From IMG/VR virus record IMGVR_UViG_3300042505_001513, positions 22,362-86,361 of that record: a stretch of 64,000 nucleotides of DNA. One strand, given 5' to 3'. The position numbers were made by a program, and so were the translations under genes. This document shows, piece after piece, positions 1 through 64,000 of this stretch (its first letter is position 1; each line of letters starts with the position of its first letter). The notes beneath the pieces were generated by a model. It searched no databases, was not told the DNA's origin, and saw nothing but the letters and a program-made list of their open reading frames with translations. This DNA comes from a virus.

Positions 1-3000
1 AATTTGCAAGTTGGTACAAATTCATCAGGCACTTCAAGTGGCGATAATAGTGTTATTGCAAGAATTGGTGGTTCTAGTGCTGCTGGTAGAGTGTATAATT
101 TAACATTAGCAAATACTGCAACTGCTACAGTTAATAATGATTCTTCATTATCTTTCATTGTAGCTGGTAATTATTCAGCAACAGGTATAATAAGCGCATT
201 ATTAAGAAATACTAATACCGCAGCAACTGATTTAGTTTTTACAAATTACAATAACGCATTGTTTGAAAGAATGCGTATTCAATTCGATGGTAATGTTGGT
301 ATTGGTTCAACCGCTCCTACTCAAAAATTGGATGTAAATGGAACAATAGGTTTATCAGGAAGACCATTTGCTTATTCATCTGGTAATTATACCGGAATAT
401 ATGAACCCGCAGGTAACGTTGCAATTTATTTAGGAAATGCGAGTGATACAGGTAATTACTATGATAATAATTCTCACATTTTCAGAAGTAGAGCTGGAAG
501 TACCAATTATGCAATAATAGAAGGTAATGGCAATCTTGGTATAGGTACAACAAGCGTAACAGAAGCAATACATGTATATAGAGCAGCTAATTCTATAATC
601 AGACTACAAGCAGGTGGAGGTAATGTTTCTGGTGTTAGAATGGATGATGCGTCATCTGCTGGTTACTTATTAAAAAATAGAAGTTCAGATACAACTAATA
701 ATGCTTTGGCCGGCGCATTATACACATACACTGATAGTAACAAAGCTTTTCAACACATTCATAACGGCACGCCGTTATTTACAATATTAAGTGGTGGTAA
801 TGTTGGTATAGGCACAACTGCTCCGGCTAATAAGTTACAAGTGGTTGGAGATATAGGATTTAGTGGCGGTACAAGCACCAGAATGTTGGTGTCTTATACA
901 AATTTAACAGATAATGAAGATTGGTCAAATAGTCCAATAAGCATAAGAGAAAGAGACTTGGTAGGAAATGCTCAATCAGCTGATAAGTATGGTCCTAATA
1001 TTAATTTCCACTGGGCAAACAGAGTTTCTAACAGTCTCTGGATGAATTTAAATGGTATATTAAATTGGGGTGACTATAGTGCATCTGGTATACCAGCTGC
1101 GGATGGCATATTTAGACTTGCAAGTTTACAAGCATCAGCAAACATAGGTATTGGTACAACTGCACCAGGTGCATTATTAAATATTCGTGCTTCTGCGCCA
1201 ACTAGCGCTGGAACAGTTACAACTGGCACAAATTTGCTAATTGATTCTAATACAAGCAATTATATAACTTTCAGAAATACAGCAGATAATGGAACTTATG
1301 CTGGTCTAACATTCTTGGATAACAATACTGGAGGTTACATAGTATTCAGAAATTATACAGGTGATGTTGTAGCTGGATCTGATAGTATGATATATGGTAC
1401 ATATCAAGACCATATATTCCAAAATGGTTCAAGTGAAACCATTAATGGTAAAACAGAAACCATGCGTATCAAAGGCAATGGTAACGTGGGTATAGGTACA
1501 AGTAGTCCTGGTGCTAAATTTGTAGTTAACAACAATGGTGGTACAGGTAATGCATTTTATGTTGATGTGGGTAATAGAAATGATGTAACAACTCTATTTG
1601 AACATACAGGAACTACCACACCTGTACCATTTAGACTGAGAAAATCTGGATATTCTGGTACGGCTGCGAATTATGGGCTTTTATATTTGCATATGAATGA
1701 TGGTACAGTTGGAAATGGTTCCAACTTATATTTTACATTAAATGATAGTGCTGGTAATGAACATGAATATGGCGGACTAGGCGCACATGTTATAACAAAT
1801 ACGAATGGGGCTGAATCCGGTGATCTTGTATTCTACACATCAGATGCTGGCACCGTCAGATCAGAAAAAGTTAGAATTAAATTTAATGGTAATGTTGGTA
1901 TAGGCACAACTAGTCCAACTGCATTGTTACATGTAAATGGTACAACAAGATTTGGATCATCATCATCAAGTACACAAGATATAACCGGAAGTTTGAATGT
2001 AACTGGATCAATTACACTAAATACATCAAAAGATAGTAACTGGCCATTTTTAATCAGTGATCCAAGTACTATTGGTGGTAATAGTAGATATCAATTAGGT
2101 AAAGTTGGAGCAATGGGATTCAATTATGCAGATAGTTATGCTCAATTACAATTGATTGGTGCAAATGGCGCATATATTGATTTTGGAAATGCAGCTGATG
2201 ATGATTTAGATGCTAGAATATTTTATGTCACAAATACCAGACTTCAAATTGAATATGGCACTACATTGGCTCTAAATTCCACAGGCCTTGGAATAGGAAC
2301 AACAAGTCCAAATACTAAATTAGAAAGTTATTTTTCGTCAAATTCTCTAACTTTCAATTATTTAGCAACCAATCTAAATAATACTAGTCCAATACCAGTA
2401 TATTCATTTGATGTTACAAATGGAGTTGGTGAAACCCGATCAATTAAAGCCGGTGTTGGTTATGAAAGACATCTCACTAATGGTAGAGGAACAATGCATT
2501 TTTACAATGATAGTAATAATGATACTTCCAATATTAGTGGCACTAGATTATCTCCAGGCGACATAAAAATGTCTATTGATAATGGTGGTAATGTAGGTAT
2601 AGGCACAACAATTCCAGCAACATTATTACAAGTCGCCGGTGAAACTTCTATTAACTATACAAACGCAATACTAACTTTACAAGGTGGTACTGGTTATGGA
2701 TTTATTAGAATGTATGGTAATAGCAGCGCTGTAGAAATGCAGATTGATGCACATAGTTCTAATTCAAACGCTGGTACGGTTGGTACTTTTACAAATCATC
2801 CAGTATACATTAAAACTAATAATTCTACTAAGATTTCAATTTTGGCAGGCGGTAACGTGGGTATAGGCACAACTGCTCCTAGTGCTACACTGACAGTTAT
2901 TACAACAAATGATACAGGTTCAAGAATTCAACTTGGTACTAATTCTACCAGTGCTTACATGAACGCTAACCTTGTTAATGATTTTATAGTGTTAACCGCA

Positions 3001-5166
3001 CCATTTGGTGCAAGTCCAGCATCAGTGTCCAATGGTGGTGCTAAGTGGGGTATCAAGATGAATGGTTCTATTGATTCCATAAACACCAAAGGAAAATCTG
3101 CGTGTATATATGCTGTAAGTGAAGAAAATAGTGCTGGTTATAACAGAATGGTTGGATTAGCACTACATACCAGTGGATTTGACTTGGATAATACTGAAAG
3201 AGTAAGAATTAATAGCGTGGGTAACGTAGGTATAGGTTCAACTAGTCCTGCTTATAAATTTGATCTTTATGATGGAAATCAAGATGTAGCTAGATTTTAT
3301 AATAATCAAACTTCATTTGGATTGATTTTAGGTAGTACTGCCAACACATTATTTACAAATCTTCTTTGGACAACAAGTACAGGAAACGCACAATTCTTTA
3401 AAAATAGAAGCAGTACAAGTTGGGGCGGAGCTGATTCATTTAATTTTTATACAAGCAATGGTGGTTTTGCTTGGCATCCAGCAGGTACAACTAATGCATT
3501 GTATTTAACAACCGCTGGTAATGTTGGTATAGGCACAACAAGTGTAACAGATAAACTATCAATAGTTAATGGAAATATAAGTTTAAGTGATAACTATAAA
3601 CTTTATAATGGATCATCAAATGATAGTGTTGGTATATATTTTAGTAATACTCTACAAGCAAATATTGCTGGTTATAATGGTATAATATTTAGATCAAGTG
3701 CAACAAATATTTCTTCACAAACTGAAAGAATGCGCATAACGAATGGAGGAAATGTTGGAATTGGCACCACAACTCCATCTGCTTCATTACATATAAATTC
3801 CACAACTGCAGGAGCAACACTATTAAGAACAGATGGTACCAGTGGTACATTATTTAGTGTGGTTGATGATTTAAGTGATAGCTTGATGAGTGTAAACAAT
3901 AGTGCTGGATTACCTGTACTAGAAGTATTTGCGGATGATAGAATTGTTGCGGGACAATATGGTCAAAACGATTTTGTTGTAGTTAATAATAAAGTGGGTA
4001 TTGGTACAAATAATCCAGTAGCTAAATTGCATGTTACAGGATCAGCATCAATTCCAGCAGCCGTACTTTTAGGAGACGTTGGTATAGGTACAACCGCACC
4101 AACAGCACAAGCAAACTATAGATTTTTGCAAGTTAATGGACCTGTATCGGCAATAATTGAAACAATGGTTGGTGGCACAAGAATAGGCGGATTTGATTCA
4201 ACGTCAAATACTTTATATGTCGGAACAATTGGATCATTTCCAATCGTGTTCAGAACAGCAGTTGATGAAAAAATGCGTATTAAAGCAGATGGCAATGTTG
4301 GTATAGGTACAACATCTCCAATAGCAATGGTTCACGTTGAATCATCAAATAGTCAAGGAGATAATAAAGGATTAATATATTTAAAATCAACCGCAGGAAC
4401 TAACGTTCTAAAAATTGGTGTTGATGGAACTAATAATTTTTCAGAATTAAGAGCTTATAATCCAGGTGCGGGAGATAATAGTAAATTAATTCTTCAACCT
4501 TATGGTGGAAGTGTAGGTATAGGTGTAACAGCTCCTACTAATAAACTTGAAGTTTCAACTGGCGCAGATGACACTGTCGGAGTTAGAGTTAGAGATTCTA
4601 TAAACGGCGCTTGGACAGAAATTAGAAGAAGAAGCATTGACTGCCAAGGTGGTGATTTTTGGATAAATGGACAGGCTGGCTCACTAGAGCTTAGAACAGG
4701 TAATACTAGTAGAGTATATATTAGTTCTACTGGTAATGTTGGTATTGGATCAACAAGTCCAACGCAAAAGTTAGATGTAAATGGATCTATCTATACTAGT
4801 GGAAAACTTGTACAAAATAGTACTACACAAAGTATTACTGGTACAAATCAAACACTAACACTTAATGTTGCAGCAGCAGCAGTACACATAGTTTCAATGG
4901 CAAGTGGTGCAACTATAACAACAATAAGTTACAGTAACAGAGATAGTAATCCTGCTGTAAATACATTGATGTTGGTTGTAAAATACGCTGGTACGGCATC
5001 AATTACATTTACAAGCGTAATATGGGCAAATGATGTGGCTCCTACATTAACAGGAACAAATGGTTATGCAGACGTATTCATGTTAACCAGTTATAAAGGT
5101 GGTGCAGGTACACCTGTTTGGATAGGAACCGTTGTAGCACAAGCATTGGTTAGCACAAACTTATAA
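1..5166 (+). CDS. Giant repeat-containing tail fibre protein (5' end outside window)
   Basis: The frame is open at the first base, so the true start lies upstream; about 1721 residues are visible. The protein is rich in Gly, Ser, Thr and Asn and carries 17 copies of a motif of the form GNVGIGTTSP-x2-KL-x-V-x-G, spaced by 50-130 residues of variable beta-rich sequence. This motif is typical of trimeric phage fibres and adhesins. The last ~110 residues form a distinct C-terminal domain (after KLVQNSTTQSITG) ending in VSTNL. I see no Peptidase_S74 chaperone domain. Two more distal-tail genes follow 3 and 6 bases downstream, so it is probably the main host-recognition fibre. The role is inferred from repeats and neighbours. 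Confidence 0.85.
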   Translation, partial: NLQVGTNSSGTSSGDNSVIARIGGSSAAGRVYNLTLANTATATVNNDSSLSFIVAGNYSATGIISALLRNTNTAATDLVFTNYNNALFERMRIQFDGNVGIGSTAPTQKLDVNGTIGLSGRPFAYSSGNYTGIYEPAGNVAIYLGNASDTGNYYDNNSHIFRSRAGSTNYAIIEGNGNLGIGTTSVTEAIHVYRAANSIIRLQAGGGNVSGVRMDDASSAGYLLKNRSSDTTNNALAGALYTYTDSNKAFQHIHNGTPLFTILSGGNVGIGTTAPANKLQVVGDIGFSGGTSTRMLVSYTNLTDNEDWSNSPISIRERDLVGNAQSADKYGPNINFHWANRVSNSLWMNLNGILNWGDYSASGIPAADGIFRLASLQASANIGIGTTAPGALLNIRASAPTSAGTVTTGTNLLIDSNTSNYITFRNTADNGTYAGLTFLDNNTGGYIVFRNYTGDVVAGSDSMIYGTYQDHIFQNGSSETINGKTETMRIKGNGNVGIGTSSPGAKFVVNNNGGTGNAFYVDVGNRNDVTTLFEHTGTTTPVPFRLRKSGYSGTAANYGLLYLHMNDGTVGNGSNLYFTLNDSAGNEHEYGGLGAHVITNTNGAESGDLVFYTSDAGTVRSEKVRIKFNGNVGIGTTSPTALLHVNGTTRFGSSSSSTQDITGSLNVTGSITLNTSKDSNWPFLISDPSTIGGNSRYQLGKVGAMGFNYADSYAQLQLIGANGAYIDFGNAADDDLDARIFYVTNTRLQIEYGTTLALNSTGLGIGTTSPNTKLESYFSSNSLTFNYLATNLNNTSPIPVYSFDVTNGVGETRSIKAGVGYERHLTNGRGTMHFYNDSNNDTSNISGTRLSPGDIKMSIDNGGNVGIGTTIPATLLQVAGETSINYTNAILTLQGGTGYGFIRMYGNSSAVEMQIDAHSSNSNAGTVGTFTNHPVYIKTNNSTKISILAGGNVGIGTTAPSATLTVITTNDTGSRIQLGTNSTSAYMNANLVNDFIVLTAPFGASPASVSNGGAKWGIKMNGSIDSINTKGKSACIYAVSEENSAGYNRMVGLALHTSGFDLDNTERVRINSVGNVGIGSTSPAYKFDLYDGNQDVARFYNNQTSFGLILGSTANTLFTNLLWTTSTGNAQFFKNRSSTSWGGADSFNFYTSNGGFAWHPAGTTNALYLTTAGNVGIGTTSVTDKLSIVNGNISLSDNYKLYNGSSNDSVGIYFSNTLQANIAGYNGIIFRSSATNISSQTERMRITNGGNVGIGTTTPSASLHINSTTAGATLLRTDGTSGTLFSVVDDLSDSLMSVNNSAGLPVLEVFADDRIVAGQYGQNDFVVVNNKVGIGTNNPVAKLHVTGSASIPAAVLLGDVGIGTTAPTAQANYRFLQVNGPVSAIIETMVGGTRIGGFDSTSNTLYVGTIGSFPIVFRTAVDEKMRIKADGNVGIGTTSPIAMVHVESSNSQGDNKGLIYLKSTAGTNVLKIGVDGTNNFSELRAYNPGAGDNSKLILQPYGGSVGIGVTAPTNKLEVSTGADDTVGVRVRDSINGAWTEIRRRSIDCQGGDFWINGQAGSLELRTGNTSRVYISSTGNVGIGSTSPTQKLDVNGSIYTSGKLVQNSTTQSITGTNQTLTLNVAAAAVHIVSMASGATITTISYSNRDSNPAVNTLMLVVKYAGTASITFTSVIWANDVAPTLTGTNGYADVFMLTSYKGGAGTPVWIGTVVAQALVSTNL
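289..4783 (+). repeat. 17 degenerate GIGTT-type fibre repeats
   Basis: Seventeen in-frame copies of the G-N-V-G-I-G-(T/S)-T-x-P core occur in the fibre. The first copy (around 289-345) and the last (around 4732-4783) are the most alike, both reading GIGST-x-PTQKLDVNG. The copies are diverged at the DNA level, so this is an old protein repeat, not a recent tandem duplication. Confidence 0.8.
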
Positions 5167-5169
5167 TCT

Positions 5170-5934
5170 ATGACTATACTACAAAATGCAAATATTAACG
5201 GAAGCGCTTTTCCTTATAATCCATCCGCAGGTGCTAACGTTTACCGATACAATCTAAGTCAGGGTAGAAGTTATAATCCAAAAAAATCAACCAGTAATTT
5301 TCTGGATGTATCTGGAAATGGTGTAACTGGTACAGCTTACCAATTATCATCTCAGTATTATCCGTGGAAATTTGGTGGTATGGTTTTTTTAAATAATACA
5401 ACAGGTTATCAACCAACACAAGGTAATGGATTAACAGTAAATTTAGCTGTTAGTACCAGCAATGAAATTACATTTATAGTTGCTTGGGAATATGTCGCAT
5501 CAAACTTAACATATGGTGCAGATATTATAGCTGGTGCTTATGCTGGTAGCACACATGATTGGTGGATAGGACAAACAGGATATAGTGCATCACAACCTTA
5601 TTGGTTTAGCAGAAATGGTACAGGATATACCCTTGGTACCGCACCTGTTGCTGGTAGACGTTATATCGCAGTTGTTGGAAATAGTTCTTCAACAAACGCG
5701 GGTTATTTTTACTTATTTGATAGTGCGGGTAATAGCTATAGTAATACTTCAATCGGTGGTGTACAATTAAGTACAGCTGGTCCAATTGCTTTAGGAAAAT
5801 ATGGTGGTTGGAATGATAATTATATGCCTAGATGTTATTTTGGTGATGCGATATATAGTAACACATATTTATCTACTACTGCTGCTTTAGCAATAAAAGA
5901 TAAAATCAAATACAGATATGGTATAAGCGTTTAA
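5170..5934 (+). CDS. Lectin-like (LamG/concanavalin A-type) tail tip protein
   Basis: A 254-residue protein starting 3 bases after the fibre stop. It has alternating beta-strand patterns and many Gly, Trp and aromatic residues (WKFGGMVFLNN, DWWIGQTGY, PIALGKYGGW). The order of strands resembles LamG/ConA-like jelly rolls often found on phage fibre tips and in glycan-binding proteins. The last 20 residues (TAALAIKDKIKYRYGI) look like the terminal helix seen in such domains. It probably binds a surface sugar. The fold assignment comes from sequence pattern only. Confidence 0.6.
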   Translation: MTILQNANINGSAFPYNPSAGANVYRYNLSQGRSYNPKKSTSNFLDVSGNGVTGTAYQLSSQYYPWKFGGMVFLNNTTGYQPTQGNGLTVNLAVSTSNEITFIVAWEYVASNLTYGADIIAGAYAGSTHDWWIGQTGYSASQPYWFSRNGTGYTLGTAPVAGRRYIAVVGNSSSTNAGYFYLFDSAGNSYSNTSIGGVQLSTAGPIALGKYGGWNDNYMPRCYFGDAIYSNTYLSTTAALAIKDKIKYRYGISV

Positions 5935-5937
5935 TTT

Positions 5938-6501
5938 ATGAGTACAAATCAATATTTTTTAGTTAATAAGGTAGATAGTCAGAATTATTTTATAATTCAA
6001 GGACCAATGCAATTGCCTGATACCTTTGGACCAACCAGTGGATTTAATATTCTAGAAGACAATGCACCTGAATTATTACCAGATTTGACTTGGCAACAAA
6101 ATCCAAATTTAGGATTCTGGAAAGCTATTTTTGATGTGGAACCAGATTATAACATCAGTCAAAGTTTAGTTCCAACAAATAAATTAAACATCACAGACAA
6201 AACTTGCAGTGTAAGTTATACGTTAAAATTATTATCAATTGAGGAAATAAATCAAAGAAAAAATATTTTAAAAAGTCAAGTAAGAATGGTTCGTGATAGG
6301 TATTTATCATTAACAGACTTTACACAATTATTGGATGTACCATTTTCATCACAAGTAAAAGCTGAATTTGCAATTTTTAGACAACAACTACGTGATTTAC
6401 CAAATGCAGATGATCCAACCACAATTGTTTGGCCAACAATACCTACTTCAGTTAATATAAACTTACCACTGTTTCCACCAGTTCCAACTTATAAACAATA
6501 A
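5938..6501 (+). CDS. Tail assembly chaperone-like protein
   Basis: 187 residues, directly downstream of the lectin-like gene. The C-terminal part contains VRDRYLSLTDFTQL, then FRQQLRDLP and IVWPTIP. This matches the well-known phage tail-assembly-chaperone pattern R-x2-RD-x-LL-x2-TDW-x-QL ... YRQALRDLP ... WP-x2-P. The N-terminal half is unrelated to anything I recognise. It likely helps fold or attach the fibre proteins encoded just upstream. The start follows the preceding stop by 3 bases and has no Shine-Dalgarno sequence. Confidence 0.6.
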   Translation: MSTNQYFLVNKVDSQNYFIIQGPMQLPDTFGPTSGFNILEDNAPELLPDLTWQQNPNLGFWKAIFDVEPDYNISQSLVPTNKLNITDKTCSVSYTLKLLSIEEINQRKNILKSQVRMVRDRYLSLTDFTQLLDVPFSSQVKAEFAIFRQQLRDLPNADDPTTIVWPTIPTSVNINLPLFPPVPTYKQ

Positions 6502-6558
6502 GATTGTCAAATTGTATTTAATATATACTATTTATATAATGTACACATAGGATAAAAA

Positions 6559-7017
6559 TTGAGAACATTATCAACAGAATTAATTAAAAGTGGAAGTTTT
6601 ACCGGCAGTTTTACTGGATCAACTCTGAATGTATCCAGTGTTACAAGCAGTAATATATCCGCATCAAATTATATCTCCGGATCAAAAATTTGGGGATTGT
6701 CTCTTGTTATAAATGGAGTAGCAAAAGTATTTGATTCTGTATATGCTTATGCGGGAATCACAGGAAGTTTAAGTGGTAGTAGTGTAACATCTACAATAGG
6801 TAATTTTACATATTTAACTGCTAGTAGTATTAGAGCCACATCTTCTATTATTAACACAGGATCATTTAATTATTTGTCAATAAATAATACTGGATCTGCA
6901 CCAACAAATCCAACTGCCTCAGGAACTATAGGAGAGATAAGATTTGATAACAACTTTATTTATATATACACCAACCAAAAATGGATTAGATCACCTATAA
7001 GTCTTTGGAACCCTTAA
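6559..7017 (+). CDS. Small fibre or virion surface protein
   Basis: 152 residues from a TTG start; AGGAT lies 5 bases upstream and no ATG is available in frame. The N-terminal half is rich in Ser-Gly-Thr (SGSFTGSFTGST). The C-terminus has GEIRFDNNFIYIYTNQKWIRSP, a form common at the ends of phage fibre proteins. It converges with the 92-residue gene on the other strand, overlapping by 4 bases. The precise role is unknown. Confidence 0.55.
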   Translation: MRTLSTELIKSGSFTGSFTGSTLNVSSVTSSNISASNYISGSKIWGLSLVINGVAKVFDSVYAYAGITGSLSGSSVTSTIGNFTYLTASSIRATSSIINTGSFNYLSINNTGSAPTNPTASGTIGEIRFDNNFIYIYTNQKWIRSPISLWNP

Positions 7018-7292
7018 CCTTTTAATAAACTCTTTGTCTTAGTTGGTGTAGCTTCTTCAATAGGAACACCCATTCTTGACTTTAACATTCTTAATGCGGA
7101 TTTAGGGCTCATTCTGCCGCAATTGAATCCAAGTATACCATACTTACGACAAAATGATTCTAATTCATTAATGTCTTCTTGCGCAAATTCTTGAATAGGA
7201 GGAAGATTGGTATCTTCTCCATTTTGTTTTTTACGAACCAAACTTTGAAATATAGGGTCGTTTAATGAAGTTGGAATTTCAAAAGAGTTCAT
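7014..7292 (-). CDS. Hypothetical protein, last gene of the virion operon
   Basis: 92 residues, hydrophilic, starting 4 bases after the stop of the SleB-like gene and therefore likely co-transcribed with it. The C-terminal half (FCRKYGILGFNCGRMSP) contains two cysteines. I do not recognise a family. The context of virion-associated genes suggests a minor structural or assembly role. Confidence 0.5.
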   Translation of the reverse strand: MNSFEIPTSLNDPIFQSLVRKKQNGEDTNLPPIQEFAQEDINELESFCRKYGILGFNCGRMSPKSALRMLKSRMGVPIEEATPTKTKSLLKG

Positions 7293-7296
7293 GATG

Positions 7297-9372
7297 TTAC
7301 TGTAACTTCAAGAATGTATGTTCTCCAAAATCAGCAACTACTTTGCTTGAATCATACCAAGATGGTAGATTACCACCTTTACGTTGTTGTTTAGTCAATT
7401 GTATATTTAAAAAGTGATTTGCACCCTTAGTAATATCTTTTAAAGAACCACTCTTTGCTTTATCAACTAAACTTAAAGCATTTTTGAATTGAGTATGACT
7501 TCTCTTAGAATCAATAAATTGTTTGATTGATTCTGCATCTTTTTTATTAACTTTATTCCATCCGCTAAATTGTTTTGGTTTTAAACATTCAATTGCAGCT
7601 TGACGAATATTACCTTTAGAACGGTTCATAATTACATTCAATACAGCATGCATTCCGTCAGTTGGATTCTTTTCACCACCAGCTTCATCCACAAGTGTAG
7701 CAGCAACAACTTCTTCAACTGTATATGGTTGTTTAATCTGTGAAACTACAGTTGTTTCTGGTTTAGATGGTACAGGAGCACCTTGAACATCTGGACTACC
7801 AAATGCAGTTGCTGCGGCTAATGCAGTTGTTGCTAATGTCTTTTTCCAATCTTCTGTAATTTGACTTTCATCAAGACTACTTAAATCTTTAATAATTTTA
7901 CCCTTACCAGTTGCAGTTAGTAAAATACCTTTTTCTGCAATAAAATCTTTAATTGAATTTTTTACAGATGAATTAACGGCGGGTATATTTTTATTTGCAT
8001 CACCATTCATAGAAAAGTCATAATTTTGCATATTGGATAATGTCAAAAAATTATGATTTAAATCCAATACTGCTCTAATATAACCTTTCTTTATTGCATT
8101 ATCATAAGTGTCAATCAATGTAGCACCAACAAGTGATGAATCATGGTTTCTAATCCAATCTTCATGACTATATCCAGCTTCAACTACTTTACCATCAGGC
8201 GTAAACCAGTATTTCTTTTCTGGTGATACCGTGGTATTAAAACGCAACATTCTTTGTTGTCTTTCTTTTTGTTTATCTTCATAGTAACCTTCATCTAATT
8301 TTCTACCTTGTGGACCAAAATGATCCAAATGATGATAAACATCATCAAGATATTCACCTGCAAGATTCAATTTAGACTTTACCCAATCTTCCAATTGAGT
8401 GTTTGGCTGTAACATTGATTGTAATTCTTTTGCGTCACTATTAAGTTGTTTTAACGCACCCATTGCCATACTACTATTTTGTTCTTTCAACAGTTCTTGT
8501 ATAGCTTCCTTATAAGATTCTTTGACAGGCTTACTCTTAGTGTGTTTACCTGCTTTTCTTAACTGTCTAGCTCTACAATGTGCTTTTTGACTAAAACCTT
8601 TTGCATTACTACAATCTATAGATTTTTTATATGCATTAGTCCACTTTTCTTCAATGTTTTGTGTACCTTTTGCCTTTTCTTCACTATAAAACTTAAGGTA
8701 ATCTCTTATAGTGGCTACATAGTCACATGCATGATTCAATTTAGCCTTTACCCAATCTTCTAAATTATCATTGACGTTAAACATTGATTGTAATTTTTCA
8801 CTGTAATCAATGATTTTGGTAATATCACTTTGAGCCATTTCAGCATTTTCTGCTTTTAATTTGTTGACATGTGGATTGTCACGGTTTATTGGATGATCTT
8901 CATCACCTACACCAGTTGAATTACTATCCATCCATTGTTTGTGAGTCAATTCAGAAATACTATAATAATTAGGATCTTTCTTTAAATTTGAAATAGCAGT
9001 AATTACTGCTTTCAAATCATTTTCTTGAGTAAGCATTTCTTGAACCATTCCTAATTTTAATGTGTCAATTGAAACTTTTTCAAGAACACCAGCAATTGCT
9101 TTATCTTTATGTGTTAATGCTACTTTTTCTCCAATATCTTGTAATTCTTTTGCAATTTCTTTTTGACTATCAGTTAATGGAGAGTAGTCACTATTTTTAC
9201 CTAAACCATGTAACACTGAATCAACATGACTCTTGGTGATCTTCTTCAATCCCTTTTCTTTGATTGCTTGAGCTAATTTGGCTCCTTTGTGGGATTTCTT
9301 TAAAGTTTCAAGTTGTTTTAACTCACCAATTGCAGCTTTTGCGTATTCAATATATTTGCTATAGGTACTCAT
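7297..9372 (-). CDS. Virion-associated protein with C-terminal SleB-like cell-wall hydrolase domain
   Basis: 691 residues. Residues ~551-660 resemble the cell wall hydrolase SleB family: ATLVDEAGGEKNP, VLNVIMNRS and KGANHFLN match the family's E-A-x-GE, V-x-NRV and GATHFYN elements, with E563 the likely catalytic glutamate. The N-terminal 350 residues contain two related segments, NLEDWVKAKLNHACDYVATI (~203-222) and QLEDWVKSKLNLAGEYLDDV (~326-345), a DPNYYS motif (~133-138), and CSNAKGFSQKAHC (~254-266), all of the kind seen in T4-like virion proteins. A short Ala-rich segment (~513-524) could be hydrophobic. It probably cuts peptidoglycan during entry or is packaged in the head or neck. Confidence 0.6.
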   Translation of the reverse strand: MSTYSKYIEYAKAAIGELKQLETLKKSHKGAKLAQAIKEKGLKKITKSHVDSVLHGLGKNSDYSPLTDSQKEIAKELQDIGEKVALTHKDKAIAGVLEKVSIDTLKLGMVQEMLTQENDLKAVITAISNLKKDPNYYSISELTHKQWMDSNSTGVGDEDHPINRDNPHVNKLKAENAEMAQSDITKIIDYSEKLQSMFNVNDNLEDWVKAKLNHACDYVATIRDYLKFYSEEKAKGTQNIEEKWTNAYKKSIDCSNAKGFSQKAHCRARQLRKAGKHTKSKPVKESYKEAIQELLKEQNSSMAMGALKQLNSDAKELQSMLQPNTQLEDWVKSKLNLAGEYLDDVYHHLDHFGPQGRKLDEGYYEDKQKERQQRMLRFNTTVSPEKKYWFTPDGKVVEAGYSHEDWIRNHDSSLVGATLIDTYDNAIKKGYIRAVLDLNHNFLTLSNMQNYDFSMNGDANKNIPAVNSSVKNSIKDFIAEKGILLTATGKGKIIKDLSSLDESQITEDWKKTLATTALAAATAFGSPDVQGAPVPSKPETTVVSQIKQPYTVEEVVAATLVDEAGGEKNPTDGMHAVLNVIMNRSKGNIRQAAIECLKPKQFSGWNKVNKKDAESIKQFIDSKRSHTQFKNALSLVDKAKSGSLKDITKGANHFLNIQLTKQQRKGGNLPSWYDSSKVVADFGEHTFLKLQ

Positions 9373-9392
9373 ATAATGTAATAAATATTAAA

Positions 9393-10949
9393 TTATCTCC
9401 AACCGCCACCTTTTTTCTTATACCATTTAGCAGCCCAAGCATTGGCATAAGCTGAATTGCCAGTTATTGTTATCAAACCATTTTGATACATAACCCAAGT
9501 ATTATTTTCAGTTGTTGGACACCATACATCTTCATTTTCAACTTTTTCAAATTTAATGTTTTGAACAGAATGAAACTTTTTATTTCTAATAAAACTAGCA
9601 GCGGTAATATAGTCTCTATCATTTACTGAAACATAATAACCACTTAGATAAGCGGCAAGTAATCCGGCATCTAAGTGATCTGAATTTTTCTGTACAAACC
9701 CAAATGTATGTCTTCCTTCTATTTTAGAAGATGTACCTTTATCCCAACCATCATATATTATTGATGCAGCTAAAAATGCTTTTCTTTGATCTGAACTCAT
9801 ATTAATTACATTTTCAGTCCAATTGTCAAATTTTGAAAAATCTTCTAATAAAATTTTATTTTCAGTTTTTAATTCAGCACACATTACGATCCTAGATCTT
9901 TTTGGCAAATCTTTAGTTTCAATTAATTCAGTAATGGAATAATCATTGCCTCTTCTAACTACCCATTTATGATTAGGTGTACATTTGATTGAAAATCCGG
10001 TTGGTTTATACATTCTCACCAACTCTGCGTTTTCAAAAAAATTAAGATTTATAATTGGTTTCCATTCCAATTCATCCTTTTCTATATTATATGTAAGAAT
10101 TAATTCACCTTTATTTAATTCTTCATATGATTTCCATCCGTTTTTTGTTAATGATTTACTATCCAATGGTACACACGGATACACATCAAACTTTGATCTT
10201 GCCATTGATTTGGCTCTTGACCATAATTTAGGATTGGTTGGTTTTGCTCCTCTCTTTTTCTTCTTTTTTCTTACTTCATTTAACTCTTGATATGTTGGTT
10301 CAGTAATATCAATTTCAACGGTTTTATCTATGATTGGGTCACTTTTTCTACCACTTACTTGACCATTTGATGTTTTACCAATAGTACCACCCATGTTACC
10401 ACCATTAACACTATTATTACCTACTCTTGCTTTATCATTAAAACTTTGAGTAGGATCACCTAAACCTGAATTGGCAGATGGTTTAAATTCAGTAGCTAAA
10501 CCAGCATTTACTAATTTTGTATAATATTCAGGATCTTCTGTTAAATGGTCCATTGCAATTTCAGTTGCAATTTTTGGATCATTTGTGTGTTCCATTTCTA
10601 CTTGCACACCAATTGCTAATTCTTTGGTATTTACGTTAGATGGTGCTGTTGTATCACCTACACCACCAGTTAATGTGTTTACTTGTTCACCAATGACATC
10701 TTCATAGAACTCTCTATATGAGACATCCCAATCATTGTGTTTAGTATCAATCCACTTATCGAATTCATTAATACGTTTAAATTTATTATCTGGCATAGGT
10801 TTTTGTTTTTTCATTGGTTTTTGTATCTTACTAAATGTTTCATGATCATCATAGTAAGGATCAATTTGCCATCTTCTACCCTTCATTCTTGGATCACCAA
10901 TAAGAGGGTCATTTGGCTCTTCATTAATGTTTTGGATATCTTTTTTCAT
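9393..10949 (-). CDS. Virion-associated protein interrupted by an intein
   Basis: 518 residues as translated. Residues ~110-151 carry an EMEHTNDP...AMDHLTEDPEYYTKL segment of the DUF5661 type. The conserved C-terminal tail of the host protein is split: residues 240-258 (PKLWSRAKSMARSKFDVYP) are followed by the intein (259-498) and then S499AYANAWAAKWYKKKGGGWR. The joined motif, KFDVYP then SAYANAWAAKWYKKKGG, is the continuous form I know from phage structural proteins. The mature protein would have 278 residues. It lies in an operon with the SleB-like gene and overlaps the upstream gene by 26 bases. Confidence 0.75.
   Translation of the reverse strand: MKKDIQNINEEPNDPLIGDPRMKGRRWQIDPYYDDHETFSKIQKPMKKQKPMPDNKFKRINEFDKWIDTKHNDWDVSYREFYEDVIGEQVNTLTGGVGDTTAPSNVNTKELAIGVQVEMEHTNDPKIATEIAMDHLTEDPEYYTKLVNAGLATEFKPSANSGLGDPTQSFNDKARVGNNSVNGGNMGGTIGKTSNGQVSGRKSDPIIDKTVEIDITEPTYQELNEVRKKKKKRGAKPTNPKLWSRAKSMARSKFDVYPCVPLDSKSLTKNGWKSYEELNKGELILTYNIEKDELEWKPIINLNFFENAELVRMYKPTGFSIKCTPNHKWVVRRGNDYSITELIETKDLPKRSRIVMCAELKTENKILLEDFSKFDNWTENVINMSSDQRKAFLAASIIYDGWDKGTSSKIEGRHTFGFVQKNSDHLDAGLLAAYLSGYYVSVNDRDYITAASFIRNKKFHSVQNIKFEKVENEDVWCPTTENNTWVMYQNGLITITGNSAYANAWAAKWYKKKGGGWR
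9456..10175 (-). other. Intein (about 240 residues) at a YP/S junction
   Basis: The first residue is Cys259. Block A is CVPLDSKSLTKNGW, with YEELNKGELILTYN after it. Block B is KCTPNHKWVVRR, with the usual T-x2-H. Block F is DVWCPTTENNTWVMYQNG, and the C-terminal end is LITITGN followed by Ser+1. The penultimate residue is Gly in place of the common His; the terminal Asn is present. The central ~100 residues (AFLAASIIYDGWDKGTSSKI) faintly resemble a LAGLIDADG-type endonuclease but lack a clear active-site pair, so it is probably a mini-intein or a degenerate one. Splice-site residues for a class 1 intein are present, so it should be able to splice. Confidence 0.85.
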
Positions 10950-11499
10950 GTTTCTTTTGAGCCATTTCTTTCATTATTTCAGCAATTGCTTTTTCACCAT
11001 CAGTTCTATAATCTTGATATTGAAGTACTGGTTCACTTTGATATGGGTTTTGTGTAGGAATAAAAGGAGCTTGAGCTGGTTCAATATCATCATCATCAAT
11101 ATTCAACATATGTAATTTGCTGTAATATTTTGGATCTCTTTTAAGATTTGCTACTACCAAGATCTTAGCTAGATCTTTTCTTTTGTAGACCATTTTCTTC
11201 AATTCATATTGAATTCCGGCAATAACTTCATCAGGAGTTACTTTTGTTTTGATTTCTTCAACTTCTTTATCAAATTGTGCTGGATCTACCATTGGTTTAT
11301 TGTCATAATCCACTGGTGGAACTGCAGTTATGTTACTTTGACTACCAGCAATACTAGGAACATAACCAAAACTTTTTGGTGTTTGTGATACATCAGGTGA
11401 ACTAAATGTATCTACTCCAGAACCACCGCCACCTTGAATATAAGATTGGCCGGTGTACATTCTATCACCCAAATCATTTTCTTTTATAGGTTTAAACAT
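10924..11499 (-). CDS. Virion-associated protein with DPKYYSKL motif
   Basis: I take the ATG at 11499 (191 residues, MFKPIKENDLGDRMY), not the longer open frame upstream, which is low-complexity and runs into the divergent intergenic space. Residues ~85-130 (DEVIAGIQYELKKM...LKRDPKYYSKL) resemble the DUF5661-type segment of the neighbouring intein-bearing protein. The N-terminal region is Gly/Ser/Pro-rich. It is the first gene of the leftward virion operon. Function unknown, probably structural. Confidence 0.6.
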   Translation of the reverse strand: MFKPIKENDLGDRMYTGQSYIQGGGGSGVDTFSSPDVSQTPKSFGYVPSIAGSQSNITAVPPVDYDNKPMVDPAQFDKEVEEIKTKVTPDEVIAGIQYELKKMVYKRKDLAKILVVANLKRDPKYYSKLHMLNIDDDDIEPAQAPFIPTQNPYQSEPVLQYQDYRTDGEKAIAEIMKEMAQKKHEKRYPKH

Positions 11500-11513
11500 A
11501 CCTATAAATATTA
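11469..11513. repeat. Direct repeat copy 1 (35 shared bases, with a 10-base hairpin loop)
   Basis: The 22 bases at 11469-11490 and the 13 bases at 11501-11513 recur as one uninterrupted 35-base block at 13393-13427. In this copy the two parts are separated by 10 bases (11491-11500). TATAGG and CCTATA flank those 10 bases, so the extra bases form the loop of an inverted repeat. The copy covers the start of the leftward virion gene. Confidence 0.8.
11503..11510 (+). promoter_or_regulatory. Candidate T4-type late promoter TATAAATA
   Basis: An exact match to the T4 late promoter -10 box lies 61 bases ahead of the rightward GT9-like gene at 11572. Expected chance matches are many in DNA this AT-rich; position is the only other support. 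Confidence 0.35.
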
Positions 11514-11571
11514 GAAAACATAACGTTTTAAAAAAAAAGTTTTGATTATAGTAGGTATATGTATTGAAGTT

Positions 11572-12300
11572 ATGAAAAAATGTATAATATTTTGTCCTCA
11601 AGGTCTTGGTGACTGGGTAATGGTAAATCCAATTGTAAGAATATTATCTAAAAAATATGAAAGAGTTGCATTAATCTACAATTCATATTCAGCTGAATTT
11701 TTACCTAATATGTTCAAAGATCTCGAAAATGTACAATTGGAGTATAATTGTCAATCTGGACTTCCTGATATAAATGTTACTGGACCATATTATAAAGAAA
11801 GAGGTTATGACTGCATTGATTTGATCAGTTGTTTAGGTAAATATGTAGAACATAAGTTTGTTATTGATACCAAAAACTTAAATCAACCATACAACAGAGC
11901 TATGTATTCAAGTGCAGGATTTGACTGGAATAGAGATACCAAAGAATATTACATACCAATAGATGATGATGAATCAGAAAGATTTCATAAATCATTGAAT
12001 CTTCCAGAGGAATATATTTTTCTTCATGAAGGAATACATCCAAAAATTGATAGATCGCATATAATTAATAAAAACTTACCTATATTTGAACCACATTATG
12101 TACAAAATGTGTTCTTATATAAACATACAATAGAAAATGCCAAAGAAATTCATGTTGTGGCTAGTGGAATTTATAATTTTGCTGATAAATTAAATTTCAA
12201 AACAAATGATTTTTTTATGCATGGAACTAGAACACCACTTTTAGATTCACCATATTTAAATCCAATATTAAATAAACCTTGGAAAATGATCAACTATTAA
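11572..12300 (+). CDS. GT9-like glycosyltransferase (heptosyltransferase-like)
   Basis: 242 residues from the ATG at 11572; the upstream in-frame TTG is less likely. The N-terminus, IIFCPQGLGDWVMVNPIVRIL, resembles the GDx(V/I)xxxP motif that opens the GT-B fold of ADP-heptose:LPS heptosyltransferases. A second Rossmann-like segment (EIHVVASGIYNFADKL) lies near the C-terminus. It is the first of three rightward genes between the two copies of the 35-base direct repeat. Substrate unknown. Confidence 0.5.
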   Translation: MKKCIIFCPQGLGDWVMVNPIVRILSKKYERVALIYNSYSAEFLPNMFKDLENVQLEYNCQSGLPDINVTGPYYKERGYDCIDLISCLGKYVEHKFVIDTKNLNQPYNRAMYSSAGFDWNRDTKEYYIPIDDDESERFHKSLNLPEEYIFLHEGIHPKIDRSHIINKNLPIFEPHYVQNVFLYKHTIENAKEIHVVASGIYNFADKLNFKTNDFFMHGTRTPLLDSPYLNPILNKPWKMINY

Positions 12301-12309
12301 TTTTTATAT

Positions 12310-12798
12310 ATGGAATTAATACAATTTAAAAATAAAACATATCCAAAATTTCAAAGTCAAGGAAATGCGGCTAAATTTGCTATACCATATGCACAAATGG
12401 TATGTAATGGTGTAGGAGTTGATATTGGATGTAATAGAAAAGAATGGTCATTTCCTAATTCTATTCCAATAGATTTACAATTTAATGATGGGTATTCTGC
12501 TTTAAATCTTCCTGATATAAAGATAAATTATATATTTTCGTCTCATTGTTTAGAACACATACCAAATTGGGTAGAAGTGATGAATTATTGGTATGATAAA
12601 CTAGAAAATGAAGGAATATTATTCTTATATCTTCCACATTATTCTCAAGAATATTGGAAACCTTGGAACAATAGAAAACATTTACATATCTTTACTCCAG
12701 AAATTATAAATGATTATATGAAAGACAAAGGTTATAAAAATATATTTAGAAGTGAAAAAGATTTAAACGATTCTTTTATGATTTTCGGTGAAAAATAA
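12310..12798 (+). CDS. SAM-dependent methyltransferase (class I)
   Basis: 162 residues. Motif I is GVDIGCNRKEW (~36-46), followed by SSHCLEHIPNW (~78-88), the motif IV/post-I pattern of Methyltransf_11-type enzymes, and LFLYLPHYSQEYW. It is short for a complete class I methyltransferase (usually 200-250 residues) but has the core. It lies 9 bases after the GT9-like gene and probably methylates a sugar or glycan. Confidence 0.6.
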   Translation: MELIQFKNKTYPKFQSQGNAAKFAIPYAQMVCNGVGVDIGCNRKEWSFPNSIPIDLQFNDGYSALNLPDIKINYIFSSHCLEHIPNWVEVMNYWYDKLENEGILFLYLPHYSQEYWKPWNNRKHLHIFTPEIINDYMKDKGYKNIFRSEKDLNDSFMIFGEK

Positions 12799-12816
12799 TT
12801 AAATAACAAAAATAAT

Positions 12817-13413
12817 ATGGGTGCAATTTTTAATCACGACATCAAACATTACATTGACAAATATAAATTAAAATATTATATTGAAACTGGTACTGGAATG
12901 GGAGGATGTTTAGACTTTTGTAGAAATTTCAATTTTGAAAAATGTATCTCAATCGAAATACATGATGAAATCTATAAAATAGCTAAAGAAAAATTTAAAG
13001 ATGACAGTAAATGTGAACTTCACCATGGCAATTCATATGAAGTTCTAAAAAATATCTTGAAAAACGTAAATGATAGTAGTCTATTTTTTTTAGATGCTCA
13101 TTTTCCTGGTGCTGATTTTGGTTATGCAGATTATTCAACCGAAAAAAACATGGATACAAGATTACCATTACAAAAAGAACTTGAGGTAATATTCAGTGAG
13201 TACAAGTTTTTTGCAAGTTCTGTGTTTATAATTGATGATTTAAGAATATATGAAGATGATAATTACACAGATGGTAATTGGAAAGACAGAGTAACTCTTG
13301 GTGGACAAAATATAAATTTTGTTTTTGATACTTTCAACCATACTCATATAATACAAAAAGATCTAAGACATCAAGGATACTTTATTGTAGAACCAAATCA
13401 TTTTCTTTTATAG
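12817..13413 (+). CDS. SAM-dependent methyltransferase-like protein
   Basis: 198 residues. YYIETGTGMGGCLDF (~20-34) is a motif I variant, CISIEIHDEIYKIA an acidic post-I strand, and SLFFLDAHFPGADF (~88-101) a motif IV-like loop. These resemble small methyltransferases of sugar clusters (FkbM/Methyltransf_24-like). The last six codons and stop lie inside the second copy of the 35-base repeat and overlap the convergent glycosyltransferase by 32 bases. Confidence 0.5.
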   Translation: MGAIFNHDIKHYIDKYKLKYYIETGTGMGGCLDFCRNFNFEKCISIEIHDEIYKIAKEKFKDDSKCELHHGNSYEVLKNILKNVNDSSLFFLDAHFPGADFGYADYSTEKNMDTRLPLQKELEVIFSEYKFFASSVFIIDDLRIYEDDNYTDGNWKDRVTLGGQNINFVFDTFNHTHIIQKDLRHQGYFIVEPNHFLL

Positions 13414-14158
13414 GCCTATAAATATTACTTATATATTCTTTCCAAAAATCAACGGTTCTATACTGGTCTACAGGAAAGATATTTGCGTGTAAATACTTAT
13501 TTGGTAAATGTTTAACTAAATGAAGATAGATATCATCTAAATTTATAATTTTAGTATAAAACGTATAAATTTCACTTCTAGCGGTACATTGTACATCATA
13601 TACACCTACTGATTTGACAAAAAGAGCGTTAGGATTATTATTAAAAAAATTTTTCAATCTGTTTCTATCTATGATAAAACATGCTGAATGTATATTTCTA
13701 GGAACATACCAAGTCTTATTTTCTAATACAAATTTATTTAAAATATGAACTGGTTTATTGAATAACATACTGTGTATGTATGTATTTTTCTCATTATCAT
13801 CTTCAGTTACAACAAATCCAGGAATAAAATTGTTATCAATATGTTGATATTTTATATATTGTAGTATATTTTCTTGAGTAATTAAAATATCATCATCAGA
13901 TTCTATAACATAATCATAACTTGAATAATTTTCATAAATATATTTTCTATTAGCCCAACAATGACTTTCTCCTTCATATTCACTTTTGTTAATAATTAAT
14001 TTATTTGTTGTTACATATGTATGGTCATAGTTTATTGATAAGACTACATCAATTGTATAATTTAAGTCATTTGATATATTTTCATAACACTTTAATATTT
14101 CAGATAGATATTTTTCTTTATCTTTATGATAAGAAGTAATTGAAACTAATATTTTCAT
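13382..14158 (-). CDS. Glycosyltransferase-like protein (GT-A, GT2-type)
   Basis: 258 residues. KILVSITSYHKDKEKYL opens a nucleotide-sugar-binding Rossmann half, and YVIESDDDILI (ESDDD at 86-90) is a DXD-type metal and sugar-nucleotide site. It is the last gene of the leftward glycan operon and starts with a 4-base overlap (ATGA) with the gene before it. Its final residues, IYRPIKENDL, come from the 35-base repeat shared with a virion gene, so its 3' end looks recombined. Confidence 0.55.
   Translation of the reverse strand: MKILVSITSYHKDKEKYLSEILKCYENISNDLNYTIDVVLSINYDHTYVTTNKLIINKSEYEGESHCWANRKYIYENYSSYDYVIESDDDILITQENILQYIKYQHIDNNFIPGFVVTEDDNEKNTYIHSMLFNKPVHILNKFVLENKTWYVPRNIHSACFIIDRNRLKNFFNNNPNALFVKSVGVYDVQCTARSEIYTFYTKIINLDDIYLHLVKHLPNKYLHANIFPVDQYRTVDFWKEYISNIYRPIKENDLVLQ
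13393..13427. repeat. Direct repeat copy 2 (35 bases, loop missing)
   Basis: Identical to the flanks of copy 1 but with the 10-base loop absent, so the arms fuse into a perfect 12-base palindrome, TATAGGCCTATA (13411-13422 region). It encodes the last residues (RPIKENDL) of the leftward glycosyltransferase, in the same frame as the first residues (KPIKENDL) of the virion gene at 11499. Confidence 0.8.
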
Positions 14159-14772
14159 AATTCACCCAATATTTTTTTACATTTTTTTATAAAATAATCT
14201 TTATTGGATTGATGTCTGATTTGCATTTCATGATAAATCAAATTGTCATACGTTGTACCAAATGGAGGTCGTTCAACATGACTTGGCATCCAATAATTTA
14301 TTCTTTTGTTATTTTCAATACATGATTTAGTAAATTTTAAAAATGGATCTGTATCTTTATCTGTTATTGGTGGTGATCCACATTCAAAGTATAAATTTCT
14401 ATAAAAACCAACAAACCATGCTGAAACATACGTCCCAAATATATTACTCTGAATTGCTCCACTTAGTGTATTTTTGTCTGATATTTCATTTAATAACTTA
14501 TCCAAAAATAATGGTGATAAAGGTATACAATCCACATCAAAAAAAATTAAATAATCAGATTTATCATTATGTATTATGTAATCTAAAAAATGAGGATGAT
14601 TATTAGAATATATACTACCATCATTTAGAATTAAAGATCCATATTTTATAACGTCTTTTTTCCATACAATTTGGTTGATCTCTATATTAAATTTATCAAA
14701 TACTTTTTTTTGATAAATTTTTATATCATCATGTAAGTCATCATTTGAAAATGAATAAATCTTATAATTCAT
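14155..14772 (-). CDS. Glycosyltransferase-like protein, paralogue of next gene
   Basis: 205 residues. YLIFFDVDCIPLSPLFL places a DVDC (79-82) where GT-A enzymes have DXD. Shared landmarks with the upstream neighbour (14762-15370) include the opening YSxxxDxI pattern, SCI-x-NNK-x-I-x-YW and an ending with FIKKC, so the two are tandem duplicates. They overlap by 11 bases. The acceptor is unknown. Confidence 0.5.
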   Translation of the reverse strand: MNYKIYSFSNDDLHDDIKIYQKKVFDKFNIEINQIVWKKDVIKYGSLILNDGSIYSNNHPHFLDYIIHNDKSDYLIFFDVDCIPLSPLFLDKLLNEISDKNTLSGAIQSNIFGTYVSAWFVGFYRNLYFECGSPPITDKDTDPFLKFTKSCIENNKRINYWMPSHVERPPFGTTYDNLIYHEMQIRHQSNKDYFIKKCKKILGEL

Positions 14773-15370
14773 AATTTAATATATCTTGACATTTTTTAAT
14801 AAAACTATCATGTTGTTCTTGTTTTCTAATTTCAAATTGATGATAAACTTTTTGTTCATATATAGTACCATGTCCAAATTTAGTATTATTTGGTAAATCC
14901 CATATATAATCATTTGAATATGTATTTGACCAATATTTTATTTTTTTATTATTTTTAATACAAGATCTTGTGAAATTTTGAGCAACATCATTATTATGAT
15001 CTTCATGTAAAAATGGATATCCACAATCAAAATATAATTGTGGTCTAAAAAACATAAATGATGGATGTACATATACATCATTTTTATTTAAATGATTTGC
15101 ACATCCAATAACTCCAACCAAATCATTGTCAATCAAATCTTCTTGAATATAAGTTAATAAATGTTTAGTAAGAGGTATACAGTCAATATCAAGTATAACA
15201 ATACAATCTACGTTTTTTGTTTTAATGAAATTTTCTATATTTTCATAATGTCTTTTGTCATTTACAACTTGATTTATTTTATATCCAAATTTATTAAAAA
15301 CTAAAGATTGATATTTAAGTATCTCATCAGATAATGTTATATGTGCATAAGAATAAAACTCAATATTCAT
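14762..15370 (-). CDS. Glycosyltransferase-like protein, paralogue of previous gene
   Basis: 202 residues. CIVILDIDCIPLTKHLL (DIDC at 61-64) is the DXD-like site; FDCGYPFLHED and SCIKNNKKIKYW follow as in its tandem partner at 14155-14772. The gene lies 34 bases downstream of the sulfotransferase gene in the leftward glycan operon. The duplicated pair may add two similar sugars. Confidence 0.5.
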   Translation of the reverse strand: MNIEFYSYAHITLSDEILKYQSLVFNKFGYKINQVVNDKRHYENIENFIKTKNVDCIVILDIDCIPLTKHLLTYIQEDLIDNDLVGVIGCANHLNKNDVYVHPSFMFFRPQLYFDCGYPFLHEDHNNDVAQNFTRSCIKNNKKIKYWSNTYSNDYIWDLPNNTKFGHGTIYEQKVYHQFEIRKQEQHDSFIKKCQDILNYEL

Positions 15371-15404
15371 ATATTTTTGTGAACTAATACCATCATATAT
15401 ATAA

Positions 15405-15980
15405 TTAAAATATATAATTTAAATTAACAATATCTTTTTTATATATATGACTGAATATATAATTTGAATTTTCATCAAAATATTCTTTATAGTGATTGTG
15501 TTCAGTTGTATTTAATAACGGAAGTTTTGTTTTTGGTTTTTTTATTAAATCACACAAATTATCAAAATCACCTTGTAAATTTTCATATCTTATTATAAAA
15601 TCAACCAGTAATTCATTTTTATTATTGTAGATAATATCAGTTTGTAATCTTGTTAGATGATCATGATCATGTGGATTATTTTCACGTTTTGGCAAATCAT
15701 TTAATACATCAATTAAAGGTTTATTTTTTGTACTATTACAATACTTCCATCCTGATATAAATCTATCCCACGGATTTCTAACTGATGTAAATTTTATATA
15801 GTCACTGTATCTATTTTTGTATATATCCCACTCATTTACATTTTCCGTACAATTGCCACCTAATAAAAACAACATATCATTGTCATTTTTATCCCATTTT
15901 TTATTAAAAGCAGTAATAATTGATGTGCCTGCGGCTTTAGGAACATGTATAAATATACACTTATATTCATGACATATCAT
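15405..15980 (-). CDS. Sulfotransferase family protein
   Basis: 191 residues. IFIHVPKAAGTSIITAF (residues 9-25) is the 5'-phosphosulfate-binding loop, and FTSVRNPWDRFISGW (64-78) is the 3'-phosphate motif with the conserved R-N-P. This pattern is standard for PAPS-dependent carbohydrate sulfotransferases (Sulfotransfer_2). The protein is slightly short but has both binding motifs. It overlaps the preceding GT25-like gene by 4 bases and would sulfate a glycan made in the same operon. Confidence 0.75.
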   Translation of the reverse strand: MICHEYKCIFIHVPKAAGTSIITAFNKKWDKNDNDMLFLLGGNCTENVNEWDIYKNRYSDYIKFTSVRNPWDRFISGWKYCNSTKNKPLIDVLNDLPKRENNPHDHDHLTRLQTDIIYNNKNELLVDFIIRYENLQGDFDNLCDLIKKPKTKLPLLNTTEHNHYKEYFDENSNYIFSHIYKKDIVNLNYIF

Positions 15981-16624
15981 ACGTTTTTATGAACTATAGT
16001 ACTATCAAATATATATTTTGTGTCATAATGATTTATATGATCATTTTTAGATAATGCATCAGCTAAAAATTTCTCTGGACAATAACAGTTTAATTCTGAA
16101 TATAATTTGTAATACATAAAATCCACAGGCGCATCTAATTTTTTAAAATTATTTATTAGTACGTCATATGAATTTGAATTAATACCAATACAATGAGAGC
16201 CGGTTCCCCATTCAAATTTATATAAATTTTCCGCAATGTATTTTCTTCTCAACCATTTTTCTGCCCATATTTGATTGCCTATTTGTAAAAAATTCCAATC
16301 TAAAGGTATGTTTTTAATGAAATTATTAAAATTTTCCTCTATATCATTGACAAAATTTATATCATCTTCACATATCATAATGGATTTATAACCATTTAAT
16401 TTTGCATTAATCACACAATTTAAATGAGACATTGACAAACTTTTTTCTGTACTGCTAATGACATCTGCACTTAATAATTTGGGATCAACAGATACAAAAA
16501 AATCAAACTTAACGTTATTTTTATAAAAATGATTATTAATATATTCATGTCTTTCATTAAATGAATCACATGTTATAACATATACTTTTTCAAAAAATAC
16601 ATTAAATCTAGATTTGGTATTCAT
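15977..16624 (-). CDS. GT25-family-like glycosyltransferase
   Basis: 215 residues from the ATG at 16624, which overlaps the preceding stop as ATGA; an ATG 21 bases further up is less economical. VYVITCDSFNERHEYINNHF matches the start of GT25 LPS-biosynthesis enzymes, SLSMSHLNCVINAKLNGYK the middle H-x-x-C/S helix, and IMICEDDINF (EDD 86-88) the catalytic EDD motif. A second GT25 gene lies two genes upstream. Confidence 0.7.
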   Translation of the reverse strand: MNTKSRFNVFFEKVYVITCDSFNERHEYINNHFYKNNVKFDFFVSVDPKLLSADVISSTEKSLSMSHLNCVINAKLNGYKSIMICEDDINFVNDIEENFNNFIKNIPLDWNFLQIGNQIWAEKWLRRKYIAENLYKFEWGTGSHCIGINSNSYDVLINNFKKLDAPVDFMYYKLYSELNCYCPEKFLADALSKNDHINHYDTKYIFDSTIVHKNV

Positions 16625-17268
16625 GATATCCAGCTTTTTGCCCAATGATGTACTGAATATGATTCAGGTGAAGTTATACTAAAATTTTCTTCTTTTCTTT
16701 CCATTTCATACCAAGCATATGGATAGAAATACTTAACTTCAAAAAATTTATATGTTGGATTATTCAAATATGGATTTAAAAATTGTGTAAAAAACTCTGG
16801 TCCACTTATTTTCCAAATTTCATTACTTACTTTACCATTATAAGTAAATTTAGTAATATTTTCTAATACAGAGTCAATATAAAAACTAACAAGTGATTCT
16901 TGAGATCTAGATCCCATAATACCTATTGCAATTTCATTATTAGGTTGATAACCAGAGAAAAAATTATAATTTAGTACGTTGTCTGGCATTCTTTTCAAAG
17001 GTTCTGTATCAGCATCTACATATATTCCACCAAATTTTTCTAATATTTTAAACCTCAGTAAATCTGTTTTTAACGCAATGTTACAATCACTATAGTAATA
17101 TTTTTTAATATCATCAGACACAATATTGGTTGATTCAACCAATTGATTATTCCAAAAAACAAAATTGTAATCTGGATATAAAGATTTCCATCTATTTAAA
17201 TAATCAATATAAACTGAAGGAAACGGATTTGTACCAATCCATATGTGATGTATAAATTTAGGTATCAT
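16621..17268 (-). CDS. GT32-like glycosyltransferase (Gly_transf_sug DXD domain)
   Basis: 215 residues. IPKFIHHIWIGTNPFP opens the protein as in OCH1/capsular GT32 enzymes; ALKTDLLRFKILEKFGGIYVDADTEP (65-90) contains the family's K-x-D-x-x-R helix and DXD (DAD 85-87). The C-terminus SVHHWAKSW is also typical of this family. Flanked by two GT25-like genes with 4-base overlaps. Confidence 0.8.
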   Translation of the reverse strand: MIPKFIHHIWIGTNPFPSVYIDYLNRWKSLYPDYNFVFWNNQLVESTNIVSDDIKKYYYSDCNIALKTDLLRFKILEKFGGIYVDADTEPLKRMPDNVLNYNFFSGYQPNNEIAIGIMGSRSQESLVSFYIDSVLENITKFTYNGKVSNEIWKISGPEFFTQFLNPYLNNPTYKFFEVKYFYPYAWYEMERKEENFSITSPESYSVHHWAKSWIS

Positions 17269-17951
17269 ATATAATTTGAATCTAATGTAAGTGAATCAAA
17301 CACATTTTCAAAATCAATTGATTTATTTGGCTGTCTTTGTTTTAGTAAACTTACTTGATCAATCAAAACAGGTAAAAACACATAATGTTTAAGTATCTTT
17401 AACGTTTTCTTTTGTATCTGTATATCAACTGCTGCCCAAGCTTGATGATTAGTGTCAAGTAAAACTGGTATACTTGACTTTTTTATCATATAAGCATGCG
17501 TACACATAGGAGGATGTGTAGTTGTAATAATATTATCAGATATCTTTATTTGATAATCTTCTGGCGGTAAACAACAATGTCCAACAAAAACATATTGCCA
17601 ATCATCAGGAAGTTGTTTTTTAAATTCTAAAAATCTCTCTTGAAAATTTTCACATAAAAATGCATCATCTTCTAATATAAGAATTTCTTCATACGGTAAA
17701 TGCCATAGTGTTTGCCATAACATATAATGAGACAGTAAACATCCAATTCTACCTTGCTTTATAAAATAGTCAGGTCCGTCTGGATTATCATCTTTATATG
17801 GTATTACAGTTCTTAATCCAAATTTTGCACCATTAATACCATCAAAAAATTCAACATCTAATTGATGTTGTTTGAAATGTTGTTCCGCATACTCTCGTCT
17901 TTTAGGAGTATCTTTTAATGTTAAACAAAATATTTTTGGTAATACATTCAT
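17265..17951 (-). CDS. GT25-family glycosyltransferase
   Basis: 228 residues. IFCLTLKDTPKRREYAEQHF is the GT25 N-terminal signature, GRIGCLLSHYMLWQTLW the conserved G-C-x-x-SH-x-x-L-W segment, and ILILEDDAFLCENF (EDD 94-96) the catalytic motif. This is a clearer family member than the gene at 15977. It overlaps the GT32-like gene by 4 bases. Confidence 0.85.
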   Translation of the reverse strand: MNVLPKIFCLTLKDTPKRREYAEQHFKQHQLDVEFFDGINGAKFGLRTVIPYKDDNPDGPDYFIKQGRIGCLLSHYMLWQTLWHLPYEEILILEDDAFLCENFQERFLEFKKQLPDDWQYVFVGHCCLPPEDYQIKISDNIITTTHPPMCTHAYMIKKSSIPVLLDTNHQAWAAVDIQIQKKTLKILKHYVFLPVLIDQVSLLKQRQPNKSIDFENVFDSLTLDSNYI

Positions 17952-17955
17952 TTTA

Positions 17956-18666
17956 TTAACTTCTACCCCATTTTTGAATCATAAACTCTTTTCCTTCTGG
18001 ATTAAAATAGTCTTGACTAACGTTCATTGCTGTTTTACCACCCATATGATCCACTCGACTATTATAGGCTATACCACTTTTTAATATTAAATTTTCCTTC
18101 CTCATCTTGTCTATTGTAAATACAAAATCATTATCTTGATAATGAGCTTTAAATCTCTCATCCCAAATATAGTTAGTTTTTCTTTGAAAGCAATAAAACC
18201 AACCTGGCATATGAATTGTATCATAAAATTGATTAATCAATGTTGTATCAGTTCGATATGCGCCACTTGGATTTTGATCCCAATCAAAAGATTTTGTAAA
18301 CGGTGAAATAACAAACAAATTATCAATTTTATCAAACCAATTTAATAAATTATAATACCAATCCGGATAAAATATGATATCACTATTAGCATACATGATA
18401 TATTCATTATTGGTTAGACTTTTACCTTCATTATATAATTTATTGATATTAAATCCACTATTAGAAAATATAAAATTTTGTTTTTTAGAAATTACATAAT
18501 CCTTCCAAATATTATGTGTATCTGGTGTAGATGTATTTTCAATGATTAACAATTTACATTCTTCTGGAGTATTTTCTACAAAAGAATCAATCATTTGAAC
18601 TTGAAAATCTAAAACTTTTTCATTTCTAGTTGAACATAATATTATAATGTCAGATTGTTTTATCAT
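17956..18666 (-). CDS. GT2-family glycosyltransferase
   Basis: 236 residues. DIIILCSTRNEKVLDFQ and KLLIIENTSTPDTHNIW form the first Rossmann strands, GFNINKLYNEGKSLTNNEYIMYANSDIIFYPDW contains the DXD-like NSD (94-96), and DERFKAHYQDNDFVF is the ED/D acceptor-site loop. The gene lies 4 bases upstream of the GT25 gene in the same leftward operon. Confidence 0.75.
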   Translation of the reverse strand: MIKQSDIIILCSTRNEKVLDFQVQMIDSFVENTPEECKLLIIENTSTPDTHNIWKDYVISKKQNFIFSNSGFNINKLYNEGKSLTNNEYIMYANSDIIFYPDWYYNLLNWFDKIDNLFVISPFTKSFDWDQNPSGAYRTDTTLINQFYDTIHMPGWFYCFQRKTNYIWDERFKAHYQDNDFVFTIDKMRKENLILKSGIAYNSRVDHMGGKTAMNVSQDYFNPEGKEFMIQKWGRS

Positions 18667-18677
18667 ATGTTATTATT

Positions 18678-19256
18678 TTATATCTTTTCTATTATATATA
18701 GTCCAGATGAAGTTTTTAAATTTTCAACTTCTCTGAACATTTTTGTTTCATTCATAAATAAATTTATTGCCGGCATTATTCCAAATGTAGGAAAATGATC
18801 ATTATTTAAATAAATAGGATGATAACAATTTTTACAATGACCTTCATCAAATGTTCCATATGAAACAGTATCATGGAAAATAATATATTTTTTAACTTTA
18901 CGACCATGTAAAAATAATTCTTGAATGATCTGAGAAAAACAATGATAAGTATCAATAAATAATAAATCAGTATCTTCTATTATAACATTTAATGTTGAAT
19001 CATATATTATTTTAAAATCAATTTTATTTTCTTTTGCTAATGATTGTAATAAATCATCATTTTCACCTTTACCTATATCATATCCTCTATAAAATTTAGG
19101 TTTACTATATAAAAAAGCTTTTGTTGAGTTTCCGCTTCTAATTCCAAATTCTGTTATGTGTTCACACTGACTTGCGTATTTTACTAATACTTCAAGATGA
19201 TCATTTATATCTGAATTTTCTGTTTTTGCTAATTTATAATACTGTTCTACGTTCAT
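18678..19256 (-). CDS. Class I SAM-dependent methyltransferase-like protein
   Basis: 192 residues. ITEFGIRSGNSTKAFLY (34-50) is a motif I with the G-x-x-x-G-x-S pattern found in Methyltransf_24 and cephalosporin hydroxylase-like proteins; LLFIDTYHCFSQIIQEL and KYIIFHDTVSYG are the D-x-x-H and HD elements of that group. It starts with a 4-base overlap with the large GT4 fusion gene. Likely modifies a sugar. Confidence 0.65.
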   Translation of the reverse strand: MNVEQYYKLAKTENSDINDHLEVLVKYASQCEHITEFGIRSGNSTKAFLYSKPKFYRGYDIGKGENDDLLQSLAKENKIDFKIIYDSTLNVIIEDTDLLFIDTYHCFSQIIQELFLHGRKVKKYIIFHDTVSYGTFDEGHCKNCYHPIYLNNDHFPTFGIMPAINLFMNETKMFREVENLKTSSGLYIIEKI

Positions 19257-21691
19257 ATTTTTATAATTCCTGTTTTTTCATCATTTAATCCAAAACTAAC
19301 AACAAATTTTCCATCTTTTTCAATAGATCCACAAGGAAAAATTACTAATGGACTTATATTTTTCAATACTCTCTCATCAATTTCATTTCCATACAATATT
19401 GGTTCCTTTGAAACTTCAACAATCTTAAATGGTGGAACACTTTCAAATTTATAGTATCCCATAAAGTATTGTCTCTTTGGATGTTTCCATGGTAAACTAC
19501 TATGGAAAAAATTATGGTAATACCCATCTTTTAAGATTGGATTGCTGCCCATTCTACACTCACCAAAATCCCACATTTCACTAATATCTTGAAAATGTTT
19601 ATATTCTGTTACTACTTTTTTTGTAGTTAAATCCACCTCAAGAACTACATGGGGATTCATTCTATATACAATCATTAAAGAATTGTTTTGAATAAACCAT
19701 GTCCAGTTCTTTTGATGAATTGTATTGTCCTTTATTGTTTTACCGTTTCCGTCATATTCAAGGTGTATATTATCAATATGATTGAAATCTTTATCAAACA
19801 CTAATACTTTTTGATGTACATATTTTATATTACCATATTGGTAATTTGCACATCCAACGTAGTATTTGTTATCATGAAACAATACTCTAGGATCTTCATA
19901 TTGTTCATTATCTACTTCATCTATAATTTTTAACTTTAAATCTTTAACTACATTATATGAATCATCCAACTGATATAACTTTAAAGTGTTTTTAAACTTG
20001 TTCTTCCCAATCAATTTTGAGTGTCTAACCATTAAATAATTGGTATTGTCATTGGCAAATAAACATGAATTGAAGTAAAAATTCTTATCATCATATGGTA
20101 AATCTACAATCTTAACATCTTTTTGTTGTTCAAAAATACTGTTTTTAAGATTTTTCACAATATAATGCACTGCATTTTTATTCCATAATTTGATAATTGA
20201 CTTATCTACATAATTGATTTCAGATATGGAACGTTGTTCATTAACACCATTTAAGTAATTATATGTGACTTTATACAATCTGACTGACAATTTTCTTGTA
20301 TCAAAACTTTCAATGTTTGAAAGTTTTGACGGGACAAATATAGACTGTTCAGTTTTTATTGTTCTATCATATATCTTAACTTTATTAATTCCTCTTATTA
20401 ACTTGATCTCAAACCCATTTACTGAAAATTTTTGGTTTTCAAATCCTGCAACTAATTCTAATTCAATTGATTGAATTGATTCATCAAATATATAAAACTC
20501 TGACTTATCTGATAACCATCTAAATGCAATATTGTTCTCATATTCCAACTCATATAAACCTTCACCAAAACAAAAATTATATTTTTTATGAAACAATTCC
20601 AGTTGACTTGGAAGTTTTGATCTCATCAAAAAACAAGCATGATCAATAGATGCTTGTGCCCATGTATAACTTCCGTCCAAGTCAAATTGGAAAAACTTTT
20701 TGTTTTCCGCATTTATAGATTTGAGTTCAAAATCAACTAATCCTGCATAATCACTTCCTAAAAATTCAACTTGACCACCATGTCCAGTTACAATAACTGA
20801 CTTGTTTTTATTAAATGAATCAAATATTCCTAAACCAAATCCTTCAGCTTTAGTTAACTGAACATAACAATCAGATATATCATGCAATGATTGCATTTCA
20901 TCATATGTCAAATTTTCTTTTATGAAAATAATAGGTGGATGTTTAGGATTATTAGTATCCTTTAATACTTTCATTAGTTCTTCTAAACATTTAAGTTGTT
21001 CTTCATATGAATAATTCAACCTAAACGTTTTTACTATGAGCAATACACCTTCTTGATCCGTAAATGTCTTACAAAACGCATGTACTGTTTCAGATATACC
21101 TTTTCTAGGAATTAATTGTCCTATAGTTAGAAATTTATAAGAAGAATTAAAATCAATTTTATTAAAATCACCATTGTATATTATGGTAGATTTATTTTCT
21201 AAAATATGTTTTAAATCATATGATTTGTATGGGTAATCTACATACAAATGGGGATCAATAGTAATAAATTTATTGACCCCACTTTTTTCAAATACTTTTT
21301 TATTCCATTTTGTAGGAACACTTACTTGTGTAACTTGACTTGTATTAATAAAATCTACCCATTCAGGTATTAATTTATTAAATTCCCATACAGTTCTTCC
21401 AATTACAGTTTTACCTTCACACTGTATATTTAAGTCTTCTATGATCTTTTGCCAAATATCAGGAGTAGAATGAATTATAACTGTATCAATTTCATTCTCC
21501 GGAATATTATTGTTCCTATATTTATTTATATAACCATCAAATTCACTTGTTTCTGCAGTCAGTGACTGATCACATAAAAACGTTGTCCATTTGACATTTA
21601 TACCCTTCTTTATTAGATCATACACATATCCTTTAGACGCATTTGCATATCCTGATGTTCCTGTCTGACTGATATAATGTACATTACGCAT
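19253..21691 (-). CDS. GT4 glycosyltransferase fused to a GH130-like beta-propeller
   Basis: 812 residues with three parts. Residues 1-~370 are a GT-B enzyme of the GT4 type: FLTIGQLIPRKGI (187-199) and KAEGFGLGIFDSF (281-293), the catalytic E283 region, with Asp in place of the usual second Glu. Residues ~380-480 form a beta-rich linker domain. Residues ~515-812 resemble the five-bladed propeller of GH130 mannoside phosphorylases and related GH43/62-like enzymes: QYEDPRVLFHDNKYYVGC (597-614), QKNWTWFIQNN (660-670), IFPCGSIEKDG and KFVVSFGLND (795-804). It is the first gene of the leftward glycan operon. Whether the propeller is catalytic is unclear. Confidence 0.7.
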   Translation of the reverse strand: MRNVHYISQTGTSGYANASKGYVYDLIKKGINVKWTTFLCDQSLTAETSEFDGYINKYRNNNIPENEIDTVIIHSTPDIWQKIIEDLNIQCEGKTVIGRTVWEFNKLIPEWVDFINTSQVTQVSVPTKWNKKVFEKSGVNKFITIDPHLYVDYPYKSYDLKHILENKSTIIYNGDFNKIDFNSSYKFLTIGQLIPRKGISETVHAFCKTFTDQEGVLLIVKTFRLNYSYEEQLKCLEELMKVLKDTNNPKHPPIIFIKENLTYDEMQSLHDISDCYVQLTKAEGFGLGIFDSFNKNKSVIVTGHGGQVEFLGSDYAGLVDFELKSINAENKKFFQFDLDGSYTWAQASIDHACFLMRSKLPSQLELFHKKYNFCFGEGLYELEYENNIAFRWLSDKSEFYIFDESIQSIELELVAGFENQKFSVNGFEIKLIRGINKVKIYDRTIKTEQSIFVPSKLSNIESFDTRKLSVRLYKVTYNYLNGVNEQRSISEINYVDKSIIKLWNKNAVHYIVKNLKNSIFEQQKDVKIVDLPYDDKNFYFNSCLFANDNTNYLMVRHSKLIGKNKFKNTLKLYQLDDSYNVVKDLKLKIIDEVDNEQYEDPRVLFHDNKYYVGCANYQYGNIKYVHQKVLVFDKDFNHIDNIHLEYDGNGKTIKDNTIHQKNWTWFIQNNSLMIVYRMNPHVVLEVDLTTKKVVTEYKHFQDISEMWDFGECRMGSNPILKDGYYHNFFHSSLPWKHPKRQYFMGYYKFESVPPFKIVEVSKEPILYGNEIDERVLKNISPLVIFPCGSIEKDGKFVVSFGLNDEKTGIIKI

Positions 21692-21731
21692 AACTTGGGT
21701 ATAACTATCAAATGGACAAAATCATTTATAA

Positions 21732-22319
21732 TTATATTTTTAAAAATCTTTCGACATGCCAAATCTTATAAGTTATCCATGTGGCGGATTTATGAATATT
21801 CCTACAGATAAAAGTAATTGTTTTGTTATAAGGTTTACCAATCAATCTGTAAAATAGTGTATATTCAAATTTTTGTCTATTTGTCCAATATTCAACATCC
21901 TTTCTATGTCGTTCTTTGCGTTCACTATTATCAGTTGCGGTAAATTCTAACAACTTAGCTCCAGTAACTTTACCATCTACAAATGTTACATCATATTCAA
22001 TCCAATAATCATATGTATCATGAGTATCACTATCATACGCATACAGTCTGATTGTATCTGTTATTGGGAAAATTTGTTGCCACCAAACTTTGGTTTCCTT
22101 ACGGGTTGGTAATTTTTCAATTAAACTTTTAGCATTTGGATTACCGTCTGTATATTCATACTCTGCACAACGCAACCAAAGTGTACCATCTTCACGGATT
22201 TCATACAAATCCATTGCGTTATCAAAATCCTTGGTTTGATACTTGTTATTACAATAACCTTTAGGATCTTCAGGTAACGGAAGTGGGTATTTACATACTA
22301 TGTCATCAAACATTCCCAT
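21732..22319 (-). CDS. Hypothetical MGMFDDIVCKYPLP protein
   Basis: 195 residues. The opening MGMFDDIVCKYPLPLP is a motif I recall from many small phage and bacterial proteins of unknown function. The middle is aromatic- and acid-rich (ETKVWWQQIFPITDTI) and the C-terminus basic. It follows the 77-residue gene by 3 bases and belongs to the short operon driven by the promoter at 22574-22602. No function can be given. Confidence 0.6.
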   Translation of the reverse strand: MGMFDDIVCKYPLPLPEDPKGYCNNKYQTKDFDNAMDLYEIREDGTLWLRCAEYEYTDGNPNAKSLIEKLPTRKETKVWWQQIFPITDTIRLYAYDSDTHDTYDYWIEYDVTFVDGKVTGAKLLEFTATDNSERKERHRKDVEYWTNRQKFEYTLFYRLIGKPYNKTITFICRNIHKSATWITYKIWHVERFLKI

Positions 22320-22322
22320 AAA

Positions 22323-22556
22323 TTAGTTTCCTTGATTTTTGTACTCTTGTATATCAAGTAAGAAATTACGAAATGCGGCATGATCATCAAGATCTGCTTG
22401 AGATAACTTTGATAGATTATAATCAGCAATATACTCCAAAAGTACACCAACATAATAGCCTGGAATGGTAATTGTTTTACCATCAAATTTAAGGTCATCA
22501 TGTTGAATGATGATATGTTTGTTTACTTTGTCTTTAATAGTTAGTTCTTTTTCCAT
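22323..22556 (-). CDS. Small hypothetical protein, first gene of an early operon
   Basis: 77 acidic residues with no recognisable domain. It lies directly behind a consensus sigma70-type promoter, whose -10 box ends 17 bases from the ATG, and shares a transcript with the 195-residue gene. The strong promoter suggests an early gene. Confidence 0.55.
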   Translation of the reverse strand: MEKELTIKDKVNKHIIIQHDDLKFDGKTITIPGYYVGVLLEYIADYNLSKLSQADLDDHAAFRNFLLDIQEYKNQGN

Positions 22557-22573
22557 ATATTTTAATTTTTAAC

Positions 22574-22602
22574 AGTATAGTTTCAAATCACTTAGATGTC
22601 AA
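22574..22602 (-). promoter_or_regulatory. Sigma70-type promoter TTGACA-17-TATACT
   Basis: The -35 (22597-22602) and -10 (22574-22579) boxes are one mismatch from consensus with the optimal 17-base spacer. It drives the leftward gene at 22556. Predicted leader about 11 bases, with no Shine-Dalgarno. Confidence 0.75.
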
Positions 22603-22636
22603 CAATTTTGTTTTTATATTTATTTTTATAATAATT

Positions 22637-23023
22637 ATGATCCGTATCTACTCAAAGGACGCTTTAAGAGTAAATTTGGAGGAAGAAAAAGCTTGTAGCA
22701 AACTTGTTACAAGTGGTTCAATTTACACACTTTATGTAGAATGTTGTGATATAAGACACAAAATTAAAAACAGAGTGTTTATTGTAAAAGATAACGGTGA
22801 ATGTGTTGGTTGGGCTGTAATTAAAGAACGTAAATCATCCAGAAATACAAATTTTAAGTTTGAATTCATGGTGTATATACGCCGTAAGTACAGAAGAAAA
22901 GGAATTGGTACAAAATTATACAAAAGAGCCAAGAAATTCTTTAAACTCAAAGATAAAGAAATTAAAGTTTACATGACCACCAATTATAATTCTGAATTCT
23001 TTGACAAAGTTAGGAAGGTTTAA
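22637..23023 (+). CDS. GNAT-family N-acetyltransferase
   Basis: 128 residues. RVFIVKDNGECVGWAVIKE, then FMVYIRRKYRRKGIGTKLYKRAKKFF, gives the classic acetyl-CoA-binding R-x-x-G-x-G-T/A motif (RRKGIGTKL), followed by VYMTTNYNSEFFDKV, the usual C-terminal strand. The substrate is unknown. TATAAT lies 4 bases ahead of the ATG, but there is no clear -35. It converges with the zinc-ribbon gene, overlapping by 14 bases. Confidence 0.75.
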   Translation: MIRIYSKDALRVNLEEEKACSKLVTSGSIYTLYVECCDIRHKIKNRVFIVKDNGECVGWAVIKERKSSRNTNFKFEFMVYIRRKYRRKGIGTKLYKRAKKFFKLKDKEIKVYMTTNYNSEFFDKVRKV

Positions 23024-23291
23024 CAAAGAATATCTTGTGCATACCAGTCATATAAAAGGTATTCAAGTCCATATTCAATGCTTTACACTCCAACTCTCCA
23101 GGCCAAAAACCAGTCCATCTAGCAAACTGTTTGTCATGATTAGTACAATCACAACCTAACTTTTGACCACCACATTCACTACACCGTTCAATATCACACT
23201 TTTTCTTATGTGATTTACCGGCAACAACTTTACAACTAAAACAATTATCTAGTTCAACCTTCTGACATACTGGAGTTTGTTTCTTTTTCAT
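23010..23291 (-). CDS. Cysteine-rich zinc-binding-like protein
   Basis: 93 residues from the ATG at 23291, which overlaps the stop of the clamp-loader gene as ATGA. It has C-x-x-C style clusters (NCFSCKVV, CDIERCSECGGQKLGCDC) suggesting one or two zinc ribbons, followed by a conserved-looking FARWTGFWPGELEC segment. Translationally coupled to the gp44-like gene, so it may work at the replication fork. No known function. Confidence 0.55.
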   Translation of the reverse strand: MKKKQTPVCQKVELDNCFSCKVVAGKSHKKKCDIERCSECGGQKLGCDCTNHDKQFARWTGFWPGELECKALNMDLNTFYMTGMHKIFFVKPS

Positions 23292-24238
23292 TTGAGATCC
23301 TTGAGTAGTTTGCCAATACAAGCCATGAAAGTAATCTCCTTATTGACAACCATTGCACTCTGATACATATATTCAGCAATAACTAAAACTGCCAAAGTTT
23401 GTTTACCATTAGAATAATCATCCACCTTATCATACAAAGTATCATAAATCTCCTCAAAATGCTTAATATCACTATTTGCAATCAATTGACGGATGTCATT
23501 AAAAGCACTTGGTGACTTGGATTTGATCAATTCAATAACCTTGTTCTTTACATCTACACTGGTACTGTTCAATTCACTGATCTTGATCTTACCATCAAGA
23601 ACACTTTGTTGACTGTAGTTTAGAATCTTACGGATATCTGGATAGTAAGTGTTAACAATATATCCTAGATCTTCTGGTGTATATTGTACAGATTCCTTAT
23701 CCAAAATCATCTTTAAATGTACCGCTACTTCTTTCTTGCTCAACGGTTCAATCTTATAAGTCTGACAACGTGAAACCAAAGCGGGAATAATCTTCTCTAC
23801 ATAGTTACAAGTCAGAATAAACCGTGTAGTCAAACTATAGGTTTCCATCATGTTACGTAGAGCAGCTTGAGCTTCTGGACTCAAGAAGTCAGATTCATCA
23901 AGGATAATAACCTTAATCTTCCTAAAACCAACACTACTAGCAAAACCTTTGATCTTGGTTCGTACATTGTCTACACTGTTTTCATCAGATGCATTAATAT
24001 ACATCACATCACAGTCAATATTCTTTGTAATAGCCTTAGCCAATGTAGTCTTGCCAGTACCAGCAGTACCATAAAACAACAAATGAGGAATATCATGTTT
24101 CTCAATATAACCCTTGACAGTATCTTTCAACTGTTGATTTCCAACATAATTCTCTAAAGTGTTGGGACGGTACTTCTCAACCCATAGATAATGTTGCGTT
24201 TCAGTCTGTTTAACTTCTTCAAATGCAATAAAACTCAT
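23288..24238 (-). CDS. 44: Sliding-clamp loader ATPase, gp44-like (AAA+)
   Basis: 316 residues, the length of T4 gp44 and RFC small subunits. WVEKYRPNTLENYVG (19-33) is the RFC box, GTAGTGKTT (57-65) Walker A, IILDESD (111-117) Walker B, TCNY (143-146) sensor 1 and SRC (156-158) the arginine-finger motif. It loads the gp45-like clamp encoded just upstream on the same strand. A terminator and a separate promoter lie between the two genes. Confidence 0.93.
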   Translation of the reverse strand: MSFIAFEEVKQTETQHYLWVEKYRPNTLENYVGNQQLKDTVKGYIEKHDIPHLLFYGTAGTGKTTLAKAITKNIDCDVMYINASDENSVDNVRTKIKGFASSVGFRKIKVIILDESDFLSPEAQAALRNMMETYSLTTRFILTCNYVEKIIPALVSRCQTYKIEPLSKKEVAVHLKMILDKESVQYTPEDLGYIVNTYYPDIRKILNYSQQSVLDGKIKISELNSTSVDVKNKVIELIKSKSPSAFNDIRQLIANSDIKHFEEIYDTLYDKVDDYSNGKQTLAVLVIAEYMYQSAMVVNKEITFMACIGKLLKDLK

Positions 24239-24247
24239 ATCTTTAAT

Positions 24248-24275
24248 AGATTACCATGTTTGGTCCAAAAGTCAA
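24248..24275 (-). promoter_or_regulatory. Promoter TTGACT-16-TAATCT for gp44-like gene
   Basis: -35 at 24270-24275 and -10 at 24248-24253. The -10 ends 10 bases from the start codon, so the mRNA would be leaderless or have a 2-4 base leader. It lies just after the clamp-gene terminator. Confidence 0.55.
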
Positions 24276-24280
24276 CCAAC

Positions 24281-24307
24281 AAAAAACCCGGCACAACAGG
24301 TGCCGGG
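24281..24307 (-). terminator. Rho-independent terminator behind the sliding clamp gene
   Basis: A perfect 8-bp GC-rich stem (CCCGGCAC/GTGCCGGG at 24287-24294 and 24300-24307, 5-base loop) is followed on the leftward strand by six T residues. It lies 40 bases after the clamp stop and separates the clamp transcript from gp44. Confidence 0.92.
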
Positions 24308-24346
24308 AGATGATGATGTATGTTTTGTCTTTCTTTTCTCTAAATT

Positions 24347-25084
24347 TTAATCAATGGTCTTGAGTTCAACTAGGTAATAGTTAGCGGTAAATTCACCACA
24401 AGTGAACTCAACTACACTAAGACCAGCGTCACTTACCTTCAAGGTTGCGTCAGTACAGTCCTTGTTAGCAATAAGGATCTCTTTTAGATGATTTGCGTTG
24501 AAACTAATGTTCTTTGCAACCTTGTCTTTACCATTCTTAGTGGCAACATTCAACTTAATACGGTTACTGTTGATACTTGAATGACCAATTACCAATTCAA
24601 GTACACCTTTCTTGTTCATAAGAAGAGTGAATGTTTCAACGTCTGGAAGAGCGTTCTTTGAAGAGATGTAACGTGAAATAAATTCAGCGTCAAGAGCAAT
24701 CTCTGCATTTGTAGGAGGAAGTTTCTTTAGTGGAGGAGCTACTGGAATAACACTTAGATCAGCAGTTACATACTGTACATCAGTATGTTCATCACTGAAT
24801 ACAATACTAGTGATCTTTTCGCCACTGGTATTATATGATCCGTTGATGTTATCACCAAGTACATTAAGTAGCTTTACCAACTTGGAAGTATCATTGATAC
24901 CCAATTCAGCATCAGTTAGATCTTCAAAGTTATTGAAGGTGACGTTCAACAGAACGTTTTTGTCTTCAGTAATAGCACTTGTCTTGAGTTGTTTGTTATT
25001 CTTATCAACTACCCACTTTACGGATTCAATTGTACCGCCAAGGTAGTACTTGCTGATAAACGTCTTTAATGTGTCTTTTGTCAT
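24347..25084 (-). CDS. 45: DNA polymerase sliding clamp, gp45-like
   Basis: 245 residues, close to the 228 of T4 gp45. The pattern of two beta-alpha-beta clamp domains (NVLLNVTFNNFEDLTDAEL, SKLVKLLNVLGD, then ALDAEFISRYISSKNALPD and NISFNANHLKEILIAN) and its place beside gp44- and gp43-like genes support the assignment. A glycine/proline-rich hinge (VAPPLKKLPPTNAEIAL) separates the domains. No clear promoter directly upstream. Confidence 0.9.
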   Translation of the reverse strand: MTKDTLKTFISKYYLGGTIESVKWVVDKNNKQLKTSAITEDKNVLLNVTFNNFEDLTDAELGINDTSKLVKLLNVLGDNINGSYNTSGEKITSIVFSDEHTDVQYVTADLSVIPVAPPLKKLPPTNAEIALDAEFISRYISSKNALPDVETFTLLMNKKGVLELVIGHSSINSNRIKLNVATKNGKDKVAKNISFNANHLKEILIANKDCTDATLKVSDAGLSVVEFTCGEFTANYYLVELKTID

Positions 25085-25124
25085 ACTTTTTTAGTCTACT
25101 ATACTTTTTTGTTTTGTCTATTTT

Positions 25125-25547
25125 TTATTTTGTCTCAAAATCAAAAAACTCTTTAGCTGATTCTGTGATATCTCCAGGTAAAACCATACATGAAGTTCCG
25201 TCAACTTTATATAAATCACTTGGTGAAATATAAAAACATCCTATCTTGTAGTCTGCATAAGCTACACTTCTCATTTGATAATACACTTTTACATCACATT
25301 CAGTTGTTCTAAATTCAATGTAATATACTTTTGGGTCACTCAATCTATATAATTGACTACACGGTATATGCAATGCATTACAGATGATTTGATTTTTATT
25401 AAATTCTACATATGGTCCACGTTGTCCTATGACCACTCTGTTATAACCACTGGCAATAGCAAAATGTGGTGCATTTAGATACAAAGGGATATTTGATCCA
25501 TCCTCTATTGGGATGGTTAACATATCTCTATATTTTTTTTCTTTCAT
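25125..25547 (-). CDS. Hypothetical protein of the replication module with EFFDF tail
   Basis: 140 residues, beta-rich (FAIASGYNRVVIGQRGPYVEF). It lies between the sulfotransferase-like gene and the clamp gene. Its C-terminus, ITESAKEFFDFETK, resembles the C-terminal clamp-binding peptide of T4-like polymerases, including the SEFFGF end of the polymerase encoded here. A clamp-associated role is an inference from that motif. No family recognised. Confidence 0.5.
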   Translation of the reverse strand: MKEKKYRDMLTIPIEDGSNIPLYLNAPHFAIASGYNRVVIGQRGPYVEFNKNQIICNALHIPCSQLYRLSDPKVYYIEFRTTECDVKVYYQMRSVAYADYKIGCFYISPSDLYKVDGTSCMVLPGDITESAKEFFDFETK

Positions 25548-25553
25548 AATAAA

Positions 25554-26150
25554 TTATATATCGTAGGAAAACCTATAAAAATCTTGACCGTATACACTTG
25601 AAACTACATCTTTCATATTGGATGTCCATTCAAAACTGTAATCATATGTTTTATGTTCATGATATTCATTATCACAAAACAAAGAAAATACATAGTTTAA
25701 TTCTTTTTTTATTTCAAGATGATATACATTACTCACAAATTGAGGTATAAAAACAGACTGCGGAAAAAAATGAGATTCTTTATCAAAAAGAATAGGCAAC
25801 CCTTCAATTACAAATTGTTCAAATGTTATTTTTTTGTCATAAAAACTATTTTCCCCAAATACCTTCATTATTTCTAATTGACAGTTTTGTGGATTATTTT
25901 TTACAATTGAACACAACAACTTATCTTTGTATAATGATTCTATTCTAGAATATGGGTTTCTAACTAAACAATGTAAATTATATGACGGATCTATATCATA
26001 GATTCTTTTTGCTTTTTTTAATTCATTTGTTATCTTATGAAATGAATTTAAACATACTTTTTGAGAAGTAAAAACGCAATCACTATATAGATTATAAAAA
26101 CAACATATATAACTATATGAGTATGGATCTTTCTTTTCTTTTAAACACAT
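25554..26150 (-). CDS. Sulfotransferase-like protein in the replication module
   Basis: 198 residues. HCLVRNPYSRIESLYKDKL has the 3'-phosphate-binding R-N-P-x-x-R pattern of Sulfotransfer_2 enzymes, and the C-terminal VYGQDFYRFSYD matches their conserved Y-x-x-D-F-x-x-F-x-Y end. The N-terminal PAPS loop (P-K-x-G-x-T-S) is not evident, so the enzyme is divergent or inactive. It lies 5 bases after the polymerase gene, an odd place for a glycan enzyme. Confidence 0.5.
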   Translation of the reverse strand: MCLKEKKDPYSYSYICCFYNLYSDCVFTSQKVCLNSFHKITNELKKAKRIYDIDPSYNLHCLVRNPYSRIESLYKDKLLCSIVKNNPQNCQLEIMKVFGENSFYDKKITFEQFVIEGLPILFDKESHFFPQSVFIPQFVSNVYHLEIKKELNYVFSLFCDNEYHEHKTYDYSFEWTSNMKDVVSSVYGQDFYRFSYDI

Positions 26151-26155
26151 AACAA

Positions 26156-28690
26156 TTAAAATCCAAAAAACTCACTAGCTTTTGCATCATTTTCATTGGG
26201 ATAATCCCACTTCAAGACACTATAAAAGTCTACCAATTTACTCTTTAATTCTTGTTCATACATAGCTTCACGGTCTACATACTTGGTGATAAAGTCCATG
26301 ATTTGATCTGGATCAGTACCATCAGCTTTCATGGCAATACCTTCAATGCCATATTCATTTTGTTTCAGATATACCCACTTGATCTTTTGACCATGTAGGA
26401 TCTTTGGAACTGATTTGACCAAGTTCCATTTGACAAGTAAGTCATTGTAAGCCAAAGCAGCTTTAGCTTGAGCTGGAGTACCAGACAAAAACTTGAATGG
26501 TTGACGTTTGTTGTTGTCATAACTCTTGGTCTTGTCTTGACTCTCAAACTTAACGCTGGTGTTCTTAGCAATATCAACAATATTCAAGTTCTTGATATTT
26601 TCTTTGAAGTCCAAGATTTTTTGGTCAATAGTTTCTTTATCCGCCTTCTTTAATAGATCAATCAAGAACTCTTGCATGAATGAACGGAATTTAGCTGGAA
26701 ATGATGTTCTAACAACGTCAATACCTTTAACTTCCAGTTCATCACACACTACACCACCTTTGTTGATGATGAATTGACAATAACGTTTCTTTGCCAACCA
26801 GAATGAAGTCTTAGCAATAACTTCTTGTTTAGCATCAAACCTATGTACTTGAACGTTGAACATACGGTCTGCCATGATATTGAACATTTGATTTACAAAT
26901 GATTGAACTTCACCACAGACTTGTAAGATTGCTTTGGTCATCTGTTCTTCATCTTTGAGATCAATCTCCGGCATTGTCTTTTGAATGATAGGTAGAGCGC
27001 TAGCAAAACAAGAATCGGTATCAGTGTAAATAAGATAATCACCATCTTCTTTGAGTACATTTTTGTAATATTGGTTAATAGATTTACCGGCGGTTTTAAT
27101 AATATCAACACCAGTCAAAGTGACTGCTTCAGCATTGTCCTTATCATAAAAACGGAATACAGGTAGACCCAAGCAACCGTAAATACTGTTAAGCAAGATC
27201 TTTTGAATTTTTTGTCTGTTATCATAGAATTCATATTTTTCCCATTCTTTTAAATCTGCATGTTTCTTAGCCAACTTTCTTAAATTTTTACGTTCATCAA
27301 ACCACTTAACCAGAATGCTAGGTACAGTTCCCATATCACCACTTGGTTCTGGTTTCTTATACAAGACACCGTTACTAGCAACACTCAGATTGTTTTCAGA
27401 CAATAGTGATTTAAATTCATCCACAGTATATGGATTACCACCAATGTATAAAGTAGTTACATTGTTTTTAACATATTCTTCTACATTCCAGTTTTCTACT
27501 TTACCTACTTTAGTCTCTGGACTGATGTTAAGACTGATGATGATATTCGGATACATTGATGTAAGGTCCAAGTCAAACACCCAATCATAACGGCCGGGAA
27601 TAGGATCTTTAACATAAGCACCTTCAAAACCTTCTTCATTTTGTTCCAACTGGTTTTCATATTCAGCTCGACCTTCCAATGACTTGTTAGGAGCAACTTG
27701 TTTCTTTCTACGTAGATAAATAAGAATAGCACCTTCCAAAAACCTAGAACTCATGCCAAAATTCTCATAACCTACGTGTCCAGTATGACAGATACCTCTA
27801 GCTAGATCAATAAACTGTAATTTTTTATCAAGAGCAACAACGATCTTAACGTCATTCAAGTTATATTCAATGTATCTGTTAATATCATCTTTGTACAAAT
27901 CATTCAAACTACCTTTGTAACTGATCTTTTCAATATTAACAACCTTCTTGCCAATAGCACCTAGAGCATAACTTGGTTCATTCTTACCACTGAACTTCTT
28001 GTATAGAATCATATAATCCAAACAAGATACACCAGCAATAGTCATACGTTCCAAGAACTTGTTGAAATAACAAATACCAATTGAACTTAGACGTTTAGCA
28101 TTGGTTTCACCAACAACACGTTTTGCACGGTTGTACAAGTAAACCATATCAAATCCGTCAATGTTCCAACCAGTTACAATAGTAGGTTGAATTTCTTCCC
28201 ATTTGGTGAAGAAGTGCATCAACAATGATTCTTCATTGTCATATGACTTGATTTCAACGTTGTCATTGATACTGTCTTGAATCTTCATTTCCTTATCCAA
28301 GATGAATACAGTATATTGTTTTGTTGCATCATCATGAATAGCAATAGCTGTGATTTCCTTATCACCTTCTTCTACAACTGGAAATCCACCTTCAGAACTA
28401 ACCTCAATGTCAATTGTGACTACACGGTGACCTTTTGATGGTTCATCACTGTCTTCATACGCATCAATTAGAATACGAGTTTCCATTGGAACGTCACTTT
28501 CAAACAATGATGGATCTCTTGGATTGAAGTTATAAATCTTCTCCAACTTGTCACCATAGATTGAACGGTAAGTTCCGTTAGAACTCTTTCTGTATGCGTA
28601 GTTTCTGAATGGAAACTTCAAAAGTCCCTTTTCATCATCCCATATGTATGTGATGTTTTCTTTTTTATCTACAAAAATGTTTTGATACAT
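26156..28690 (-). CDS. 43: Family B DNA polymerase, gp43-like
   Basis: 844 residues from the ATG at 28690, 4 bases after the upstream stop; the longer frame is less likely. TIDIEVSSEGG holds the Exo I acidic pair (D94, E96), FDLDLTSMYPNIIISL motif A, KILLNSIYGCLG motif B and YTDTDS motif C. The C-terminus SEFFGF resembles the clamp-binding peptide of T4/RB69 polymerase. No intein or split. It is expected to be the replicative polymerase. Confidence 0.97.
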   Translation of the reverse strand: MYQNIFVDKKENITYIWDDEKGLLKFPFRNYAYRKSSNGTYRSIYGDKLEKIYNFNPRDPSLFESDVPMETRILIDAYEDSDEPSKGHRVVTIDIEVSSEGGFPVVEEGDKEITAIAIHDDATKQYTVFILDKEMKIQDSINDNVEIKSYDNEESLLMHFFTKWEEIQPTIVTGWNIDGFDMVYLYNRAKRVVGETNAKRLSSIGICYFNKFLERMTIAGVSCLDYMILYKKFSGKNEPSYALGAIGKKVVNIEKISYKGSLNDLYKDDINRYIEYNLNDVKIVVALDKKLQFIDLARGICHTGHVGYENFGMSSRFLEGAILIYLRRKKQVAPNKSLEGRAEYENQLEQNEEGFEGAYVKDPIPGRYDWVFDLDLTSMYPNIIISLNISPETKVGKVENWNVEEYVKNNVTTLYIGGNPYTVDEFKSLLSENNLSVASNGVLYKKPEPSGDMGTVPSILVKWFDERKNLRKLAKKHADLKEWEKYEFYDNRQKIQKILLNSIYGCLGLPVFRFYDKDNAEAVTLTGVDIIKTAGKSINQYYKNVLKEDGDYLIYTDTDSCFASALPIIQKTMPEIDLKDEEQMTKAILQVCGEVQSFVNQMFNIMADRMFNVQVHRFDAKQEVIAKTSFWLAKKRYCQFIINKGGVVCDELEVKGIDVVRTSFPAKFRSFMQEFLIDLLKKADKETIDQKILDFKENIKNLNIVDIAKNTSVKFESQDKTKSYDNNKRQPFKFLSGTPAQAKAALAYNDLLVKWNLVKSVPKILHGQKIKWVYLKQNEYGIEGIAMKADGTDPDQIMDFITKYVDREAMYEQELKSKLVDFYSVLKWDYPNENDAKASEFFGF

Positions 28691-28694
28691 ATTT

Positions 28695-28922
28695 TTAATA
28701 ACCCAACTTAGCTTTAAGTGAGTTGTATAGTTCAATATACTCTGGTTTTACGTACTTGTCAAACTGATTCACTCGTTGTTTTAGCTTTTCATCTTTAATA
28801 GCTGTGAATAATTCCACTTCCATTTGATAAGCGCTAATAACAGGAGGAGTTGCTAAATTAACAATTCCCCAAAGCATTGCGGTTTCATCTTCAGTTAATG
28901 AATACAATTGTTCTAATCTCAT
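28695..28922 (-). CDS. Small hypothetical protein leading the polymerase operon
   Basis: 75 residues, mostly helical (LYSLTEDETAMLWGIVNL...). The ATG is 7 bases behind the -10 box of a perfect promoter, so its mRNA is probably leaderless. The polymerase follows 4 bases after its stop. No family recognised; the position recalls small regulators near gene 43 in T4-like phages, but there is no sequence support. Confidence 0.6.
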   Translation of the reverse strand: MRLEQLYSLTEDETAMLWGIVNLATPPVISAYQMEVELFTAIKDEKLKQRVNQFDKYVKPEYIELYNSLKAKLGY

Positions 28923-28928
28923 AATTCT

Positions 28929-28957
28929 ATTATAACCTAATTTTTAAACACTGTCAA
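28929..28957 (-). promoter_or_regulatory. Perfect sigma70 promoter TTGACA-17-TATAAT for the polymerase operon
   Basis: Both hexamers match consensus exactly (-35 at 28952-28957, -10 at 28929-28934). The start codon at 28922 is 7 bases beyond the -10, where transcription should start, predicting leaderless mRNA. Confidence 0.9.
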
Positions 28958-29688
28958 TTTAATTTAACACCAAATATATTTGCGTCATAGTTTATAAAAA
29001 GTACGTTATTAAGTTTATCAGTTAACACTTGAGTTTCTTTAACGTGTACTTCTTTTTCTGTATCTTCTACTTCTTTGATACTGAAAGAGTTGCCTAAGTT
29101 ACTTATAGTACCTTCTCTTGGAGACAACACTATTTGTGGTGTTATAACAAGGTAATCATCAGCTTTTAATTGTTTCTTTTTCTTTGACTTTGTATCTGAA
29201 ACTGTTACATTACCTTCTACTACGTATACATGAGTATATTTAGCACCAGATGTTACAAAGAATTTAGCATTGGTAAATGTAATAAATCCAAGAGGAGTAC
29301 CTATAGTAGTTTGACTAGGACATTTGCTTACGCAATATAAAACACCATCTACAGTAAAATTGAATGCGGATTCTTTTAACTTAACTATTTCAGGTAATTT
29401 GAACGTATTATTGTATTCAATTGGTGTTTGGTTGAAGTATACGCTGGTAGATTCCTTTTGATATACAGCAATTTTATGTGGAAACACGTAAGAAGTAGTT
29501 TGATTTGTACCAGCTACAACACTAAGACCATTTGTTAGTGTATATGTGTTACCAACAGTAGTGGACAACACACTCAATTTTCCACCAACTACTTCTGATA
29601 ACTCAGTTTTTTCTGTGGAATCATAAAGAAACAAACTGTTTGCGTTAACAGACAACACCATTAATAATGAGAATAATAGATTTTTCAT
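28954..29688 (-). CDS. Exported FecR-like domain protein
   Basis: 244 residues from the ATG at 29688, chosen because MKNLLFSLLMVLSVNANS is a good signal peptide; the upstream in-frame start would bury it. Residues ~170-205 (HVYVVEGNVTVSDTKSKKKKQL, ADDYLVITP) resemble the FecR domain's V-x-G-x-V ... G motif. FecR domains occur in cell-envelope sensors and exported proteins. An exported phage protein of this kind could act in the periplasm during infection. No lipobox. Confidence 0.5.
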   Translation of the reverse strand: MKNLLFSLLMVLSVNANSLFLYDSTEKTELSEVVGGKLSVLSTTVGNTYTLTNGLSVVAGTNQTTSYVFPHKIAVYQKESTSVYFNQTPIEYNNTFKLPEIVKLKESAFNFTVDGVLYCVSKCPSQTTIGTPLGFITFTNAKFFVTSGAKYTHVYVVEGNVTVSDTKSKKKKQLKADDYLVITPQIVLSPREGTISNLGNSFSIKEVEDTEKEVHVKETQVLTDKLNNVLFINYDANIFGVKLN

Positions 29689-29711
29689 ATTTAATAAATA
29701 GTTGTTATAGA

Positions 29712-29740
29712 TTGACTTCATATATTTTATAAGTTATTCT
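29712..29740 (+). promoter_or_regulatory. Promoter TTGACT-17-TATTCT for the nuclease gene
   Basis: -35 at 29712-29717 and -10 at 29735-29740. The ATG at 29747 is 7 bases from the -10 box, so transcription is predicted to begin at or next to the start codon. Confidence 0.65.
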
Positions 29741-29746
29741 ATTCAA

Positions 29747-30655
29747 ATGGATGTACAAGAAATAAAAAAGAAGCGGGTAAGTTTCAGCCAATATTCAATG
29801 TGGATGAAATGTCCCTATAGTTGGAAACTTAACTATCTGGAAGGTAAAAGAATCTATGACGCAAGTTTAAACATATTCTTTGGTACCGCAATCCATCATT
29901 CCGTACAAACATTCTTACAATCACTATATACTGAATCTGTTGAGAAAGCTGATAGTATCAATGTATTTGAACTGTTTAAGACTAAGTTTGAGGAAGAAAT
30001 CCAAAAAGAAAAGAGTAAACCAGGTAGTAAATTTACCTATACAGATGATGAATACACTGAATTTTTATTTGACGGTGAAGATATCTTAAAGACATTTCTT
30101 AGTACAAAGAACCGTCTCAAATACTTTCCTTCTCAGAAATATGAGTTTATTGGTGTGGAAATTCCATTGGATCTACCAATTAAGAATAACGTAGAGTTTA
30201 TTGCTTACGTTGACTTGGTTCTTAAAGATAAAGAAACTGGTAAGTATAAGATTTACGACTTTAAGACTAGTTCTAATGGATGGAATAAGTATCAAAAGGA
30301 AGATCCAGCCAAGTTTAGTCAGATCTTGCTATATAAAGCATTTTATGCAAAGAAGTTCAACGTTGATTTGAATCACATTGAAGTAGAATTCTTTATCTTA
30401 AAGAGAAAACTATATGAAGCTGTAGACTTTCCTCAAAGTCGTATTCAAATCTATGAACCCATGCACAATAAACAAGCAATTGCATCTACTCTAGGTGACT
30501 TTGCAACATTTGTTACTGAGTGTTTTACCGTTGAAGGTGATTACAATGTAAATGGTTCATATCCAAAGATTCCTGGTAAAGCTAAGAAGAATTGTAAGTA
30601 TTGTCAACATCACAAGGTTAATTGTAATGGCAAAGCAGATAAATTGTTAGATTAA
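29747..30655 (+). CDS. Cas4/RecB-like PD-(D/E)XK nuclease with probable Fe-S cluster
   Basis: 302 residues. RVSFSQYSMWMKCPYSWKL (C22), GTAIHHS (46-52), FIAYVDLVLKD (D156) and YKIYDFKTS (D171, K173) give the PDDEXK core of the PDDEXK_1/Cas4 group. C22 plus the C-terminal C283-x2-C286-x6-C293 forms the four-cysteine set that holds a 4Fe-4S cluster in Cas4 and AddB. There are no CRISPR genes nearby, so it is probably a 5'-3' or recombination exonuclease of the phage. Confidence 0.85.
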   Translation: MDVQEIKKKRVSFSQYSMWMKCPYSWKLNYLEGKRIYDASLNIFFGTAIHHSVQTFLQSLYTESVEKADSINVFELFKTKFEEEIQKEKSKPGSKFTYTDDEYTEFLFDGEDILKTFLSTKNRLKYFPSQKYEFIGVEIPLDLPIKNNVEFIAYVDLVLKDKETGKYKIYDFKTSSNGWNKYQKEDPAKFSQILLYKAFYAKKFNVDLNHIEVEFFILKRKLYEAVDFPQSRIQIYEPMHNKQAIASTLGDFATFVTECFTVEGDYNVNGSYPKIPGKAKKNCKYCQHHKVNCNGKADKLLD

Positions 30656-30675
30656 AATAAATCTACCTTAACTGC

Positions 30676-30693
30676 CGTATATATGTATATACG
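30676..30693. promoter_or_regulatory. 18-base palindrome, candidate operator of the RHH gene
   Basis: CGTATATA-TG-TATATACG is a perfect inverted repeat ending 5 bases before the start codon of the RHH-like gene. The decamer CGTATATATG also occurs twice as a direct repeat (30676-30685 and 30692-30701). Both arrangements suit a dimeric or tetrameric RHH repressor. Confidence 0.6.
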
Positions 30694-30698
30694 TATAT

Positions 30699-30923
30699 AT
30701 GAAAAGCAGTGTTACAACCGTAAAGGTAGATAATGGTTTATATGAGTCATTTAAGATTCAAAACGTTAAATCCAAGTTTCATTTGCAAGATCTAGTGAAT
30801 AGAGCAATGTATTTGTATTTGAATGACAGAGAATTTAAAGACAGATTATATAATTTCAGCATTCCAGTTTTAAGTGAAGAGGCACAAGTTACCAAATTAA
30901 GTATTACTGGATCTAAAAACTAA
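30699..30923 (+). CDS. Ribbon-helix-helix (Arc/MetJ-like) regulator
   Basis: 74 residues. TTVKVDNGLYESFKI forms the N-terminal strand and first helix, KFHLQDLVNRAMYLYL the second helix, as in RHH repressors. The palindrome immediately upstream suggests autoregulation. It stands at the head of the 18-kb rightward glycan operon, 6 bases before the first glycosyltransferase gene, so it may control that whole operon. The DNA-binding role is inferred. Confidence 0.55.
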   Translation: MKSSVTTVKVDNGLYESFKIQNVKSKFHLQDLVNRAMYLYLNDREFKDRLYNFSIPVLSEEAQVTKLSITGSKN

Positions 30924-30929
30924 CAATTT

Positions 30930-31460
30930 ATGAAGAAAAAGAAAATATTATTACTATCAGATGATTTAAGAATGCATAGTGGTATTGCAACTATGTCTAG
31001 AGAATTGGCCTTGGGTACAGTTCATCACTATGATTGGGTTCAAATTGCAGGTGCAATCAAACATCCAGAAGCAGGTAAAATTGTTGACTTAAATCAAGCA
31101 ACAAGAGATTTGACAAAAGTACCAGATGCAAATATCAAATTGTATCCTACCGATGGTTATGGAAATGAACAAATGTTATTTTCTGTTATTCAATCAGAAA
31201 AACCTGACGCAATCATGCATTTTACTGATCCTAGATTCTGGGGATGGTTATATGCTATTGAAAAACAAGTTAGAGCCAAATTACCATTGACGTATCTTCA
31301 TATTTGGGATGATTTGCCATATCCAATGTGGAATAGACCATTTTATCAGAGTTGTGACGCATTGTTTGCTATTAGTAAACAATCAAATAATATTGCTAAA
31401 CACGTATTGGGAGCAGAAAATTGTTTCTCATTAGATGAAGTAGAAAACCAAACAGTTTAA
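30930..31460 (+). CDS. N-terminal half of a split GT4 glycosyltransferase
   Basis: 176 residues. ILLLSDDLRMHSGIATMSRELA is the start of a GT-B N-terminal domain, with FTDPRFWGWLYAIEK and LTYLHIWDDLPYP in the donor half, ending at LFAISKQSNNIAKHVLG. A stop then follows, and the C-terminal domain is encoded by the next gene, 7 bases on and in another frame. The two may work as a heterodimer or reflect a broken gene. The final 16 residues (AENCFSLDEVENQTV) could be the linker. Confidence 0.7.
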   Translation: MKKKKILLLSDDLRMHSGIATMSRELALGTVHHYDWVQIAGAIKHPEAGKIVDLNQATRDLTKVPDANIKLYPTDGYGNEQMLFSVIQSEKPDAIMHFTDPRFWGWLYAIEKQVRAKLPLTYLHIWDDLPYPMWNRPFYQSCDALFAISKQSNNIAKHVLGAENCFSLDEVENQTV

Positions 31461-31467
31461 TAAAGTT

Positions 31468-32454
31468 ATGCCATTTAAAAATAAAAAACATCTATTACAT
31501 TTAGTTCCTCACGGTATCAACAGTGATGTATTTATACCACTAGCTGCGGATCATAAGTTGATCAAAGAAAAGAAAAAGCAACTATTTGGTGATAAACAAT
31601 ATGACTTTGTATTATTCTACAACAGTCGTAACGTTCAACGTAAAAAGACAAGTAACGCAGTATTAGCTTTTAGAGCATTCTGTGACAATCTAACACCAGA
31701 ACAAGCTGCTAAGTGTGTATTGGTATTACATACAGAAAAAGTACAAGACGCAGGTACAGACTTACCAGAAGTAATTACTGCTCTGTGTCCAAATTATGAC
31801 GTAGTATTTGTTGAACATAAGATTAGTCCAGAAGAAATGTGTGCAATGTACAATATTGCAGATGTTACAATTCTAATCAGTTCCAATGAAGGATTTGGAT
31901 TGAGTATTGCTGAATCAATTATGTGTGGTACTCCAGTAATTACTACGGTAACTGGAGGGTTACAAGATCAAATTGGTCAAGTAGATAATGAAGGCAAACC
32001 ATTTGAATTTACCCTTGAATTTGGCACTAATAGTACTGGAAAATATAGAAATCATGGTGTGTGGGCTAAGCCAATTTGGCCCGCAGTTAAAACAATTCAA
32101 GGAAGTGTACCAACTCCATATATCTTTGATGATGTATGTACATGGGAAGAAGCTGCTGAAGCAATCATGTATTGGTATCTAATGACACCAGAACAACGTG
32201 AAAAGTGTGGTTTGGAAGGTCGTAGATGGGCAATGAATGAAGGTGGTATTAATGCCAAGAATATGTGTGCTCAATTCATCAAGGCAATGGATTATACTAT
32301 TAATAACTTTATTCCAGAACCTGGGTTTTCTATTCATACAACATCTGATTGTGTTGGTAATTCACAACCACATAATACGTTTGGTGTAGAAGTTCCTAAG
32401 ATTAACATTGACAAATTAAAATCAGAAATTGATACTACACTATCTAAACTATGA
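31468..32454 (+). CDS. C-terminal half of a split GT4 glycosyltransferase
   Basis: 328 residues. HLVPHGINSDVFIPL continues exactly where the previous gene stops; FYNSRNVQRKK (50-60) is the domain-opening motif, and SSNEGFGLSIAES (138-150) contains the GT4 EX7E pair (E141 and E149). The C-terminus VPKINIDKLKSEIDTTL resembles the tail of the GT encoded at 33118. The start at 31468 follows two stop codons (TAATAA). It overlaps the dUTPase gene by 4 bases. Confidence 0.8.
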   Translation: MPFKNKKHLLHLVPHGINSDVFIPLAADHKLIKEKKKQLFGDKQYDFVLFYNSRNVQRKKTSNAVLAFRAFCDNLTPEQAAKCVLVLHTEKVQDAGTDLPEVITALCPNYDVVFVEHKISPEEMCAMYNIADVTILISSNEGFGLSIAESIMCGTPVITTVTGGLQDQIGQVDNEGKPFEFTLEFGTNSTGKYRNHGVWAKPIWPAVKTIQGSVPTPYIFDDVCTWEEAAEAIMYWYLMTPEQREKCGLEGRRWAMNEGGINAKNMCAQFIKAMDYTINNFIPEPGFSIHTTSDCVGNSQPHNTFGVEVPKINIDKLKSEIDTTLSKL

Positions 32455-33113
32455 AGATTCAAGTATTAAAGAATGAAACTTATCAATCCGTAGATAATCT
32501 ACCCAAGAAAGGTACTGATAGAGCTACTGGATTTGATGTGATTGTCACCAGTGATCCTGAAATTATTGGTGAAAAGTATGAGAATGGTGCATACAAACGT
32601 ATTGATTATATTCAATATAAAACCAATCTTAAGTTAGCTGTACAAAAAGATAGAGTATTTAGTAACTTTGGTTACACTGATTTGGACTATGATATTCTAG
32701 CATTTCCTCGTAGTAGTGTTAGTAAGTACAATCTAGTATTAGCCAACTGTATTGGATTAATTGACGCAGATTATCGTGGTGAAGTATTACTTCGTTTCAA
32801 GTATATCTGGCAACCAGAAGATTATAAAATTAGAACAGATAATCTATTGGAAGGATATGTTAACTCTACTAAACTCTATAATAAAGGTGATAAAGTGTGT
32901 CAACTCAAAGTGACTAAGGTAGAAAACGTTGAATTTGTGTTAGTAGATGAATTAGATTCTACTAATAGAGGTGAAGGTGGTTTTGGCAGTACAGACACCA
33001 AACAACAAATTAAAAACATTGCTGAATTGTATGAGAAAAACAATAACAGTACAGTAACACCACAAAAAAAATATATTGATGCAATTAAAGAAAGAGAACA
33101 AAAACTAGGATAA
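32451..33113 (+). CDS. dut: dUTPase
   Basis: 220 residues. The five motifs of trimeric dUTPases are visible: ATGFDV (25-30), PRSSVSKYNL (86-95), GLIDADYRGEV (102-112), KGDKVCQLKV (145-154) and RGEGGFGST (173-181). Longer than usual (about 150), with an insertion around residues 36-60 and 120-140. It hydrolyses dUTP to dUMP, protecting phage DNA synthesis. Unexpectedly, it is sandwiched between glycosyltransferase genes. Confidence 0.92.
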   Translation: MKIQVLKNETYQSVDNLPKKGTDRATGFDVIVTSDPEIIGEKYENGAYKRIDYIQYKTNLKLAVQKDRVFSNFGYTDLDYDILAFPRSSVSKYNLVLANCIGLIDADYRGEVLLRFKYIWQPEDYKIRTDNLLEGYVNSTKLYNKGDKVCQLKVTKVENVEFVLVDELDSTNRGEGGFGSTDTKQQIKNIAELYEKNNNSTVTPQKKYIDAIKEREQKLG

Positions 33114-33117
33114 ATTT

Positions 33118-34449
33118 ATGAATAAACCATTATGTGTAATTCAAGGACCAGTCTTCAGTAGAAGCGGTTATGGTGATTTGGCAACAGATCTTGCAAAAAG
33201 TATCATTAGATATAATAAATATGATGTTAAAATTGCTCCTACAAGATGGGGTGGATGTCCATCAAAAATAACTGATTCAGATCTTACATCTGAAGAAGAT
33301 AAAAAGTTATTCAGTCACTTTTTAACTGCTCCTCTACAAAAACAACCTGATCTATTTGTACAGATTAGCATTCCAAATGAATTCCAATCAATAGGTAAAT
33401 ATAATATTGGTATTACCGCTGGTATTGAAACTACTGCGGCATCTGGTCAATTCATTGAAGGTTTAAATAAGATGAACATGAATATTGTTACAAGTAATCA
33501 TGTAAAGAAAGTATTTGAATCTGCACAATACCAAAAACAATATCAAGATGGCAAAGTAGAACCATTAAAAAGTGAAAAACCAATTGAAGTATGTTTCTGG
33601 GGTGCTGACACATCAATTTACAAGAAAACAGATGAAAAAGTTCAAAACGTTGATGATGTAATGTCAACAATTCCAGAAAAATTTGCATTTTTATTTGTTG
33701 GCCAATGGACGCATGGTGGATTATTTACTGACAGAAAGGACATTGCTACTTTAATCAAGGTATTCTCTGAAACATTTAAAGATTCAAAAACAGATAATAG
33801 ACCCTGTTTAATCATAAAGACTAATGGAGCAAATTTCTCAAAAGTTGATAGAGAAGACATTTTAAAGAAAATAAAAAAAGTTCAATCTTTAGTTGGAGGT
33901 AATGTTCCAAATGTATATTTAATTCACGGAGAACTAAGTCCAGTTGAGATGAATGCATTATTCAATCATGAAAAAGTAAAGGTACATGTCAATTTTACTC
34001 ATGGTGAAGGATTTGGACATCCAATTTTGTTATCAACATTAAGTGGAAAACCAACTGTTGTTTCAAATTGGAGCGGACATTTAGATTTCTTGAATCCTAA
34101 GTATGCGGAATTTTTTGAAGGAACAGTTAAACCAATTGATCCGGGATCAGTAAATGATTGGTTGATCAAAGAATCTTCTTGGTTTTATGTGTCACAAAGT
34201 CTGGCATCAGATAAACTAAAGAAATTGTATAATAGTCTATCAAAAGATATTTTGGAAGACTATGAAAAGTTAAGAGTTGAAAATGAACAAAAATTTAGTA
34301 TTCAAGCAATGGATGTTAGATTACATGAAATTTTAAATAAATACGTTCCTGAATTTTCAGTTGAACGTACACTGGTGTTGCCTAAATTGAAAAAAATTGA
34401 GGCACCAAAACTAAATAAAATTGAATTACCAACTCTTAAAAAATTGTAA
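33118..34449 (+). CDS. GT4-like glycosyltransferase
   Basis: 443 residues with a GT-B layout. VIQGPVFSRSGYGDLATDLA opens the acceptor domain, FAFLFVGQWTHGGLFTDRKDI begins the donor domain, and FTHGEGFGHPILLSTLSGKP is the GT4 donor-binding segment, though the second Glu of EX7E is absent. The last ~25 residues repeat a P-x-L-x-K-I-E pattern (LPKLKKIEAPKLNKIELP). A possible AGGAT lies 8 bases ahead of the ATG. Confidence 0.75.
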   Translation: MNKPLCVIQGPVFSRSGYGDLATDLAKSIIRYNKYDVKIAPTRWGGCPSKITDSDLTSEEDKKLFSHFLTAPLQKQPDLFVQISIPNEFQSIGKYNIGITAGIETTAASGQFIEGLNKMNMNIVTSNHVKKVFESAQYQKQYQDGKVEPLKSEKPIEVCFWGADTSIYKKTDEKVQNVDDVMSTIPEKFAFLFVGQWTHGGLFTDRKDIATLIKVFSETFKDSKTDNRPCLIIKTNGANFSKVDREDILKKIKKVQSLVGGNVPNVYLIHGELSPVEMNALFNHEKVKVHVNFTHGEGFGHPILLSTLSGKPTVVSNWSGHLDFLNPKYAEFFEGTVKPIDPGSVNDWLIKESSWFYVSQSLASDKLKKLYNSLSKDILEDYEKLRVENEQKFSIQAMDVRLHEILNKYVPEFSVERTLVLPKLKKIEAPKLNKIELPTLKKL

Positions 34450-34453
34450 CAAT

Positions 34454-35122
34454 ATGAATGATATTTTTATATCATATCTAGTAACAACAAAAAATACAGG
34501 ATTTGAACTCCAAACTCTTTTGGAACGATTGTATAAATATGGTTCTAACAATGAATGTATTATTTTAGATGATTACAGTGATGATCCATTGACGTTACAA
34601 GTATTAAATAACGTATCTGACAATAATTTCTTTAAGATTTATAAACATAAATTAGATAGAAATTATAGTGAACATAAAAACTATGGTAAGAGTCAATGTC
34701 AAGGAGAATATATTTTTCAAATTGATGATGATGAATTACCAACTGAAACATTATTAGAATCATTAAAAGAATTACTTAATCTTAATAAAGATATTGATTT
34801 ATTTTGGATTCCACGTATTAATGACTTTAGAGGAGTTAATCATATAAACGCCCAACAATGGGGATGGAAATTGACTCCCTATGAGGATAGATTGATTGTT
34901 AATTGGCCTGATGTACAAGGTAGATTATTTAAAAATTTACCTTATATTGAGTGGAAACGTAGATTACATGAAAAGGTGGAAGGATCAAAAACACATGTTC
35001 ATCTACCATATGAATATGAATTTGCGTTACACCACAACAAAACAATTGAAAAACAAATACAGACTAATATAAAGTATAACAAATTATTTACAGAAGAAGA
35101 AAATAAAGGATTTAAAATATGA
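34454..35122 (+). CDS. GT2-family glycosyltransferase
   Basis: 222 residues from the ATG at 34454, 4 bases after the previous stop. ISYLVTTKNTGFELQTLLERL, CIILDDYSDDP and QGEYIFQIDDDELP are the GT2 strand, the sugar-nucleotide D and the DXD (DDD). WPDVQGRLFKNLPYIEWKRRLHEKV resembles the C-terminal segment of small GT2/WaaE-like enzymes. It overlaps the next methyltransferase gene by 4 bases. Confidence 0.75.
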   Translation: MNDIFISYLVTTKNTGFELQTLLERLYKYGSNNECIILDDYSDDPLTLQVLNNVSDNNFFKIYKHKLDRNYSEHKNYGKSQCQGEYIFQIDDDELPTETLLESLKELLNLNKDIDLFWIPRINDFRGVNHINAQQWGWKLTPYEDRLIVNWPDVQGRLFKNLPYIEWKRRLHEKVEGSKTHVHLPYEYEFALHHNKTIEKQIQTNIKYNKLFTEEENKGFKI

Positions 35123-36339
35123 AAAAACTATTGGAATTAGGTGAACATTATGTATCTGATTTTATGAATCCGTCAGATTCATATGAAAATATTAAAAAAT
35201 ATTCATTAGACTTATATTTGGATGAAAAAATCAATGCGCCAAGATTAAAAACATCTGCGCCATTGGATAGTATGTATGGAAAATACTGGTATAGATCAGG
35301 AATAAATATATCAATGACAATGCAGTTACGTGACATAGTAAACCAAATATGTTCAAGAATTAAATTTAAAAAGGGTGATATTTGGTTAGATATTGCATGC
35401 AATGACGGTACATTGCTAAAAAATGTTCCATTTGATTTTATAAAATTGGGAATTGATCCAGCGGATAATTCTTATTATAATGAATCATCAAAAGTAGCTA
35501 CTGTTGTACAAGATTATTTTTCAAAAAGTTCATATGAAAAAACTGGATATGGTGATAAAAAATGCAAGGTGGTTACTATTATTGCAATGTTTTATGATAT
35601 TGAAAATCCAATACCTGTAATCAATGATTTATATGAAATTTTAGATGATGATGGGTTATTGGTATTACAAATGTCATATACACCATTAATGATCAATCAA
35701 TTAGCGTTTGATAATATCTGTCATGAACACATTTATTATTATTCATTAACAACTATTAAAAAGTTATTTAGTGATAACGGATTTAATTTAGTTGACTGTG
35801 AATTAAATGATACTAATGGCGGCAGTTTCAGAGTATACTTTCAAAAAAATGTAGCAAACAAATCTACGTTTGGATCTGCTCCATTACGAGATGTTTGTAA
35901 TTTTAGAATTGAATCTATTCTTTCAATTGAAAAAGAAAAATATGACATCAGTAATCAAAATGTTTGGTCAAATTTCGGTGATAGACTAAATAAGTTAAAA
36001 GAACAAACCGTATCTTTTATTAAAGAAGAAAAAAGCAAAGGTAAGAAAATATATGGTTACGGTGCATCTACAAAAGGAAATACTCTATTACAATATTTTG
36101 GATTAGATCATACTTTAATTGATGCAATTGCTGAGAGAAGTCCTTATAAATTTGGATTGAAAACTATAGGTACAAATATTCCAATTATATCAGAAGAAGA
36201 AATGAGATCAAGAAATCCTGATTATTTGTTAATTTTACCTTGGCATTTTATTGATGAATTTGAAAAAAGAGAAAGTGAATTCATCAAGAAAGGTGGGAAG
36301 TTAATTGTACCATGTCCAGAATTTAAAATCATAGGGTAA
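35119..36339 (+). CDS. C-methyltransferase of the NDP-hexose type
   Basis: 406 residues. DIACNDGTLL (91-100) is SAM motif I, NICHEHIYYYSLTTIKKLFSDNGF is the family's conserved E-H-x-x-Y-x-S segment, and the C-terminal ~100 residues (KKIYGYGASTKGNTLLQYFGL ... LPWHFIDE) match the Methyltransf_14 domain. The usual N-terminal zinc-binding C-x2-C domain is missing; only the LELGEHYVSDF remnant remains. Such enzymes methylate nucleotide-activated deoxysugars, in line with the dTDP-sugar genes at 48626-51289. Confidence 0.85.
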   Translation: MKKLLELGEHYVSDFMNPSDSYENIKKYSLDLYLDEKINAPRLKTSAPLDSMYGKYWYRSGINISMTMQLRDIVNQICSRIKFKKGDIWLDIACNDGTLLKNVPFDFIKLGIDPADNSYYNESSKVATVVQDYFSKSSYEKTGYGDKKCKVVTIIAMFYDIENPIPVINDLYEILDDDGLLVLQMSYTPLMINQLAFDNICHEHIYYYSLTTIKKLFSDNGFNLVDCELNDTNGGSFRVYFQKNVANKSTFGSAPLRDVCNFRIESILSIEKEKYDISNQNVWSNFGDRLNKLKEQTVSFIKEEKSKGKKIYGYGASTKGNTLLQYFGLDHTLIDAIAERSPYKFGLKTIGTNIPIISEEEMRSRNPDYLLILPWHFIDEFEKRESEFIKKGGKLIVPCPEFKIIG

Positions 36340-36344
36340 TAAAC

Positions 36345-36788
36345 GTGTCATTTAACAAATTTCTAATATCTCATAGAGGCAATGTTAACGGACCTAATGC
36401 TGATAAAGAAAATCATCCTGATTATATTATACAAGCATTACAATTAGGTTACAATGTTGAAATTGATGTATGGTATACTAATAATAATTGGTATTTGGGA
36501 CATGACAATCCTGTATTTGAGATAAAATTTGATTTTTTGAATAATGATAAGTTATGGTTACATGCAAAGAATGGAGATGCATTTAATATACTATTGCAAT
36601 ATAACAATATAAATGTATTTTGGCATACAAATGAAGATTGGATTTTAACCAGTAAAGGTTATATATGGACTTATCCAAATAAAACCTTATATCCAAAAAG
36701 CATTTGTGTAATGCCTGAGGTAGGATATAGCGGTGATATTAGTAATTGTATAGGTATATGCAGTGATTATATTTTAAATTATGATTAA
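36345..36788 (+). CDS. Glycerophosphodiester phosphodiesterase-like protein
   Basis: 147 residues from a GTG start; no in-frame ATG is near. LISHRGNVNG (H10, R11), ENHPDYIIQAL, GYNVEIDVW (E39, D41) and YLGHDNP (H53) match the N-terminal active-site set of GDPD-type TIM barrels. The protein is about half the usual length (~240-250). Such short forms occur in capsule and sugar clusters. It overlaps the phosphatase gene by 8 bases. Confidence 0.65.
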   Translation: MSFNKFLISHRGNVNGPNADKENHPDYIIQALQLGYNVEIDVWYTNNNWYLGHDNPVFEIKFDFLNNDKLWLHAKNGDAFNILLQYNNINVFWHTNEDWILTSKGYIWTYPNKTLYPKSICVMPEVGYSGDISNCIGICSDYILNYD

Positions 36789-37308
36789 ATTAATTATATT
36801 AGATGTTGATGGAATAATGACGGACGGAAAAAAGTATTATGGTCAAGATGGATCTGTATATTTAAAATCTTTCTGTGATAAAGATTGGACAAGTATTAAA
36901 AGATTTAAATCACTTGGAATCAATGTGATATTTTTATCAGGAGATGAAAATATAAATAAACTAGTAGCTGATAATAGAAATATTGATTTTTATCTGAGTA
37001 GATCTATACCAAAAGAATTTTTATTGAAAACAATTGAATCAAAATATAATATAGATAGAAAAAATATTTGTTATTTTGGTGATGATTTATTTGATATTGG
37101 CATAATGAAAGAAGTAGGATATTCATTTTGCACAAGTGATTCACCATTAATAGTTAAATTACATTCAATTGAATTAAATGTTTTTGGTGGAAATAATGCA
37201 GTATTACATTTATTTGAATATATTGAAAAAAGTAAATTAATACCGTCATTGACTTACGAAGAAATTATGTCAAAAATATATGAATTAGATAAAAAAGAAA
37301 AATTTTAA
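36781..37308 (+). CDS. KdsC-like HAD phosphatase
   Basis: 175 residues. LIILDVDGIMTDG (D8, D10) is HAD motif I in the KDO-8-phosphate phosphatase form, FLSGD (S53) motif II, K78 motif III and YFGDDLFDIG (100-107) motif IV. The length matches the small, cap-less KdsC/YrbI type. In the local cassette it could dephosphorylate a sugar bisphosphate (as GmhB does for heptose) or a nonulosonic-acid phosphate. Substrate not determinable. Confidence 0.8.
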   Translation: MIKLIILDVDGIMTDGKKYYGQDGSVYLKSFCDKDWTSIKRFKSLGINVIFLSGDENINKLVADNRNIDFYLSRSIPKEFLLKTIESKYNIDRKNICYFGDDLFDIGIMKEVGYSFCTSDSPLIVKLHSIELNVFGGNNAVLHLFEYIEKSKLIPSLTYEEIMSKIYELDKKEKF

Positions 37309-37310
37309 TT

Positions 37311-37985
37311 ATGTATGATATTAGTTTATATGGCCACCTAACAAGGGATATAATTTTTGAAGACTTTGAAAGAAAAGATTCAATTGGTTCAATTGCAAAT
37401 GTATGGAGCACTCTAGTAAAAATAGACCCATCATTAAAAATCAATTTACAACCTACATCTATTGGACAAGCATTAATTTATATTGATAAATCAACATCAA
37501 CTAGAGTATCAAAACCAGAGTTAAATTTAAAAACTAATACACCTTGTATAAAAGATTCAAAATGGAATCATATTTTATATGTAAATAATTTACCGGATAC
37601 GTCTTTTATTAAAGACATCAACACTGGTGTGATATCATATGATATAAGTGTTGGAAAACCAATAGATGTACATTTATTAAAATACGTTGATTATCTCTTT
37701 ATATCAGATGAAGACATGTTTACTGATTTTGATTCACTATGTAATTTAACAAAAGGATGGGTTATATTACATCATAAAACAGGAAGTATATCATCAAATA
37801 AAAAAGAAAAAATTGTAATAAATACTCAAGAAATAAATGATGTAAATGTATTAGGAGCAGGTGATATGTACATATCATATTTTATTGTTAATATGTTAAA
37901 AAATATACAAATTAAAAAAAGCCTACAAATGTCTCATGATGATACATATAAAAGGTTATTGGAAAGAAAAAATGAAAAAATTTAA
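37311..37985 (+). CDS. PfkB-family sugar kinase-like protein
   Basis: 224 residues. YDISLYGHLTRDIIFEDF is the opening strand of ribokinase-like kinases, and VLGAGDMYISYF (GAGD 182-185) is the PfkB signature 2 with the catalytic Asp. It is shorter than typical (about 300), having lost part of the lid and the C-terminus. It overlaps the NTase-RpiB fusion by 14 bases. It probably phosphorylates a sugar phosphate, as HldE does. Confidence 0.65.
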   Translation: MYDISLYGHLTRDIIFEDFERKDSIGSIANVWSTLVKIDPSLKINLQPTSIGQALIYIDKSTSTRVSKPELNLKTNTPCIKDSKWNHILYVNNLPDTSFIKDINTGVISYDISVGKPIDVHLLKYVDYLFISDEDMFTDFDSLCNLTKGWVILHHKTGSISSNKKEKIVINTQEINDVNVLGAGDMYISYFIVNMLKNIQIKKSLQMSHDDTYKRLLERKNEKI

Positions 37986-39132
37986 TTTGTTAATCCCTAT
38001 TGCAGGAAAAGGTTCTAGATTCCCAAAAGAAGTTTATATAGCACCAAAACCTTTAATTTTATTAGATAAAAAAACAATCATTGAATGGACAATGAGTTGT
38101 ATAGACTATACTGATTGTAACCTTATCTTTATAGTAAGAAAAGAACATGTTGATGAATTTTGTATTGATAGTTTCCTAAAAAGCAAATTTGGAAATGACA
38201 TACAAATAGTAGTAACAGATAAAATTACAGAAGGATCTGTTTGTTCTTGTTTATTAGCTGAAGAGTTAATTGACAATGATTTACCTTTATTAATACACTG
38301 TTCTGATGTCTATTTTGAGAAAAAACTTAATCCACATCAAATAAATTCAAATTTAGACGGTTGTATATTAACGTTTAAATCAAATTCTCCTAATTACAGT
38401 TATTCACAATTAAATAATGAAGGATTTGTAATTAAAACAAAAGAAAAAAGTGTTATAAGTAATAATGCTTCTGTTGGATTATATCATTTCAAATCAGGCA
38501 AATTGTTTGTTAAATATGCAAAAAAGATGATTGAAGAAAATCTAAAAACAAATAATGAATACTATATTTGTCCATTATACAATTTACTAATTAATGACGG
38601 TCTTAAGATATATACATCAGAAGTGGAAAAGATGCATGTATTTGGTACTCCAGATGAATACAATTTTTTTATTAACAATTCATTGAAATCATGGAAAGAA
38701 AATAAAAAAATAGCGTCAATATGTTCTGATCATTCAGGATTTGAAATAAAAGAAAAATTTAAGAAACTTCTTGATCAAAATAATATCAATTATATTGATT
38801 TTGGTACATTTAATGAAAATGATTGTGATTACTCAGATTATGTAAAACTTAGTTGTAAATCAATAATAGAGAAAAAAACAGATTTTGGATTTGGTTTTTG
38901 TAGAAGTGGACAAGGAATTAATATATGTGCCAACAAAATAGAAGGAATAAGATCCGCATTAATTGTTGATTCATATTTTGCTGAATATGCAGTCAGACAT
39001 AATTGCGCAAACTTTTTCTCAATTTCATCAAAATATATAAAGACTGATGAAGATTTAAATAATATTCTAACTTCTATACTTAATAATACATTTGATGGCG
39101 GAAGACACCAAAATAGATTACAAAAAATATGA
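37972..39132 (+). CDS. Sugar nucleotidyltransferase fused to RpiB-type isomerase
   Basis: 386 residues from the ATG at 37972; the upstream in-frame ATG lies within the kinase gene. Residues 1-~240 are an NTP_transferase domain: LLIPIAGKGSRFP (6-18), APKPLILL and HCSDVYF. Residues ~247-386 are an RpiB/LacAB-type aldose-ketose isomerase: SICSDHSGFEIKEKF, IDFGTFNENDCDYSDY, GFCRSGQGINICANKIEGIRSAL and YAVRHNCANFFSISSKYI. The active-site Cys-containing loop FCRSGQG departs from the usual CGTGIG. Both activities fit one route to an activated sugar. Confidence 0.8.
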   Translation: MKKFNLLIPIAGKGSRFPKEVYIAPKPLILLDKKTIIEWTMSCIDYTDCNLIFIVRKEHVDEFCIDSFLKSKFGNDIQIVVTDKITEGSVCSCLLAEELIDNDLPLLIHCSDVYFEKKLNPHQINSNLDGCILTFKSNSPNYSYSQLNNEGFVIKTKEKSVISNNASVGLYHFKSGKLFVKYAKKMIEENLKTNNEYYICPLYNLLINDGLKIYTSEVEKMHVFGTPDEYNFFINNSLKSWKENKKIASICSDHSGFEIKEKFKKLLDQNNINYIDFGTFNENDCDYSDYVKLSCKSIIEKKTDFGFGFCRSGQGINICANKIEGIRSALIVDSYFAEYAVRHNCANFFSISSKYIKTDEDLNNILTSILNNTFDGGRHQNRLQKI

Positions 39133-39449
39133 TTTATGATAACATTAAAAATTTTAAAAATGGATGGTTCTTAGGTAATTTTGAACCATCATTATTTAAA
39201 AATGAAAATTTTGAAGTATCAGTTCAATTTCATCCAAAAGGATTTGTTGGGATAAAACATTATCATGCAAAAAGCACTGAATACAATTTAGTTTTAAATG
39301 GAAAAGTTAATATTTGCGGTAAACTGTTAAATAAAGGAGATATATTTGTATTTCTTCCTAATGAAATCTCTGAGAGTAATTTTCTAGAAGATACTGAAAT
39401 ATTAGTAATTAGAACCCCTTCAGATCCAACTGACAAGTATATTTGTTAA
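39129..39449 (+). CDS. Cupin-fold protein
   Basis: 106 residues. GIKHYHAKSTEYNLVLNGKVNICGKLLNKGDIFVF has the cupin motif 1 (H-x-H-x3,4-E) and motif 2 pattern of a small metal-binding cupin. Such proteins in sugar clusters are often isomerases, epimerases or regulators. It overlaps the fusion gene by 4 bases and probably belongs to the same sugar pathway. Confidence 0.65.
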   Translation: MIYDNIKNFKNGWFLGNFEPSLFKNENFEVSVQFHPKGFVGIKHYHAKSTEYNLVLNGKVNICGKLLNKGDIFVFLPNEISESNFLEDTEILVIRTPSDPTDKYIC

Positions 39450-39451
39450 TT

Positions 39452-40189
39452 ATGAAAATTGCATTATGTCTATCAGGCCAACCCCGTTTTGTTGAAAAAG
39501 CGTTTCCAAATATTTATGAAAATTTAATACGTGGTTATGATGTTGATGTATTTGTTCATTCATGGATAGATGAAGATAAAAGTTATCAATTTAGAAATGA
39601 CGGAATATGGAGAAATGTCACACAAGACGTAAACATCAATAGTAAAATATTAGATTTATATAAGCCAAAAAAATTCTTATTTGAAAAACCAAAAACTTTT
39701 AATGTTAATATAATAAATGGAGAAAAAGTAGAACATTATTTTAAACCACTATGGGAATCAAAATGTAATCATTTTAACAATCCTGATGGAGCAAAATATT
39801 TTGTAAATATGATCCACAGTATGTGGTATAGCATAATGATGTCAAATTTACAAAAAGAATTGTACTCAAAAGAAAGTAATATAAATTATGATCTTGTAAT
39901 ACGAGCCAGATTTGATGTTACTTATCGTTATAAATTGATATATGAGAATATAAACCCAAATATAATGAATGTATCAAGTCAAGTGCATCATGATCATATA
40001 CATGATTTTTTTGCAATATCAAATGATACATATATGAACACATACTGCAGTTTATTTTACAATTTAAACTATTATTTATCAATAGTAAGACCGGATTGGA
40101 GATGTGGTGAAGGAATTTTATTTAAATTAATAGAAAAATTTAATATTCCATGTCAAGGAATAGATTTTATAGATATATTAAGACCATGA
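39452..40189 (+). CDS. Glycosyltransferase-like protein of polysaccharide clusters
   Basis: 245 residues from the ATG at 39452. IALCLSGQPRFVEKAFPNIYENLI and DVDVFVHSWID are a recurring opening in capsule and LPS cluster proteins; VIRARFDVTYRYKL in the middle recalls the R-x-R-x-D loop of the same group. The function is unproven, but a glycosyltransferase role is likely. Overlaps the next gene by 4 bases. Confidence 0.5.
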   Translation: MKIALCLSGQPRFVEKAFPNIYENLIRGYDVDVFVHSWIDEDKSYQFRNDGIWRNVTQDVNINSKILDLYKPKKFLFEKPKTFNVNIINGEKVEHYFKPLWESKCNHFNNPDGAKYFVNMIHSMWYSIMMSNLQKELYSKESNINYDLVIRARFDVTYRYKLIYENINPNIMNVSSQVHHDHIHDFFAISNDTYMNTYCSLFYNLNYYLSIVRPDWRCGEGILFKLIEKFNIPCQGIDFIDILRP

Positions 40190-40848
40190 AAAACAATTAC
40201 ACAGAAAGAATTAAAACTGCAGTATCAAAAGCAATTGAATGTGAATCAAACATTACTGATGAAATACGTATGTTAGAAGGATGTTCAAGTCCAAAGATTA
40301 GACATCTACTCAACAATTTAATAAAATCAGGTGATAGGTATTTAGAAGTTGGTTGTTATAAAGGTAGTACTTCAATATCATCTTTATATTCTAAAAATGT
40401 AGATGATTATTTTCTAATTGATAATTACAGTGAATTTCCTAGTCAATTAGGTCCAGAAGGAACTAAAAATGCATTTCTAAATAATTTTACAAAAATAATT
40501 GGCAATACCCCAAAAAATTTTTATAACACGGATTATAAAAACATTGATACCAATCAAATACAAAACATAAATGTTTATCTTTATGATGGTCACCATTCAT
40601 ATAATGAACATAAAAGTGGAATAACTCATTTTTATAAATCTTTTGCGGATGAATTTATATTATGTGTAGATGATTGGGACACTAGTGGATGGGGTGTAAG
40701 AGAGGGAACATATGATGCTATTTCAGAACTTGGATTAGAAATATTATATAAAGTTGAATTAGAAAAAGGTTCAATTGTAGATAGTAACTTTGCTCACTTG
40801 GATGATAAATGGTGGTTTGGTTTTGCAGTATTTCATTTAAAAAAATAA
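40186..40848 (+). CDS. Class I SAM-dependent methyltransferase (Methyltransf_24-like)
   Basis: 220 residues from the ATG at 40186 (ATGA overlap). RYLEVGCYKGSTSISSL is SAM motif I, DYFLIDNYSEF the post-I strand, NVYLYDGHHSYNEHKSGI the D-G-x-H-x-Y motif and ILCVDDWDTSGWGVREG the DDW motif of this subfamily. Probably methylates a glycan. Confidence 0.75.
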   Translation: MKNNYTERIKTAVSKAIECESNITDEIRMLEGCSSPKIRHLLNNLIKSGDRYLEVGCYKGSTSISSLYSKNVDDYFLIDNYSEFPSQLGPEGTKNAFLNNFTKIIGNTPKNFYNTDYKNIDTNQIQNINVYLYDGHHSYNEHKSGITHFYKSFADEFILCVDDWDTSGWGVREGTYDAISELGLEILYKVELEKGSIVDSNFAHLDDKWWFGFAVFHLKK

Positions 40849-40860
40849 AAATATATTATT

Positions 40861-41520
40861 ATGATATTTACAAATGTTAGTTGGATTGGAGATTTTTTCT
40901 TATTATGGCCAGTTGCATCATGGTATTATAAAACACACAAAGAAAAAGTACACTTTGTAGTAACAAAAAATTACTATATGTATCCAATAATAGATAAATT
41001 TCTACGTCACCAACCATTTACACAAGAAATTACATATGTTGATGTTGGATCTAATGCATTAGACTCTAGAAATTTTGATTTTAATCCATCAGATTTTGGT
41101 ATCACAGGATCTTATCTTAATTTTGGATTTTATAGATCGGTTACATTAAATGACTATGTTCCCCAATATTATGCGGAACGACATGGACTAGGTGTAGATC
41201 ATGATTATGTACCAACATTAATTGAATTTGATGATATACCACATGAAAAAGTAACAATGGAAGTTGCACATCAAAAAAACGGTTATTGGCCAATATGGAA
41301 AAAAATGATGCCTTCAGACGTAACTGAACTAGACCCGTATAATACTCCGTTTGAAAAAAATGTATGGTATTCAGTAAAATCTAAAGAAAGACACTTTGGA
41401 TGTACATCCTCACCAGTGTTAATGGATTTATTTAATTTAAAGTGTAATATTTATTGTGATCCGGGATTTAACCCACAAGTATATTACAGAAACAAATTCC
41501 ACAATATTATAAAAGTATGA
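40861..41520 (+). CDS. GT9-like or hypothetical glycan protein
   Basis: 219 residues. FTNVSWIGDFFLLWPVASWYYKTHKEKVHFVV resembles the N-terminal Rossmann half of GT9 heptosyltransferases, where G-D-x3-x-P is conserved. The C-terminal donor half is much reduced (HFGCTSSPVLMDLF). It may be a truncated enzyme or a partner of another GT. Confidence 0.4.
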   Translation: MIFTNVSWIGDFFLLWPVASWYYKTHKEKVHFVVTKNYYMYPIIDKFLRHQPFTQEITYVDVGSNALDSRNFDFNPSDFGITGSYLNFGFYRSVTLNDYVPQYYAERHGLGVDHDYVPTLIEFDDIPHEKVTMEVAHQKNGYWPIWKKMMPSDVTELDPYNTPFEKNVWYSVKSKERHFGCTSSPVLMDLFNLKCNIYCDPGFNPQVYYRNKFHNIIKV

Positions 41521-42251
41521 AAAAAATATTATGTTATATCGCATCATTCACTAACCATAGTGAATTTTATAAAGTATTAGAAACGGTTTTATCTTATAAA
41601 AAATATAAACTTGATGTCATAATCTATACAACAGAACCAGTCAATCCTATTTATTTATTGAATAATGTAAAAGTTATTACATATGATAAATCTATAAAAG
41701 AAAACTTAGTTACAGAACACAGAAAACATATTCCAATATCTATTAATGATTATGATCTATTTCTATATTTAGAAAATGATATCATAATAAATGAATCAAC
41801 ACTTGATACATTTATAGAAGAAAACAGTCTATTAGATGATAATACCACTGTTGGATTCATAAGATATGAAGACTGTAATAACAAAAAGTATTTAAATGAA
41901 TTTATGCCTGGTTGTACACACAATCATCTACCAACATTTAAAACAATAAATAATAAATTGTATTTTACATTAAACAATGTTCATCAAGGATGTTATCTAC
42001 TAGAACAAAGGCATCTTAAAAAATTCATATCAAATAATCAATTTACTCTAAATCTAGGTCCTGGTTTAGAAGCAGCCGCTTCAAATTTTTATAAGTCAAA
42101 TTTATGGCCTGGTTTGCCTAATACGTTGGAAAAGGTATATCCTGTAGATAAATTAGAACAATTATTGATTCATCACGCCTCAAATAAACATACAAAAACA
42201 AATACGGGATTCTTGACTTTTGATCAATTATTAGATATAATACCAAAATAA
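41517..42251 (+). CDS. Glycosyltransferase-like protein (GT2-type)
   Basis: 244 residues. ILCYIASFTNHSEFYKVLETVL, then LFLYLENDIIINESTL with END as the DXD equivalent, gives a GT-A-like pattern. Overlaps the previous gene by 4 bases. No closer family recognised. Confidence 0.5.
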   Translation: MKKILCYIASFTNHSEFYKVLETVLSYKKYKLDVIIYTTEPVNPIYLLNNVKVITYDKSIKENLVTEHRKHIPISINDYDLFLYLENDIIINESTLDTFIEENSLLDDNTTVGFIRYEDCNNKKYLNEFMPGCTHNHLPTFKTINNKLYFTLNNVHQGCYLLEQRHLKKFISNNQFTLNLGPGLEAAASNFYKSNLWPGLPNTLEKVYPVDKLEQLLIHHASNKHTKTNTGFLTFDQLLDIIPK

Positions 42252-42252
42252 T

Positions 42253-42804
42253 ATGTCATATACATTTACATCTCAATTCAAAAATAGAAACAATAATGAA
42301 GATTTTCTTGATATTCATTTTAAAGATAAAGTAGATAATTTATTTAAAGTAACAAAAGATATCTTAATGGTTGGGTGGAGACATGATTCTGACAAAACAT
42401 TTGTAGATTACTTGATATCACAAAATAAGCAAGTAACTATTGTTGAAATCTATGAACCAAACTTAAAATCAATCACACAACCAAGTATAAAAGCAATATG
42501 TGATGATATTAGAAATTATACACCTGATAAAAAATATGACTTGTTTTTATGGCAACATGGACCAGAACATGTAAGTAAAGATGAAGCAATAAAAACATTT
42601 GAAAGGTTAAATCCATATTTTAAATATATGATGATTGAAACTCCTCATGGTGTAAATCATCAAGATGAAATGTATGGAAATGTATATGAAAAACATATAT
42701 CACATTGGACTTTTGAAGACTATATCAATTTAGGGTTTAAATCTACATTATATGCAGGTCAAAATCATGACGCATTTATATTTGGATATAAAATAAATGA
42801 TTGA
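42253..42804 (+). CDS. Methyltransferase-like protein
   Basis: 183 residues. ILMVGWRHDSDKTFVDYL replaces a normal SAM motif I; QVTIVEIYEPNLKSI, YDLFLWQHGPEHVSKDEAI and PYFKYMMIETPHG are the expected positions of post-I, IV and VI. The missing glycine-rich loop makes SAM binding uncertain. Confidence 0.5.
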   Translation: MSYTFTSQFKNRNNNEDFLDIHFKDKVDNLFKVTKDILMVGWRHDSDKTFVDYLISQNKQVTIVEIYEPNLKSITQPSIKAICDDIRNYTPDKKYDLFLWQHGPEHVSKDEAIKTFERLNPYFKYMMIETPHGVNHQDEMYGNVYEKHISHWTFEDYINLGFKSTLYAGQNHDAFIFGYKIND

Positions 42805-42810
42805 TATAAA

Positions 42811-43674
42811 ATGAAAATACTCTATATTTCAAATTTTGATTTACCTGATTTTCAAAGTGACATGATTTTTCATGGACTGAGGTCAGTGTTTGGTGATAGT
42901 TGTGTAGACTGTAATGATGCATGGTACATGTATGATGACATGAAACAGTATTGGAATCATAGAGTACCAGAAAATGGAATGTCATATGGTAGAGGGTTCA
43001 CGTTATATGGAAAATTACCAAGAATTAACATAGACAGATCTAATTTACATGAAAAAATAAAAAATAAATTTTTTGATAAGATTGTGTATGGGTCTATAAC
43101 AAGAAACAGTTTATTATTTAATGAAATAACTTCAATATACAATAAAAAAGATATTATCATTATTGACGGTGAAGATAATACTACTATAAACCGTAATTTT
43201 TTTGGTAAAGGTATTTATTTTAAAAGAGAGTTAGTTTATGAACCAAGTGAAGAATTGAGACCAATTGGATTTTGTATACCAGAGGAATTAGTATTAAATT
43301 CAGTACCAAAAAAAGAAAAAGATTATGGTTATGTAATTCCTGGTGATCCTCAGACTTATATATTCACTGAAGAATTTCCTTATTATGAAGATTATCAAAA
43401 ATCATATTTTGGAGTAACCTTTAAAAAAGGCGGATGGGATTGTTTACGACATTATGAAATATTAATGAACGGTTGTATTCCATATTTTCCTGAATTGGAA
43501 AAATGTCCTAAATATACAATGAGTCATTTTCCAAAAGACATAATAATTAAGGTTATGAATATAATAAACAAAGAAGATAATATATTAAATTTTTATGATG
43601 AATATGTTGATATATTATTAAAGTACACAAAAGATAAGTTAACAACAAAGAAAGTTATAGAATCAATCCTATGA
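42811..43674 (+). CDS. Exostosin-like glycosyltransferase
   Basis: 287 residues. KILYISNFDLPDFQSDMIFHGL opens it; FKKGGWDCLRHYEILMNGCIPYFPELEKCP near the C-terminus is a pattern found in GT47/exostosin-like and capsule glycosyltransferases, with the conserved R-HYEI and G-C-x-P. Overlaps the next gene by 4 bases. Confidence 0.5.
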   Translation: MKILYISNFDLPDFQSDMIFHGLRSVFGDSCVDCNDAWYMYDDMKQYWNHRVPENGMSYGRGFTLYGKLPRINIDRSNLHEKIKNKFFDKIVYGSITRNSLLFNEITSIYNKKDIIIIDGEDNTTINRNFFGKGIYFKRELVYEPSEELRPIGFCIPEELVLNSVPKKEKDYGYVIPGDPQTYIFTEEFPYYEDYQKSYFGVTFKKGGWDCLRHYEILMNGCIPYFPELEKCPKYTMSHFPKDIIIKVMNIINKEDNILNFYDEYVDILLKYTKDKLTTKKVIESIL

Positions 43675-44444
43675 AAAATATAGTAGTGATGCCGGATTTC
43701 AAAAAAGATATAAACCAAGTAGAACCAGATTTTGTTAAATTTTGTAAAATAGGATGGAAAAAATGGTGTGAGAAAAATAATTGTGATTTTTTTATAATTG
43801 ACACCCCAATTGCAAATTTTGATTATATTGTACCACAAATGCAAAAAATGTGGACCATGGACATAATTGATAAAAATGGAATTGAATATGATCAAATGGC
43901 AATAGTAGATCATGATACAATTCCAACAAAAAATTGTAAAAATTTTTTTGAATTGACAAACGGAAAGTTTACTGCTGTTTTAGATAATGGATTTGGTCCA
44001 CAGTTAAATAGATTAGTTAGATTATTTAAAGATCATTTTTATAAAGAAGATGAATTTGTAACGTGGGATACATATTTTAATTCAGGATTTATTATTGTAA
44101 ATAAATCTCATAGAGAAGTATTTAAAAAAACCCAAGAATTCTATTTTAAAAATAAAAATGAATTTGCAATTCACAATAAAGCAGATGATTTAAATGACCA
44201 AACTATTTTAAACTTTGAATTGTCAAAATCAAATATGGGATTAAATCTTCTTCCTAGAAGTTATAATGTATTAGCTTGGCATGCACAAAACTTTTTTTAT
44301 GATTATACAGATGAATTAAACAGAAGAATAGATCCAGTTGTTCATATAAATGATTGTATTAATGTTTTTCACTTGTGTGGTGATTTAAATTTTAGAAATC
44401 AAGCTTCACATTTTGTATTAAATAAAATCTGGAATATTGTATGA
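43671..44444 (+). CDS. GT-A (GT8-like) glycosyltransferase
   Basis: 257 residues. MAIVDHDTIPTKNC provides a DHD as DXD, TYFNSGFIIVNKSHREVF the conserved N-S-G, DQTILNFEL the D-Q acceptor motif, and FHLCGDLNFR a C-terminal H-x-x-G-D. This order follows GT8 enzymes. Confidence 0.65.
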   Translation: MKNIVVMPDFKKDINQVEPDFVKFCKIGWKKWCEKNNCDFFIIDTPIANFDYIVPQMQKMWTMDIIDKNGIEYDQMAIVDHDTIPTKNCKNFFELTNGKFTAVLDNGFGPQLNRLVRLFKDHFYKEDEFVTWDTYFNSGFIIVNKSHREVFKKTQEFYFKNKNEFAIHNKADDLNDQTILNFELSKSNMGLNLLPRSYNVLAWHAQNFFYDYTDELNRRIDPVVHINDCINVFHLCGDLNFRNQASHFVLNKIWNIV

Positions 44445-45247
44445 AAAATTTTGTTATATATTGTAAATCATTCAATAGAGATATTGAACGTTATAAAAAA
44501 TTGGTAAACTCTGTAAAAAAATTTAATGTAAAAAACTTAGATTTTTATACGTCAGTTCCAAGTACAGATTTAAATTTATTTAAAAATCAAATAGGAAGTG
44601 ATTATGTAAAATTTGTTGCTGATGAAGATATATACAATAATATTCCTACAATGAGAGGATGGGAATCTCAACAAATAGTAAAATCTTCATTTTGGAAATT
44701 AAATGTGTGTAACAATTATTTGATGATAGACTCAGATTCTTATTTTATTAAAGAATTCAATGAAGATATGTTTATGTATGATAGTGAAACGCCATATACT
44801 GTTATGCATGAACAAAAAGATTTGTTTGCCTGGAGTACCAAAAATCAAAATATATTAGGATTTAATCCTAAGAATAGTTTTATTGAAGAACGAAAATTTG
44901 TAATGAATTTGTTTGATCGTAAAGGAAAAATATATGATTTTGGTCCAGGTCCTGTTATTTGGTCAAGAAAAGTATGGGAGTCTTTAGAAAAAAATTATTT
45001 GGAACCAAATGGAATTAAATTTCACCAATTGATTCAACAAAGACCTTCAGAATTTTCTTGGTATGGTGAATGGTTATTATATAGCAATGAGATAAAATTA
45101 TATCCAGTTGAACCTCCATTTAAATTTTTTCATTATTATCAACAATATATAGAATATAAAAATTTAGGATATACATTAAAAGACTGGGCAGAAAACTATG
45201 TTGGAGTAGTAATGCAAAGTAGTTCAAACCTTCCACTAGAATATTAA
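44441..45247 (+). CDS. DUF6492-like putative glycosyltransferase
   Basis: 268 residues. FVIYCKSFNRDIERYKKLVNS, MRGWESQQIVKSSFWKL and YLMIDSDSYFIKEF match the pattern of the DUF6492 family, whose members are GT-A-like proteins in capsule clusters. The DSD (about residues 99-101) would bind the metal. It overlaps the genes on both sides by 4 bases and 1 base. Confidence 0.65.
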   Translation: MKNFVIYCKSFNRDIERYKKLVNSVKKFNVKNLDFYTSVPSTDLNLFKNQIGSDYVKFVADEDIYNNIPTMRGWESQQIVKSSFWKLNVCNNYLMIDSDSYFIKEFNEDMFMYDSETPYTVMHEQKDLFAWSTKNQNILGFNPKNSFIEERKFVMNLFDRKGKIYDFGPGPVIWSRKVWESLEKNYLEPNGIKFHQLIQQRPSEFSWYGEWLLYSNEIKLYPVEPPFKFFHYYQQYIEYKNLGYTLKDWAENYVGVVMQSSSNLPLEY

Positions 45248-45984
45248 TGAAAACATTAGTAGCAATATTAAATCATAACTTACCGGAATATACTGATTAT
45301 TTGTATAATAACTTAAGTCCTTATCAATCAAATATATATGATTTAATTGTAATTGATAATGGATCTATATCTGAAAAAATGAGTCAATATACCACTCATG
45401 CATTAGATACCAACTGTTATATGGGAGGAGGATTTAACGCAGCAATGCAATTAGTATTAACATCAGATGAATATGATTCACTGTTATTTTTAAATAATGA
45501 TTTAATTGTATTTGGGTATGAGTTTGTAAAAACTCTAAGAACAGAAATGTTTAATGAAAACTTTAAAATATTAAGTGCATGTTTTTTTAATGTTGAACCA
45601 ACTGGTCAATGTTTTTGGAAAACAATGCATAATTGGGGGAAATCTAAAACTAGAGAAGTACCATTTATTGATTTTCAAATGCCTTTAATACATAAAGATG
45701 TTTTAAAGGAGATTAAAGAAATTGATTCAGACCTTATATATGGATGGGGAATTGATGCTTTGTTTGCTATTATGTGTAAAAAACACAATTGGAAAATGGG
45801 AGTAATGGATAGATTATCTGCTTTACATTATAATAGTTTAACAGTAAAATTAAAAGCAGTTGAATTTGATGTAAATGAATATTGTAAAAGAGCAGAAGAA
45901 GGACAAACTAAATTTTTTACTAAATCAAATTTACTCAAAGAATTTAACCAAGTAAGACTAGAAGGATCTTCATATAAATTATGA
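45247..45984 (+). CDS. GT2-family glycosyltransferase
   Basis: 245 residues. TLVAILNHNLPEYTDYLYNNL, LIVIDNGSISEKM and SLLFLNNDLIVFGYEFV form the typical GT2 start with NND as the DXD-like site. YMGGGFNAAM is the standard G-G-x-N-x-G/A helix. C-terminal half less conserved. Confidence 0.75.
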   Translation: MKTLVAILNHNLPEYTDYLYNNLSPYQSNIYDLIVIDNGSISEKMSQYTTHALDTNCYMGGGFNAAMQLVLTSDEYDSLLFLNNDLIVFGYEFVKTLRTEMFNENFKILSACFFNVEPTGQCFWKTMHNWGKSKTREVPFIDFQMPLIHKDVLKEIKEIDSDLIYGWGIDALFAIMCKKHNWKMGVMDRLSALHYNSLTVKLKAVEFDVNEYCKRAEEGQTKFFTKSNLLKEFNQVRLEGSSYKL

Positions 45985-46868
45985 TTACATTTTGTGTAAG
46001 TTGTTGTAACAATTTAAATTATCTAAAATTAGCTGTACATTCAGTTAGAACATATTCACATTTTAAAGATGCTGAATTTATTGTATTTGCTGAAAATTGT
46101 GATAAAGATGATACATATAAATGGTTAGAGGAAAATAAAGATAAATATAAATTAACCGTTTTTATTGAAAATAATTCTGTTGAAACAACCAAAGGAATTG
46201 GTGGTGGAATGAATTTATGTGCATCTCATGTGAAAACTGAATATATCATGTTTTTACACGCTGACTTTTTTGTTTCAAAAAATTGGGATTTAGAATGTTT
46301 GAAGTTATTTGAAAAGTATCCAAACACACCTCTGTGGGTTTCATCACAAAGATTTCAACCAAATATATGGAAAGAAAATAACAGACCAGGAACAATAATG
46401 TTTCCATATGAAGATTTTGGATATAAACATGATAATTTTGATGAAGACTATTTCATACAATACGCAGAAGAATTTTCAAAATTAAATAATGATATTGAAA
46501 TAGAAAAAGGTGAAGGAGTATCAGGATTAATTAGAAAAAAAGATTGGGACTATATTGGAGGCAATGATCCAATATATCAACCAGCATTTTGGGAAGACAT
46601 TGATCTCTTTATAAGAATGCAATTAGCAAATTATAAATTTATAATGACTACTAATTCAATAGTATTTCACTTTGGTAGTAGATCAGATAAAAGTAATTTT
46701 CCTAATGATGAAATTGTAAGAGCAGAAACTGCCAAGAATTATGAAAAAATTGGAGCACAAAAATTTTACAAAAAATGGGGATTTTTTCCATCATTAACAA
46801 ATACTTCCTTTTCCACATATCCAAGTAACATAAACAAAGAAAAATATAATCATTTAATTAAATTATGA
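45981..46868 (+). CDS. GT2-family glycosyltransferase
   Basis: 295 residues. ITFCVSCCNNLNYLKLAVHSV is the first strand, TTKGIGGGMNLCASHVKTEYIMFLHADFFV carries the HAD (DXD-like) motif, and PAFWEDIDLFIRMQLANY the E-D base loop. It overlaps its neighbours by 4 bases. Confidence 0.8.
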   Translation: MITFCVSCCNNLNYLKLAVHSVRTYSHFKDAEFIVFAENCDKDDTYKWLEENKDKYKLTVFIENNSVETTKGIGGGMNLCASHVKTEYIMFLHADFFVSKNWDLECLKLFEKYPNTPLWVSSQRFQPNIWKENNRPGTIMFPYEDFGYKHDNFDEDYFIQYAEEFSKLNNDIEIEKGEGVSGLIRKKDWDYIGGNDPIYQPAFWEDIDLFIRMQLANYKFIMTTNSIVFHFGSRSDKSNFPNDEIVRAETAKNYEKIGAQKFYKKWGFFPSLTNTSFSTYPSNINKEKYNHLIKL

Positions 46869-47485
46869 ATTATGAATGGCCAAAACATGTAAAATTCCCG
46901 GAAGACAAATGGTTAAATTTCCATGAAAACCATATTCCAGTATGGAATCAAATTTTAGATCCTCTAAAACAAAAAGACAACAATATTGGAATTGAAATTG
47001 GATCATTTTGCGGAGGGAGTGCAGTATGGTCAATTGAAAATATTATAAAAGAATCAGGACATTTATATTGTATTGATATTGAAGAACATGAGTTATTAAA
47101 ACACAACTTATCAGTATATAAAAATGTAACTTTTATAAAAGGAAATTCATTTGACGTATTGAGAACACTAAATCATAATAACAATTGTTATGAATTTGCT
47201 GATTTTGTTTATGTTGACGGAAGTCATCATGCAAAAAACGTATTAGAAGATATGGTAATATCATGGAACTTATTAAAACAAGATGGTATTATGATATTAG
47301 ATGATTACGGTTGGGGATCTGATAGAGTAGATACAGAAACACCAAAACCAGCAATAGATGCTTTTATGTATATATACAGAGATTTATATGAAGTATTATA
47401 CTTTGGATGGCAAGTATTCCTAAAAAAGAAAAAATATAAATTAACAGAAGACTTTTTAGAAAGAAAATATGAAACCTACAATTAG
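46865..47485 (+). CDS. Class I SAM-dependent methyltransferase (Methyltransf_24-like)
   Basis: 206 residues. IGIEIGSFCGGSAVWSI is motif I, HLYCIDIEEHE post-I, FVYVDGSHHAKNVLEDMVISW the D-G-x-H-x-x-x-x-V-x-x-D pattern, and GIMILDDYGW the DDYGW motif. A clear family member that overlaps the next GT2 gene by 17 bases. Confidence 0.82.
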   Translation: MNYEWPKHVKFPEDKWLNFHENHIPVWNQILDPLKQKDNNIGIEIGSFCGGSAVWSIENIIKESGHLYCIDIEEHELLKHNLSVYKNVTFIKGNSFDVLRTLNHNNNCYEFADFVYVDGSHHAKNVLEDMVISWNLLKQDGIMILDDYGWGSDRVDTETPKPAIDAFMYIYRDLYEVLYFGWQVFLKKKKYKLTEDFLERKYETYN

Positions 47486-48629
47486 TTTTATTATACCAAG
47501 TTATAATAATCTTAGACATCTAAAAAATGCATATTTTAGTATCAAAAAACATGCATCTAATCATGAAATAATATTATTGGATGACGGATCTTTAGATGGA
47601 ACGTGGGAATGGATACTGTCATTGACTGATACAAATATTCAAAAATATAGAAGTAAATCTAGAGTTGGTCATACAGTCTTGTATGACGTTGGCATAAATC
47701 TAGCAAAAAATGATATTGTTAGCATATTGCATGCGGATATGATCATTGGTCCAAATTATGTAGAAAATCTATTAAAACATTTAAAACCAAATAAGGTGGT
47801 ATGTGCTACAAGAGTAGAACCACCTTTACATCCTTCAGGTAAGGAGAAAATAACACAAAATTTTGGATTAGATTTTGATAATCTTGATATTACAAAATTT
47901 GAATCATTTTGTTCAACTGAACAATTGAATTCAAAAGATAAAACAACAAAAGGCATGTTTGCCCCTTGGATTTTGTATAAAAAAGATTTTCAATCAATTG
48001 GAGGACATGATCATATGTTCTCACCATTTCCATATGAAGATAGTGATATCTTTCAAAGATGGATACTAAATGGATTTGAATTGATACAATCCAGAGATGC
48101 CCTTGTATACCATTTGACATGTAGAGGACACAGATGGACTGAAAAAATTCAAAAAGATGATGATTTCTATAAAGAATGTTGTTACAAAAACTCAAGAAAT
48201 TTTATAAGAAAATGGGGAAGTTGGATAAAAAATGATGAATACAGTTATCCAATATTAACACCAAAATTTAACATTGGTTTCATTATACATAATTGCAACA
48301 CATCATTATTGCAACATTTAGAACCATGGGCCAGTAATTTATACGTAAATTGCAAAAAAAATGAATATATAAATCAAGAACAATCAAAAACGTCATTTGA
48401 TTTATCATCAAAAATTAAAAATATTGATGAACAAAAAAATAATGATGTAATTGTTGAATTTGATGGATCATTATTTAACAAAGATAGATATGACTTTTTA
48501 ACTTCACATCTACCTAACGTCTTGAAAGACTCAGGTGAACTAGGTGAAATGGAATATGATATATTCAAACTTCACATTAAATCATTAAAGACATATGAAA
48601 ATGATTTGATAAATGTAAAAAATAGTTAA
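47469..48629 (+). CDS. GT2-family glycosyltransferase with C-terminal extension
   Basis: 386 residues. ISFIIPSYNNLRHLKNAYFSI, IILLDDGSLDGTWEWI and IVSILHADMIIGPNYV are the GT2 strand, DDGS and HAD motifs; FPYEDSDIFQRWILNGF is the E-D loop. An extra ~130-residue C-terminal domain (from NIGFIIHNCNTSLL) is of unknown role. Last gene of the 18-kb operon; its stop overlaps the convergent rmlB by 4 bases. Confidence 0.8.
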   Translation: MKPTISFIIPSYNNLRHLKNAYFSIKKHASNHEIILLDDGSLDGTWEWILSLTDTNIQKYRSKSRVGHTVLYDVGINLAKNDIVSILHADMIIGPNYVENLLKHLKPNKVVCATRVEPPLHPSGKEKITQNFGLDFDNLDITKFESFCSTEQLNSKDKTTKGMFAPWILYKKDFQSIGGHDHMFSPFPYEDSDIFQRWILNGFELIQSRDALVYHLTCRGHRWTEKIQKDDDFYKECCYKNSRNFIRKWGSWIKNDEYSYPILTPKFNIGFIIHNCNTSLLQHLEPWASNLYVNCKKNEYINQEQSKTSFDLSSKIKNIDEQKNNDVIVEFDGSLFNKDRYDFLTSHLPNVLKDSGELGEMEYDIFKLHIKSLKTYENDLINVKNS

Positions 48630-49585
48630 ACAATATAAGATTTAACTGTTTCTTTTAAATTCTCATTAAAATCTGTTAATTTGAACTTATTAAATTCCAT
48701 TTGAAAGTCTTTGACATCAATTGCATATCTAAAATCATGACCTTTTCGGTCTGTTACATATTCAAACCATTCCCAGTCAACTTTTTGATTTGTAATGATT
48801 TCATATGTAGCAACAATTAAGTGTATTAATTGTATATTAGATAATTCATTGTTACCTCCAATCAAGTATTGTTTTCCTACAATACCATCCAATAAAACAT
48901 TAATTAGAGCATTAACGTGGTCTTTAACATAGATCCAATCTCTGATGTTTGATCCGTTTCCATATAATGGTATTTTTTCTTTGTTTTTCAATTTGTTAAC
49001 ACAAACTGGTATTAATTTTTCTGGATATTGTCTTGGACCAAAATTATTGCTACAATTTGTGATTATAGCTGGAAAATTATATGTCTTAACATAACTTCTT
49101 ACTAACAAGTCACTAGACGCTTTTGTTGCGGCATAAGGACTATTTGGTCTATATGGACTATCAACGTTAAATTCTCTCTCTTTATAACTTAAACTACCAA
49201 ATACTTCATCTGTAGATATGTGTATAAACTTCTTTATATTGGTACCCTTAAACATTTCTAATAAATTAAATGTACCGTTGATATTAGTGTCAATGAACTT
49301 TTTTGGACTCTTAATTGAATTATCTACATGAGATTCCGCTGCAAAATGAACTACATAATCTAAATTAAGTGAGTCAATATATTTCTTCTGATCAGGAAAA
49401 TATGGAGCAGAAATATCCATACTCAATCTTTGATATCTTGTATCATCTTGAAATGGTAGTTTTTTATTAGCCGCATATGTCCCAGCATCAATATTATAAA
49501 CTTTTACTACATTATCACGTTTAAGAATTTCTTCAATAAAGTGACTGCCTATAAATCCACATCCGCCTGTTATTAGTATATTCAT
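48626..49585 (-). CDS. rmlB: dTDP-glucose 4,6-dehydratase
   Basis: 319 residues. GGCGFIGS (7-14) is the NAD-binding loop, STDEVFG (124-130) holds the Thr-Asp-Glu catalytic trio, and YAATK (151-155) the Y-x3-K pair, with NNFGPRQYPEKLIP the substrate loop typical of RmlB. It converts dTDP-glucose to dTDP-4-keto-6-deoxyglucose. Last of a three-gene dTDP-sugar operon. Confidence 0.93.
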   Translation of the reverse strand: MNILITGGCGFIGSHFIEEILKRDNVVKVYNIDAGTYAANKKLPFQDDTRYQRLSMDISAPYFPDQKKYIDSLNLDYVVHFAAESHVDNSIKSPKKFIDTNINGTFNLLEMFKGTNIKKFIHISTDEVFGSLSYKEREFNVDSPYRPNSPYAATKASSDLLVRSYVKTYNFPAIITNCSNNFGPRQYPEKLIPVCVNKLKNKEKIPLYGNGSNIRDWIYVKDHVNALINVLLDGIVGKQYLIGGNNELSNIQLIHLIVATYEIITNQKVDWEWFEYVTDRKGHDFRYAIDVKDFQMEFNKFKLTDFNENLKETVKSYIV

Positions 49586-49586
49586 A

Positions 49587-50450
49587 TTATTTCCAATTAT
49601 TCAAACAATAATCCAATGATTCATCTACACTACTCATTTTAATGCCTGTAGATAGTAACTTACTATTATCCAAAATACAGTTAGATCTAGGAGTAACTGC
49701 ACAAGATTTATAAAATTCATCTGCTTCAATCAACTCAAATACTTTATCTTTTGCAATAGTTTTCTTTAGTTTTTCAACCAATAATTCAGTAGTAATATAT
49801 CCAGTGTTAGTTACATTATAAATTCCATATGGAACATTTTTGGTTATCGTCTCAATACAAGCATTAACAAATTCTTGTTTGTGTGATATTGAATTTTCTG
49901 CCTTTAATTGTTTCTGATACTTGACTAATTTACTAATCAAATTACGGGAATTGTCATATTCTTCAAATGGCATCCTCAATCTCCATACATACGATTTCTC
50001 CCACTTTCTTACTAACTTCTCTGAAAGAGCTTTTATTCCACTATAGATACTACAATTATTTTGACCAAATGAAAAATTTGGTTCATCTTCTTCAGTGAAT
50101 CCAGTTCCGTTTGGACCAGATCCATAATAAATACAACCACTTGATACATGACCAAGTGGAATATCATTTAATACACACCAATCAGTTAGTATTTGTGGAA
50201 ATATAATATTTGCGTGAATACAAACATCTTTATTTGTTTCACATGCATCCACGTTTGGCTTTCCAGTATATCCAGCCGCATTAATTACTGCATCAATAAT
50301 TGGATATCCTGCCTTTTCATACCATTTCTCCAAATCATAAAATGTTGTGTTTGCTGCGTTAGGCCAACATTTAAATTCAATTTGTTTTTGTTCTAATTGA
50401 CGTTTAAATTCACTTCCGACGTATCCGGTTGATCCAAATAGTATAATCAT
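49587..50450 (-). CDS. RmlD/UER1-like nucleotide-sugar epimerase/reductase
   Basis: 287 residues, SDR fold. FGSTGYVGSEF (G6, G9, G12) binds NAD(P), SSGCIYYGSG and Y136SGIK140 give the Ser-Tyr-Lys site. No rmlC gene is present here, and the sequence opens more like plant/viral UER1-type bifunctional 3,5-epimerase/4-reductases than like bacterial RmlD. It may therefore carry out both last steps to dTDP-L-rhamnose. The C-terminal WRLRMPFEE is also of that type. Confidence 0.75.
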   Translation of the reverse strand: MIILFGSTGYVGSEFKRQLEQKQIEFKCWPNAANTTFYDLEKWYEKAGYPIIDAVINAAGYTGKPNVDACETNKDVCIHANIIFPQILTDWCVLNDIPLGHVSSGCIYYGSGPNGTGFTEEDEPNFSFGQNNCSIYSGIKALSEKLVRKWEKSYVWRLRMPFEEYDNSRNLISKLVKYQKQLKAENSISHKQEFVNACIETITKNVPYGIYNVTNTGYITTELLVEKLKKTIAKDKVFELIEADEFYKSCAVTPRSNCILDNSKLLSTGIKMSSVDESLDYCLNNWK

Positions 50451-51289
50451 AATAATTTTTCTAAGTATTGTTTATATTCGCTTTTAGGCATTTTGTCAAC
50501 TATATTAGATAGTTGTTGTTTATTAATAAATTTTTTTCTATAGCAATCTTCCTCAATACATCCAATTTTAATGCCTTGTCTTTCTTGAATTGTTTGTATA
50601 TAAGCACCACTTTGATATAAAGATTCAGGTGTTCCTGCATCCAACCACACAGTACCTCTAGGAAATTGTATTACTGTTAGCTTTTGTTTTTCTAAATAAA
50701 TTCTGTTTAAATCAGTGATTTCTAATTCACCTCTAGCAGATGGCTTCAATGACTTTGCTAGTTTCACCACTTCATTGTCATAAAAATATAAACCAGGAAC
50801 AGCATAGTTACTCTTTGGATTGGTAGGCTTTTCTTCAATAGAAATAGCTTGTCCATTTTCATTAAACTCAATTACACCATATGCAGTTGGATCATTTACT
50901 TGATATGCAAATACAATTGCACCATCTAAAGTTGGTTTCATTCTAGCCATTCCATGAAAAATATTGTCTCCCAATATCAATCCAACAGCGTCATTCTGAA
51001 TAAAATCTTCAGCAATAATAAATGATTCAGCAATACCCCTTGGTTTATATTGAACCTTATAACAAATATCCAAACCTAAATGTTTGCCGTCACCAAACAA
51101 TTTCTCATACAAGGGTAAATATTCTGGTGTACTAATAATACAAAACTCTCTAATGCCACATGTTATCATTGTAGATAACGGATAGTAGATCATTGGTTTA
51201 TCATAAACTGGTAATAATTGTTTATTAACCGTTGTTGTAAGAGGATATAATCTACTACCAGTTCCTCCAGATAAAATAATTCCTTTCAT
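50447..51289 (-). CDS. rmlA: Glucose-1-phosphate thymidylyltransferase
   Basis: 280 residues. LSGGTGSRLYPLT (6-18) is the nucleotide-binding signature, KQLLPVYDKPMIYYPLSTM the family's second block, LGDNIFHG the catalytic Asp segment, and GTVWLDAGTPESL the conserved C-terminal motif. It makes dTDP-glucose from dTTP and glucose-1-phosphate. First gene of the dTDP-sugar operon; overlaps the next gene by 4 bases. Confidence 0.95.
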   Translation of the reverse strand: MKGIILSGGTGSRLYPLTTTVNKQLLPVYDKPMIYYPLSTMITCGIREFCIISTPEYLPLYEKLFGDGKHLGLDICYKVQYKPRGIAESFIIAEDFIQNDAVGLILGDNIFHGMARMKPTLDGAIVFAYQVNDPTAYGVIEFNENGQAISIEEKPTNPKSNYAVPGLYFYDNEVVKLAKSLKPSARGELEITDLNRIYLEKQKLTVIQFPRGTVWLDAGTPESLYQSGAYIQTIQERQGIKIGCIEEDCYRKKFINKQQLSNIVDKMPKSEYKQYLEKLL

Positions 51290-51299
51290 ATAACTCTTA

Positions 51300-51307
51300 T
51301 ATTTATA
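51300..51307 (-). promoter_or_regulatory. T4-type late promoter TATAAATA for rmlA operon
   Basis: Exact late-promoter box ending 10 bases before the rmlA start codon, immediately back-to-back with a second late box on the other strand. Predicts a leader of about 4 bases. Confidence 0.55.
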
Positions 51308-51315
51308 GATAAATA
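51308..51315 (+). promoter_or_regulatory. T4-type late promoter GATAAATA for membrane protein gene
   Basis: One mismatch from TATAAATA, matching the NATAAATA form of marine T4-like phages, 8 bases before the ATG at 51324. Forms a divergent pair with the rmlA late box. Confidence 0.45.
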
Positions 51316-51323
51316 GACCGTTT

Positions 51324-51653
51324 ATGATTTATATAATTTTTTTAAATACGTTTTTGTTGGTTGTCTGGTTTAATACAGATGCATTTGTTGAATACTTCAA
51401 ATTCACCGGCAATTTATTCAAAATCAAAGAGTATGAACTTGAAAAAAATAATGACTTTAGTTTGAACTACCACTCATTCTTATTAAAGAAATACAACAGC
51501 TTTTTAATCAGACTAATTACATGTCCACTATGTTTTAATTTTTGGATAACTTTTCTGTTTACAATTGTTTTTAATTATCAATTTATTTGTATTCCAATAA
51601 TATATATACTATCATTATTGATATATTTTATATTTACTAAGTTATCACCATGA
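51324..51653 (+). CDS. Small membrane protein with CPLCFNFW motif
   Basis: 109 residues. Hydrophobic segments at about 2-18 and 63-105 suggest membrane insertion. RLITCPLCFNFWITF is a motif (CP-x-C-x-x-FW) seen in small phage and bacterial membrane proteins. Function unknown. Overlaps the next gene by 4 bases. Confidence 0.6.
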   Translation: MIYIIFLNTFLLVVWFNTDAFVEYFKFTGNLFKIKEYELEKNNDFSLNYHSFLLKKYNSFLIRLITCPLCFNFWITFLFTIVFNYQFICIPIIYILSLLIYFIFTKLSP

Positions 51654-51937
51654 ATATAAGCAACGTTACTGATTTCTATCATTTAGTCAAAAGGTCAAAT
51701 TTACAGTCATTTAACTCAAACTTAAATGTGTTTCTTGATTGTGTAGATAACTATAACCGTATCTGTAATTGTAAATCAAATGAAAAATCAAACAAGTACA
51801 GAGAGTGTCATGATCTATACAAAAGATCCGTTTTAAATGACATTGCAGCAATAAAACATGAAATATTTAAAAACACAACTGACAGTGTAGTTGTGTTTTA
51901 TGACGGCGGAACAGTTATTCTTACATTAACTAAGTAA
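51650..51937 (+). CDS. Cysteine-containing hypothetical protein
   Basis: 95 residues with a cluster C30, C40, C42, C53 (NRICNCKSNEKSNKYREC). It starts on the ATGA of the membrane-protein stop and converges with the dNMP kinase gene, overlapping by 12 bases. No family recognised. Confidence 0.5.
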   Translation: MNISNVTDFYHLVKRSNLQSFNSNLNVFLDCVDNYNRICNCKSNEKSNKYRECHDLYKRSVLNDIAAIKHEIFKNTTDSVVVFYDGGTVILTLTK

Positions 51938-52531
51938 TGTTTTTAAAGCATCTTTAACACAAGAATTTAAATACGGATTATCAATTATTGATTTACTATT
52001 ATCAGATTGTTTCCATTCCAGCTGACAATCACTCTTAAATTTTACCAGAGGATCATTAATTTTTTCATGTTCATTTGGTGGTTCTGTAAATACACGTTGA
52101 TCCCAATCATTGTAAGTGTATTTGTTTACGTGAATCAATTTTCCACCCAATACTTCTTTAATCCAATACACTTCATCTTGTGGATACTGGTCATATCTAA
52201 TATCTGATACAAAAATTACTTCACTATCATCTGATTCTATATCTTTCTGAAGCATAGATGTCCAGTATGTACCCTCAGTCTGTTTTCTCTTTACTCCACC
52301 ATACCACACCAACATTTCTCTGAAAATAGATTTATCTTCAGTCTTCTCTGTAAACACATCTAATCCCAACTTAGTTCTGATAAACTCTTCACAGTCTTTT
52401 TTAAGATAATAAGCTAATGCATATTGTTTAGCTTTGATACCATCTTGTGACAATTGTTTAATTGCAATGTCACAAAACAAATTTTTGCCACTACGAGCAA
52501 CACCAGATACACCAATATATTTTTTAGTCAT
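51926..52531 (-). CDS. Deoxynucleoside monophosphate kinase-like protein (gp1-like)
   Basis: 201 residues from the ATG at 52531, which overlaps the preceding stop by 8 bases. IGVSGVARSGKNLFCDIA is the P-loop of the dNMK family, in which T4 gp1 also has G-x4-GK; VIFVSDIRYDQYP and the DDE/N-D loops fit the substrate end. It would phosphorylate dNMPs for DNA synthesis. Confidence 0.75.
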   Translation of the reverse strand: MTKKYIGVSGVARSGKNLFCDIAIKQLSQDGIKAKQYALAYYLKKDCEEFIRTKLGLDVFTEKTEDKSIFREMLVWYGGVKRKQTEGTYWTSMLQKDIESDDSEVIFVSDIRYDQYPQDEVYWIKEVLGGKLIHVNKYTYNDWDQRVFTEPPNEHEKINDPLVKFKSDCQLEWKQSDNSKSIIDNPYLNSCVKDALKTLLS

Positions 52532-53051
52532 TATCAAATAATTTCTCCAATTCTTTTTCAGTTTTGCCGTATAACTTACATACATTAATCAAATCTGTCA
52601 ATCCTTTTTCATTCTTAATCATCATAATACAATAGTCATACGCATCTGATTTACTTATCTGATAATGAGTAGCAACCAATTGAATTAACTCTTTATTGAC
52701 AGATTTCTTACTAGCCTTGATCCACTTACAAAACTTACGTCCATGTGGTACCACATCACAACTCACCTTATAAAACAATCTATCTGAAATAGAATCAAAG
52801 TATTTAGAGATATAAGCAATCTCTTCAATACAAGACTGATCCATGCTCAATCCCATCAACAATACATACTTGTTGAAAGATTTCTTTTCTTCTACTGATA
52901 GTTTATCATAATAATCAGGAGACTTTACTTCTCTGATATGATTGATGTGGTCAAATAACCCTTTACTCTTCACTAAGTTCTTTTTCTCTTCTTTCAATGT
53001 TTCTGAGTTTTTCACTGATTGAAGGGTCTTGTTTTTTGGTGGTCTTCCCAT
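52524..53051 (-). CDS. 62: Clamp-loader small subunit, gp62-like (tentative)
   Basis: 175 residues, close to the 187 of T4 gp62. KGLFDHINHIREVKSPDYYDKL, FNKYVLLMGLSMDQSCIEEI and KFCKWIKASKK recall the gp62 pattern (LFD...I...K-x-Y, FMINR-x-LSM, KYIK). VCKLYGKTEKELEKLF forms the C-terminal helix. It is separated from the gp44 gene by 28 kb, unlike in T4 where 62 and 44 adjoin. Confidence 0.5.
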   Translation of the reverse strand: MGRPPKNKTLQSVKNSETLKEEKKNLVKSKGLFDHINHIREVKSPDYYDKLSVEEKKSFNKYVLLMGLSMDQSCIEEIAYISKYFDSISDRLFYKVSCDVVPHGRKFCKWIKASKKSVNKELIQLVATHYQISKSDAYDYCIMMIKNEKGLTDLINVCKLYGKTEKELEKLFDND

Positions 53052-53322
53052 AATAATTGTTAATTCTAGCTCTTAGTGAATTTATAATTGTCAACAGTTG
53101 TTTCTGATTTTCAAATAATGTGTTTACATCAGTTGTTAACTTACTTACAGTTTCCTCCAAATTCTTTGAAGATTCAAGAGTTTTCTTGATCTTATTTTCC
53201 AAATATAAAGAATATAACGCCACTGCTAGTAAAGCAAGTGGCGTTACAAACTTGGAATACAAAGACAATGAAACTGCAATACTTGCAAGTACAACTACTA
53301 TAATTAGTTTAGTAATACTCAT
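52963..53322 (-). CDS. Membrane-anchored coiled-coil protein
   Basis: 119 residues. Two adjacent hydrophobic segments (about 5-20 and 27-41) are followed by a heptad-like coiled coil (NLEETVSKLTTDVNTLFENQKQLL) and a charged tail. Its 3' end overlaps the gp62-like start by 89 bases, an unusually large overlap. Possible lysis or superinfection role, undetermined. Confidence 0.5.
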   Translation of the reverse strand: MSITKLIIVVVLASIAVSLSLYSKFVTPLALLAVALYSLYLENKIKKTLESSKNLEETVSKLTTDVNTLFENQKQLLTIINSLRARINNYYGKTTKKQDPSISEKLRNIERREKELSEE

Positions 53323-53341
53323 TGTCTTTATTGTGCCTACA

Positions 53342-53545
53342 TCAGGCAGTAACTTCAGCCAATACGTTCTTTAGAGCATTGATCTGACGACCATTTAGTT
53401 CAATTCGCTTCTTACCAGCACGAATTGTCAAACGCTTACCAACACTCTTAACTCCCTTGAATGGGGCAGAAGCAAAGGTCTCTAGACCTTGAACCTTGTT
53501 GTAAGCGAATGTAGTCTTATTCTTTGTATTTTTACGTGTAACCAT
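53342..53545 (-). CDS. Small basic hypothetical protein
   Basis: 67 residues, strongly basic (KSVGKRLTIRAGKKRIEL). A candidate promoter lies 16-44 bases upstream, so it is likely expressed strongly and may bind nucleic acid. No family recognised. Confidence 0.55.
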   Translation of the reverse strand: MVTRKNTKNKTTFAYNKVQGLETFASAPFKGVKSVGKRLTIRAGKKRIELNGRQINALKNVLAEVTA

Positions 53546-53560
53546 ATGTTTTATTTATTT

Positions 53561-53589
53561 ATTTTATGTTTTTGTTTATTGTTAGTCAA
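53561..53589 (-). promoter_or_regulatory. Promoter TTGACT-17-TAAAAT
   Basis: -35 at 53584-53589, -10 at 53561-53566, 16 bases before the ATG at 53545. A second possible pair (TTGACG-17-TAGAGT, around 53605-53633) lies upstream of it. Confidence 0.5.
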
Positions 53590-53647
53590 TCAACTAACTA
53601 TTAAGACTCTAACATGATACCTATATTCCGTCAACACTTATCATTAA

Positions 53648-54562
53648 TTATATTTGAAATTCTTTTTCAAACCGTTCAATAGCATAGTCTTTAGCCTTGA
53701 ATTCAAACTCATAATCAACGCCGTCCATGTCAACATATTCTTCAGGAATACTACGAACATAATCACCATGCGCACGTGGATTTTTGTTGGTTGGATCATT
53801 GTCACTAAAATGAAATAGAGGACGATACTTACCCCATGTTGACATAGCCAACTTCATTGCATCCTTAGAAGACAATTTACCGTTGTTACAACGAAAATGA
53901 AGATTGTCATACGTGATAGGAATGCCAGTATTTGAATAAATCAAATCATATAATTCATCTACTTTCCAACTGTTAGGTTTGTCTTCATTCTCAAGAACAA
54001 GACGAGACTTAACATTTACAGGAAAATCATTGTATACATCAATGAACCGCTTAGCAATATCCTTGGTGTCACCTTTGTAACAATTCATATGAATATTGAT
54101 TGGAGCTTCATATGATTGTGGTAGACCAAACAAATCCATCACGGTAGCATGATTTTTTAGTTCTACAATAGACTTCTGCACAACTGATGCATTAGCAGAA
54201 GCAGGTACCACAAATTGGTCTGGATGAGTAGAACACCGTACTTTATTTTTTGTAATAATTTCTGAACCAAGTTTAAACATTTCATAAATTTTATTTTTAT
54301 CTGGAAGAATATCAAATGACAAATTTGCTTCTGGCAATGTAGCCAATGGAAACAAATCACTGCTGATACGGTAATTCCATCCTTTACTTGCACACAATGA
54401 AATAATTTGTACCGTAGTAGATACATTGTTCAGTGTACGTTTGGATACAGTGTCAATAGCACTTTTACGTTCCAAAGCAAGAAACCGTGTCTTTGTCATG
54501 GTGTTTGCTTTGATACCTTTTTCTTGCAACTGCAAGGAAATACAACATAGAGATTTTTTCAT
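53648..54562 (-). CDS. uvsE: UV damage endonuclease (UVDE/UvsE family)
   Basis: 304 residues. Family landmarks visible are RISSDLFPLAT, RCSTHPDQFVVP, INIHMNCYKGDTKDIAKRF, LVLENEDKP (metal-binding E), PITYDNLHFRCN and LFHFSDND. These mark the TIM-barrel metal site of UvdE/UvsE, which nicks DNA 5' of UV photoproducts. Length matches bacterial UvsE. Its promoter TATAAT box ends 7 bases before the ATG. Confidence 0.93.
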   Translation of the reverse strand: MKKSLCCISLQLQEKGIKANTMTKTRFLALERKSAIDTVSKRTLNNVSTTVQIISLCASKGWNYRISSDLFPLATLPEANLSFDILPDKNKIYEMFKLGSEIITKNKVRCSTHPDQFVVPASANASVVQKSIVELKNHATVMDLFGLPQSYEAPINIHMNCYKGDTKDIAKRFIDVYNDFPVNVKSRLVLENEDKPNSWKVDELYDLIYSNTGIPITYDNLHFRCNNGKLSSKDAMKLAMSTWGKYRPLFHFSDNDPTNKNPRAHGDYVRSIPEEYVDMDGVDYEFEFKAKDYAIERFEKEFQI

Positions 54563-54569
54563 CTTTTTT

Positions 54570-54597
54570 ATTATAACAGCGGATTATAAAATGTCAA
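54570..54597 (-). promoter_or_regulatory. Promoter TTGACA-16-TATAAT for uvsE
   Basis: Perfect hexamers with a 16-base spacer (-35 at 54592-54597, -10 at 54570-54575). The start codon at 54562 is 8 bases from the -10, so the mRNA should be leaderless or nearly so. Confidence 0.85.
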
Positions 54598-55772
54598 CGT
54601 CCAACTTCAGAGAAAAAGCTAGATTTGGCTTCTTCATAGGACATACCAATCATTTTATTATAATAAAGAATATCAGACTTTAAATTTCCTTCACTCTTTA
54701 ACTTTTTATACCGTTCAATAGCCTTTGGTTTCCACCATTCCATAATAGCATCAGTATCCCGTTTAAAGAGTTCTTTCATCTTCAATTCATCTTCACCAAT
54801 CTTGTTTTGTAGAAATTCCTTGGTGTTCTCATAAAAACAACTGTAATACACACCACGTTCATATCCATGCGTATAATCCGATGTTTTGATATTGAGAGAT
54901 TGAAAAATCATACTCAATACACGATTCTTTGCACCAGTAACAGGTCCACTAACACCATCTTTTTGTGTCATGGCTTTCTTGTATTCATCTGCTTTTTTCT
55001 CTTTAACCCATTGATGCCATGTATTGTACACACTATCATCTGGTTTGATTGTCATCTTACCAGTACTAGAACCACACTTATGCCACCATTTCAAACTGTT
55101 ATACATACTGTAACTACCATACAATGAAGTGGTTGTGATTCCTACAAGAGTTTGACCATATAAATCCTTCCAAATTTTTCTAGTTGCACTTGATGTAACC
55201 AAAGCAGCTACCAGTTTACCACCCAAGAAATTATAACCAAATGGTTGTGTACTCATAATACAACTGCCAATTGCACTATGTACCAACTTCTTATGTTCTA
55301 GTTTGTTTTCAGGAGTCCATCCAATATAATTGTCTCTGTCTGTAATAGTAATTACATCACTTGAAATACTAACCACTCCCAAATAACGTGGATTGTTTTC
55401 ATTACCGTCACTGATTAATAATTTAATAAATCTACCAGGAGTTTGTGCATATTCCATGGTATGACAAAATGTTCTCAACATCACCCAATCAGTGTCAATT
55501 GGATCATCCACTACATGAACAACAGTTGGTTTAATTTGTTCAATTTCTTTAATTGTAAGTTCTTGATTGTTGATATCAGTTGGTGTCCAAATCTTAGCTT
55601 TGGCTACACCAGATTTATTTATGTAACTGGATAACTGTTGTACTTCAACCCACTTTTTATAGAAAGTCTGTTCTTCCGCAGACATGGATTTTAAAAAGTC
55701 AAGGTTTTTGATGAACTTGCGTTTTTCAGTTTCAAAGTCAAAATCATCAGTGTCAAAAAATGGATTACTCAT
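54594..55772 (-). CDS. DUF4338/DruA-like protein
   Basis: 392 residues from the ATG at 55772 (MSNPFFDTDDF). The central part, RYLGVVSISSDV, RDNYIGWT, LVHSAIGSCIMSTQPFGYNFLGGKLVAALV and WKDLYGQTLVGITTTSLYG, follows the DUF4338 layout (L-G, RD-x-x-IGW, N/S-x-R/C-F, Y-G-x-x-L) known from DruA of the Druantia defence system and from other mobile-element proteins. Here it is in a phage early region with its own promoter. Biochemical role unknown. Confidence 0.6.
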   Translation of the reverse strand: MSNPFFDTDDFDFETEKRKFIKNLDFLKSMSAEEQTFYKKWVEVQQLSSYINKSGVAKAKIWTPTDINNQELTIKEIEQIKPTVVHVVDDPIDTDWVMLRTFCHTMEYAQTPGRFIKLLISDGNENNPRYLGVVSISSDVITITDRDNYIGWTPENKLEHKKLVHSAIGSCIMSTQPFGYNFLGGKLVAALVTSSATRKIWKDLYGQTLVGITTTSLYGSYSMYNSLKWWHKCGSSTGKMTIKPDDSVYNTWHQWVKEKKADEYKKAMTQKDGVSGPVTGAKNRVLSMIFQSLNIKTSDYTHGYERGVYYSCFYENTKEFLQNKIGEDELKMKELFKRDTDAIMEWWKPKAIERYKKLKSEGNLKSDILYYNKMIGMSYEEAKSSFFSEVGR

Positions 55773-55780
55773 ACTATTTA

Positions 55781-55808
55781 TATATACCATGACTTTCAAA
55801 AAAATCAA
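55781..55808 (-). promoter_or_regulatory. Promoter TTGATT-16-TATATA for the DUF4338-like gene
   Basis: -35 at 55803-55808, -10 at 55781-55786, 9 bases from the ATG at 55772. The -35 lies inside the divergent 85-residue gene. Confidence 0.4.
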
Positions 55809-56046
55809 CCCTAAAGAAACAGTTTTCTATGTTTTTGAAACCTCCACCATTAAGTTTAGTATATTTGATGGTGAGATGGATGAAGCTATTTATTGGGGAA
55901 ATTGGAACATGGTGACAGCTATAGTAAAAAATATTAAAAAACAAAATCCCAACGTCAAATTCTATTATTATTCAAAGGATAATAAAGAAAAAATGGTATT
56001 GGCCCCTGATTGGACCAATACCTTGAATACTATTATTGCACCTTGA
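55789..56046 (+). CDS. Small hypothetical protein
   Basis: 85 residues from the ATG at 55789 (MTFKKINPKETVF), which is more plausible than the longer frame reaching into the DUF4338-like gene. Beta-rich, with VKFYYYSKDNKEKM. Its 3' end contains the terminator of the convergent operon. No family recognised. Confidence 0.5.
   Translation: MTFKKINPKETVFYVFETSTIKFSIFDGEMDEAIYWGNWNMVTAIVKNIKKQNPNVKFYYYSKDNKEKMVLAPDWTNTLNTIIAP
55988..56022 (-). terminator. Terminator embedded in the convergent gene
   Basis: An 8-bp stem (GGTATTGG/CCAATACC at 55995-56002 and 56015-56022, 12-base loop) is followed on the leftward strand by an A and six T residues (55988-55993). It would end transcription of the 56230-56603 operon. 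Confidence 0.6.
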
Positions 56047-56230
56047 TATCTAATTTAATTACAGTGTATTTGGTTTCATCATACATACCTGTATTAAACT
56101 CATACCAAATTTCTTTCTCACTCAAATGTACTTTGAGTAATTTTTTTGTTTTCAAACAAATTATGCCGTAAATGACAGCTACATCAGAGTCATCACACGG
56201 CATTTTGTTTGTTATCTTTTTCTTAGGCAT
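56033..56230 (-). CDS. Small hypothetical protein
   Basis: 65 residues from the ATG at 56230, overlapping the preceding gene's stop region by 8 bases. Beta-rich (DVAVIYGIICLKTKKLLKV). Last gene before the embedded terminator. No family recognised. Confidence 0.5.
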   Translation of the reverse strand: MPKKKITNKMPCDDSDVAVIYGIICLKTKKLLKVHLSEKEIWYEFNTGMYDETKYTVIKLDIKVQ

Positions 56231-56603
56231 TAACAGTTGTCTTTGACACTTCAACTTCTGTTTCTACTGGTGTTTCAGTAGGCTTGCTTGTAACGTCAAG
56301 TACCTTGACAGTATTATACTTATCATGAAGTACAACTTCTGCTTGACGTGCGGTAGCAAGAACATCCTCAGTTACTGGATTCATTGCGAATGCCAACTTT
56401 GGACGACCCTTACCTCCATGAATAGTACCAATCTCAACAACAGTACCATCATCAATGGCGTTCTTGAGACGTACACGAAGTGTAATGGGAATAAACTCCT
56501 TGTTTGTTTCCATTAGATCAGCAATAGTAAAATACTTGTCTGCTGATGGCCAGGTTACAGTTAGGTTTGTCTTGTTCTTGCGGTTTGTCTTCTTGTTACT
56601 CAT
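56223..56603 (-). CDS. Hypothetical, probable nucleic-acid-binding protein
   Basis: 126 residues. A basic N-terminus (MSNKKTNRKNKTN) precedes a region with YFTIADLMETN and TLRVRLKNAIDDGTV that looks like a winged-helix or homeodomain-like segment, then a Thr/Val-rich acidic tail. Its leader of ~50 bases contains a hairpin. DNA binding is a guess. Confidence 0.45.
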   Translation of the reverse strand: MSNKKTNRKNKTNLTVTWPSADKYFTIADLMETNKEFIPITLRVRLKNAIDDGTVVEIGTIHGGKGRPKLAFAMNPVTEDVLATARQAEVVLHDKYNTVKVLDVTSKPTETPVETEVEVSKTTVNA

Positions 56604-56638
56604 ATTTTTTATGTTTTATTTTCTTGTTTATGTTTACT

Positions 56639-56653
56639 GGTTGAATCTCAACC
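56639..56653. promoter_or_regulatory. Inverted repeat in the leader of the 126-residue gene
   Basis: GGTTGA-(3 bases)-TCAACC just downstream of the promoter -10 box. It could be an operator or an mRNA hairpin. Confidence 0.35.
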
Positions 56654-56661
56654 TTGTAAAT

Positions 56662-56690
56662 ACTTTATATTATATCCTCCAAAATGTCAA
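56662..56690 (-). promoter_or_regulatory. Promoter TTGACA-17-TAAAGT
   Basis: -35 at 56685-56690, -10 at 56662-56667, leader about 52 bases. The -35 overlaps the last codons of the VWA gene. Confidence 0.55.
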
Positions 56691-58693
56691 TGACTTTTTT
56701 CAAGAAACATCCTATTCATTGTTTTGGCAACCTGCAATAGATTGTTTGGATTAATGAATGAAGCATTTGTTCCATACATTTTCTTAAACAACTCTACAGA
56801 GTTTGGATTAACATAATCATTGCACTTAATAAAATAACTCAAAACAGAATACCCGTTATTCTTGATCTTTGTTACCTGTTTCTTGGTATGAAGAGCAGCA
56901 GATTCTTGACTATAACTGATACGATCCCCGTTCTGTGTGGTATAGTTCATAGCTGGTTCACCATCACTGAAATTCAGAAAATAATAATCTGAATCTGCGG
57001 ATGTTTCCGGCAAATGTTTCATAATTGCTTCATATGACAATCCTTCTGGAGTAGATCCATTTGGACTCAAATATGGAAACAATGACTTAATTTTACTGAT
57101 CTTATCCACAGCAGAATCATATCCAATAATCACATAAGGATTAGAAGAACAATTACTGTTACTAGAATTAAATGTAGTTCTAAATGATACGGTAACCCTT
57201 AGATTATCAATCATAGAAGCAGCCTTACAAATAGCCACAACACTAGTAATAGTCTTTGCCCATTTGTCTCCTCTCATACTTGCACTTGCATCTACAGAAA
57301 TGTGAATGTATGAATGTTTATACTTTGAAACATCAATTGTATGAAATACATTTTCATTGTCAAAAGACAGTTCAGATAAAATCCTACGGTCAATCTTACC
57401 AACAGGCTTACGCATATACTTGGTATTATTAACTTCACTACGAATCTGTAGTTTCCGTCCAAGAGCCGCACCCATCACCAATCCAGCATTTACAGCCTTT
57501 TGGTTGTCTTGATTAATAACAGCAGTAGAATCATACCGTCCAGTATAATGATTGTATACAACATACTTCAACGGAAATACATCAGTCTCAATCAATTCTT
57601 TAGTCAATTTAGTTACAAGAATAGTATCAATGCTGTAGTATCCATCTGATTTAAGATAATCAGATCCACTCTTTACCAGTGTCATTCCACTCTGTTCAAT
57701 TGCGTCAAGAATCTTCTTTTCCTTTTTATTAACCCTCTTTTTCTTAATATTACCGTTCAAGAAATCTTTCTGTTTCTGAATAGCTTTCTTGATTTGTTTA
57801 TTTTTACTATCTGATACTTCAGGATCAAAACTACTATCATTCTTTACATCATCAGTTGATGATGGTGACTCCACCTTTTCTCCACCCAATGCATCATCTA
57901 CTGATTCTCCTTCACCAACTTCATCTGATAATTCATTCTTTTTCTTTTTGTGTTCAGTGATGTTACTAAGAATGATTTTAGCTACTTCCATAGCAACATT
58001 CAAACGGTCTTTTGGTGTAGTTAGCCGTTGAATATTAGAAAGATTAATTACCTTAGCAATTTCACGCAATCCAGGCAATGCATCCAAATCAGTATTTTCA
58101 TTTGTAAAGTTAATCATACGAGTTTCATAACTTTCAATAGAAGGCACACGATATAGATTGCTCTTTAACATCACTTTAATCTTTGGACTATCAAAAAACT
58201 TCTCATACAACGTCAAATAATATCCACGATAGCCTGGAGCATTGTTATATACATACCAGTCAATATAACGATCTTCTACATAGTTAAGACAGGTCTTAAC
58301 CAAGACAGCTACCTCATCTTTACTAACTTGAAGTGGTTGTGCCAAATCATAAAGACTACGATCAACCTTTGTCCAAAGAGTCTTAACCAAATCAAAATCA
58401 GACAATATAACGTGACTACCTTCATGTAAGGCAAGTCCTACAGCAGGATCAAAGTCTGATTTTTCAAGAATATCTGCGGACAAATATACAGTCTTACCAT
58501 CAGTACAATTATCCTTACCTTCAGAACTAAAATAAACGGGAATAGACTTGCCTGTCAAAATATTGACAAAGTTACTTACAGCACGGCGTGCTACAGCCAA
58601 CTTAATTAGATTGAAGTTTACAGATGAACCCGCATCAATATCATCTTGATAGATGTCATCATCATCCAACCAATAATCACTGTAATTACTCAT
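56687..58693 (-). CDS. VWA-domain protein with HEGSH metallopeptidase-like motif (CobT-like)
   Basis: 668 residues. H90-EGS-H94 with NYVEDRYID (E140) downstream has the layout of a gluzincin metal site. A charged linker (~245-335) follows, then a C-terminal von Willebrand A domain with the MIDAS motif D468-A-S-A-S472 and LNFSDGEPA. This architecture and its AAA+ partner just upstream (58725-59696) match CobT/CobS-like pairs found in T4-like phages of aquatic bacteria. Likely a chaperone-type metal-chelatase-like or remodelling complex. Confidence 0.8.
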   Translation of the reverse strand: MSNYSDYWLDDDDIYQDDIDAGSSVNFNLIKLAVARRAVSNFVNILTGKSIPVYFSSEGKDNCTDGKTVYLSADILEKSDFDPAVGLALHEGSHVILSDFDLVKTLWTKVDRSLYDLAQPLQVSKDEVAVLVKTCLNYVEDRYIDWYVYNNAPGYRGYYLTLYEKFFDSPKIKVMLKSNLYRVPSIESYETRMINFTNENTDLDALPGLREIAKVINLSNIQRLTTPKDRLNVAMEVAKIILSNITEHKKKKNELSDEVGEGESVDDALGGEKVESPSSTDDVKNDSSFDPEVSDSKNKQIKKAIQKQKDFLNGNIKKKRVNKKEKKILDAIEQSGMTLVKSGSDYLKSDGYYSIDTILVTKLTKELIETDVFPLKYVVYNHYTGRYDSTAVINQDNQKAVNAGLVMGAALGRKLQIRSEVNNTKYMRKPVGKIDRRILSELSFDNENVFHTIDVSKYKHSYIHISVDASASMRGDKWAKTITSVVAICKAASMIDNLRVTVSFRTTFNSSNSNCSSNPYVIIGYDSAVDKISKIKSLFPYLSPNGSTPEGLSYEAIMKHLPETSADSDYYFLNFSDGEPAMNYTTQNGDRISYSQESAALHTKKQVTKIKNNGYSVLSYFIKCNDYVNPNSVELFKKMYGTNASFINPNNLLQVAKTMNRMFLEKSH

Positions 58694-58724
58694 ATATTTT
58701 GACAGGCAATGTTTTGTTTATTTA

Positions 58725-59696
58725 TTAGAACGGAGGTTGTTCTAGTGACTTAGCCAATGGATCTGAAAACAACTTGTCCTTAGTTTCAACCTTGACGTAC
58801 TTCTGGACCAACTGTTTTACATATGTCCGTTCACTATCCATACCTCCTTCAACCGCAAAGTTAGGATAAATGGCAGTCTCAGCAATTTCAAGCAAATTAA
58901 ATCCATCCAAGATCAATTCTGAAATTTCAACGGTTGAACGAGTAGGAATAAAATTACTCAATTTACTGTCCTCACTCTTAATCTGATCACGGGTATGAAC
59001 CGCAATTTCAACAACCGCATTCAAAATATAAAGATGTTCCATTTCAGAAATATTGAAACGGTTCTTTAGATAGTTAAACTCAACATCTTTAGACAATGGA
59101 CTCATTTCTAGTTTGACAGGAAAACGGCTCATCAAAGCACGGTCCATAACACGGGTAGAAGTATACTCATTACCAATATTAGCCGTACCAATGAAACATA
59201 CACCTTCAGCTACACTAACCACTTCACTGTCCTTCTTTTCATCCAAACGAAGATAACGTTGTAGATCATCCAGAACAGTCATCAATACATTCCAAGCATC
59301 ATGATGAGCACGGCTAACTTCATCCATCAAGATAACAGCATTTGGAGTCTTAATAGCCTTAACAAAGGCGGATTCATTGAAGTAAGTACCAGTGTTCTTA
59401 TCATAATGAGTATTACCAATAAGAGCACTACGAGCATCTTGGGTAGCACCAAGATTGAAATAAAAGTAAGGACGTTCTAGAGCCTTAGCTACAGTTTGAG
59501 CAGCCAATGTCTTGCCACATCCAGTAGGTCCAACGATAAGAATGTTCTTGCCACGCATTACACTGCGTACAAGATACTTCCATTTAATTGAATCCATCAC
59601 CAAAGAGGATGGCTTCAACTTGTCACAGTCCTTGATGAAGGACTTAACTTGAGATGCGTCAACAGTTACAAGATTCAGAGATGATTTATTCTTCAT
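58725..59696 (-). CDS. MoxR/CobS-like AAA+ ATPase
   Basis: 323 residues. GPTGCGKT (56-63) is Walker A, VILMDEVSRAHHDAW (121-135) Walker B with the family's D-E-x-x-R, and TANIGNEYTSTRVMDRALMSRFPVKLEM the sensor 1/arginine-finger region. It forms an operon with the VWA protein. Its promoter is close to the start (-10 ends 13 bases away). Confidence 0.9.
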   Translation of the reverse strand: MKNKSSLNLVTVDASQVKSFIKDCDKLKPSSLVMDSIKWKYLVRSVMRGKNILIVGPTGCGKTLAAQTVAKALERPYFYFNLGATQDARSALIGNTHYDKNTGTYFNESAFVKAIKTPNAVILMDEVSRAHHDAWNVLMTVLDDLQRYLRLDEKKDSEVVSVAEGVCFIGTANIGNEYTSTRVMDRALMSRFPVKLEMSPLSKDVEFNYLKNRFNISEMEHLYILNAVVEIAVHTRDQIKSEDSKLSNFIPTRSTVEISELILDGFNLLEIAETAIYPNFAVEGGMDSERTYVKQLVQKYVKVETKDKLFSDPLAKSLEQPPF

Positions 59697-59708
59697 ATTA
59701 CAGAAGAC

Positions 59709-59737
59709 ACTCTACCACGGGTTTCTTTGAACGTCAA
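59709..59737 (-). promoter_or_regulatory. Promoter TTGACG-17-TAGAGT for the MoxR/VWA operon
   Basis: -35 at 59732-59737 and -10 at 59709-59714, 13 bases from the ATG at 59696. The second candidate promoter near 53605-53633 has the same two boxes and spacing. Confidence 0.6.
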
Positions 59738-59741
59738 CTCC

Positions 59742-59780
59742 AAAAATAAAAAAACTGCTAGTTTGACCTAGCAGTTTTAC
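59742..59780 (-). terminator. Rho-independent terminator
   Basis: A 9-bp stem (AACTGCTAG/CTAGCAGTT at 59753-59761 and 59768-59776, 6-base loop) followed by a T-rich run on the leftward strand ends the 59795-60767 operon. Confidence 0.85.
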
Positions 59781-59794
59781 GTTTAAACTTAATT

Positions 59795-60109
59795 TTAATA
59801 TCTGTGCCAGTGACCATGATAATGTCCGTGAACAACTACCACTGGTGCTGGTTGATAATAATAAACAGGTTGTGGAACATATACAACTTGTGGTGGTGGT
59901 ACATATTGTACAACAGGAGCAGAGTGAACTACAACTGGTTGATTGACATATACTACTTGTGGCTGTGGAGGACATACAATCCTTTCAACTACATGAAGAG
60001 CAGCTACACCAGTAAGAACTTTACCTACTACGGCCCACTCTCTGTCACCGGCTTTTACATTGGTAAGTGCTACAAATGCAGCCAAACCCAATGCGATTTT
60101 ATTTTTCAT
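59795..60109 (-). CDS. Exported Val/Pro/Tyr/His-rich small protein
   Basis: 104 residues. MKNKIALGLAAFVALTNVKA is a signal peptide; the mature part is rich in valine, proline and tyrosine (PPQVVYVPQPVYYYQP) and ends with HGHYHGHWHRY, a possible metal-binding tail. Similar Pro-rich exported proteins act in the envelope. Followed by a strong terminator. Function unknown. Confidence 0.65.
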   Translation of the reverse strand: MKNKIALGLAAFVALTNVKAGDREWAVVGKVLTGVAALHVVERIVCPPQPQVVYVNQPVVVHSAPVVQYVPPPQVVYVPQPVYYYQPAPVVVVHGHYHGHWHRY

Positions 60110-60110
60110 A

Positions 60111-60767
60111 TTATTTCTTTTTGTTTGATTTACCCTTGAATGTCTTTGGTTTGACAGTCAATTTCTTATCAGTTTGTTTAGGATACTTATAAGAAGCCTT
60201 TTCACCTTTAACACTATGATCCACTTGTTTCTTGATTTTGTCAACTGATTGCATTTGAGAATCTGGTAGATCTTTTTTGTCTTCTACTTGATCTACAACC
60301 TTTTCATCAGTTTCTTGTGGACCTTCTTCTTTCTTAGATTCTTTGTCCTTGCTGTTTTCAGCTGCTTTATTATAAGCTTTTTGGACATAATCTCCTACGT
60401 TTTCTTTTAGTGTTTCAGTTACATATTTCTTCAATTCTTCAAATGTAAGATTGAATTTCTTGGTTCTATCTGTGTTGTCTTTGAAATAAGTAACGGTAAA
60501 ATTATCATCAGTCATTGGATAAATGCTGAAATGGTGAGGATTACAATAACAAACATTGTATCTTTTTGCATCATCCAATGTAACTTCTGCGTCTGATTTG
60601 ATCTTTTTTACTGCATCAGCCAAATCTTGCATCTTTTCCGCAAGAGATTCTTGCTTTGTAATTTTGATTGCATCCAATGATTCCTTGATCAAAGACTTCA
60701 ATTTCTTTTCAAGTTTAACTTGAGTGACACATTCTCTGATTAATCTTTTTAAATCTTCTTTGTTCAT
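60111..60767 (-). CDS. Charged, virion-like hypothetical protein
   Basis: 218 residues. NKEDLKRLIRECVTQV at the N-terminus resembles the start of T4-like virion proteins; the second half is a low-complexity, strongly charged tail (KESKKEEGPQETDEKVVDQVED). It shares an operon with the exported protein, 1 base upstream of it. Structural role inferred. Confidence 0.5.
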   Translation of the reverse strand: MNKEDLKRLIRECVTQVKLEKKLKSLIKESLDAIKITKQESLAEKMQDLADAVKKIKSDAEVTLDDAKRYNVCYCNPHHFSIYPMTDDNFTVTYFKDNTDRTKKFNLTFEELKKYVTETLKENVGDYVQKAYNKAAENSKDKESKKEEGPQETDEKVVDQVEDKKDLPDSQMQSVDKIKKQVDHSVKGEKASYKYPKQTDKKLTVKPKTFKGKSNKKK

Positions 60768-60771
60768 ATGG

Positions 60772-60779
60772 TATAAATA
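60772..60779 (+). promoter_or_regulatory. Candidate late promoter TATAAATA
   Basis: Exact T4 late box 51 bases before the rightward methyltransferase gene at 60831. Supported by position only. Confidence 0.4.
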
Positions 60780-60830
60780 TGATGAAAAAACAAATTATTA
60801 TGGTTATTTTGAATTATATGTATCAACAAT

Positions 60831-61412
60831 ATGTTTTATTCATCTTCACACCAAGATAAATTTGTTTATAATATTTTAAATAAAAATAACATCGGATATT
60901 TTATAGATATTGGATCGAATGAACCAATTATTGGTAACAACAGTTATTTTTTAGAATCTGTTGGGTGGAACGGTATTTGTATTGAAATGGAAAAATTTAA
61001 TTATAGTTCCAGAAAGTGTAATTATATCAATTTTAATGCAATTGAATTGTGTTATAAGTATCTATTTTTAGAATATAAAGTACCTAAAATAATTGATTAT
61101 CTGTCGTTAGACATCGATGAAAATACCACGGATTGCCTTGAAAGAATACCCTTGGATATATATCAATTTAAAGTAATAACAATTGAACACGACAGTTATA
61201 GATTTGGCACAGTACCCCGTGATGTTCAACGAAAAATATTAAAAAACGCAGGTTACCATCTGTTGTGTCAAGATTTAACATGTCCTCCATTATATGAAAC
61301 ACAGTATTTTGAAGATTGGTGGATTAATCCTAAATTTATCGATTTGAATCACACAAAATATTTAGAATGTGAAAAATGTACAACTGAATCAGTTGTTAAC
61401 AAATTTAACTAA
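60831..61412 (+). CDS. FkbM-type methyltransferase
   Basis: 193 residues. GYFIDIGSNEPIIGNNSYFLESVGWNGICIEM is the FkbM/Methyltransf_21 opening (D-I-G-S/A-N-x-G...N-S/T...E), and YLSLDIDENTTDCLERIPLD with ITIEHDSYRF the conserved D-x-E-G and E-H segments. It lies far from the two glycan blocks. Converges with the Mom-like gene, overlapping by 4 bases. Confidence 0.75.
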   Translation: MFYSSSHQDKFVYNILNKNNIGYFIDIGSNEPIIGNNSYFLESVGWNGICIEMEKFNYSSRKCNYINFNAIELCYKYLFLEYKVPKIIDYLSLDIDENTTDCLERIPLDIYQFKVITIEHDSYRFGTVPRDVQRKILKNAGYHLLCQDLTCPPLYETQYFEDWWINPKFIDLNHTKYLECEKCTTESVVNKFN

Positions 61413-62191
61413 AAAAACGTATTATTGCTTTTACTATCTACTAATATCTCAGTTACTTCTTCTTTAAAAGAAACGTTCTTTGGATAAGGTAATACCTTGT
61501 GTTTCAATGATTTGACCAGTTTTTTGTTTTCTATCTTAGAAGTTATAAACTTAATATATCTATGTTTACCGCTTTCTCTTTTCCTCCAGAACGTTTTACC
61601 TATTCTTTCTTTCAATTTATCAACATTATGTGTCTTCCACTTTGAATATACAGTCCTGCTATGTATCCAATTATAGTCGGGGGGGCCATGTAAACTAACA
61701 CTATAATTAGGCATCAAAGCAATATCTACATAATTGTCTCCTTGATACAAAAACCCAGTAGCTTGATAAATTGTTCCAGAATGACCAGCTTCACTGTCTG
61801 AATAACTCAAAATACACTTAATATCTGGATAATCCGTGTTGAGTTGTCTAAATGACTCAGCAATACAATAACTCTCTATGTTCTTGCCATATCCATCCGC
61901 AATCCATACCCTTGTTAATTCCAACACATTATTGTTTACTAACAGCGGTGACACGCTTGTGCTAGCATTTCTACCAACAGCATTTCCATATACTAATACA
62001 CCAATTAATTTACTATTAAAACCACCAAAGAATGTACTCTCAATATATTCTTTATAATAAACACCATATGCAACAGTACAAAGACTCCATTTGTGTGTAT
62101 AATGGTTCTTTACAATCAAATCTTTTGCCACATTCTTGTTTAATGGACTCAGATATACCAAAGATGTATCACAATATCTTTCTTCCGTCAT
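61409..62191 (-). CDS. Mom-like DNA base modification protein
   Basis: 260 residues from the ATG at 62191; the preceding GTG is a weaker choice. NHYTHKWSLCTVAYGVY (29-45), ELTRVWIADGYGKNIES (91-107), DIKCILSYSDSEAGHSGTIYQATGF (123-147) follow the Mom family, a GNAT-like protein that modifies adenine in phage DNA (N6-carbamoylmethyl in Mu) to block restriction. No Com-type regulator lies beside it. Its promoter overlaps a 21-base palindrome. Confidence 0.85.
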   Translation of the reverse strand: MTEERYCDTSLVYLSPLNKNVAKDLIVKNHYTHKWSLCTVAYGVYYKEYIESTFFGGFNSKLIGVLVYGNAVGRNASTSVSPLLVNNNVLELTRVWIADGYGKNIESYCIAESFRQLNTDYPDIKCILSYSDSEAGHSGTIYQATGFLYQGDNYVDIALMPNYSVSLHGPPDYNWIHSRTVYSKWKTHNVDKLKERIGKTFWRKRESGKHRYIKFITSKIENKKLVKSLKHKVLPYPKNVSFKEEVTEILVDSKSNNTFF

Positions 62192-62196
62192 CACTA

Positions 62197-62217
62197 ATAT
62201 AGTATATTATACTATAT
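62197..62217. promoter_or_regulatory. 21-base palindrome over the Mom-like promoter
   Basis: ATATAGTATA-T-TATACTATAT is a perfect inverted repeat that contains the -10 box at 62201-62206. It is likely an operator controlling the modification gene. Confidence 0.65.
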
Positions 62218-62228
62218 CACTTTGTCAA
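62201..62228 (-). promoter_or_regulatory. Promoter TTGACA-16-TATACT for the Mom-like gene
   Basis: -35 at 62223-62228, -10 at 62201-62206; the ATG at 62191 is 10 bases away, giving a leader of about 3 bases. Confidence 0.7.
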
Positions 62229-62591
62229 TTTCTTTTTGGATACTTTACTTTCTGCTAATTTTGAAATCAAATCATTTGCTGCGTCTAACTTAATTTCTAA
62301 TTCATTTAGTTCAGACTTTAACTTTTTATTTTCTTTCTTTTGTTCTTCCAACTCTTTCTTTATAGATTCATTTTCTTTCTTATAGACATTCAATTCACTT
62401 CTGATTGCTTCTCTATCTTTTCTGCATTCTTCTAATTCTACCTTAACTTCAGTTCTCAACTTATCACTAGATTGATTAATCAATTTAACCAAATCAACTT
62501 TAGTCTTCTTAGAAGAAATTCCGTAAGTTACTACAGAGGCTACTACAGCAGGTACAATTCCAATTAAAGTTAAAATAATATTTTGGTCCAT
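62217..62591 (-). CDS. Membrane-anchored coiled-coil protein
   Basis: 124 residues. One N-terminal membrane segment (ILTLIGIVPAVVASVVTYGI) precedes a long Lys/Glu-rich coiled coil (ECRKDREAIRSELNVYKKEN...). The shape resembles anchor or lysis-spanin-like proteins but no function can be set. Its start codon lies in the 3' arm of a 14-bp mRNA hairpin. Confidence 0.55.
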   Translation of the reverse strand: MDQNIILTLIGIVPAVVASVVTYGISSKKTKVDLVKLINQSSDKLRTEVKVELEECRKDREAIRSELNVYKKENESIKKELEEQKKENKKLKSELNELEIKLDAANDLISKLAESKVSKKKLTK

Positions 62592-62624
62592 AAGTTATAC
62601 AAAATAAATATATAACTTATGGAC
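62586..62624 (-). promoter_or_regulatory. mRNA hairpin sequestering a start codon
   Basis: Perfect 14-bp arms (62586-62599 and 62611-62624) with an 11-base loop. On the leftward mRNA the 3' arm contains the AUG of the coiled-coil gene (62589-62591). It lies 19 bases behind the nrdB stop. Confidence 0.7.
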
Positions 62625-62642
62625 ATTATTCAAAATATTTTA

Positions 62643-63701
62643 TTACAATTTGAAGTCATCAAATGCGTTCTCACTGATGGTATTATCAATACCTTTTACA
62701 TAACTACTTAACTCAGTTTCTTGAGGAGCTACTTGTAGTTTTTTACTGTCATAATAACTATCCAACCATCCAGCTAATGGATTGGTTTTACTATTAGGAT
62801 ACAATTTCTTATATCCTAAACTGGTTAGTCTATTATTAGCCAACCATTCAATGTAATTTTTTAGACTTTCAGCAGTCAATCCAATCAAACTACCTTTACT
62901 GAATAGATAATCTGCCCAGTCTTTTTCAGCATTTACTGCCATTTCATAAGCAGCATAGATCTTGTCTTCATTCTTCTTAACAATATCTTGGAATCCTTCA
63001 TCTGGATTATTAATCCAGTTCTTCATAATGTTCTGGGTAATAGCTACGTGTAGATTTTCATCACGGCTAATAAACTTAATAATCTTACTGTTACCCTCCA
63101 TCTTTCCACGATATCCAAAGTAGAAACTACAAGCAAATGATACATAGAAGATCAACCCTTCAGTAATTTGAGTAGCTAATACCGCATCAAACAATTGTTG
63201 TTTAACATCATCAGATGGTGTCAATAGTTCATCATACTTCTTACTGATTGCAGTAGCTCTCTTGACAATTTCTTTGTCTTCTAAGACACTATCAAAGAAC
63301 TTGGTAGCATCTGGATAAACGTTGTTAAGAATGTATGTATAACTGTTACTGTGAATAGTTTCAAAGAAACTCCATGAATTCATACAAATTTCCAATTCAC
63401 TATTGGTAACGTGCTTCATAAGTTCATGAATACTACGACTCAACATACTATCAGTCATAGTCTGAAACTTAAGGTTACTATCAAATACAAAACGTTCTTC
63501 AGGTGAAAGATTCTTATAATCACTAATATCCTTTACCAAGGAAACTTCTTGAGGTCTCCAAAAGAAATTCAACTGTTGATCATATAGATCATAGAACTTA
63601 GGATACTTGATCAAATCATATCTTTGTAAAGATAGATCTTCACCCAAGAACATTGGATTTCTTAATTGGTCTATGTTTCTTTTATTTAATACTGTTTTCA
63701 T
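62643..63701 (-). CDS. nrdB: Class Ia ribonucleotide reductase, small subunit
   Basis: 352 residues. The di-iron ligands and tyrosyl radical align with E. coli R2: D84 (QTMTDS), E114 and H117 (FFETIHS), Y121 in HSNSYTYI. The C-terminus NAFDDFKL fits the R1-binding tail. It has a strong Shine-Dalgarno, AGGAGG, 7 bases before the ATG, almost alone in this window. Supplies dNTPs with NrdA. Confidence 0.96.
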   Translation of the reverse strand: MKTVLNKRNIDQLRNPMFLGEDLSLQRYDLIKYPKFYDLYDQQLNFFWRPQEVSLVKDISDYKNLSPEERFVFDSNLKFQTMTDSMLSRSIHELMKHVTNSELEICMNSWSFFETIHSNSYTYILNNVYPDATKFFDSVLEDKEIVKRATAISKKYDELLTPSDDVKQQLFDAVLATQITEGLIFYVSFACSFYFGYRGKMEGNSKIIKFISRDENLHVAITQNIMKNWINNPDEGFQDIVKKNEDKIYAAYEMAVNAEKDWADYLFSKGSLIGLTAESLKNYIEWLANNRLTSLGYKKLYPNSKTNPLAGWLDSYYDSKKLQVAPQETELSSYVKGIDNTISENAFDDFKL

Positions 63702-63713
63702 TTTATCCTCCTA

Positions 63714-64000
63714 TTATAGAGCACAAGCTCCGCTTTCACAACCGGATTCTTGTACTACTGGTTGTTTTATTTCCGTCTTCTTTTCATCCATGACGGTTTG
63801 TTTATCACCGTCATCAGTATTAGCGTAATACAGATTCTTTAGACCATACTTGTAAGCCAATAACATGTCCTTAATTACTTCTTGAACAGGAACTTTATTC
63901 TTTTCATAACGGGATGGAATATAATAAGTATTTGTACTAATACTCATATCAGTAAATTTTTGAATGGCAGCAGCAACCTTCAAGTAACCTTCATTATTTG
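63714..64000 (-). CDS. nrdA: Class Ia ribonucleotide reductase, large subunit (3' end only)
   Basis: The frame is open at the window edge. Visible are the final ~95 residues: VAAAIQKFTDMSISTNTYY, a conserved NrdA segment, and the C-terminal CESGACAL, the flexible redox cysteine pair that re-reduces the active site. Followed 12 bases later by nrdB. The internal TTG at 63983 is not the start. Confidence 0.93.
   Translation of the reverse strand, partial: NNEGYLKVAAAIQKFTDMSISTNTYYIPSRYEKNKVPVQEVIKDMLLAYKYGLKNLYYANTDDGDKQTVMDEKKTEIKQPVVQESGCESGACAL

Follow-up and report, generated by a model that had tools for sequence, protein, structure and literature searches.

A phage intein lineage that appears to track a short protein module rather than any one gene

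What is the 240-residue segment that divides a conserved motif in a phage protein, and how did it come to lie there? The window analysed here, a 64,000-nucleotide stretch of DNA, belongs to a virus record of 86,361 bases that encodes a clamp loader and a phage DNA polymerase; an earlier note on this DNA described the replication enzymes as uninterrupted where visible, which is true of this polymerase. On the minus strand, where all window features given below lie, an open reading frame at 9393..10949 encodes a precursor of 518 residues, or 278 after predicted splicing. Its N-extein (residues 1-258; 10176..10949) ends in KFDVYP and its C-extein (SAYANAWAAKWYKKKGGGWR plus stop codon; 9393..9455) opens with the +1 Ser. 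Between them lies a 240-residue insert, CVPLDS...LITITGN (precursor residues C259-N498; 9456..10175), which sits cleanly in FDVYP^SAYANAW. The adjoining 691-residue protein (7297-9372) carries a Hydrolase_2 (cell wall hydrolase) domain at its C-terminus and a stretch, SIDCSNAKGFSQKAHC, that looks conserved.

The earlier note took the insert for an intein splitting a conserved motif, and Hint-domain profiles, homology to phi92, an intein-free homologue and an AlphaFold model all agree with that reading. In the profile search the insert matches Pfam Intein_splicing (E 3e-6; 27.5 bits, short of the 35.8 that Pfam itself requires) and TIGR01445 (E 4e-4, starting at intein residue 1). With tblastn, it aligns over its full length to the phi92-type DNA polymerase intein (33% identity, E 9e-30), which carries an intein annotation in phage PaulScherrer. 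The same gene without the insert is found in L016, where the two exteins are continuous in a 289-codon open frame and FDVYPSAYANAW is unbroken. The blastn alignment of the window with L016 stops exactly at the insert (9456/10177): positions 7798-9456 match at 89.4% and 10177-11575 at 87.0%, both flanks meet at adjoining L016 bases (4096 and 4095), and the junction shows no additional insertion or deletion. An AlphaFold2 model built with 25 relatives (pLDDT 93.1, pTM 0.90) retrieves PI-SceI (9e-9), the TliVMA intein, AceL NrdHF and MchDnaB1 from the PDB with Foldseek, the last two being class 3 inteins. The insert thus combines an exact, in-frame junction that is empty in a homologue with a Hint fold, a +1 nucleophile, blocks A, B and F and the terminal Asn, as previously described, and likewise block G. 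Judged by sequence and modelled structure, 9456..10175 is an intein, with splicing predicted.

Scans of viral contigs yielded related inteins with both junctions, amounting to 29 distinct alleles; a scan of genome contigs turned up no relatives. All 29 alleles share C1, T66, H69, W71, C219, T238, G239 and N240, and all have Ser at +1. In the window, Cys1 lies in block A (10137..10175), T66-P-N-H69-K-W71 in block B (9957..9998), Cys219 in block F (DVWCPTTENNTWV; 9492..9530), and T238 with the terminal Asn240 in block G (GLITITGN; 9456..9479). The TGN ending had been considered atypical; with G239 in 29 of 29 alleles, Gly ahead of the final Asn is instead the rule of the family. The Bethlehem RDF intein offers a functional example, in which changing this Gly to His hinders splicing (PMC5050341).

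A feature overlooked in that note is that the Trp-Cys-Thr signature of class 3 inteins occurs together with Cys1 in one intein. W71, C219 and T238 occupy the class 3 positions Trp B:12, Cys F:4 and Thr G:5 in every allele, as checked on the BAKA TerL intein with PMC5050341 and PMC7891396, and this likeness extends to the MP-Bethlehem DnaB and Catera Gp206 inteins (PMC5050341). Class 3 inteins, however, by definition have no N-terminal nucleophile (PMC3196547). Assignment to class 3 proper was dropped because Cys1 is kept in 29 of 29 alleles; the Gly before the final Asn also sets the window intein apart from that class. Catera Gp206 likewise keeps a class 1 nucleophile (Ser1).

The centre of the intein, which had been said to lack a clear endonuclease active site, folds in the AlphaFold2 model as a helix-strand-strand-helix-strand-strand LAGLIDADG unit (intein residues 119-203; 9567..9821). 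The assignment draws on this secondary structure, the PI-SceI match and an alignment with two-unit relatives; the motif FLAASIIYDG lies at 9747-9779, D142 is the predicted acidic catalytic residue, and D142/G143 are present in 28 of the 28 alleles that retain the domain. A mini-intein devoid of homing endonuclease was therefore dropped as a description of the window allele. Aligned with relatives of 296-352 residues that carry two units, the window intein is missing the first unit and retains the second. It resembles full LAGLIDADG inteins such as PI-SceI in that a LAGLIDADG domain interrupts the Hint fold, and differs from them in having one unit against two. Some intron enzymes, such as I-CreI, work as homodimers. 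Low dN/dS is seen in the Hint part and the LAGLIDADG part alike, and by these substitution rates purifying selection acts on the endonuclease part. The L222 intein has lost both units; this 163-residue mini-intein (contig IMGVR_UViG_3300037725_000018) occupies the same site in a host of 99 residues.

The interrupted motif is the core of a module of about 45 residues with the consensus PTNPxLWSRAKSxARSKFDVYPSAYANGWAAKWYKxKGGGW and the core FDVYPSAYAN. Its N-terminal half in the window (KPTNPKLWSRAKSMARSKFDVYP; 10176..10244; phrog_27331) is kept in 35 uninterrupted copies, and its C-terminal half is supplied by the C-extein (9396-9455), as seen from the L016 comparison and the allele alignment. 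In the model, the FDVYPS turn connects the two helices of the module, and no match came from a fold search restricted to the module. At the DNA level the core spans about 30 bp, with hardly any variation at most first and second codon positions, and the rest of the module adds 60-90 bp of partial homology. It occurs in at least 587 matched stretches of phage proteins. In the best 80 of these it is uninterrupted except in the window's own family, and the proteins, which differ greatly, carry it at either end or in the middle. Against a phage collection, a 30-residue motif query found no match and a 60-residue query found 18 records, and no paper in the literature collection searched mentions YPSAYAN. 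Cyanophage P-SCSP2 encodes a short motif-bearing protein between its scaffolding and major capsid genes, and Sf-CH8 one among replication and nucleotide genes.

All 29 alleles lie in this module or a sister motif: 26, including that of the window, at YP^SAYAN, and the other three at WPSAYA^SG. Each insertion-site group forms one clade (support 100/100), with the phi92 intein outside. For the sister motif, VWPSAYASG, there are matches to PHROGs 727, 38880 and 3477 and a weak one to DUF5872. In the proteins that carry an intein, the exteins total 55 to about 1,190 residues; the hosts of L194, L198, L199 and L226 have 55-78, hardly beyond the module, and their intein is 3-5 times larger. Close to its N-terminus, the large host protein of L100 (2445-5000) contains a domain resembling the HicA toxin.

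Neighbouring genes differ widely between hosts. In L201 the host gene lies between a tail sheath stabiliser and a terminase, with a virion structural protein also nearby; L107 has SbcC and SbcD as neighbours, L226 a polymerase exonuclease subunit, L113 a cytidyltransferase and L003 a glycosyltransferase. Because neighbours differ across host groups, the sequence comparisons indicate that the intein follows the module and not one gene. Hosts were compared by pairwise and neighbourhood tests, since single-linkage clustering joined them in chains through other modules that they share. Flanking genes are common to the window, L003 and L004, and another set to L006, L007, L009 and L010; some host pairs, sharing neighbours, are probably orthologues by position whose architecture has been remodelled.

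The earlier note called the host a virion protein, a label that is at present conjectural. Structural neighbours occur in the L201 group only, and the window host has DUF5661 (residues 107-146; 10512..10631; Pfam E 2.5e-10), the motif of unknown function with its unknown PHROG, and no further family matches. Nor would a structural host be as unusual as supposed, given the precedents of mycobacteriophage portal inteins (PMC5050341) and an intein-like segment in the Twinkle tape measure. These are likewise phage inteins outside replication enzymes, in other host genes, and targeting of a shared module is not described for them. The Twinkle segment (Gordonia phage, L180) comprises 352 residues, CVPLDV...VVLTSN, with two LAGLIDADG motifs, and is unannotated as an intein. 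In Vibrio phage ICP1_2011_A (L181, 1735-5009), a ribonucleotide reductase intein spans two overlapping annotated genes in different frames, and its reading frame looks shifted.

Between L197 and L208, intein identity is 94% at the protein level and 93.8% at the DNA level. Outside the module no similarity between their exteins could be detected, and further out than about 90 nt on either side DNA identity is at chance level (27% vs a 31% background). For L008 and L010, the intein has dS 0.23 and dN 0.012 and the N-extein is saturated (pS 0.76); identity in the module 30-90 nt upstream is only 57%, compared with 95% in the intein. Nine pairs were examined for identical-codon use in intein versus adjoining module. 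The intein was more alike in three, the most recent ones, in which near-identical inteins sit in diverged or dissimilar hosts (0.86 v 0.65, p 0.0032; 0.87 v 0.65, p 0.0018; 0.95 v 0.80, p 0.0029; each about 0.02-0.03 after Bonferroni correction), and no difference was found in the other six, all older.

How should this pattern be explained? That the 240 residues are an ordinary domain of the host protein is hardly credible: the sub-threshold Pfam score would suit it, but L016 lacks the insert at an exact junction, the splicing residues are invariant and the confident model resembles inteins; the empty site led us to drop this reading. It is also unlikely that we are looking at a conventional allelic intein, whose hosts would all be one orthologous gene of fast-evolving architecture with no movement between genes. 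The shared flanking genes within the two sets of loci named above speak for such orthology, as does the single module copy in each of the 22 records searched, where no movement between genes of one genome is seen; the contrasting neighbourhoods between groups, and hosts of 55-78 residues that hardly exceed the module, speak against it.

A further possibility, which we rate as distinctly improbable, is that phage recombination shuffles module and intein as a whole between genes, the intein itself being no longer mobile. Such a passenger would be in keeping with the shuffling of the module itself among proteins, the halved LAGLIDADG part, and the equal divergence of intein and module in six of nine pairs. 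It is harder to reconcile with purifying selection on the LAGLIDADG unit and with the three most recent pairs, or with the gap between module and intein in L008/L010. Because the intein exceeds the module in identical-codon use in those three pairs, the data favour homing over transfer of the module with a passenger intein.

We therefore consider it probable that the window carries a homing intein, a distant relative of the phi92 polymerase intein, specialised on a short mobile protein module. The inteins in the DNA polymerases of phi92 and its relatives are alike in size (about 245 residues), in the single LAGLIDADG unit, Cys1, the W-C-T residues and the ITGN end; they differ in host gene, in their +1 Cys and in falling outside the module-site clade. 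The exact insertion, intact signatures, module-bound distribution and recent intein-specific similarity are direct observations. Once translated, the intein would cut itself out of the precursor and ligate YP to SAY, leaving the 278-residue protein. The single LAGLIDADG unit would cut module copies without an intein, for which the conserved core of about 30 bp is a plausible target, and repair from a filled copy would spread the intein. Phage genes with nothing else in common share the module, which could therefore provide the site to be cut as well as homologous flanks for passage between non-allelic genes. Relatives of the intein appear to have spread from phage to phage, tracking the module and not any one gene. 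A point against homing is that the LAGLIDADG part is half of the typical two-unit enzyme. The more specific proposal, that a module-targeting lineage repeatedly invades non-homologous genes with its single unit acting as a homodimer, is one we advance tentatively, as somewhat less than an even chance.

The usual view ties an intein to a single site, since a break in an unrelated gene would lack flanking homology from which to be repaired; movement to ectopic sites is accordingly called very rare (PMC1635734). The RPB2, ThrRS and ClpP inteins are a parallel in that related inteins sit in different genes, but those show no flanking nucleotide similarity (PMC1635734), whereas here the shared module provides it and the transfers would be recent and repeated. 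A shuffled module fits both this view and the preference of inteins for conserved sites (PMC2814812). Such a module would provide target and homology in one piece, and near-identical inteins of recent origin occur in dissimilar hosts; experiments with cloned donor and recipient modules could then address directly how inteins come to enter new genes. The family may also be a source of compact inteins tolerant of widely differing exteins, some as short as about 55 residues.
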